Source: Synergistaceae bacterium (GTDB taxonomy: Bacteria > Synergistota > Synergistia > Synergistales > Synergistaceae). Taken from it: 35,805 nucleotides of DNA. The stretch lies in contig JAAYFQ010000146.1 in assembly GCA_012728165.1 (NCBI GenBank), positions 1 through 35,805 on the forward strand, written 5' to 3'. How positions within the stretch are numbered: position 1 is the first letter of the stretch; every line of letters begins with the position of its first letter. Below the pieces are notes generated by a model that ran no database searches, was not told the DNA's origin, and saw only the letters and a program-made list of their open reading frames with translations. This document shows positions 1 to 35,805 of the stretch, piece after piece. Both the position numbers and the translations under genes were made by a program.

Positions 1-282
1 GCTCTATTCGTAGCACAAGCTTTTGGTATTCATCTTAACCTTGCAGCTCAAGTTGGAATAGTCCTTACCGGAACACTTGCCTCGATAGGAACAGCTGGAG
101 TTCCAGGTGCAGGACTTATCATGCTTTCAATGGTCTTAGCATCAGCAGGTCTTCCTATTGAAGGGATAGGACTTGTAGCTGGAATTGATGCAGTACTTGA
201 CATGGCACGTACCTGTGTAAACGTTACAGGTGACATGTGTGTTGCAACTGTAGTTGCTAAATCAGAAGGAGAAGAGTTTTAG
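1..282 (+). CDS. Dicarboxylate/amino acid:cation symporter (DAACS family), C-terminal part
   Basis: The last 93 codons of a Na+- or H+-coupled symporter of the glutamate/aspartate/dicarboxylate family (GltP/GltPh/DctA-like); the 5' part lies outside the window. The fragment holds re-entrant hairpin HP2 ([11 protein letters not shown], fragment residues 28-38) and TM8 with [18 protein letters not shown] (residues 61-78). In this family the TM8 Asp, Arg, Asn and Asp (here D67, R70, N74, D78) bind substrate and Na+. The Arg at R70 is the residue that favours acidic substrates, so glutamate/aspartate or a C4-dicarboxylate is likely. The stop at 280-282 is followed directly by a strong hairpin terminator. 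It is convergent with the rubrerythrin gene. Substrate choice is an inference from one helix. Confidence 0.9.
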
Positions 283-290
283 CCTAGACT

Positions 291-353
291 AAGAAACTCA
301 ATAAAAAGCCGCCACATCGCATAGCGATGTGGCGGCTTTTTATTGAGTTTCTT
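291..353. terminator. Bidirectional intrinsic terminator, perfect 30-bp stem
   Basis: Arms 291-320 and 324-353 are perfect reverse complements around a 3-nt loop (ATA). The G+C-rich core (GCCGCCACATCGC) is flanked by AAAAA on one side and TTTTT on the other, so it gives a U-tract in both directions. It ends the plus-strand symporter (stop at 282) and the minus-strand rubrerythrin (stop at 374). Confidence 0.93.
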
Positions 354-373
354 TTGAGTTATTAATAGTTATT

Positions 374-895
374 CTATTTAACTTCAAAGTATGCTTGGGG
401 ATGTTTGCATACAAGGCATATTTCTGGAGCCTTACTTAATTCAAATATTGCTCCACAGTTACGACATTTCCAGGAAACTTTTCCATCTTTTATAAAGACT
501 GAGCCGTCTTCTATATCTTTTGCAAGTGCCTTATAACGCTTCTCGTGCTCCGCCTCTACCTTTGCAATGTTAGAAAACATGGCTGAAAGCTCTGCAAATC
601 CTTCTTCTTTAGCTTCCTCAGCCATACGTGGATACATATCAGTCCATTCTTCGTTCTCCCCAGCTGCTGCAGCTATGAGGTTTGTCATTGTATCTCCTAT
701 GCCTGAAAGAGCTTTGAAATGGAGTTTGGCATGTTCTTTTTCATTCTCTGCCGTCTCTAAAAAAATCGCGGCAATATGTTCATATCCTTCTTTTTTAGCA
801 ACTGATGCAAAATAAGTATATTTGTTGCGTGCCATAGACTCGCCAGCAAACGCTTCCCAAAGATTCTTCTCTGTTTTAGTTCCTTTAAGTTCCAT
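374..895 (-). CDS. rbr: Rubrerythrin
   Basis: Non-haem iron peroxidase that reduces hydrogen peroxide in the cytoplasm of anaerobes, taking electrons through its rubredoxin-like centre. The 173 residues show the two-part family plan: a ferritin-like four-helix diiron domain (about 1-135) with ExxH-type ligand motifs (NEKEH at 51-55 and VEAEHEK near 113-119), then a rubredoxin-like C-terminus with C144-x2-C147 and C160-x2-C163. The length is slightly below that of the Desulfovibrio protein but usual for short rubrerythrins. The ATG at 895 has an AGGAGG Shine-Dalgarno at 904-909. It stands alone, convergent with the symporter, and its 3' end uses the shared hairpin at 291-353. In other anaerobes this gene is often under peroxide control (PerR); see the weak box discussed under findings. 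Confidence 0.95.
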   Translation of the reverse strand: MELKGTKTEKNLWEAFAGESMARNKYTYFASVAKKEGYEHIAAIFLETAENEKEHAKLHFKALSGIGDTMTNLIAAAAGENEEWTDMYPRMAEEAKEEGFAELSAMFSNIAKVEAEHEKRYKALAKDIEDGSVFIKDGKVSWKCRNCGAIFELSKAPEICLVCKHPQAYFEVK

Positions 896-952
896 TAGTA
901 TAGCCTCCTATGTTTTAGTTATTTTGAAGTAATTATAAAATTAACAGATATT

Positions 953-982
953 GTTATAATTATTTTTTATATTGAAATACAA
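953..982 (-). promoter_or_regulatory. Possible promoter of rubrerythrin
   Basis: On the minus strand TTGTAT (982-977), an 18-nt spacer and TATAAC (958-953) resemble a weak sigma70 promoter and would give a 5' leader of about 50 nt. The region is very A+T-rich, so chance matches are easy. Confidence 0.3.
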
Positions 983-1080
983 GGTATAAATATTTTTTGA
1001 TACACTCGACATTATATGTTGTATAAACATGTATATATTTAAAACATTTTAACTAATTTATTTTTTGACATATTTTAGTA

Positions 1081-1117
1081 AAGAGAAAAGCCCCCAAGTA
1101 AAATATATTGGAGGGCT
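1081..1117 (-). terminator. Terminator of the tRNA-Ser/tRNA-Arg unit
   Basis: On the minus strand AGCCCTCCAA and TTGGGGGCT pair (1117-1108 with 1097-1089, one bulged base) and are followed by TTTTCTCTT. It lies ten bases after the CCA end of tRNA-Arg. Confidence 0.8.
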
Positions 1118-1126
1118 AATATTTAG

Positions 1127-1203
1127 TGGCGCGCCGGACAAGATTTGAACTCGTAACCTTTGGATCCGTAGTCCAACGCTCTATCCAGTTGAGCTACCGG
1201 CGC
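1127..1203 (-). tRNA. tRNA-Arg (anticodon ACG)
   Basis: A 77-nt cloverleaf with encoded CCA. The acceptor stem GCGCCGG (1203-1197) pairs with CCGGCGC (1137-1131), the discriminator is G, and the T-arm carries GTTCAAAT. The anticodon stem TTGGA/TCCAA encloses the loop CTACGGA, so the anticodon is ACG (1169-1167). In bacteria this A is edited to inosine and reads CGU, CGC and CGA codons. Confidence 0.96.
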
Positions 1204-1215
1204 ACTTCTTTTATA

Positions 1216-1311
1216 TGGCGGTGAGGCAGGGATTCGAACCCTGGAGGGGAGTTTGTGCCCCCCTACTCACTTAGCAGGCGAGCGCCTTCAACCTAACTCG
1301 GCCACCTCACC
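1216..1311 (-). tRNA. tRNA-Ser (anticodon GCT)
   Basis: A 96-nt class II tRNA with encoded CCA. The acceptor GGTGAGG (1311-1305) pairs with CCTCACC (1226-1220). The anticodon loop CTGCTAA gives GCT, reading AGU and AGC serine codons. A long variable arm with a GGGG/CCCC stem follows, as expected for serine. It is 12 bases upstream of tRNA-Arg and probably cotranscribed with it. Confidence 0.96.
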
Positions 1312-1321
1312 GACGGGAGTT

Positions 1322-1350
1322 ATTTTATGCTGTGTTGCACACTTTGTCAA
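1322..1350 (-). promoter_or_regulatory. Sigma70-type promoter of the tRNA-Ser/Arg unit
   Basis: On the minus strand TTGACA (1350-1345), a 17-nt spacer and TAAAAT (1327-1322): a consensus -35 and near-consensus -10. The -10 ends 10 bases before the mature 5' end of tRNA-Ser. Confidence 0.85.
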
Positions 1351-1395
1351 CACTACAAAGAGATTTCCCTAGTTATTTTAGAATAATATATAAAG

Positions 1396-2121
1396 TTACT
1401 CGGGGAGATTAAATATTTCTTTGTCTAAAACCTTAATATCTATCGTGTTTATAATTTTTTTCGTAAAGAGACTTTGTTTACTTTCTTTTTTATCTTCTTT
1501 AACTGCTGCAATAACGTCTGCACTCACCTCATCGAAGTTTTTATCTTCAAACTCAGATTTTCTGCGTGGTTCATAGAAAAAACGAGCTTCTTCATCAGAA
1601 ACTGTGATATCTGAAACAATGTCTTCCATTAATTTTTCCTTCATCAAGTTTTGTTTAATTTCATCTTTGATTTGTTTTTCACTTACACCCATGTTCTCTA
1701 TTTGAATTTTAAATTCTTCTCTAGTTGGGAAAGTATCCATAACCTTACCGTAAGCAATTTCAAGCTCTTCTTTGCTTATCTCTATTTTTCTTTCTTTTAT
1801 TTCTTTTTCGATTTCTTTTTGAATAATTAAATTTTCTTTTTGAATGATTAGTACTTCTAAAGCTCTGTTTCTCAAATCTAACATGTCCTTGGACGTGATT
1901 TGCTCCTGTCCATATGTCTGTGCCATATTAAAAACAACTTGCTCCAACTCTGAACGCATAATTTTATGATCATTTACCTCTGCTATAGCGTAATCTTTAG
2001 AACTATTTGAAGTCTTGTCTGACTTAGAATAAAGTCCATAGCCTGCAAAACATGAAAGTACAAACATTACAACTACTGCAATCATTATTGTTTTCATTCT
2101 ATCTCTCATAAATTTTAACAA
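1396..2121 (-). CDS. SurA N-terminal domain-like exported chaperone
   Basis: A 241-residue membrane-anchored or lipid-anchored protein resembling the chaperone (N-terminal) part of SurA/PpiC/PrsA foldases. Residues 1-10 are basic and 11-31 form a hydrophobic segment. VLSC at 21-24 could be a loose lipobox, otherwise the segment is a signal anchor. Residues about 45-65 have the family pattern (AIAEVNDHKIMRSELEQ) and are followed by long charged helices. No parvulin prolyl-isomerase domain follows, so a holdase role outside the cytoplasmic membrane is inferred. The start is TTG at 2121, chosen because AAGGAGG (2137-2131) sits 9 nt away; the in-frame ATG at 2109 would be 21 nt away. It lies downstream of ribF (71-nt gap). 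Confidence 0.7.
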   Translation of the reverse strand: MLKFMRDRMKTIMIAVVVMFVLSCFAGYGLYSKSDKTSNSSKDYAIAEVNDHKIMRSELEQVVFNMAQTYGQEQITSKDMLDLRNRALEVLIIQKENLIIQKEIEKEIKERKIEISKEELEIAYGKVMDTFPTREEFKIQIENMGVSEKQIKDEIKQNLMKEKLMEDIVSDITVSDEEARFFYEPRRKSEFEDKNFDEVSADVIAAVKEDKKESKQSLFTKKIINTIDIKVLDKEIFNLPE

Positions 2122-2192
2122 GAAAATCGTCCTCCTTTGATAATAAAAAATCGTTACATAAATCCAACCTTGCTATAATACGACAGAGTTCA

Positions 2193-3125
2193 TTACATGT
2201 CAAAGTAATTTTGTTCAAATTTTTTTATTATTGATGAATGTTTTTCTAAATAACGAGAAGCTACTTGTTTTATGGATTGTACATCTTCTTTTAATTGAAC
2301 TTTAAGTTTTTTCGAATTCGTAAACTTAACTTCTTCTCGATTTTTTTTAATTAAAAATAACATGAGATTTTCTCCATAAAGATTGCCATCAAATTCAAGA
2401 ACATGTGCCTCACATGTAAGTACGTTTTTTTCTGTAAATGTAACGTTATAGCCTATATTTAGTGCTACGACATGCCATTTCCCTTTTATATATGTGAGTG
2501 CTGAATAGCTTCCTGTGGCTGGATAAACCTTATTGTCGTATATTTTAATATTTGCTGTTGGATAACCTAACATACGACCCCTGCCATCACCTTTTTCAAC
2601 TCTACCGCTTATAATAAAAGGGAAGCCAAGCATTTTGAATGCTTTATCTAAATCACCTTTTAAAACAGCTTCTCTAATCGATGTACTGCTTACTACATTA
2701 TTGTTTATTTTAAAAGTATCAAGAACATCAAGAGACCAATTATTTTTTTTACATAAATAGGAAAGTTTTTCGGGTGTGCCTTTTCTTTCTTTACCGAAAC
2801 GAAAGTTTTCGCCAATAACAAGACCATCTATTTTTTCTCTATTTCTAATAAAATCTAAAAAGTTTTCAGGGGCCATAGATGCTAGCTCTAAGGTAAATGG
2901 TATTTTATCTATAAAAGAAACCTTAAAATAATGTAAAAGCACTTCCCTTTCTTCGTCTGTAAATAAGAGCTTGAAATTAGATTTGTTAAGAAGCTGTTGA
3001 GGATTTATATTAAAAGTAATTATTCCCCATTTAACATTCTTCTCAGCTGCTCTTAATGAAGCCATTTCAAGAAGTTTTTGGTGTCCCATATGAAATCCAT
3101 CAAAAGCACCCAATGCAAATATCAT
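2193..3125 (-). CDS. ribF: Bifunctional riboflavin kinase / FAD synthetase
   Basis: Makes FMN from riboflavin and ATP, then FAD from FMN and ATP. The 310 residues start at once with the adenylyltransferase nucleotide-binding motif (GAFDGFHMGH, residues 6-15, with the HxGH signature). SSTSIREAVLKGD follows later, and then the C-terminal flavokinase domain beginning near GRVEKGDGRGRMLGYPTANI. Most homologues have about 15 extra residues before the GxFDGxHxGH motif. The ATG at 3125 is still the best start, with GAGG ten bases upstream inside truB. It overlaps the truB stop by 4 nt (ATGA), which suggests translational coupling. It is the last gene of the rimP-infB operon, an order also seen in Bacillus (truB-ribC). 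Confidence 0.94.
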   Translation of the reverse strand: MIFALGAFDGFHMGHQKLLEMASLRAAEKNVKWGIITFNINPQQLLNKSNFKLLFTDEEREVLLHYFKVSFIDKIPFTLELASMAPENFLDFIRNREKIDGLVIGENFRFGKERKGTPEKLSYLCKKNNWSLDVLDTFKINNNVVSSTSIREAVLKGDLDKAFKMLGFPFIISGRVEKGDGRGRMLGYPTANIKIYDNKVYPATGSYSALTYIKGKWHVVALNIGYNVTFTEKNVLTCEAHVLEFDGNLYGENLMLFLIKKNREEVKFTNSKKLKVQLKEDVQSIKQVASRYLEKHSSIIKKFEQNYFDM

Positions 3126-4063
3126 TGTTTAATATCCTCAGCGTTGATAATGTTTACTGTCGGTTTTAATGTAAAAGATCCTTTATCCCTCACGATAGAA
3201 CAAATCGATAAGCTTCTACTATAAAAAATTGTTGCATATTTAGAAGTATTTGTTTGCAAAGGTAACTGTATCGGCTTTACTTGTGAAATAGCGACAGAAA
3301 GTCCGTTCGAGAGCGCTCCAAACACAGCCTTGTCAGTTGTATATGAAGCATATGAACCCTTAATAGACTGTATCGGCAAAACTTTTTGCTCAAGTTCAAA
3401 TGCGGATTTCATCTCTGTAATTTCATTAAAGTCCACACTATTTTCAATTTTAAACATTCCAATACATGTACGTTCAAGCGAATAGACATGAGCTACAGTG
3501 CCTACTATTCTTCCCAAGTCACGAGCAAAACTTCTTATATAAGTTCCTCTGTTACAGTATATTTTAAAAGATACTTTCCCTTCCGAATTCAAGTTGCTTG
3601 TCCTGAGAATTTTATAAAAATAAACTGGTTTAGGTAATATGGTTATATCAGCTCCAGCACGAGTGAGCTTATGTGCTCGCTCGCCGTTAACATGTACCGC
3701 AGAGATATTCGGTGGAGTTTGCATTCTCCAACCCAAAAAACCGCACAAAGCCGAATCTATTAAATCATCAGTAACATGGTTCCATTTTTTTTCTGATGAA
3801 ACATCTCCTGACTCATCATCAGTTGATGTTTCGCTACCAAGTTGAACAGTGACTTCGTAACATTTAGACATATCCATAACAAAATTACTAAGTCTCGTGG
3901 CTTGTCCTATCAAAAGTATAAGAACTCCTGATGCAGTTGAATCAAGAGTTCCTCCATGCCCAACTTTTATTTTTTTACCCAATATATTTCTGACTGTTTT
4001 AACGCAAAACGTACTTCTTACACAGACAGGTTTTTTTACGACTAATATCCCTGTTAGACACAT
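3122..4063 (-). CDS. truB: tRNA pseudouridine(55) synthase
   Basis: Converts U55 in the T-loop of tRNAs to pseudouridine. The 313-residue protein has the opening GILVVKKP and the catalytic motif GHGGTLDSTASGVL (residues 35-48) with nucleophile D41. The residue after Asp is Ser where most TruB have Pro. RGTYIRSFARDLG is the later conserved RTYxRxLxxDLG block. The C-terminal part after about 230 is the variable PUA-like end and has low recognisable similarity. The ATG at 4063 overlaps the nrnA stop by 10 nt, and the end overlaps ribF by 4 nt, so it is embedded in a tightly coupled operon. Confidence 0.94.
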   Translation of the reverse strand: MCLTGILVVKKPVCVRSTFCVKTVRNILGKKIKVGHGGTLDSTASGVLILLIGQATRLSNFVMDMSKCYEVTVQLGSETSTDDESGDVSSEKKWNHVTDDLIDSALCGFLGWRMQTPPNISAVHVNGERAHKLTRAGADITILPKPVYFYKILRTSNLNSEGKVSFKIYCNRGTYIRSFARDLGRIVGTVAHVYSLERTCIGMFKIENSVDFNEITEMKSAFELEQKVLPIQSIKGSYASYTTDKAVFGALSNGLSVAISQVKPIQLPLQTNTSKYATIFYSRSLSICSIVRDKGSFTLKPTVNIINAEDIKQ

Positions 4064-5040
4064 TGCTTTTCCAACTCCGCCCTCAATTTTAGAAGGACTT
4101 TTGAAAAATCGCCGTCAACCTTAGCACCGGCTGCCTGTATATGCCCGCCGCCTCCGAAGACAGATGCTATCTCTCTTGCGCTATAAGGACTCCTTGTCCT
4201 TATACTAAGTTTATTGGTTCCATCCAACTCACATAGTAAAACAGCAATATTTACTCCTTTAATTCTCATTAGCTTATTTACAAGTCCATCAACAGCACTT
4301 AAATTTGCTCCTGCGCTCTTTATATCTTCTTCTCTAAGCCAAAAAAGTGCAGCTTTGCCATTAGCAAGTATTTCTGTTCTAGAGAAGGCCTTTCCCCATA
4401 GTTTCAAAGTTAACATAGTAAGGTTTTGGTTTACGAAATCGTCTATTTCGGACTGTTGCGCTCCCGCATATAATAAATAAGAAGCACAAATATGGCTGTA
4501 TGCAGTAGTTGAGCTAAAGCGGAAATTGCCATTATCTGTTGAAAGCGCTACATAAAGTGCTGTTGCCTCATTATCCATCATGCCAAAGTCGCCATCGATA
4601 AAAATGTCTGTAATTATTTCAGCAGTTGCAGAAGCTTCTGGCACAATTAAATTCAGCGAACAATATTTTGTGTTGTCGCCATGATGATCGATATTTATAG
4701 TAAGTGATCCTAATTTGGTTAATTTTTCTATTCCTTTTATTGCTCTTGATTCATTACTTATGTCAACGCAAATAATAAGATCGTTGATTTTATTATCAGA
4801 AATATCTAAACATTGGAGATATTGGTCAGAATAAGGAATGAATTGATATCTGTCAGGAAATGGATCTTTTCCAACAATTGAAACCTTTTTTCCAAGTCGA
4901 ATAGCAAGAGAATATAAAGCTAATCCACAGCCAATAGTATCTCCGTCAGGATTTTCATGGCACACTATAACCCATGAAGATTTTTCTTTCATAGAGCTTA
5001 TGACTTTTTTAAGTATGTTGTTTTTATCAGAACTAATCAT
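4054..5040 (-). CDS. nrnA: DHH-family bifunctional oligoribonuclease / pAp phosphatase
   Basis: Degrades short RNA oligonucleotides (nanoRNA) and dephosphorylates 3'-phosphoadenosine-5'-phosphate. The 328 residues contain the DHH phosphoesterase motifs: HENPDGDTIG (28-37, HxxPDxD type), an Asp-containing strand (ICVDIS), and INIDHHGDN (the DHH motif). The C-terminal DHHA1 domain ends with the substrate-binding glycine run GGGGHIQAAGAKV. The start codon ATG at 5040 lies 2 nt after the rbfA stop with GAAGAG just upstream. A DHH protein between rbfA and truB is a common arrangement in Synergistota and clostridia. Confidence 0.93.
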   Translation of the reverse strand: MISSDKNNILKKVISSMKEKSSWVIVCHENPDGDTIGCGLALYSLAIRLGKKVSIVGKDPFPDRYQFIPYSDQYLQCLDISDNKINDLIICVDISNESRAIKGIEKLTKLGSLTINIDHHGDNTKYCSLNLIVPEASATAEIITDIFIDGDFGMMDNEATALYVALSTDNGNFRFSSTTAYSHICASYLLYAGAQQSEIDDFVNQNLTMLTLKLWGKAFSRTEILANGKAALFWLREEDIKSAGANLSAVDGLVNKLMRIKGVNIAVLLCELDGTNKLSIRTRSPYSAREIASVFGGGGHIQAAGAKVDGDFSKVLLKLRAELEKQCV

Positions 5041-5042
5041 TC

Positions 5043-5423
5043 TTACTCTTCATCGCACTTTAACAAATTAACTCTTTCCGCGTCAATTGCAGCGACACGG
5101 TCAAGCAAGGCATCCATTTCCCTCGCTTTTGCTTCAGAATCATCGTAAACAAAATTAAGTACAGGAATCTTACGGAGATGCATTTCTTTGCCCAATATTG
5201 AGCGAATTTGACCCGATACCAAATCAAGTGCTTGTTGTAATGTTTCTTGAGCCGATACGTCTATTAAAGTATAAAACACCTTTGCAAAACCCAGGTCTCT
5301 GGATACAAGCACTTTTGTAAGTATCGCATCTTTTACAACATCATTCTTAATTCTACATTGCAACATAACCGAAATCGAACGTAGAAATTCTTTGTTTATT
5401 TTTTTTATACGGAGCGTGACCAT
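5043..5423 (-). CDS. rbfA: 30S ribosome-binding factor A
   Basis: Assists late 16S rRNA processing and 30S maturation by binding the 5' end region of 16S rRNA. The 126 residues form a single KH-like domain. Family landmarks are the start MVTLRIKKINKEFLRSISVML, the segment ILTKVLVSRDLGFAKVFYT (the VxVSxDLxxAxVYxS pattern) and HLRKIPVLNFVYDDS near the end. The ATG at 5423 has GGGAGG at 5438-5433. That ribosome-binding site lies inside the last codons of the decayed ylxP, whose stop TAA (5429-5427) ends 3 nt before this ATG. Confidence 0.94.
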   Translation of the reverse strand: MVTLRIKKINKEFLRSISVMLQCRIKNDVVKDAILTKVLVSRDLGFAKVFYTLIDVSAQETLQQALDLVSGQIRSILGKEMHLRKIPVLNFVYDDSEAKAREMDALLDRVAAIDAERVNLLKCDEE

Positions 5424-5426
5424 AGA

Positions 5427-5646
5427 TTATAACCTCCCGGGTGGAATTGATAATATAAAACTCTCAACTTTGTTCTCGTTGGAGAATTGTTGTTTGAGAA
5501 TTTTATACTTTTTCAAGCTCTGCCTGAGAAGGCTCTGCTGCAACAAAACCTAAATTAGACTGCCAGTATGTAAAGGGTGATAAAACATCTAAACATCTAA
5601 GAAAATAACATTACGCGGTGATGTCGTTGATTTTTTTTAAAGAATC
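5427..5646 (-). pseudogene. ylxP: Decayed ylxP (DUF503), between infB and rbfA
   Basis: The infB-rbfA gap is about 300 nt, the size of ylxP (about 92 codons), which sits exactly here in Bacillus and many relatives. No intact frame exists, but fragments in order look like YlxP: DSLKK (5646-5632); NVIFLDV (5612-5592), compare the NVSVAEV region; YWQSNLGFVAAEPSQAELEK and V (5568-5506), compare the WQ..LGF...AE block; then, one frame over, KILKQQ through KVESFILSIPPGRL and TAA (5504-5427). In-frame stops lie at 5613-5611, 5591-5589 and 5505-5503, the frame changes at least twice, and no start codon with a Shine-Dalgarno was found. The last block keeps the rbfA ribosome-binding site. Family identity rests on position plus short motifs; a sequencing error cannot explain all the lesions. 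Confidence 0.72.
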
Positions 5647-5725
5647 GGTAATAACTAAAACTCTTGATTTCTTGGGTTCTCTTAATATAAATTATAATAT
5701 TAGCACTCTTAGCAATAAAATATAT

Positions 5726-7762
5726 TTAATCGAGAGTTCTTTTTTTCTTCAAAATCTCATAAGCTTCTATAACATCGCCGACACGGAAATCCTGGAATTT
5801 TTCGAAGCTAAGACCACATTCATTCCCAGATTTTATTTCTCTTACATCATCTTTAAAGTGTTTAAGACTAGATAAATCTCCGTTCCAAAAAACTACTCCG
5901 TCGCGGATAAGTCGGACTTTAGCATTCCTGCGAATGAGTCCCTCTGTGACACGGCATCCTGCAATATTACCAATTTTCGGCACTCTAAAAATATCTCTTA
6001 TTTCAGCGCTTCCAAGAGTATGTTCTCTCAGTTCTGGTTCAAGCATTCCTTCCATAGCAGCTTTAACATCATCAAGCATGTCATATATAACTTGATAAAA
6101 CCTTATCTGAACACCATCGCTTTCTGCGATTTTCTTCGCATTACTGTCTGGTCGCACATTAAAGCCGATAATAACAGCATTTGATGCCGAGGCAAGCATA
6201 ACATCTGACTCTGAAATTCGACCTACCCCCTCATGCACAATATTGATTGAGACAGACTCAGTACACATTTTCATAAGCGAAGCATGAAAAGCTTCGATTG
6301 ATCCCTGAACATCTGCTTTCAGAACTAGGTTAAGTTGCGGAACCTCTTTTGTCTGCATCTTTTCATAAAGTTCTTCCAAAGTGAGACGTTTTGTTTTATT
6401 AATATCTATTTCTCTGCGTTCAAAATCATATTGAGACATGATATCACGTGCTTCTCTTTCAGATGAGAGAGTAGAAAATATTTCTCCTGGCATAGGAACA
6501 TTAATAAGTCCTAGTATTTCTACTGGAGTACTTGGGGTAGCTTCTTTAATTAAATTACCCGAATCATCCAACATAGCACGGATTTTCCCCCATGCTGTTT
6601 TAGTATTTATAATGTCCCCTTTGCGCAGAGTCCCTTGCTGAACTATTACAGTGGCGACAGGCCCTTTGCCCTTATCTAAGTTTGCTTCAATAACCGTTCC
6701 AGCTGGCTTTGCATTATAATCAGCCTTTATTTCCTGCATTTCAGCAACAAGCAAAACCATTTCGAGAAGCTTATCTACATTGGCTCCAGTTTTTGCTGAG
6801 ACATCAACCATTATAGTTTCTCCGCCCCACTCTTCAGGTACAAGCCCATAATCTGAAAGCTGTTGACGGACCCTATCGGGCTGTGAGTCTGGTTTATCAA
6901 TTTTGTTAATCGCTACTACTATTGGAACCTCTGCTGCTTTCACATGGTTGATAGCTTCGATAGTTTGTGGCATTAAACCATCATCAGCAGCTACAACAAG
7001 AATGACTATGTCTGTTACTTGCGCCCCTCTAGCTCGCATTAATGTAAAAGCTTCATGACCTGGAGTATCTAAAAACACTATTGCGTTTCCGTTATAACTA
7101 ACTTTTGCAGCTCCTATATGCTGAGTAATGCCACCAGCTTCTTTGTCTGTCACCCTTGTTTCTCTGATGTAATCAAGAAGTGATGTCTTTCCGTGGTCAA
7201 CATGTCCCATAACAGTTACTATGGGAGGTCTTGACTGGGATTTTCCTGTTTTTTTACCAATAGGTTTTTTGGTTTCTTTTGTTTTTTTTAAAGGTTTTGA
7301 AACAGTGACTTTCTTTACATCTTTTACTTTAGGTAAGGTTACCTTCTTTTTCGAATCTGCAATTTCCTCTTTGGTCAAAAACACAAAATGTTTTTCGAAC
7401 CCCTTACCAAGAATTTCAAGAATCTTTTCATCGGCCTCTGCTGTGGCTGGAATCATGAGTCCAGCCGCCATTAAATGTTTAACAGCGTTTCCTGATTTTT
7501 CTCCTGCTGCTGTAGCCACATCAGAAACTGATGCACCTTTGGGCACCTTTATTTTTTCATATGTATTAATAGCTTCAATAACATCAACGTCTTTTACCTG
7601 TTTCTTGTTGTCTAGTTCATTTTCTACAAGTTTTATTGCGTCATTGTCTATTGAACTCATATGTGATTTAACACTCACCCCATGTTTAGTAAGAATGTCT
7701 ATTATCTCCGAATTACTTTTTTCATATGTTTTCGCAAGTTCATAAACTCTCATTTTACTCAT
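5726..7762 (-). CDS. infB: Translation initiation factor IF-2
   Basis: GTPase that places initiator fMet-tRNA on the 30S subunit and promotes 50S joining. With the chosen start it has 678 residues, short for IF-2 because the linker is brief. Order: N-terminal IF2_N helical domain (MRVYELAK onward), a second IF2_N-like segment near 65-110, a lysine-rich linker (about 140-178), the G domain with GHVDHGKTS (G1, 186-194), DTPGHEAF (G3) and NKID (G4), then domains II-IV. The ATG at 7762 is preferred because AGGAG lies 8 nt upstream and it overlaps the ylxQ stop by 8 nt. An upstream ATG at 7780 and a downstream one at 7753 have no suitably spaced site. It ends just before the ylxP remnant. Confidence 0.96.
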
Positions 7763-8090
7763 CGGCGTCACTCCTATCATTTAAGATTATAATCTTTTTA
7801 GCAAAACCGCTCTGCTTTGGCAGCGCAACGATTTGTACTGAGTTAATACCTAAATTTGAACCTAAAGTTTCTCTATCTGTATTTTTTAGTATTATCAATT
7901 TTGCCTCTTTTCGCTCTACTGCTGCACTGACACTCCTTTGTACAGATTTGGAAGAATTATTTACCAAAAGAATTAACAAGTCTTCATTTTTTTTCATTTG
8001 TGCAAAGACATGGTCCTGTCCTATTATCAGTCTACCGGAGCGCCTGGCAAGCCCCAGTGTATTAAGAAGTTGAGTTATATTGTCAAGCAT
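7755..8090 (-). CDS. ylxQ: YlxQ, L7Ae/L30e-family RNA-binding protein
   Basis: A 111-residue alpha/beta protein of the ribosomal L7Ae/L30e/Gadd45 fold, taken to bind kink-turn-like RNA; its exact role in bacteria is unsettled. The N-terminal signature LGLARRSGRLIIGQDHV is typical of YlxQ. The middle has the IL-LVNNSSKSVQRSV strand-helix unit and the C-terminus has the conserved LGINSVQIVAL segment. The ATG at 8090 overlaps the ylxR stop by 8 nt and its own stop overlaps the infB start, so translation of ylxR-ylxQ-infB looks coupled, as in the Bacillus nusA-ylxR-ylxQ-infB order. Confidence 0.88.
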   Translation of the reverse strand: MLDNITQLLNTLGLARRSGRLIIGQDHVFAQMKKNEDLLILLVNNSSKSVQRSVSAAVERKEAKLIILKNTDRETLGSNLGINSVQIVALPKQSGFAKKIIILNDRSDADE

Positions 8091-8391
8091 TTTTTGTCTT
8101 TTGCTCGTTTAGGCATATTTCTTCAAGTAAATCATAAATTGCGTTGTCAACAGGAATTTTAAGCGCTCGAGTAAAAGCTTTTTTTTTCTTAGCTGCTTTT
8201 ATACACTGAACATCAGAACATACATATGCTCCACGCCCATCAGCTCTGCCTGTTGGATCATATTTAACTTCTTCATTAGAGATCCTAACAACTCGCATAA
8301 GAGCTCTCTTAGGAGATTCTTCCATACAACCAACGCAAGTCCGGGGCCTTTTCTTTTTCGGTATAGGCTTATTAACGGCACCGTCTTTCAT
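8083..8391 (-). CDS. ylxR: YlxR family RNA-binding protein
   Basis: A small basic protein (102 residues) of the YlxR/DUF448 family, always found between nusA and ylxQ/infB. In Bacillus it has been linked to RNase P RNA and to transcriptional effects. The N-terminus is a lysine/arginine stretch followed by RTCVGC (17-22). The second conserved block is PTGRADGRGAYVC (46-58). The C-terminal helix KKKKAFTRALKI is also typical. The ATG at 8391 lies 5 nt after the nusA stop. AAGGAG inside the nusA end is 13 nt away, a rather long spacing, but no better in-frame start precedes RTCVGC. Confidence 0.9.
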   Translation of the reverse strand: MKDGAVNKPIPKKKRPRTCVGCMEESPKRALMRVVRISNEEVKYDPTGRADGRGAYVCSDVQCIKAAKKKKAFTRALKIPVDNAIYDLLEEICLNEQKTKNA

Positions 8392-8396
8392 AAAGT

Positions 8397-9503
8397 TTAA
8401 TTGTCTCCTTCAGGAATTTCTTCAATATCAACGAAAAGATCCTTCATTGTCGGTAATTTTTCATCTTCACTCACCTTAATGTCAATCTTCCATCCCGTTA
8501 GACGAGCTGCCAAACGAACATTCTGTCCAGTTTTTCCAATAGAGAGAGAAAGCTGATCAGATCGTACGTAAGCTATTACAGAACGGTCTTGATCAAGAAG
8601 CGGCTCTACTTTTACAACCCTTGCCGGAGAAAGTGCATTCTTGATGTATGCAAGCATGTCCGTGCTCCATACTATAATGTCTATTCTCTCTCCGTTAAGC
8701 TCTGAACTTATCGACTTAATACGAGCTCCTTGTTTGCCCACGCAGGCTCCAAGAGGTTCGACATTAACATCAAGAGTTGCAACTGCAATTTTTGCTCTTG
8801 TTCCAGCTTCACGAACTATATTACGAATTTCAACGATTCCATCTTGTATTTCAGGAACTTCGATTTCTAGTAGTCTGCGAAGAAGGCCTGGATGAGTTCT
8901 TGAAACAATAATTCTTGGCCCTTTTGTTGTCTGCCGTACATCAAGAAGATAAAATTTCTTTCTCTCTCCTGGATTATATTTTTCTCCAATTATACGCTCT
9001 TCTTTAGGTATGATAGCTTCGGTTTTCTCATTGAGGTGAACAAGTATTTGTTCACCTTCCGCTTTAAAGATTGTGCCTGTGACAATGTCTCCAATTTTGT
9101 CTGCAAACTCCTCATAGACAACCTGACGTTCAGCATCTTTTAAGCGTTGAATAATCACCTGTCGAGCTGTTTGCGCAGCTATACGTCCGAAATTTTCTGG
9201 AAATACTTCTTTACGCAAAACATCTCCGACAACGACGTCATTCTCGCCTCTTCTTTTAGCTTCTTCAAGAGTAATCTCGCTATCGGGATTTTCAACCTCA
9301 TCAACCACTATACGAACTTCATATAGTGTAAATTCGCCATTATTAACGTCAATGTAGACTTCGATTGTTTGGTTGCCGCCTTTGAATTTTTTATATGCAG
9401 ATACCATTGCCGCTTCGAGACTAGAAACAATAATCTCTTCAGAAAGCCCTTTGTCTTCTTCAATCTGCTCTAAAAATTTTTTAAAATCTTTTCCAAGCTG
9501 CAT
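8397..9503 (-). CDS. nusA: Transcription elongation/termination factor NusA
   Basis: Binds RNA polymerase and nascent RNA, increasing pausing and helping intrinsic termination and rRNA antitermination. The 368 residues comprise the N-terminal RNAP-binding domain (1-125), an S1 domain (about 130-200, GDIVTGTIFKAEGEQILVHL), and two KH domains, one with GACVGKQGARIKSI and one with LSIGKTGQNVRLAARLTG. It lacks the C-terminal acidic repeats of the E. coli protein, as is usual in Gram-positive-like forms. The ATG at 9503 has AGGAG 8 nt upstream. It lies 50 nt downstream of rimP and leads the ylxR-ylxQ-infB group. Its activity could feed back on the hairpin in the rimP leader. Confidence 0.97.
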   Translation of the reverse strand: MQLGKDFKKFLEQIEEDKGLSEEIIVSSLEAAMVSAYKKFKGGNQTIEVYIDVNNGEFTLYEVRIVVDEVENPDSEITLEEAKRRGENDVVVGDVLRKEVFPENFGRIAAQTARQVIIQRLKDAERQVVYEEFADKIGDIVTGTIFKAEGEQILVHLNEKTEAIIPKEERIIGEKYNPGERKKFYLLDVRQTTKGPRIIVSRTHPGLLRRLLEIEVPEIQDGIVEIRNIVREAGTRAKIAVATLDVNVEPLGACVGKQGARIKSISSELNGERIDIIVWSTDMLAYIKNALSPARVVKVEPLLDQDRSVIAYVRSDQLSLSIGKTGQNVRLAARLTGWKIDIKVSEDEKLPTMKDLFVDIEEIPEGDN

Positions 9504-9553
9504 TTATTCAACTCCTCTCTTGTTATGTATAAATACTATTTATATGAAAATAT

Positions 9554-10060
9554 TTATTTTTTCTTCTTTTTTGGTGATATCTTTTTAAATGTCTTCTTTT
9601 CTCCGTATTCGTTTTGGTATAGGAGCTTTCCTTTTACTATATCAGTGAACATAATTTCTCTTGTTTCCTCTTTACACGATAATGTAACTGAAACTGCAAT
9701 AAATACAGAACTTATTAACCCTATTATAGTCTTGTTACCCTTAAGAGTAATTTCTATTTCTCTACCTACAAATTTTTGATAATCTTCTGGCGTAAAAAGC
9801 GGACGCTCCAATCCGGGAGAACTAACCTCAAGATAATATTTTTCAGGAAGAAGAGAATCAACTGAGTCTAAATATTCAGCGATTCCTCTTGAGACTTTTT
9901 CACAGTCAGAAACATCGACTCCACCTTGCACATCCAAATAAACACGCAAAATCTTAATTCCGTCACTGTTTATAAACTCTGAACCTATACATTCATAACC
10001 CATAGAATTTATAAGAACGGCCAGTTGTGTAAAAATTTCAGAAAACTTTCCTTTATTCAA
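9554..10060 (-). CDS. rimP: Ribosome maturation factor RimP
   Basis: Binds the 30S precursor and helps assembly of its head domain. With the chosen start the protein has 168 residues (the family norm is about 150-160). Recognisable blocks are YECIGSEFINSDGIKILRVYLD, DCEKVSRGIAEYLD, and the hallmark YYLEVSSPGLERPLFTPEDYQKFVG. A lysine-rich tail (KKISPKKKKK) closes it. The start is TTG at 10060, 10 nt from AGGAGG (10076-10071). The longer reading with an upstream ATG at 10111 would begin inside the leader hairpin and add residues no RimP has. It is the first gene of the operon. The GGAGG site lies just after a terminator-like stem. Confidence 0.92.
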   Translation of the reverse strand: MNKGKFSEIFTQLAVLINSMGYECIGSEFINSDGIKILRVYLDVQGGVDVSDCEKVSRGIAEYLDSVDSLLPEKYYLEVSSPGLERPLFTPEDYQKFVGREIEITLKGNKTIIGLISSVFIAVSVTLSCKEETREIMFTDIVKGKLLYQNEYGEKKTFKKISPKKKKK

Positions 10061-10079
10061 GGCATAAACACCTCCTGTA

Positions 10080-10109
10080 ACAAAAGAAGAGTGGGCAAGC
10101 CCACTCTTC
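10080..10109 (-). terminator. Terminator-like hairpin in the rimP leader (possible attenuator)
   Basis: On the minus strand GAAGAGTGGGC and GCCCACTCTTC (10109-10099 and 10096-10086) form an 11-bp perfect stem followed by TTTTG. It lies between the promoter at 10147-10175 and the rimP ribosome-binding site, so the operon transcript has to pass it. It is therefore better read as an attenuator in the leader than as the end of rlmB, whose stop is upstream of the promoter. Confidence 0.75.
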
Positions 10110-10146
10110 AAACAATTTTCCTGACAAATTTCCTACTGATACAGAA

Positions 10147-10175
10147 ATTGTATCACTTATTATAATGACAGTCAA
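10147..10175 (-). promoter_or_regulatory. Sigma70-type promoter of the rimP-nusA-infB operon
   Basis: Minus strand TTGACT (10175-10170), 17-nt spacer, TACAAT (10152-10147). It lies in the 134-nt gap between rlmB and rimP and gives a leader of about 80 nt that contains the hairpin at 10080-10109. Confidence 0.85.
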
Positions 10176-10194
10176 GCATTTCAAATTGCAGAAT

Positions 10195-10950
10195 CTAAGA
10201 CCTTGTCCATTCGAACATTGCAAGCGAAGCAGCGACTGAAGCGTTTAATGAACCTACTGTTCCTTTGATTGGTATTACTCTAAGATCATCGCATGCTTTG
10301 GCTGTAGCTGTTCCGAGACCTTCTCCTTCTGCTCCAACCACAAAAACAGTACGGGAAAGCATGTCTGCCTTAAAAAGAGTCTCTGTCCCTTGCATAGAAA
10401 GCCCTATCACCCAAAATCCTTCTTCTTGAAGTATTCTTATTGTCTGAGATACATTGCCGACCTTAGCTATTGGCATTCTTAAAGCAGCACCAGCACTTGT
10501 CTTAACGACAGTTCCCGTAGGCAGACATCCACCACGCTTAGGAATCATAACTGCCGAGGCTCCCGCTGCTTCAGCACTTCGTATAAGAGCTCCTAAATTA
10601 TGTGGATCTTGTATATGATCGCAAAGAAGTATCATAGCAGGAGCAGGTGCCTTGGGTATTATCTGCAACAGATCTTCAATTTCCCAAAGTTTCATTGGGG
10701 CCATATATGCAACCAAACCTTGATGATTCGCTTTGTTTGTTAGTCTGTTGAGCACTAAAGAGTCAACATTTTGAAAAATTATATTAGACTCACGACATAG
10801 TTCAACTATTTTCGCTTTAATATGTGACTGTGTGTTTTTCGAAACAAGCACTTTTGTACATCTCTCTGGTGATTCATCGAGAAGTGAAAAAACAGGATTC
10901 CGTCCCCAACAAATATCATCACTTACAGTTTTTTCTGTATTATCGTTCAA
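10195..10950 (-). CDS. rlmB: 23S rRNA (guanosine-2'-O-)-methyltransferase, TrmH/SpoU family
   Basis: A 251-residue SPOUT-class 2'-O-ribose methyltransferase using S-adenosylmethionine. The N-terminal substrate-binding domain (GRNPVFSLLDESPERCTKVLV) is the L30e-like part. The C-terminal knotted domain carries the three SpoU motifs: NLGALIRSAEAAG (118-130), VVGAEGEGL (204-212) and SLNASVA (234-240). RlmB acts on G2251 of 23S rRNA in E. coli; the close relative TrmH acts on tRNA, so the exact target is inferred from family style. The start is TTG at 10950, overlapping the uvrA end by 11 nt, with AAAGGGG 7 nt upstream. There is no in-frame ATG near the beginning. It is the last gene of the uvrB-uvrA-rlmB run. 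Confidence 0.9.
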   Translation of the reverse strand: MNDNTEKTVSDDICWGRNPVFSLLDESPERCTKVLVSKNTQSHIKAKIVELCRESNIIFQNVDSLVLNRLTNKANHQGLVAYMAPMKLWEIEDLLQIIPKAPAPAMILLCDHIQDPHNLGALIRSAEAAGASAVMIPKRGGCLPTGTVVKTSAGAALRMPIAKVGNVSQTIRILQEEGFWVIGLSMQGTETLFKADMLSRTVFVVGAEGEGLGTATAKACDDLRVIPIKGTVGSLNASVAASLAMFEWTRS

Positions 10951-13771
10951 TTTTTTTCCCCTTTTTTATGTCTTTTAAAAATGCAGCTAAGTGTGTACCT
11001 GTAGGAGTTTTTTTTCGTGCTATTTCTTCAGGCGTTCCTTTTGCTACAAGTTCTCCTCCTTTGCTGCCACCATCAGGTCCTAAATCTATTATATGGTCTG
11101 CCGATGCAAGCACGTCAAGGTTATGTTCAATTATAAGCAATGAATTTCCCTGATCTACAAGTTTATGCAGCAGTTTTAAAAGTTTTTTTACGTCTGTATA
11201 ATGCAGTCCAGTTGTTGGCTCATCAAGAAGGTAAAGAGTGTTACCTCTAAACTTCTTGCTTAGCTGTGTAGCAAGTTTTACTCGCTGCGCTTCTCCACCG
11301 CTTAGCGTTGTTGCTGACTGTCCAAGTTTTATATAACCAAGTCCTGCTTCTTGAATAACCTTCAATTTATTTACAATGCGAGGTATGTTCTTAAAATGCT
11401 CCGCTGCTCCATCGACAGTTAAATTAAGTACATCCGAAATTGATAATCCTTTGTGTTTAACTTCAAGCGTTTCACTATTATATCTTCTACCTTTGCAAAT
11501 ATCACATTCAACATAAACATCCTGAAGAAAAAGCATTGATATCTTTAGAACGCCATCTCCTTTGCAAGCTTCGCAGCGCCCGCCTTTAACATTAAAACTG
11601 AAACGTCCCGGGCGGTATCCACGTAGCTTAGACTCTGGCAGTTGTGCAAAAAATTCACGTATCGAAGTAAATAAGCCTGTATACGTCGCAGGATTAGATC
11701 TCGGTGTTCTTCCTATTGGGCTTTGGTCCACAAGTACAATATTTCTAAGCGATTCATATCCCTTAATCGATTCGAAACGGCCTGAACGGCCTCTAAAATC
11801 TTTATCAAACTTATTACGCAGTCCTTTATAAAGTATTTCATATAAAAGCGTGCTTTTTCCGGAACCAGATACTCCGCTCAATGCTGCAAATACACCCAAA
11901 GGAATATCTACGTTAATTTTTTTTAAATTATTTTCTGTACATCCTTTTAAGGATATCTTTCCTGCGGATTTTCTTCTTTTTAAATGAGAAACAAAAGTTC
12001 CATCAGCTTCTCCACGTAAATAAACTGCTGTTGAAGAATTACTTTTAATGATTTCTTCAATATTACCATTAGCTACTAGCTCTCCACCGAGTTCTCCTGC
12101 CCCTGGACCTAGTTCAACTATATGATCAGCTGCCATCATGGTATCTCTATCATGCTCTACAACAATAACTGTATTTCCAAGATCTCTTATTGAACAGAGT
12201 GTTTCAAGAAGACGTGAGGTGTCACGAGGATGTAGTCCTATTGTAGGCTCATCAAGAACGTAGAGCACTCCTGTTAGCTGTGATCCTATTTGCGTTGCCA
12301 AGCGTATTCTCTGACTTTCACCTCCGCTTAATGTATCCGCACGGCGAGAAAGACTTAAATAACCTGCTCCAACATCGTTAAGAAATGAGAGTCTTTTTCT
12401 AACTTCAAAAAGCGCCTGATTCACAATTTTTCTTTCTTTGTCTTCAAGCTTTAAATTGTCAAGAACATCGATAAACTCTTTTACAGGAAGGTGTGTGAGT
12501 TCAGAAATATTATATCCGCCTAAAAGAACCGCTAATGCTTCGGGCCTCAAACGAGATCCATGGCAAACGGTACACTCATCTTCAATCTGGTAGCGAAGCA
12601 GTTCGTCTCTATAAGTTTCCGATTCTGTTTCATCAAGTCTTTTTTCAAGCCACGGAATCAATCCAGAATAACGACCATTATACTCATGCTCTCCGCTTCT
12701 TGAAGAGAAAATCATTGGCAAAGTTTCATCTGAACCATAAAGTAACATCTGCTGTGCTTCTTTCGAAAGCTTTTTAAAGGGTTGTGAAAGATCCCAGCCA
12801 TGACGTTTTGCAAGCAATTCAGCTCGCTCAGTCATGTATTTTGTTGATTTCCAAGGAATAAAACCTCCCTCACTTACAGGAAGATCTGGATTTACAGTAA
12901 GTTCTTCTGAAAAATACACGTGGATACCCAGTCCTGAACATTCTGGACAAGCTGCATAAGGGTTATTAAAAGAAAATAAACGCGGCTCTATATCAGGAAG
13001 GCTGATTTCACAATCAGGACAGATGTATTTTTCTGTAAGTAATAGTTCAGGCATGTCTTTCGAAACTATAAGAACAAACCCTTCTGATAATTGCATAGCC
13101 ATTTCAATAGATTCAGCAAGACGCGAACGATTTTCTTCTCTTATCTTTAATCTATCAATAACACACTCTATCGTATGCCTTTTATTCTTATCCAGGTCAA
13201 CTTCTTCTTCAAGCCACAATAGTGTGCCGTCGATACGCGCACGTAAATATCCCTGCTGATGAAGTTTCAGCAGTAGATTTTTGTACTCACCTTTTTGTGC
13301 CCGTATAATGGGAGAAAGTATTTCAATTGGTTTTTCGTCATAATCGCGAAATATTCTGTCAGTTATTTCATCAACACTGTAACGACGAACAATCTTGCCA
13401 CACTTAGGGCAGTATGGTGTTCCTGCTCGTCCAAAAAGTAGGCGAAGATAGTCGTAAATTTCTGTTACCGTGCCCACGGTTGAACGTGGATTGTGACTAG
13501 TGCCCTTTTGTTCGATAGAAATCGCCGGAGAAAGTCCCGTAATATCATCAACATCAGGTTTTTCCGATATTCCTAGGAACTGTCTTGCATAGGAGGAAAG
13601 GGACTCTACATAGCGTCGCTGCCCCTCTGCATAGATGGTATCGAAAGCAAGCGAGGATTTTCCTGAACCCGATGGTCCTGTTACTATGACGAGTTTGTTT
13701 TTAGGTATTTCTACGTTTATGTTTTTTAAATTGTGTTGTCTTGCGCCTGTAATTTTTATTACTTGTTTCAC
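10940..13771 (-). CDS. uvrA: UvrABC excinuclease subunit A
   Basis: DNA damage sensor of nucleotide excision repair, an ABC-type ATPase that loads UvrB at lesions. With the chosen start it has 943 residues, the usual length. Two ATPase modules are visible: Walker [10 protein letters not shown] near residue 32 with a signature [16 protein letters not shown], and [11 protein letters not shown] in the second half with [16 protein letters not shown]. Zinc modules are seen as CPKCG/CPDC in the first half and CEACKGDG...CDICKGRRY in the second. The start is GTG at 13771, with AGGTGAGG 6 nt upstream; a GTG at 13783 has no ribosome-binding site. It overlaps the uvrB 3' end by 71 nt in another frame. 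Confidence 0.96.
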
Positions 13772-15737
13772 TTTTTGCCTCACCTTTCAATTGCGCTATT
13801 AAATCTCTGAGCTCAGCGGCTTTTTCAAAATCAAGCTCTTCAACTGCAAGCCACATTGTTTGTTCTATCTCGCGTATATCAATTGATTTTCCAATCTGTA
13901 CCGGAGATGCAGCTCTATTTGCTATATCTTCGTCTTTTAAAAGTTCTGCTGGTAATAAATCTCTGATTATCTTAGATACTGTATGAGGTGTAATTCCATG
14001 TATCTTATTGTATTCTGTTTGTTTCTCGCGTCTACGCTCAGTTTCTTTGATTGCTAAATCCATACTTCTTGTAATTTTATCTGCGTATAAAATAACTTTG
14101 CCAAATTCATTTCTGGCAGCGCGACCAATCATTTGTATTAATGATCGGTGAGATCGTAAGAATCCTTCTTTATCAGCATCAAGAATAGCTACAAGAGAAA
14201 CTTCTGGAAGGTCAATTCCCTCTCTTAACAAATTGACCCCTACTAAAACAGCATAATCTCCACGCCTTAAATCACGTATAAGTTCTGCCCTCTCAAAGGT
14301 ATCAAGTTCAGAATGAATGTAACGTACTTTTAAACCAAGCTCCGACATATATTCAGCGAGGTCTTCTGCTGAACGCTTAGTTAGGGTTGATACTAAGACT
14401 CTTTCACCCTTCTTTATTATAGGTCTAACTTCTGCTATTAGGTCATCAACTTGCCCTGTAGCCTTATGTACTTCAATAATAGGGTCAACTATGCCTGTCG
14501 GCCTTATAATTTGCTCAATCATGCTATTTGAGTGAGCAAATTCATAATCTCCTGGAGTTGCAGAAACGAAAAGCGCATTTTTAAGAAACAGTTCGTATTC
14601 TTCCCATTTCAACGGTCTGTTGTCTAGGCATGAAGGCAACCTAAATCCGTATTTAACAAGCATTTCTTTGCGAGCTCTGTCTCCGTTATACATGCCACGT
14701 ACCTGTGGTAGTGTCATATGTGATTCATCTATAAATAGCATAAAATCTTCTGGGAAAAAGTCCATAAGTGTTCCTGGAGTGTCACCTGGTTCTCTTCCAT
14801 CCAGAAATCTAGAATAATTCTCGATTCCTGAGCAGTAACCAACTTCTAACAACATTTCAAGATCATATTTTGTCCTAAGCTTAAGACGTTGTGCCTCTAA
14901 TGGTTTATTTTCTAAGTTAAATTGTAAAACAGACTGCTCAAGTTCTTCTTCAATAAGTTTTGACGCTTTTTCAATTGCTCCAGACGTAGTAACATAATGT
15001 TGAGCTGGGAATATTCCTACCTGTTCCTTTGAAAGCAATGTTTTACCTGAAATCGCATCTACTTCTTCGATCCGCTCTATCTCATCATCAAAAAACAGAA
15101 CTCTTATTGCTGTGTCACTGTATGCAGGATAGATTTCAATCGATTCGCCTCTGCTACAGAAATTGCCAGGTTCACGAGAAACATCGTTTCGTTGATAGTA
15201 GTTATCTAAAAGACGGCTCATGAATGTTCTACGATTCCAATGATCCCCTACAGCAAAACGAAAGATAGCTTCTTCATAATTCTTTCTCTTGCCCAGTCCA
15301 TATATACAAGAAACACTAGCTACAACGATAACATCACGTCTCTCGAGTAGTGCTTTTGTTGTGGCAAGACGCAACTTTTGAATCCGTTCATTTACAGAAG
15401 CGTCCTTCTCAATATATACATCTTGAGATGGCATGTATGCCTCAGGCTGGTAGTAATCGTAATAACTTACAAAGTAATTAACAGAATTATTGGGGAAAAA
15501 GTCTTTAAACTCACTATAAAGCTGTGCTGCAAGCGTTTTATTATGAGCCATGACAAGAGTAGGACGTTGAAGACGTTGAACAACGTTAGCCATAGTAAAT
15601 GTTTTGCCACTGCCCGTAACTCCTAGAAGAGTTTGTATTGCCTCAGATTTGTTAAATCCTGACACAAGCTTTTCTACCGCTTCAGACTGATCTACTGACA
15701 TAGGCCAAGGACTTTGTAAATCAAATTTATTTTCCAT
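13701..15737 (-). CDS. uvrB: UvrABC excinuclease subunit B
   Basis: Damage-verifying helicase-like subunit that receives DNA from UvrA and recruits UvrC. The 678 residues show Walker A GVTGSGKT (39-46), the beta-hairpin region [20 protein letters not shown], the DEAD-type motif DESHMTLPQ, helicase motif [11 protein letters not shown], and the C-terminal UVR domain (about 630-660, [15 protein letters not shown]). After that domain a basic tail of about 24 residues (ending KKHKRRNT) is encoded in the overlap with uvrA. The ATG at 15737 has AGGATGAG just upstream. The gene follows a terminator hairpin that ends ftsH, with a possible extended -10 promoter before that hairpin. Confidence 0.97.
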
Positions 15738-15752
15738 TATCTCATCCTAATC

Positions 15753-15786
15753 AAAAATTGAAAACGCTCGGGAATCTCCCGAGCGT
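15753..15786 (-). terminator. Intrinsic terminator after ftsH
   Basis: A perfect 10-bp stem (minus strand ACGCTCGGGA with TCCCGAGCGT, 15786-15777 and 15773-15764, 3-nt loop) followed by TTTCAATTTTT. It separates the tilS-hpt-ftsH unit from uvrB. Confidence 0.85.
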
Positions 15787-15799
15787 CCCTAATGTATGT

Positions 15800-15822
15800 A
15801 GTATAACAAAAATAGTTTTGTT
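15800..15822 (-). promoter_or_regulatory. Possible extended -10 promoter with palindromic operator upstream of uvrB
   Basis: On the minus strand TGTTATACT (15808-15800) matches the extended -10 form TGnTATAnT; no good -35 is seen. Overlapping it is an 18-bp inverted repeat (15805-15822; arms AACAAAA and TTTTGTT). The position suits a repressor site for the DNA-repair genes uvrBA. It does not match the Bacillus-type LexA box. Confidence 0.35.
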
Positions 15823-15847
15823 CTGCACTTGTGTGTTATACCTGTTT

Positions 15848-17818
15848 TTAAATAGTTTTATCTTTGTTTTTTTGTACTAAATTAAGATCCTTGTCTTTTT
15901 TTGACTTAGAAACTTTTGTCGCTGCATCGGTCTTAACAGGTGAATCCCCGTTGACTAGCTCAGAAACTTCAATTTCAGAAGTATTGTCTTCTTCTGCCAT
16001 TTCTTGAAATTCTTTTTTGGGATAGCCCAAAAGTTCATCAAGAAGATCTCCGTCAAGTACTTCTTTTTCCAATAGAAGAACTGATATGTTTTCAAGACGT
16101 TCTCTATTTTCTGTGAGAATGGTTTTAGCTTTGTTAAAACCATTATCTATAATACTTCGAACTTCCTGGTCGATTGCATATGCTATTTCTTCGCTATAAT
16201 TTTTATCTTCTACGATTTCTCTACCAAGAAAAACTTCATGTTGTTTTTTGCCCAGCGTTACAAGACCAAGTCTTTCGCTCATTCCAAATTGTGTTACCAT
16301 TTCTCTTGCAATTTGTGTTGCGCGCTTTAGGTCATTGGATGCTCCTGTTGTAACATCACCAAATCTCAAGAGTTCCGCAGTACGGCCTCCAAGTAAAATG
16401 GTTATCTTATCAATAAGCTCCTGACGTGAAATAAGAAACTTGTCCTCTATAGGAAGCTGTAAAGTGTATCCTAATGCCATATGGCCGCGCGGAATTATTG
16501 AGATTTTGTGCACTGGGTCAGAACCCTCAATCATGCAGGCAACCAGTGCATGACCAACTTCGTGATATGCAATTATCTCTCGTTCTTTTTCGCTAATTAT
16601 GCGGCTTTTTCGCTCAGGTCCAGCCATTACGCGATCAATTGCTTCTTCGAACTCTGGCATTCCAAGCTTTTTTTTGCTTCTACGTGCAGCCAAAAGTGCA
16701 GCTTCATTAACTAAGTTTGCAATATCAGCTCCAACAAATCCTGGCGTTCTGCGTGCAAGGACTTCAAGATTAACATTTTTAGCAACTTTTTTATTCTTAA
16801 GGTGAACTTTTAGAATCTCACTTCTTCCCTTAAGGTCTGGGGCATCAACGACTACCTGTCTGTCAAAACGTCCAGGACGTAAAAGAGCAGGATCAAGAAT
16901 ATCAGGCCTATTTGTTGCAGCAATAAGTATTATGCCAGTACTCTCTTCAAAACCATCCATTTCAACAAGAAGCTGGTTAAGTGTTTGCTCACGTTCGTCA
17001 TGTCCGCCGCCTAAACCTGCACCTCTGTGGCGTCCGACAGCATCAATTTCATCTATAAATATAATAGCTGGCTGAAACTTTCTTGCTTGTTCAAAAAGAT
17101 CTCTTACTCTAGCTGCTCCTACCCCGACAAACATCTCAACAAAATCAGAACCGCTTATGCTGAAAAAAGGGACATTAGCTTCTCCGGCAACTGCTCTGGA
17201 AAGCAAGGTCTTACCAGTACCTGGCGCCCCTAGAAGGAGTACCCCTCTTGGGACTCGTGCTCCAAGCTTTGTAAACTTATCTGGTGATTTCAAAAATTCA
17301 ACAACTTCTTCAAGTTCTTCTTTTGCTTCGTCACAACCAGCTACGTCGTCAAAAGTGACTTTAGGCCTGTTGTCCAAAAACATTTTTGCCTTGCTCTTGG
17401 CAAACCCCATAACCTTGTTTCCGCCACCTTGCATGTTATACATAAAATAAATCCATACGCCAATCAAAAGCAGTGTAGGCAACAATGAGGTTAATAGTGC
17501 AGTCAGCCACGAAGTCTTTTTTGGAGGAACAACCTCTACTTCAACGTTATTTTCTGAAAGAACCATCGGAAGTGTCGCAGAATCTAATATGTATGTTACA
17601 AATTTTTCACCTGATTTGAATGTACCCTTGAGCTGTTCCTGCTCTATTTCGACTTTTTCAACATTGCCAGATTTTGTTTCTACAAGTAGCTGGCTATAAG
17701 GCACAACCTTCGTCTCTTTAGCTTCCTTACCATCAGGAGTAAGAAAAACGTTTACTAAACTTACCGCGAGGACTATTAATACTATATACATACCTATATT
17801 TCTAGAAGTTTTTTTCAA
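15848..17818 (-). CDS. ftsH: ATP-dependent zinc metalloprotease FtsH
   Basis: Membrane-bound AAA+ protease that degrades short-lived and misfolded membrane and cytosolic proteins. The 656 residues have TM1 at about 9-26, an extracytoplasmic domain, and TM2 at about 104-127. The AAA+ module has Walker A GAPGTGKT (197-204), Walker B FIDEID (254-259) and second region of homology [10 protein letters not shown] onward (301-320). The zinc protease site HEVGH is at 419-423, and the C-terminal tail is charged and low in complexity. The start is TTG at 17818, with AGAGGG 9 nt upstream; the next in-frame ATG would remove the residues before TM1. It lies 36 nt after hpt. The order tilS-hpt-ftsH is the classic Firmicutes one. 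Confidence 0.97.
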
Positions 17819-17854
17819 GCCGGAGTTCCCTCTCTTTCATACATCAGTTGTGTC

Positions 17855-18397
17855 TTATTCAACTGGTATTGCTGTGTGCACTGACTTTAGGTGACGGAAT
17901 TTACCAGCAAAATCCAATCCAAAGCCTACGACAAATTTATTTGGTATTTCAAATCCAGTATATTTTATCTCAACTGGAGTAGTCCGACATTCCTTTTTAT
18001 CAAGCAAAACACAGATTCCGAAATTTTTAGGAGTACGAGTATTAAAAAGGTTTTTAAGATATGCAAGGGAAGCACCAGTATCAATTATATCTTCAATAAT
18101 AAGAACATTTTTGCCATTGATATTAGTACTAATATCTTGTTGTATTTTTACTACACCACTACTCTTCGTAGATAAACCATAAGAAGATATAGCTAGGAAT
18201 TCCATTCTGACGTCAACATCTGAACCTATCTCTCTAAGAAGATCAGTAAAAAAAACAGAAGCACCCTTAAGTACACATATACAAACTAATTCTTCTCCGG
18301 CGTAATCTCTTCTGATGTCCGCCGCAATTTCTTTGATTTTATCCTGCAATACTTCCTCTGAAATCAGGACTTTTCCCACTTTATAATCCAAATACAT
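17855..18397 (-). CDS. hpt: Hypoxanthine(-guanine) phosphoribosyltransferase
   Basis: Purine salvage enzyme joining hypoxanthine or guanine to PRPP to form IMP or GMP. The 180 residues contain the PRPP-binding loop VLIIEDIIDTGASL (98-111), the upstream segment VCICVLKGASVFFTDLLR, and the flexible-loop region SSYGLSTKSSG (71-81). The C-terminal FVVGFGLDFAGKFRHL block positions the purine. The ATG at 18397 follows AAAGGGG closely. It sits between tilS and ftsH. In Bacillus HprT and TilS form a complex controlling ftsH; the same neighbourhood here makes a similar link possible, but that is inference. Confidence 0.95.
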   Translation of the reverse strand: MYLDYKVGKVLISEEVLQDKIKEIAADIRRDYAGEELVCICVLKGASVFFTDLLREIGSDVDVRMEFLAISSYGLSTKSSGVVKIQQDISTNINGKNVLIIEDIIDTGASLAYLKNLFNTRTPKNFGICVLLDKKECRTTPVEIKYTGFEIPNKFVVGFGLDFAGKFRHLKSVHTAIPVE

Positions 18398-18457
18398 AAA
18401 CCCCTTTAATAAAGCGTATTATTTTTACGAACAATGGTTATAGTAACACATTTATAT

Positions 18458-19525
18458 CTATCTAGCCCACCAAGGCAGTATATTTTCCTTCGTTTTTTGC
18501 TTATTTTTTTGCAAAGATTTTTCAACATCATTTCTGTGTATCCAGCCAATTGCTCTTTCTGAATAACATACTTCGATGTCTCTTGCCCATTGAAAACGCC
18601 AAAACCCACCCTTTTCTATTAGCTTAAAAAGATTTTCTGTTCGATTTCTGGATAAAGTTGGTAGGTTGAGTTCTTCTCCTTGCTTTCGCAACATGTCAAT
18701 TATTTCCATTTTAGATAAACTCTTTATTTTTGTTGCACTCCATGCAACCAAAGCTGGAGGTTGCGATATAGTTATATTATCAAGCAATATTGCTGTTTTC
18801 GTAGAACGTTCAACAAGTTCATCTTCAATTTGACGAGCAAGACCGAGCATTAATACCTCAAAGTTTTTATTCATATTTTGGTGTATCCATGGAATAAGCT
18901 CATTTCTTATCCTATTTCTATAATACTTTGTGTCTAAATTACTGGAATCTTCTCTCCAAGAAATATCATTATTCAAAAGTATCTCGCGGAGCTCTTTTCT
19001 TCTGAAGTCAATAACAGGACGAACTATATTTTTATTAACTTGAGGAATACCGCGCAAGCCCTTGAGTCCAGTTCCTCTGAATAAATTTATAAGCTGTGTT
19101 TCGACAAGATCGTCTGCCGAATGTCCAACAGCTATATAAAAAATATCTTCATTTTTTGCAACATCATTAAAATGGGAATACCTTTCTCGTCTAGCAGCCA
19201 TTTCAAATGATTCTCCTACGAGCTTCTCCCTGTTTACATCAATACTCTTTATATAGTATTTTATACCGTTTTTTTTACAAAGTTCCTCTACAAAGGCTGA
19301 ATCTTCATGTGATTTCCCTGCTCGAGTGCAGTGATCTAAATGCGCTACGACTAACCTGCCTTTATAAATACTATTTAGCAACCAAAGCATAGCAACAGAA
19401 TCTCCTCCACCTGAAACAGCAACAACCATTCCGTCTGAATTCCACCAGCCTTGTCTTTCAGCAGCCTTACGAAGTCTATTTTTAAATATTACGTTTTTAT
19501 CCAAGCATTTACACCACACTATCAA
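18458..19525 (-). CDS. tilS: tRNA(Ile)-lysidine synthase
   Basis: Attaches lysine to C34 of the CAU-anticodon isoleucine tRNA so that it reads AUA codons; an essential ATP-dependent ligase. The 355 residues carry the PP-loop SGGGDSVAM (38-46), then VAHLDH, GHSADDLVETQLINLFRGTGLKGLRGI and RNRIRNELIPWI, all family hallmarks. The C-terminal tRNA-binding part is short compared with Bacillus (about 470 residues). The start is uncertain. The longest frame begins with TTG at 19525 without a Shine-Dalgarno; GTG at 19519 and TTG at 19504 are also in frame. TTG 19504 (MDKNVIFKNRL...) has a weak GGTG upstream and fits homologues best. It is preceded by an unusual cluster of inverted repeats. Confidence 0.92.
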   Translation of the reverse strand: MIVWCKCLDKNVIFKNRLRKAAERQGWWNSDGMVVAVSGGGDSVAMLWLLNSIYKGRLVVAHLDHCTRAGKSHEDSAFVEELCKKNGIKYYIKSIDVNREKLVGESFEMAARRERYSHFNDVAKNEDIFYIAVGHSADDLVETQLINLFRGTGLKGLRGIPQVNKNIVRPVIDFRRKELREILLNNDISWREDSSNLDTKYYRNRIRNELIPWIHQNMNKNFEVLMLGLARQIEDELVERSTKTAILLDNITISQPPALVAWSATKIKSLSKMEIIDMLRKQGEELNLPTLSRNRTENLFKLIEKGGFWRFQWARDIEVCYSERAIGWIHRNDVEKSLQKNKQKTKENILPWWAR

Positions 19526-19550
19526 GAAATCAAACTAAACATATTATATA

Positions 19551-19644
19551 TTAAGTTGTAACTTAAATTGTTAACATTTTAAACAGTAACACTAAGTTGT
19601 GTTACATAATAGTTAAATATATCAATATTATGTAATACAACTTA
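19551..19644. repeat. Cluster of inverted repeats upstream of tilS
   Basis: Three overlapping dyads lie in about 95 bp. 19551-19566 is a 16-bp palindrome (arms TTAAGTT/AACTTAA). 19586-19592 and 19599-19605 pair perfectly (GTAACAC/GTGTTAC). 19593-19611 and 19626-19644 form a 19-bp stem with one mismatch around a 14-nt loop. The motif AAGTTGT occurs three times, twice direct and once inverted. The second and third dyads share bases, so they exclude each other as RNA structures. A TATAAT-like hexamer for tilS lies just past the first palindrome. Operator cluster or leader switch are both possible. Confidence 0.55.
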
Positions 19645-19681
19645 TTTTATATTTAGTTTAGGAAATAAAGGAAATATGGCT

Positions 19682-19719
19682 TAAGAGCAAAAGACCCGCG
19701 AGAAAAAATCTCACGGGTC
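19682..19719 (-). terminator. Terminator after tRNA-Gly
   Basis: On the minus strand GACCCGTGAGA pairs with TCTCGCGGGTC (11 bp with one G-T-type pair; 19719-19709 and 19703-19693) and TTTTGCTCTT follows. It is 12 bases beyond the CCA of tRNA-Gly. Confidence 0.87.
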
Positions 19720-19731
19720 ATTCAGTTATAT

Positions 19732-19807
19732 TGGAGCGGAAGACGGGATTCGGACCCGCGACCTACGGCTTGGAAGGCCATCGCTCTACCAGCTGAGCTA
19801 CTTCCGC
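19732..19807 (-). tRNA. tRNA-Gly (anticodon TCC)
   Basis: 76 nt with encoded CCA. The acceptor GCGGAAG (19807-19801) pairs with CTTCCGC (19742-19736). The anticodon stem ATGGC/GCCGT encloses the loop CTTCCAA, so the anticodon is TCC, reading GGA and GGG. The T-arm contains GGTCCGAATCC. It is on the minus strand, transcribed away from the neighbouring methylase gene. Confidence 0.96.
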
Positions 19808-19821
19808 AAACGACAGAATGG

Positions 19822-19851
19822 ATAATAACATTGTGAAGGCCTTGCTGTCAA
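19822..19851 (-). promoter_or_regulatory. Sigma70-type promoter of tRNA-Gly
   Basis: Minus strand TTGACA (19851-19846), 18-nt spacer, TATTAT (19827-19822) preceded by TGT (extended -10). It ends 14 bases before the tRNA 5' end. Confidence 0.8.
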
Positions 19852-19929
19852 GTTTGTTTTTCTGTATTTCTAGTTAAAGATGGGCAGTAATTCTTTTGCA
19901 ATAAACACTATTACATAATCGTTAATTGT

Positions 19930-19946
19930 TATATACTCAGTATATA
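19930..19946. promoter_or_regulatory. 17-bp palindrome before the methylase gene
   Basis: TATATACT, one central C, then AGTATATA: perfect 8-bp arms, 24 nt before the ATG and 8 nt before GGAGG. No convincing -35/-10 pair was found for the gene, but TATACT within this palindrome could act as a -10. It is a possible operator for autoregulation. Confidence 0.4.
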
Positions 19947-19969
19947 GCATATTTGGAGGCGGTGATTAA

Positions 19970-22153
19970 ATGTGGAATAAAAATAATTCTTGCGTTATAT
20001 ACCGGAATTCTTATCAAGACACGTTTAACCTTAACACTTACAAGAAAGAAATTTCTATTTACATAGACAAAATAAATGAAACTGACACGTGGATACGTTC
20101 CGGCAAGTTTATCAATGATCGTTTTAAAGATCAAATATCATCATATCAACTCATTGGTAAGGCTGCGCTAATTGAAGGAAACCCAAATATTGATATATTA
20201 CTTTTAAAAACACAAGTCGGAATCTCTTTGGATAACGCCGAGAGAACAGCTACCGATTTTATCTACGATTACCTTTTTGATTCTTCTACTGATTCTGCAT
20301 TTGTAGCTCTTATTCCTTCATCGGGCGACGGATACATTTCATATTTTTTTGGCTCTCCTTCATTTTTTAAAGTTAAAATACCCTTCGACATACTTAGTTT
20401 CGTTTGTATAGAAACTATCAAAAACTATCTTCATCTTACTCACTCTATAGACATAAGCAGCCTTCCAAATTCAGACTTTCATTCACCAAATACTGACATT
20501 GCAAAAAAAGCAGAGATCGTAGATAGCGCTCTCAAAAATATGAAATTTTGCGATATGGCCTCCAGTTCTGGAGAAATTATTTTTGCAATGTGCTCAACTG
20601 TTGCAGAAATTCGATACTCAATGAACAAGTTCATAGATAATACTAATAATGGCCGGACTAAAGATGATTTTATTAATTATTTCTTGTCTAAATCACTACA
20701 TGCTACAGATTATCATGCGGGAGCACTAGCAACACTTAAAATAGGGCTTTTATTAACTTATCCTAATGTCGAATTTAATATGAATAATTTTATTTGGGGA
20801 AACATCCTAACTGAAAATCTTTTCCCTTCTGTATGTTTTGATGTGATAGTTACCAATCCACCTCACATGAGACAGGAACTTTTCTCTGTAATCAAAGATA
20901 ATCTGAGTTCATATAATTCGTACAACGCAAACTCAGACCTCTATTGCTACTATACAGAAAGAGCCTTTTCACTTCTCAATAATAAAGGCACACTGAGTTT
21001 GATAATGTCTAACAGATGGATGCAAGCAGATTATGGTATTCCTCTTAGAAAGTTTCTTGCTTCGAAGAATATCTCATCTATCGTAGATTATGATCAGATT
21101 AGACCTTTGAAAGAGATCTCAACTCCAATATCTATAATCTTTGCTAATAATAACCTTCCTTCAGAAACGTTGGATATTACAATTGTCAATGACAGTGATT
21201 GTAAGGATATTAAACAATATGTTGAGGATAATTCTCAAACTTTAAATAAGATGTTTTTATCTAACGACAAATGGAATTTTGTTTCAAACAACATAACTTT
21301 GCTAATAAATAAGTTAAACAATTCTAATGTAACGCGATTTTCTACTTATACGAATGAAAGCTTTTACAGAGGAATACTCACTGGACTGAACGAGGCATTT
21401 ATCGTAGATAACAAAACAGCTTCCACTTTAATAGAATCGCACCCTTCTGCTGCAAAGATATTACGTCCAATTCTTTCTGGTAGAGATGTCAAAAGATATA
21501 TGAAGCCGGAGACAAAGAAACAAGTCATATTTATGCCAAGAGGGTATACCGATAAAATGCGAAGAGAAACAGACCCATATGAATGGTTGGTTAATACATA
21601 TCCTTCTGTTGCATCACATCTTGCAAAGTATGAAACGAAGGCTATGAAACGGAGAGATAAGGGTGACTACTGGTGGGAATTACGTTCATGTAAATATTAC
21701 AACTTATTTAATAATACGAAAATTATATGCCCCTCTATCGTAAAAAAACTGTCAGCGACGTTAGATGACAAAAAATGTATTTCTAACGATAAAACTATAA
21801 TCATAGCGTCTGATGACTACTATCTTCTTGGGCTTCTAAATTCAAGCCTTATGGACTTTTATTTCAGAAATACATCAAACAAACTATTGAATAATCATTT
21901 TGAACTTAGGCTTGCTCTGCTTGCTTCATTCCCAATCCGTAATATTAGCAAGACAAATTCTTTTTCTATAAAATCACAAAAAGGCATAGAAACTTATGCA
22001 AAACGTCTATCAAAACTACATTCTATTCCCTATAATGAACGCACTGATAGCATCGCGGATGAAATACAATCAACTGAACGAAGTTTGAACCATATAGTTT
22101 ATAAACTATACAATTTGACGCCTTCAGAAATATTTTTAGTAGAAAATAATTAA
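19970..22153 (+). CDS. TaqI/Eco57I-like adenine-specific DNA methylase (type IIG-like), atypical motifs
   Basis: 727 residues laid out like single-chain type IIG enzymes. The N-terminal part (1-160; NIDILLLKT..., TATDFIYDYLF) resembles the segment preceding the methylase in such proteins, but no PD-(D/E)xK nuclease site is evident. The methylase core (about 190-400) has motif I as CDMASSSG (194-201), where DPACGSG is normal, HATDYHAGA (244-252), motif IV VTNPPH (294-299) instead of NPP followed by Y/F/W, and SNRWMQADYG (347-356). The C-terminal TaqI-like target-recognition domain (about 465-660) is well kept: YRGILTGLNEAFIVD, ILSGRDVKRY and YYNLFNNTKIICP. Activity is therefore doubtful. The ATG has GGAGG 10 nt upstream. 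No restriction partner is adjacent. It is the only complete plus-strand protein gene here, between two tRNA genes, which suggests horizontal gain. Confidence 0.82.
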   Translation: MWNKNNSCVIYRNSYQDTFNLNTYKKEISIYIDKINETDTWIRSGKFINDRFKDQISSYQLIGKAALIEGNPNIDILLLKTQVGISLDNAERTATDFIYDYLFDSSTDSAFVALIPSSGDGYISYFFGSPSFFKVKIPFDILSFVCIETIKNYLHLTHSIDISSLPNSDFHSPNTDIAKKAEIVDSALKNMKFCDMASSSGEIIFAMCSTVAEIRYSMNKFIDNTNNGRTKDDFINYFLSKSLHATDYHAGALATLKIGLLLTYPNVEFNMNNFIWGNILTENLFPSVCFDVIVTNPPHMRQELFSVIKDNLSSYNSYNANSDLYCYYTERAFSLLNNKGTLSLIMSNRWMQADYGIPLRKFLASKNISSIVDYDQIRPLKEISTPISIIFANNNLPSETLDITIVNDSDCKDIKQYVEDNSQTLNKMFLSNDKWNFVSNNITLLINKLNNSNVTRFSTYTNESFYRGILTGLNEAFIVDNKTASTLIESHPSAAKILRPILSGRDVKRYMKPETKKQVIFMPRGYTDKMRRETDPYEWLVNTYPSVASHLAKYETKAMKRRDKGDYWWELRSCKYYNLFNNTKIICPSIVKKLSATLDDKKCISNDKTIIIASDDYYLLGLLNSSLMDFYFRNTSNKLLNNHFELRLALLASFPIRNISKTNSFSIKSQKGIETYAKRLSKLHSIPYNERTDSIADEIQSTERSLNHIVYKLYNLTPSEIFLVENN

Positions 22154-22172
22154 TAATTAATTATTTTCTACT
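22138..22172. repeat. 35-bp perfect palindrome over the methylase stop codon
   Basis: Arms 22138-22154 and 22156-22172 are perfect 17-bp reverse complements with one central base; nearly all A/T. It includes the last codons and the TAA (22151-22153) of the methylase. It could be a weak terminator or 3' stabiliser, though no U-tract follows, or a mark of how the gene was inserted next to tRNA-Pro. Confidence 0.6.
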
Positions 22173-22189
22173 CCATTTTCACAAACTCA

Positions 22190-22198
22190 TGTTATAAT
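22190..22198 (+). promoter_or_regulatory. Extended -10 promoter of tRNA-Pro
   Basis: TGTTATAAT: a perfect TATAAT with TG one base upstream, 10 bases before the tRNA 5' end. No TTGACA-like -35 is present at 16-18 nt, so the TG element probably compensates. Confidence 0.7.
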
Positions 22199-22208
22199 CT
22201 TGCAGTTA

Positions 22209-22286
22209 CGGGATGTAGCGTAGTCTGGTTAGCGCACCTGCTTTGGGAGCAGGGGGTCGGAGGTTCGAATCCTCTCATCCCGACCA
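22209..22286 (+). tRNA. tRNA-Pro (anticodon TGG)
   Basis: 78 nt with encoded CCA. The acceptor CGGGATG (22209-22215) pairs with CATCCCG (22276-22282), with discriminator A. The anticodon stem CCTGC/GCAGG encloses TTTGGGA, so the anticodon is TGG, able to read all four CCN codons when modified. The T-loop is TTCGAAT. Confidence 0.96.
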
Positions 22287-22296
22287 TAAAAATTTA

Positions 22297-22323
22297 AGCG
22301 GACTATAGAGTCCGCTCTTTTTA
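22297..22323 (+). terminator. Terminator after tRNA-Pro
   Basis: An 8-bp stem AGCGGACT/AGTCCGCT (22297-22304, 22309-22316) with a 4-nt loop, followed by CTTTTTATT; 10 bases after the CCA end. Confidence 0.85.
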
Positions 22324-22328
22324 TTACT

Positions 22329-22370
22329 AAAACAAACGGCATACTCTGTAAAGAGTATGCCGTTTGTTTT
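22329..22370. terminator. Bidirectional terminator, perfect 19-bp stem, at the end of the V-ATPase operon
   Basis: Arms 22329-22347 and 22352-22370 pair perfectly around GTAA. Both flanks have A/T runs (AAAA and TTTT), so it can stop minus-strand transcription from the ATPase operon (last stop at 22391) and any plus-strand readthrough past the tRNA-Pro terminator. Confidence 0.9.
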
Positions 22371-22390
22371 TAATTAACTTATGAACCGTT

Positions 22391-23017
22391 CTAGTGAGCC
22401 CTAACAATATCTTTTATAACCATTAGCCTAGAAAGTGTAGAACGCTCTGCCTCGTCAAGTTTCATGGAAATCGAACGAACTGTTTCAATAGAATTTGGTA
22501 TCATAACGTGTTCGAGTGCATTAACACGACGACGCGTTTTCTCAATTTCAAGTGCCATTGATTTAACAGCTTTTTCCTCTGCTGCAAGTTCAACAAGTTT
22601 TGGCATAAGTGTTAAAAATTGCTCAAGTGCTACATCAAGACTTCCTGGAGAGGTGCCAAGTCCATAATTAAGCTCAACATGCTGCTCCGGGAAAGTAAAC
22701 CTTGGAACACGCACACTCATTATGTTTGCAAAAACTACTTCCACTCTCATGTCCCCACTTGCACACATCAATGTCTGTTCAAGCATTTGAGGCAACGTCT
22801 GAGCTCTTGCAAGCAAAAACCCTGCATAACATAAAGCAAGCTCTTCTTCTATCTCTTGTCGGAGCTGATAGACAACTCTTGCTCTTATAAGAAACTCCTT
22901 AACAAGAGCATCTTGCTTATCTTTAAGCAATTTATGCCCACGTTTTGCAACTATAAGGCTTTTTTTGAGCTTAGAAAGCTCCATACGGTTAGGGTTTACA
23001 TTAAGTATTTTTGCCAT
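22391..23017 (-). CDS. atpD: V-type ATPase subunit D (central stalk)
   Basis: Rotor shaft protein that links the A3B3 head to the membrane ring through subunits F and C. The 208 residues are almost entirely long helical coiled coil at both ends. The N-terminal NPNRMELSKLKKSLIVAKRGHKLLKDKQDALVKEF pattern and the C-terminal EKTRRRVNALEHVMIPN block are family hallmarks. The ATG at 23017 has GGAGG close upstream, 15 nt after the atpB stop. It is the last gene of the operon and is followed by the 19-bp terminator. It is equivalent to ntpD of Enterococcus hirae. Confidence 0.96.
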   Translation of the reverse strand: MAKILNVNPNRMELSKLKKSLIVAKRGHKLLKDKQDALVKEFLIRARVVYQLRQEIEEELALCYAGFLLARAQTLPQMLEQTLMCASGDMRVEVVFANIMSVRVPRFTFPEQHVELNYGLGTSPGSLDVALEQFLTLMPKLVELAAEEKAVKSMALEIEKTRRRVNALEHVMIPNSIETVRSISMKLDEAERSTLSRLMVIKDIVRAH

Positions 23018-23032
23018 CGTATTAACCCCTCC

Positions 23033-24451
23033 CTACACTTTTACAACAGGCTGATTCGCGTCCTCTTTTGATTCAATCAACGGTTTCAGATATTTTTCAA
23101 TATACTCATCTTTTACACGCTTAAGTTCCTTTGTAGGAACAATAGTAAGAAGACTCCAGCCCAATTGGAGTGTTTCTTCAATAGTTCTGTTCTCATACTC
23201 ACCCTGACGAATGTATTCATTCTCAAAACGTTCGGCAAACTTTGCAAATGCCTTGTCCTCTTCGGAAAGAGCACTATCACCTAGAATAACAGCAAGTTCC
23301 TTGGCTTCCTTACCTCGTGAATAAGCTGCAAAGAGTTGGTTCGTAAGGTCTGCGTGGTCCTCACGCGTCTTATCTTTACCTATGCCTTTATCTTTCAACC
23401 GCGAAAGAGAAGGCATTACGTCTACAGGCGGATATATTCCTTTACGGTGAAGTCCTCGCGCCAGGATAATTTGTCCTTCTGTGATATATCCTGTAAGGTC
23501 AGGAATGGGGTGAGTCTTATCATCTTCTGGCATTGTAAGTATAGGAAGCTGAGTAATTGAGCCCTCTCTACCCTTAAGTCTCCCTGCTCGTTCGTACATT
23601 GTAGCAAGGTCAGTGTAGAGATAACCAGGATAACCACGTCTTCCAGGAACTTCTTTACGAGCAGCTGAAATTTCACGAAGAGCTTCACAATAGTTTGTAA
23701 GGTCGGTTAAAATAACAAGAACGTGCATACCCTTTTCAAAGGCAAGGTATTCGGCAGCAGTCAAAGCAAGTCGAGGTGTTGAAATACGCTCAATTGCAGG
23801 GTCATCCGCCAAGTTGACATACATAACTGTACGCTCAACTGCACCTGTTTTTCTAAAGTCCTCCATAAAGAAGGAAGCTTCTTCAAATGTAATACCCATT
23901 GCAGCAAAGACAACCGCAAAATTTGCATGGCCACTGATAACGTTGGCCTGACGTGCAATTTGAGCGGCCATTTGGCTATGAGGCATACCACTTCCTGAAA
24001 ATATCGGAAGCTTCTGTCCACGAACCAACGGGTTCATACCGTCTATTGCTGAAATCCCTGTCTGTATAAATTCAGATGGAAAGTCACGTGAGAATGGATT
24101 GATTGGATTTCCGTTAACATCCAAATATTTCACAGGGATGATCGGGTCTCCACCATCTATAGGATCGCCCCGGCCGTTAAAGACACGCCCAAGCATATTG
24201 TCTGAGACAGGCAACTTAAGAACATCCCCAAGGAAACGAATCTGCGTGGTGTTTACATCAATACCAGTGCTTCCTTCATAAACTTGGACTAGAGCTCTGT
24301 CCTCAGTTATTTCGAGAACTCGACCAGTTCTTTTTTCACCAGTCGCAAGGCGGATTTCTGCAAGCTCATCGTAGGAAACATCCTCAACCTTTTCAACTAA
24401 CATAAGCGGTCCTGAAAGGTCACATATTGTTCTATACTCTTTAGGCAACAT
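23033..24451 (-). CDS. atpB: V-type ATPase subunit B (non-catalytic)
   Basis: Regulatory nucleotide-site subunit of the A3B3 head. The 472 residues have the family beta-barrel N-terminus and the central RecA-like domain. The P-loop position is replaced by SGSGMPHS (152-159), so there is no Walker lysine and the subunit is non-catalytic. Other hallmarks are [29 protein letters not shown] (with ILTDLTNY) and [20 protein letters not shown]-like residues at the interface. The ATG at 24451 overlaps the atpA stop by 11 nt, with GGAGGTGAT as ribosome-binding site inside atpA. It is equivalent to ntpB. Confidence 0.97.
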
Positions 24452-26237
24452 CTATATCACCTCCAGCCGCACTCAGTTTCCCGAGCTTCGACTTAATTGA
24501 AACTTCAAGTTTGTCGAACTTCTCAAGCTCATCCTCTTTAATATATCTCATACGTGCTATATCTTCGCGAATTGGATGGTTTATTACTGACTTTAACATT
24601 CCACCACGCAACAAAACCTGCATGCCAAGACTGTGAAATAAAAGTATAATTCGAAGCATCTTAAACTGCTTGTCCATGGAGGCATAAGTATCAACCTCAT
24701 GGAAGGAATTCTGATGTAAAAAATCTTCGCGTATTGACTTAGAAGTTTCAAGAACCATTCGTTCCTCTCTAGAAAGAGAATCTATACCAACAAGTCGAAC
24801 AATTTCTTTAAGCTGGTCTTCTTCTTCGAGAAAAGTCATAGCTTCTATACGTGATGTACTCCACTCTCCGTCATACTTTCTATCCCAATATTCACCAAGC
24901 ATCGGTGCATATAATGAATAACTTGAGAGCCAGTTAATAGCAGGAAAGTGACGCTGATATGCAAGCTGAGCATCTAGTCCCCAGAACACTTTTGTAACAC
25001 GAAGGGTATTCTGAGTAACAGGTTCAGATAAGTCGCCACCTGGAGGTGAAACAGCTCCTATTACGGAAATAGCGCCTTCTCTGCCGTCTTTGCCATAGCA
25101 TATCGCACGTCCCGCTCTTTCATAGAAAGTTGCCAGGCGTGTGCCAAGATACGCAGGAAATCCTTCTTCACCAGGCATTTCTTCAAGGCGTCCTGACATT
25201 TCACGAAGAGCTTCCGCCCAACGCGATGTCGAGTCTGCCATCAATGCAATAGAATAGCCCATGTCACGGAAATATTCGGCAATAGTGATACCCGTGTAGA
25301 TAGAGGCTTCACGTGCTGCAACAGGCATATTAGATGTGTTTGCTATAAGAAGCGTTCGTTTCATCAATGGCTGACCTGAGCGTGGATCTTCTAGTTCAGG
25401 GAATTCAAGAAGAACGTCTGTCATCTCATTGCCTCGTTCTCCACAACCAATATAAACAATTATTTCAGCGTCTGCCCATTTAGCTAGCTGATGCTGTATA
25501 ACTGTTTTTCCTGATCCAAATGGCCCTGGAACACAAGCGGTGCCACCTCGAGCAATTGGGAAAAACGTATCAACGACTCGCTGACCAGTGGTAAGAGGGA
25601 CTTCAGGAGGAAGTCTCTTTAAAACGGGACGTGGTTTTCGAACTGGCCATCTCTGAAGAAGTGTAATTTTATGATCTTTACCCTTTACATCAGTAACGAC
25701 AGCTACAACTTCTTCAACTGTAAAACTGCCAGCATTAATGCTTTTAATTTTACCTTCGAGACCATACGGAATCATTATTTTGTGGTCAACAAGCTCTGTT
25801 TCGGCAACAGATCCGATAATGTCGCCAGAATTAACTTCTGTTCCAACTTCTTCACATGGCACGAAATCCCATTTCTTTGTTCTGCTTACTGCAGGAACGT
25901 TAATACCACGAAGAATGTATGGGCTATTCGCAGCCTTTTGAATAGCTTCAAGAGGACGCTGAATTCCATCGAAGAATTCTTCTATAAGTCCAGGCGCAAG
26001 TTCAACACTCAAAGGTTCTCCTGTACTTACAACGGGTTCTCCTGGAGCAAGTCCGGAAGTTTCTTCATAGACCTGTACTGATGCTGTATCATCTTTAAGT
26101 TCAATTATTTCACCGACAAGACCTGATTTTCCGACTCTAACAACGTCAAACATACAGGCTCCAGCCATGCCTTTTGCGATAACAAGCGGACCGGAAATCT
26201 TTGCGATAAAACCTGTAATGGCATTTGGAGTAGCCAC
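24441..26237 (-). CDS. atpA: V-type ATPase subunit A (catalytic)
   Basis: Catalytic ATP-hydrolysing or ATP-forming subunit. The 598 residues have the N-terminal barrel, the extra non-homologous region (about 110-190, including [19 protein letters not shown]) that marks V/A-type A subunits, and the P-loop GPFGSGKT (238-245). A Walker B region ([18 protein letters not shown]) with the GER motif [12 protein letters not shown] lies between the two. The start is GTG at 26237, chosen because GGAGG lies 8 nt upstream; it follows the atpF stop by 20 nt. In the operon it stands between F and B, as ntpA does. Confidence 0.98.
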
Positions 26238-26257
26238 TTACATCGCCTCCATCTTCA

Positions 26258-26593
26258 TCATTTAACTCCAAAGATATCCATGCCAACCGCACGTTCAACA
26301 TTTTTTCTTATTGACGTAAGGCCAACTCCCATGGATCCACTTTGGTTTGGGACAGGAATTATAGACATATCACTTGACTCACTAATTTCACTAACGGCAT
26401 CCTGGAATTCAACATATAGAGATTCTTCCACAAAGAGTGCCGCATAATTCGAACGAGCAAATTTACTCATTATCTGCCCAATAGAGTTTCTGTTTTCATC
26501 GTTTATGATAGCAACGTCAAGACCAATAGCTTTAAACGGGAGCATGCTGTCATAACTTCCAAGCGCAGCCATAGGAGACTTATCCTTAGACAT
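26258..26593 (-). CDS. atpF: V-type ATPase subunit F
   Basis: Small Rossmann-like rotor subunit (111 residues) that binds subunit D on the central stalk. Family traits are the early AIGLDVAIIND strand-turn (E. hirae NtpG has the same fold), the middle NYAALFVEESLYVEF, and the late IIPVPNQSGSMGVGLTSIRKNVERAVGMDIF. The ATG at 26593 overlaps the atpC stop by 8 nt with GGAGG 10 nt upstream. Short and divergent, but its place between C and A supports the assignment. Confidence 0.93.
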   Translation of the reverse strand: MSKDKSPMAALGSYDSMLPFKAIGLDVAIINDENRNSIGQIMSKFARSNYAALFVEESLYVEFQDAVSEISESSDMSIIPVPNQSGSMGVGLTSIRKNVERAVGMDIFGVK

Positions 26594-27596
26594 TACGCAG
26601 CAACCTCCTTAGTTGTTCTTTATCCCCACCACTAGTCTTTGCGACTAAAATCATACGGACATTTTTTACTTCCATTTCCTTGTGCCAAAGATAAGCTAAG
26701 ATGTTTTCGGGAGCATTAGATGAAAAACGGCTCGAAGCCAGCTTATCTAAATAAAAATCATCTAAAAATTTCTCTAACAAAAGAATCATCTCTGAAAAAG
26801 ATACCGTACCATCAATAGAGCTTATGCCCTTACCAAATTCTGTAAACTCAAGAGACCTCTTCCAACTTTCAAACGGTTCTACAATAAGCGACACAAGCAT
26901 GCCAGTGTCAATTTTCCCTCCACAATGCATAAACGAAAGAGCTCTAGTTGCATCGAAGTTAAAACGCTTTAACCTCAAGAGGGATCTTATGTTTTCTCCG
27001 TCAATTCTTGTACGAATCCAATTTAGAGCTTCTGGGATATCTAGATCAAAAGCGATTTCCTTCATAAGCGCATACATTCTATTGTCTAGAAGACGCTCTA
27101 CTTCGAGAACATCACGGCTTTGTTCCCAGATAGATATACATTCAGGTATCAAATTGTTTAGGCCAAATGGGAGAAATTTGTATTCCTCCAATTCAATATC
27201 ATTGATCAGGGTATCTACAGGATATGATCCAAGAGATGTAAGAAAGTCCCATCTCTTTTCGCCTCCCGTTGCAACATTAAAAACACTTTTAATCAAAACT
27301 TTGACATTATGAAAATCGTACTGGTAGCGCAATAAATCAAGAAGTTTCTTATTTGGTATAAAAGATTCCACTTCTTTATATATTGCCTGCAGTTCAAATT
27401 CAAGCATCTTGTCGAAATCTTGATCGCTAACATGTGATGTTAGCGCTGAAGAATAAGACGTCTCCCCCAGAATTTTGAGCGCCGTCGCCAGGTCTTCTGC
27501 ATCAATCATCCTCTGCAATACACTGGCATCAAGAAAGCGGTTTTCCATTGCTCTAATTCGTGCAACGGCGTAGCCGTAAGCATCTTGCTGGGACAT
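26586..27596 (-). CDS. atpC: V-type ATPase subunit C (d-type rotor cap)
   Basis: A 336-residue, all-helical funnel-shaped protein that couples the central stalk to the K ring (archaeal C or eukaryotic d). Family signs are the start YGYAVARIRAMENRFLD, the middle DFHNVKVLIKS and the ending NILAYLWHKEMEVKNVRMILVAKTSG, the conserved motif near the C-terminus. The ATG at 27596 has GGAGG 7 nt upstream, 12 nt after atpE. It is equivalent to ntpC. Confidence 0.95.
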   Translation of the reverse strand: MSQQDAYGYAVARIRAMENRFLDASVLQRMIDAEDLATALKILGETSYSSALTSHVSDQDFDKMLEFELQAIYKEVESFIPNKKLLDLLRYQYDFHNVKVLIKSVFNVATGGEKRWDFLTSLGSYPVDTLINDIELEEYKFLPFGLNNLIPECISIWEQSRDVLEVERLLDNRMYALMKEIAFDLDIPEALNWIRTRIDGENIRSLLRLKRFNFDATRALSFMHCGGKIDTGMLVSLIVEPFESWKRSLEFTEFGKGISSIDGTVSFSEMILLLEKFLDDFYLDKLASSRFSSNAPENILAYLWHKEMEVKNVRMILVAKTSGGDKEQLRRLLRNV

Positions 27597-27608
27597 CAGA
27601 CCACCTCC

Positions 27609-28196
27609 TTATTCTGTGGACGGGAATAAACGTTTAACAACTTCGGACTCATTTTTTTCTTGAGCTACTTGAAGTAACATATCCCAAGAACAATTTGTCC
27701 TTATTTTGCCGCTCCTTAAGATAAAACCACCTGATATGTCGATATTATCTTTTGAGATAACAAGATTTGTGTTTTTCTTTTCGTTGTATTCGTTAATCCA
27801 TGCCTCATCAATAAACTTTTCGTTTTCTGCTACTAAAACTTCTTCCTTTTTTGATGATACGGACTGATTAAGAAGTGATTCGCAAAGTTTTAAGTAATCA
27901 TTTTTGCTAAACGCCTTCATTTCATCAAGAGCGCTATCGTAGACATCCTGAATTAGATTACGTTGAGAATGTAGCATTCGCTTTTTGACATCTAGTTTAG
28001 CTACTATTTCGCGACGACGTAATATTTCAGGTTTCTCTTTTGCGAAACGTTTTGCAAAAGAATCTTTTATAGCATCATTTTCTTTGGCGCCTTTATCTGT
28101 TATTTCGGACGCCTTGGATTTTGCCTTTGCTAAAACTTTTTCTGCCTCACGAATAGCATCATTTTTTATTTTTTCTGTTATCTGTTCTAACGACAT
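27609..28196 (-). CDS. atpE: V-type ATPase subunit E (peripheral stalk)
   Basis: A 195-residue stator protein: a long charged N-terminal coiled coil (1-95, rich in K, E and A) and a globular C-terminal domain (about 100-195) that binds the head. DISGGFILRSGKIRTNCSWD matches the conserved GGv.l.s.dG.i...nt pattern of E subunits. It pairs with the H/G protein (30784-31107) to form a peripheral stalk. The ATG at 28196 has a weak AAGAG upstream, so expression may depend on upstream translation of atpK (20-nt gap). Confidence 0.92.
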   Translation of the reverse strand: MSLEQITEKIKNDAIREAEKVLAKAKSKASEITDKGAKENDAIKDSFAKRFAKEKPEILRRREIVAKLDVKKRMLHSQRNLIQDVYDSALDEMKAFSKNDYLKLCESLLNQSVSSKKEEVLVAENEKFIDEAWINEYNEKKNTNLVISKDNIDISGGFILRSGKIRTNCSWDMLLQVAQEKNESEVVKRLFPSTE

Positions 28197-28215
28197 AATA
28201 TTCTCTTATTCTTGA

Positions 28216-28716
28216 TTAAAGCTTTATGCCGTTGAGCATCAAAATACTGACAAGAAGCCCAAAGACAGCGTATGTTTCAACCATAGCAGGAAGGATAACA
28301 GCTTTACCTATCTGCTCAGGATGCTTTGATATCATAAGAATAGTTGCAGCTGAAGACTTTCCCTGCCATACGGCTGAATAATATCCTACAATTGCAATAG
28401 GTAGACACGCAAAAAGGATACCAAGACCTTGCCACATTGTAAAAGCCACTGCTACTCCGCCAAGGAGTCCTGCTTTCTGAAGAGCTAAAACTGCTACTAG
28501 AAGTCCATAAATGCCCTGTGTTCCAGGAAGTGCAAGTAGAACCAAGCAATAACCAAACTTACTTGGGTCTTCTGTCATAACGCCAGCTGCTGCTTCATTT
28601 GCAATGCCTATCCCCTGAGCAGAACCGGTGCCTGCAATACCAACCGCCAATGCAGCTCCGAGGACTACTAACATTGGACCAAGCTGTGTTGACATTGTTT
28701 CGATTAATGTTTCCAT
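28216..28716 (-). CDS. atpK: V-type ATPase subunit K (proteolipid ring, Na+-type binding residues)
   Basis: The ion-carrying rotor ring protein. The 166 residues contain four transmembrane helices, a tandem duplication of the two-helix c subunit. The second hairpin carries the carboxylate E147 in AMVETYAVFG. In the first hairpin the matching place is LALPGTQGIYG (61-71) without an acid, so there is one ion site per protomer. Residues L63, T66, Q67, Q118 and E147 line up with L61, T64, Q65, Q110 and E139, which bind Na+ in the E. hirae NtpK structure. Na+ coupling is therefore inferred. The ATG at 28716 has GGGAGG 12 nt upstream. Confidence 0.96.
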   Translation of the reverse strand: METLIETMSTQLGPMLVVLGAALAVGIAGTGSAQGIGIANEAAAGVMTEDPSKFGYCLVLLALPGTQGIYGLLVAVLALQKAGLLGGVAVAFTMWQGLGILFACLPIAIVGYYSAVWQGKSSAATILMISKHPEQIGKAVILPAMVETYAVFGLLVSILMLNGIKL

Positions 28717-28778
28717 AATAAACTAAAACCTCCCTAATAATATGTGTTCCATTTTTTATTTATAACTTTTTAATGTGA

Positions 28779-30794
28779 TTAATGTACTGTAGATTCTTCT
28801 GAAAGACGAGCGAACTTTGGAGCATTGCACAACGGAGCAAAATCTTTACCATTGGCATCATAGAATTTGCCAAAGAATTCAACATACTGAAGTCTTAGTG
28901 AATGGACAAAAGCTCCAAGTAGGTTTACTACGATACTAAACGTGTGTCCTATGATAAATATAAGCGCTGCTAAAATTATCCCAACATACGGAGTGTCCGC
29001 CACTAATGTTCCAAGAAGGTTTATAACCATACCAACTGCTGCAGAACCAAGGCCGAGAGCAAGAAGTCTGCTGTAGCTAAGGACATCTCCAAGGTACCCC
29101 GTAACGTCGTATAAACTCAAAACTCCAGAAAGTAATCTAGAAAAAAGATTCTTCTTAGCTCGTCCCTGTGTTGCAATAAGTAGCAATGCTAAAGCAATAG
29201 AAGCTATTTTAGATGGAAGAACAAAAGCTGTAGAAATTGCACCGCTCATACTTATTCCCATCACAACAAGAGATATTAGGAAAAATATCCATGTTCCTTG
29301 ATCGAGAATAGCAGCAGTCTTGTCGCCCTCTCTCCAATTCATAACCATAGCAATTACCAACCCAAAGATAATATGCACGAATCCTAGTGCAAGTGATATC
29401 AAGAGAAATGTCATGGGATCATTCATTGGGTCAAGAAACTGAAAAGCATTTTTGATTGGGATAAGCGGCCGCAAAAAAGGAAATGCCGTAATACTGTCAC
29501 CAAACCAAGAACCAGTAATCGCTCCCATGAAAACAGAAAAGAGCATCCCTGTAGTTAGAAGAATAAAAAATTTTCTTAAGGTTGGACTGAGCCGATGCTT
29601 TATAAGGATATAACCAAATATTGCTGATAGTATCAACCCATATCCGGCATCACCAAAACACATTCCCATAAACAAGAAAAAAAATGGAGCCATTAAAGTT
29701 GAAGGATCTACTTTGCCATAAGTAGGTGATCCATACATAAGAGTAAGAGGTTCAACGCATGATGACCACTTAGGGTTACTAAGGAGAGTCGGTGGTATTT
29801 CCCCTTCTTCAGGTTCAATCATCGCAAATTCCGTTAAATCTTCATATGGTTTAATTGTTTTTTCAACAAGACTAAGCATTTTTGTAGGAACCCAGAATGA
29901 CCAAATTAAAACTTCATCTGTAGGTAGTCCTGAAAGCATAGAGTCAAGTCTATCTCTAATAATAATCCAATAATCAGAATAATATCGAGCCATTTCTAGC
30001 CCTTCATTAGCTCTTGAAGCTATTTCTGAACTGAGTAATGCCTCTTTTTTTGCAAGGGCTACGATTTCTGTCTCAAGTTTTCTTTTTTCGTCACTGGCTA
30101 GATTTTTAAATTCTTTTGGCACATCAATTCTCGTAGCTGAAAAATCTGCTACAAGTCTCTGCAAAGAATTAAAATCGCTTTTACGGAAAAGAATTGCAAA
30201 TGTTGCATTAGATTCTTTTTCGTTAGTAAGGAGCTCTTGAAGTTCTAAATAATCACCAAGTTCATTTGAAATACGTGTTTTAAATTCATCAGAAGTAGTT
30301 TTGGAAACTGTTAAAATTTCGCCAATTACCAAATCCGTTCCTGTTGTAAAAAACTCCAAGGGCCATTTAATTGATTCAAGCTGTTTAAGTTGGGAAAGAA
30401 GTCCCTTCAATCGAGCTTTTTCAGAATGACAAGCAGACATGGCGCTATCTTTTCCGCGCATAGTCTTAAAAAAGACAGAAAACTTTTCTTCATCAACTTT
30501 TGCTGTTAAATCAGAAAGTGATATTTGCGGAATATCTCCCAACATTCTTGACAAAGAACTCTCTTTATCTGTTTCAAAAGGTTCAAGGAGACGCGTAAGA
30601 TATTTTGCGTCAGTCAAAAGCTCGTTCACATGTTTTTGTTTTGAATGTAGTTGCTCAATGGCTCCAACATCTAATTTTCCCTCGACTTGTCCTATAAACT
30701 CACAGCAACCCATAGCCTGCAGTTTTCCAGCAAGCTCTCCTGCTATAGATTTATGAACAGCTATCCGTGCCTTACTCATTTGGTCAAGAGCCAT
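28779..30794 (-). CDS. atpI: V-type ATPase subunit I (membrane stator, a-type)
   Basis: The stator that carries ions to and from the K ring (eukaryotic subunit a). The 671 residues divide into a cytoplasmic coiled-coil arm (1-350) and a membrane half with about seven helices. The arm has the family start ARIAVHKSIAGELAGKLQAMGCCEFI. Membrane hallmarks are FFFLFMGMCFGDAGYGLILS and, in the last helix, FVHSLRLQYVEFFGKFYDANG with the ring-facing arginine near residue 634. The ATG at 30794 overlaps the atpH stop by 11 nt with GAGGTG about 10 nt upstream. It is the second gene of the operon, as is ntpI. Confidence 0.96.
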   Translation of the reverse strand: MALDQMSKARIAVHKSIAGELAGKLQAMGCCEFIGQVEGKLDVGAIEQLHSKQKHVNELLTDAKYLTRLLEPFETDKESSLSRMLGDIPQISLSDLTAKVDEEKFSVFFKTMRGKDSAMSACHSEKARLKGLLSQLKQLESIKWPLEFFTTGTDLVIGEILTVSKTTSDEFKTRISNELGDYLELQELLTNEKESNATFAILFRKSDFNSLQRLVADFSATRIDVPKEFKNLASDEKRKLETEIVALAKKEALLSSEIASRANEGLEMARYYSDYWIIIRDRLDSMLSGLPTDEVLIWSFWVPTKMLSLVEKTIKPYEDLTEFAMIEPEEGEIPPTLLSNPKWSSCVEPLTLMYGSPTYGKVDPSTLMAPFFFLFMGMCFGDAGYGLILSAIFGYILIKHRLSPTLRKFFILLTTGMLFSVFMGAITGSWFGDSITAFPFLRPLIPIKNAFQFLDPMNDPMTFLLISLALGFVHIIFGLVIAMVMNWREGDKTAAILDQGTWIFFLISLVVMGISMSGAISTAFVLPSKIASIALALLLIATQGRAKKNLFSRLLSGVLSLYDVTGYLGDVLSYSRLLALGLGSAAVGMVINLLGTLVADTPYVGIILAALIFIIGHTFSIVVNLLGAFVHSLRLQYVEFFGKFYDANGKDFAPLCNAPKFARLSEESTVH

Positions 30795-31107
30795 AAGTCG
30801 CCATCACCTCTTTAACTAACCATTTTGCTACTTCTTTTACTGAACCTTTTTTTTCTTCGTAATAGGATAGAGCTTTTGCTTCTCCTTTAGCCATAATCTT
30901 CTCTGCTTCTATTTCTGCAGCTTTCTCAGCCTCAGAAACACTTTCGCGCCATTCTCTGTGACATTGCTGTTTTGTGCTCTTTAGAGACTCTTCTGCATTT
31001 GCATGAGCGAAAGCCAATAAATTCGCAGACTCGACCTTAGCGTCAGCTATTATCTTTTTTGCCTGAGTCTCTTGATCTCTTATTTTGTCAGCTAAATTCT
31101 CTGCCAA
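30784..31107 (-). CDS. atpH: V-type ATPase subunit H (G-type peripheral stalk)
   Basis: A 107-residue, almost fully helical and charged protein forming the peripheral stalk with subunit E (E. hirae NtpF, eukaryotic G). It starts AENLADKIRDQETQAKKII after the initiator and runs as a coiled coil of A, E, K and Q. The start is TTG at 31107, 8 nt after a strong GGAGGGGGG stretch. A longer reading from an ATG at 31173 would add a hydrophobic, non-family N-terminus lying across the promoter's transcription start. It is the first gene of the operon. Confidence 0.85.
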   Translation of the reverse strand: MAENLADKIRDQETQAKKIIADAKVESANLLAFAHANAEESLKSTKQQCHREWRESVSEAEKAAEIEAEKIMAKGEAKALSYYEEKKGSVKEVAKWLVKEVMATYGS

Positions 31108-31172
31108 TAAGCCCACCCCCCTCCACTGCATAAATACTATCTTCCATATTACAATCAAAAAATAACTTCCCA

Positions 31173-31201
31173 ATTCTACACATAGATTTAGTTAGCGTCA
31201 A
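31173..31201 (-). promoter_or_regulatory. Sigma70-type promoter of the V-ATPase operon
   Basis: Minus strand TTGACG (31201-31196), 17-nt spacer, TAGAAT (31178-31173). The inferred start is near 31166, giving a leader of about 60 nt to the TTG of atpH. The 188-nt gap between addA and atpH holds no other feature I can identify. Confidence 0.85.
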
Positions 31202-31295
31202 TTTTATTCTATTTAGAAAGTGTAGTTTTTTAGTGGTAACTTACTCAAAATGGAATTTATTTATTTGATCCTACAAAGTTACTATAATAATAAAA

Positions 31296-34200
31296 CTATT
31301 TTTCACAGTCGTTTTTCCAGGGACATATATTGCATCTGAATAACGTTTTATCAAAATTACCAGTAAGTGCAATTCTTGATAAACTATGTATATGGTTACC
31401 TATTTCCTCTAATTCAGCCTCTCCAAGATATCTGATTTTTGTATTCCCGTTTTTTAGATAAATTAGTCCTACAGCAATAGGAAGTTTGGATTTAGATTCT
31501 TTTTTCTCAATACGGTATTTCCAAATCGCATAGGCATAGAAATTAAGCTGAGCATCATAATATTCAGAGGGTGCAGACTCTTCATCTGTGGTTTTCCAGT
31601 CTCTAATTTGAACAGCTTGATCATCTTCCCAAAAAATATCTGTTGCCCCAACCATTAAAAGATTATCGTCTTGAACACGAAATGGAGTTTCACGGTAAAG
31701 TTTATCTACAGTAAATCTAGCCAGAATTTTCCCCTCTTCAGAGTCTGCAAACTTTGATAACATTTCTCGGAGTTTGTTTCTCGACTCTGCTGAATTAAAT
31801 TCTTTCTGCAAATCATAAGGAACCTGCCCAAGCTTTTTTTTAAATTTATTTTCTTTTTCGTCAGGAAGATAATCATTTATTGATTCTTCTTTAAAATCCC
31901 ATTTGGATAGAATCCAGTGTGCGAGACTTCCAAATTCTGCTCCGCCAATATCTTCTCCACTCTTTGTCGTCCATTGAATATTTCTGCCCTGACGATATGC
32001 GATGCGAAATGCATTTGGACACCATGACATCATTGCATAAGCTGATGCTGAGATACGTCCTAATGATGCAGGAGAATCTATTTTCAGTTTCAAAGTTGCA
32101 GACGCCTTTGTTTCTTCTTTTGAAAGATCAACTCTCTTTTCCACTTCATTATCCTTAATCAACCATGATACATCAGTTAGATCTGTTTTGGTCACCGTTG
32201 AATTAAGTAACCTATTGTCTTCGTGAGCTCTTTGAGGCACATCAACATTTGCTGCAGCAAAAACCTGTCCTAGAAAACTCGTATCTTTTGGAAGTTTAAT
32301 TTCGTTTCCATCGCTATGACAATTCACTGTTCCGCAAAGTATCAGTTTGTCTCTTGTGCGCGTAGCAGCGACATACCATAAACGTTCCTTTTCCGAGCGT
32401 TCTAGTTCATTTTCTATTTCCGAATACCACGTTCCTGCGACAGTATCTTCATCTTTTGTATTCTCATTTGTTAAAAAATCTGGAAGCTTTGATACTATAA
32501 CTCCGTACTTTTCAGAGGCGTTTATACCAGAAACTTTCTTGTATTCATCCTCAACTCCGCACAGCGCTACTATTGGATATTCAAGCCCTTTTGAGGCATG
32601 TATTGTTAACACTTGTACTGAATCCTGCTCTTCATCAGTAACATCGGGTTCTTCTTTCTGTTTAGCATTAGTAACTGCAAACTGCATGTAGTTTGCACAC
32701 CCTGTAAGAGATCGTCCTTGAGATGATTCATATTCATAAGCGAGATCGGCAAGACGGATAATATTGGCATTAATTCGACTGCGATGATTGGAGTCGTACG
32801 CTTTAAGATATCTTGGTGAGCGCATTAGTTCATATATCATGTCAGGAACGCCCCGAAGTTCAGCGATTGACTTTAATTTCATAATCTGAGTCCAAACATT
32901 AGGCATATCATTTTGCACCGTTTTCGCAAGCTCTATGGGTTTTTTATTATTCTGAGATAAATATGATTTATTGATGCATTCTTCAAACGAATCGAGCTCA
33001 ATACAACTGAATGGAGATGCTAACCATCCAGCTAAAAAATAGGGATCATTAGGTTGATCTAGTAATGATATAAGATTAATAACATCCGCAACTTCACCTC
33101 GTGCGAAATAATCCTTGCTTGTACACATTACATAAGGAATACCGACCTCGTCAAATGCCCTTTCCACTACAGGGTAAACTGTTCTTGTCGGAACAAGAAT
33201 TGCAAAGTCTTTCCACTTTACATTCCTAAATTTATTGTCATTTTTTATTTCTTTGTCCCATATTTGTATTTTTGTGTTATGCATTTCTGCTATTCGCAAT
33301 GCAAGTTCTTTGAAAACTCTAGTTCGCATTTCATATATTTTTTCAGGCTGTTTCCATTTATTCTTGCCCTTTTCGTCAAGTACGCGCTCTCGTTTTTCTA
33401 CAGCTATAATCGCTTCAAGCGTTGGGTTGATAGGCTCAGCATTTCTTGTGCTCCACCAGTCGGCTGAATCTCCGGCTCCATACAGCGATTCATATTTCAT
33501 TGAATTACCCTGATCTTTTGAATTAGACCATATATATGTAAATATTGTGTTAAATTTTTCTAAAAGGACATCCTGTGTTCTAAAACTCTTATTCAGAGTT
33601 ATGTAGAGATAATTGGAATTTGCAACGTTATCAGCCATGTCAATATATCTCTGGAATATGCTGAGATCGGCATGACGGAATCGATATATTGACTGTTTAA
33701 TGTCACCGACAATAAACAGCGTATTGCCTTTATCTTTCCATAAAGCTTGTAGCATCTCATCCTGAAGCCCATCTGTGTCCTGAAATTCATCTACAAGAAT
33801 ATGTTTAAATTTTTTCCCGTATTGATCATTTTTATTCAAAACTTCTCCTGCGTAACGTATGAGGTCATTATGTATAAGTATTCCCTCTTTTCTACGTAAG
33901 GATTCCCAGCATTTCCACCCTAATGAACAAGTCATGTTAAGCAAAGATAGTAATTCTTTTTCATTTTCTGAAGGCTCTGACGCCATTAGTAATTTTATCC
34001 TTGTTTCGTTACGCCAATCTACTAATTTTTTACCCTCTTGGGCAAAAATGATCTGTTCTATCTCTTTCTTTAGTTCGGAGTTACCGGGAAGACTTTTTAG
34101 TCCTTCATATATAAGACAATTAGCAAACTCACGCATTCTTTCTTCTGAAGGCTCAATTTCTGTAAAATCAATCATGATATTATTAAGTATTTGAAAACTT

Positions 34201-34994
34201 TTACCTGTATTACTGTTTAACCCATCTCTCACAACAGGATTGGAAAAAATTTCTCCCTGCCATAATTTCCATATTTTTTCAAATATCTTATGTTGGCTTT
34301 TTATATCTTTTAATAATAATTCATTCGTTTGATTCCAAAGATCATCTGGAGTTTTTCCACAACTACCGAGTTTTTCTGAAACATGCTTTGCTGTATCTGA
34401 AAGCTTATCGGGAGTATAAGAAGTTACAAACTTACTGAAATTGACATCATTAAAAAGCACATCGACACGTTTCTTCCATTCATCTTCATTTAACAATCGC
34501 TTTAGATTGTCTGCTGATAGAGTTGCGAGCGAGTCAGAAAAACTTTTCCACCAAACATCCTCCCTCGGAGCAGGAGTAATTGACGATGTAGGATCAATGT
34601 CCAATAGAAGCCCTGATTCTCGAATTACTTTCATTGCAAAGGAATGGATAGTAGATATATGTGCGTCTTCTATATGCGATATACGCTGTTGCAAATGTGG
34701 GAGTTCTTTTGCAGAATTTTCATTCCACTTTACAAGCGTTGTTTTTATACGTTCTTGCATTTCTCGTGCGGCTTTTTCAGTAAAAGTCAGAACAAGAATT
34801 TCATCAACTTTGCACTCGGGGTAATTTGACAATAACCATGCGAATCGTTGTGAAAGAGTTTGTGTCTTACCTGTACCTGCTCCTGCACTGACTACTGTTA
34901 GTTCTTTCTCGCTCCTGATGGCAAGTATTTGTTTGTCAGTAGCTTGAATATTTTGTTTTTCCCACTCGTATTTCAGGACATTAACTCCGCTCAT
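31296..34994 (-). CDS. addA: AddA-like UvrD/RecB-family helicase-nuclease with Fe-S nuclease domain
   Basis: Helicase/exonuclease that processes DNA double-strand ends for RecA loading. The 1232 residues show SF1A helicase motifs: Q/Walker A VVSAGAGTGKTQTLSQRF (37-44 core), ILVDEFQDTDGLQ (motif II), GDIKQSIYRFRHAD (III), LNKSFRT, HASKGLEYPIV (V) and YVAATRTRDKLIL (VI). The C-terminal RecB-like nuclease has AHWIL, GATDIF, IRDWKT and QLNFYAYAI. Four cysteines frame it: SWCPNAF upstream and C1221-x2-C1224-x5-C1230 at the end, the iron-sulfur staple pattern usually described for AddB. The ATG at 34994 has GGAGG 8 nt upstream and overlaps the addB stop by 14 nt; the longer start at 35015 lacks one. 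Confidence 0.92.
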   Translation of the reverse strand: MSGVNVLKYEWEKQNIQATDKQILAIRSEKELTVVSAGAGTGKTQTLSQRFAWLLSNYPECKVDEILVLTFTEKAAREMQERIKTTLVKWNENSAKELPHLQQRISHIEDAHISTIHSFAMKVIRESGLLLDIDPTSSITPAPREDVWWKSFSDSLATLSADNLKRLLNEDEWKKRVDVLFNDVNFSKFVTSYTPDKLSDTAKHVSEKLGSCGKTPDDLWNQTNELLLKDIKSQHKIFEKIWKLWQGEIFSNPVVRDGLNSNTGKSFQILNNIMIDFTEIEPSEERMREFANCLIYEGLKSLPGNSELKKEIEQIIFAQEGKKLVDWRNETRIKLLMASEPSENEKELLSLLNMTCSLGWKCWESLRRKEGILIHNDLIRYAGEVLNKNDQYGKKFKHILVDEFQDTDGLQDEMLQALWKDKGNTLFIVGDIKQSIYRFRHADLSIFQRYIDMADNVANSNYLYITLNKSFRTQDVLLEKFNTIFTYIWSNSKDQGNSMKYESLYGAGDSADWWSTRNAEPINPTLEAIIAVEKRERVLDEKGKNKWKQPEKIYEMRTRVFKELALRIAEMHNTKIQIWDKEIKNDNKFRNVKWKDFAILVPTRTVYPVVERAFDEVGIPYVMCTSKDYFARGEVADVINLISLLDQPNDPYFLAGWLASPFSCIELDSFEECINKSYLSQNNKKPIELAKTVQNDMPNVWTQIMKLKSIAELRGVPDMIYELMRSPRYLKAYDSNHRSRINANIIRLADLAYEYESSQGRSLTGCANYMQFAVTNAKQKEEPDVTDEEQDSVQVLTIHASKGLEYPIVALCGVEDEYKKVSGINASEKYGVIVSKLPDFLTNENTKDEDTVAGTWYSEIENELERSEKERLWYVAATRTRDKLILCGTVNCHSDGNEIKLPKDTSFLGQVFAAANVDVPQRAHEDNRLLNSTVTKTDLTDVSWLIKDNEVEKRVDLSKEETKASATLKLKIDSPASLGRISASAYAMMSWCPNAFRIAYRQGRNIQWTTKSGEDIGGAEFGSLAHWILSKWDFKEESINDYLPDEKENKFKKKLGQVPYDLQKEFNSAESRNKLREMLSKFADSEEGKILARFTVDKLYRETPFRVQDDNLLMVGATDIFWEDDQAVQIRDWKTTDEESAPSEYYDAQLNFYAYAIWKYRIEKKESKSKLPIAVGLIYLKNGNTKIRYLGEAELEEIGNHIHSLSRIALTGNFDKTLFRCNICPWKNDCEK

Positions 34995-35805
34995 AACAAC
35001 TGCCTCCGTTGTCATTATCTAAGATTTCGTCTAAATCGTAATACAAAGCCTCACGTTTTCTACAGATCGTGTGAAATTCACAATATCTACATGATTGAGA
35101 ATCATATTTAGCCTTATAATCTCCCTCTTTTACAGCTGCCGCCATTTCAATCATAGCTTTTTTAGCTTCATCCGTAATTTCATCCATAGATTTTTTTTCT
35201 CTTTGTGCACGTGCGTTATAAACTGCTTTCATAGCGTCTTTGTTGAAATATCCATAAAGAGACCCACATTTGTGCCCTATCCATGCATAACCTATTGGTT
35301 GATATCCGTTCATTTCTTTTATGACCGCATATGCTGCGAGTTGCAATTCATCTTTATGTTTGCTTGCTGCATTTGACTTATAGTCAAGTATCACAATTTC
35401 CTTTTTGTCGTTATTTTCAAATATATCTGCTCTGTCATATTTACCTCTAAAAATTATTCCGTCTATCTCGTATTCAGGTAAAAACGTTTCGAGCTCAACT
35501 CTTGTCCTTCCAATAATCTCTGCTTCAATTTTGTCTAGTAAGACAGCAACTTCTGAAACTTGTTTTTTAAGTCTTTCTACATGTCTTTTTAATCTAGTGT
35601 CTTCAGCAAGAGAGGGATACTCTTTAGATGCCTCGTCCCAGTTAGCCTTACTCAAAATTACAAAGCTTTGCTTGTTTTCCTTATAGTCTTTCCAAGATAA
35701 CTCCCACAATTTATGAATAAAACTTCCTGCAAGTCTTGCATCAAAAAGGTCCGTTCTCTGCTTTTCAAGTCTCAACTCTGTTTTGCACCAGTATCGATAA
35801 GGACA
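34981..35805 (-). CDS. addB: AddB-like PD-(D/E)xK nuclease, C-terminal part
   Basis: The last 274 residues of a protein that runs off the window's right end; the frame is open to the last base. The visible part is a RecB-family nuclease: CPYRYWCK at its beginning (first Fe-S cysteine), AGSFIHKLWE (the GxxxH motif), IIFRGKYDRAD (Asp) and VILDYKS (DxK), QLAAYA, then C239-x2-C242-x5-C248 for the other three Fe-S cysteines. This matches the C-terminus of AddB, partner of AddA in end resection; a Cas4-like or RecB-like protein is less likely given the adjacent addA overlapping by 14 nt. It is upstream of addA, the addB-addA order of Bacillus. Confidence 0.82.
   Translation of the reverse strand, partial: CPYRYWCKTELRLEKQRTDLFDARLAGSFIHKLWELSWKDYKENKQSFVILSKANWDEASKEYPSLAEDTRLKRHVERLKKQVSEVAVLLDKIEAEIIGRTRVELETFLPEYEIDGIIFRGKYDRADIFENNDKKEIVILDYKSNAASKHKDELQLAAYAVIKEMNGYQPIGYAWIGHKCGSLYGYFNKDAMKAVYNARAQREKKSMDEITDEAKKAMIEMAAAVKEGDYKAKYDSQSCRYCEFHTICRKREALYYDLDEILDNDNGGSCYERS

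Follow-up and report, generated by a model that had tools for sequence, protein, structure and literature searches.

A probable ylxP pseudogene between infB and rbfA in a Synergistaceae genome

A gap in a translation operon

ylxP is a small gene of unknown role, and the locus described here raises the question of whether it has decayed between infB and rbfA inside an otherwise intact operon, as the original prediction for this DNA held. The window, i.e., the whole stretch of DNA that was analyzed (35,805 nt), is contig C9 of Synergistaceae genome G000, which spans 1.56 Mb in 208 contigs and is 95.7% complete. The order of genes on the minus strand is rimP, nusA, ylxR, an L7Ae-like gene, infB, the gap, rbfA, nrnA, truB, and a ribF-like gene. 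Every frame from rimP to the ribF-like gene is open; rimP, ylxR, L7Ae, infB, rbfA, nrnA, and truB have Pfam backing, and nusA and ribF were named from sequence. The three segments that concern us are the following:

5043 to 5423, minus strand, rbfA, intact (PF02033)
5424 to 5725, minus strand, infB-rbfA gap with the probable remains of ylxP, 302 nt without a start-to-stop frame
5726 to 7780, minus strand, infB, intact (PF11987, PF00009, and PF04760)

As predicted, the gap between the intact infB and rbfA genes contains no open frame. With the exception of one at the left edge, every other gap in the window that exceeds 150 nt carries tRNA genes, which makes this gap conspicuous. Its length of 302 nt compares with 301 to 328 nt in seven relatives that have an intact ylxP.

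Similarity of the gap to ylxP

None of the fragments of the gap matched DUF503 in Pfam (PF04456). An NCBIfam scan of the fragments was equally empty, which is uninformative, as an intact relative went unmatched too. We therefore turned to a frameshift- and stop-tolerant local alignment against a profile of close relatives, made from the ten closest of the intact YlxP sequences of 31 relatives. The DUF503 profile check proposed with the original prediction thus failed with Pfam and succeeded with the Synergistales YlxP profile, to which the gap aligned with 89.8 half-bits over columns 38 to 105 of 105. Dinucleotide shuffles of the gap had a mean of 23.7 and a maximum of 39.9 half-bits, none of 400 reaching the observed score, and the reverse strand of the gap gave 22.1 half-bits. 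Among 710 sliding segments of the window, taken from both strands, the two that scored highest with the YlxP profile were those over the gap.

The DNA of gap positions 131 to 302 was likewise similar to that of seven intact relatives (z = 8.8, and z = 5.9 with the last 45 nt removed). Identity to relatives in the 3′ half of ylxP was 0.51, 0.65, and 0.38 at codon positions 1, 2, and 3, respectively; the better match at the first two positions is evidence of past selection on the protein. At the amino acid level, the readable part is 33 to 50% identical to relatives, versus 50 to 90% among intact YlxP proteins.

Set beside YlxP (DUF503), the gap has the infB-rbfA slot, the strand, the similarity to close relatives over columns 38 to 105, and a 3′ end that overlaps rbfA. 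It differs in scoring below the Pfam cutoff and in having no start and no open frame of ~105 codons, two stops in the recognizable half, and no first half, all of which mark it as a pseudogene: the frame is disabled, the codon pattern points to past protein selection, and relatives carry an intact orthologue. The predicted decay of ylxP in an intact operon is borne out by homology and synteny and by two further facts (see below), namely, that DUF503 occurs at no other location in the genome and that the sister genus retains an intact ylxP. We conclude that the gap is very probably an inactivated ylxP (DUF503) gene. The start and the first half of the gene would have decayed to the point of being unrecognizable, with stop codons and codon losses accumulating in the second half. 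As it now reads, the gap could not yield a YlxP protein, which suggests that YlxP is dispensable in the G000 lineage.

Two unequal halves

The alignment separates the gap into two parts and places two stops in one of them:

5424 to 5605, minus strand, recognizable 3′ half of ylxP, essentially in one frame (profile columns 38 to 105 of 105; 89.8 half-bits)
5503 to 5505, minus strand, in-frame stop TAA (AELEKV*; alignment)
5464 to 5466, minus strand, in-frame stop TGA (LQREQS*EF; alignment)
5606 to 5725, minus strand, former 5′ half of ylxP, AT-rich, without a start codon and unrecognizable by profile and DNA comparison

Both the in-frame stops and the missing start that had been claimed were seen. 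The ylxP match does not end with the gap but takes in the first bases of rbfA, a feature shared with intact relatives. The claim of ordered YlxP-like pieces held in part: the region WQSNLGF...AELEKV is far above chance, and the other pieces named had to be given up. N-terminal pieces, including SLKK, score no better than shuffles, with the 5′ part (the first ~120 to 130 nt) at 18.4 against a shuffle mean of 18.1 and a DNA z of 0.9, i.e., not above random. NVIFLDV comes from a wrong frame (the alignment has LRCLDVLSPF at this point), and KVESFILSIPPGRL, put forward as the tail, is a chance reading of a neighboring frame that the profile alignment rejected. The true tail shares its frame with WQSNLGF...AELEKV and reads V*NSQTTILQREQS*EFYIINSTREVIIYG (asterisks mark stops), aligned to LRNLENYLCQREADGEFEIVKFTREVFAYG of genome G010; the stretch after the first stop includes TILQREQS*EFYIINSTREVIIYG.

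The GC content is 0.25 in the first 130 nt of the gap and 0.36 in the remainder. A 5′ half without signal next to a clear 3′ half is at odds with uniform neutral decay, and the 5′ half may therefore have been replaced or rearranged, or constraint may have lingered on the 3′ half. The gap was also considered as the site of a repeat or mobile element, an idea that was rejected because the rest of the genome yields just short, chance-like matches to the gap DNA.

The tail and the start of rbfA

The 3′ end of the gap contains the translation signal of the next gene:

5433 to 5438, minus strand, GGGAGG, ribosome-binding site of rbfA within the former ylxP frame (REV codons), 9 nt before the rbfA ATG

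In intact relatives, the ylxP frame extends over the rbfA start, and the rbfA GGAGG falls within its REV codons. All six of the genomes aligned retain this GGAGG, including the two without ylxP, G000 and its genus-mate G001, and the gap of the latter is alignable in the last ~45 nt only. These findings agree with the proposal that the tail was kept for the GGGAGG of rbfA, and retention through selection for rbfA translation is well supported, given that the ribosome-binding site lies inside the former ylxP frame. The last ~45 nt of the gap would still be selected as the rbfA translation initiation region. Similarity to ylxP reaches ~120 nt upstream of the rbfA signal.

Upstream of this site lies a potential stem:

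5454 to 5508, minus strand, AT-rich hairpin of 15 to 16 bp with both in-frame stops in its arms (−18.1 kcal/mol; rank 117 of 7,150 windows)

The 3′ half might have been kept because it functions as RNA, for instance, as a structured leader regulating rbfA. Taken over its full length, the gap has a more stable fold than its shuffles (z = −2.66), one hairpin of this size lies ~15 nt before GGGAGG, and the 3′ half was retained where the 5′ half was not. The rank of that hairpin within the window, however, is unexceptional, intact relatives have different folds at its site, and genus-mate G001 has no comparable stem. Moreover, the retained identity tracks codon positions, as protein coding predicts, and a search of the gap against Rfam gave no hit at the gathering score, either to a leader or to a small RNA. 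We consider it unlikely that the surviving 3′ half of a dead ylxP was co-opted as a leader element controlling rbfA translation; such a role, if true, would be the reason why this half outlived the other. The hairpin is probably incidental. It was also considered as a terminator or attenuator and was left as such. It could be the footprint of a quasi-palindrome mutation.

Recurrent loss of ylxP among relatives

Pfam detected no DUF503 in the G000 assembly, and a second ylxP elsewhere in the genome, the presence of which had been raised with the original prediction, was not found, with the draft state of the assembly leaving room for an unassembled copy. In G001, the sole genus-mate compared, DUF503 is also absent. 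Sister genus G009, placed next to G000 plus G001 in a tree of infB and rbfA (support, 95/90), has an intact ylxP in the infB-rbfA slot, and ylxP lies between infB and rbfA in all intact loci checked.

In a draft of 208 contigs, the frame could have been broken just by sequencing or assembly errors, with ylxP intact in the organism. The damage is far beyond scattered errors, however, as it comprises two stops, two codon gaps, one or more frame changes, the loss of the start, and ~120 nt of unrecognizable AT-rich sequence, and the genus-mate is likewise without ylxP, so that we regard this explanation as very improbable.

The gap of G001 is ~250 nt long. Only its last 45 nt show a likeness to ylxP (equaled by 2 of 300 shuffles), and the DNA upstream of them is random looking; its reading as a ylxP ruin rests on position, length, and this tail. 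A reading of the G000 gap as intergenic DNA that has no relation to ylxP and resembles YlxP by chance would suit its random-looking 5′ half and most of the G001 gap, but the idea has next to no probability and is already refuted for the 3′ half, where the score is beyond all shuffles and frame, order, strand, and position are all correct.

The loss was predicted to be that of a widely kept gene. This is true of the relatives sampled, 48 of 61 of which have DUF503, but not of the order, where it is present in just 91 of 183 genomes (54 of 113 when restricted to the better genomes). Clean losses (G002, G006, G024, G038, G039, G048, and G056) resemble G000 in that infB and rbfA are intact and DUF503 is absent; they differ in that the slot has shrunk to 2 to 85 nt (7 to 18 nt in G002, G006, and G024), whereas the G000 ruin is full length. 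In two other genomes lacking DUF503, the slot is occupied by a different ORF. At loci L129 and L130 (G047 and G055), the slot is 324 nt long, and its ORF appears cupin-like by eye.

With about half of the order lacking DUF503 and slots cleanly closed, the loss of ylxP is recurrent. The G000 case is a genuine pseudogene but an ordinary gene loss of low novelty. It represents one stage in a series that leads from an intact ylxP through a half-clear ruin (G000) and a remnant at the rbfA site (G001) to a closed slot (other genera), and it illustrates that a gene inside a translation operon can go while its neighbors stay intact. The loss argues against an essential role of YlxP in Synergistaceae. 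The sole functional lead in the literature searched is the Streptomyces DUF503 protein SCO5707, which is ribosome associated under tetracycline (PMC7157823).

Timing of the inactivation

Fourfold-site identity between G000 and G001 in infB, nusA, and uvrA is 0.33 to 0.38, with a random expectation of 0.30 to 0.32. From these values, we estimated that ~27% of sites would be kept under neutral decay since the split of the two genomes. None of 120 simulations of decay to this level reached the observed score; the simulation was a simple one, without indels and with present-day genes as ancestors, and leaves the unequal halves unexplained. As the fourfold sites are near saturation and no simulation reached the score, ylxP seems to have been constrained in the G000 lineage after the split. 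The ruin is probably younger than the split, and G000 and G001 probably lost ylxP separately.

Other features of the window

A perfect inverted repeat of 30 nt around a 3-nt loop (positions 291 to 353; −45.6 kcal/mol) lies directly 3′ of a rubrerythrin-like gene and is probably a terminator. Positions 19970 to 22153 (plus strand) encode a 727-aa Eco57I-type restriction-modification methylase with a TaqI-like specificity domain (PF07669 and PF12950). The gene is on the opposite strand to its neighbors and is flanked by tRNA-Gly and tRNA-Pro genes, the latter being itself flanked by perfect inverted repeats of 17 nt (22138 to 22172) and 19 nt (22329 to 22370).
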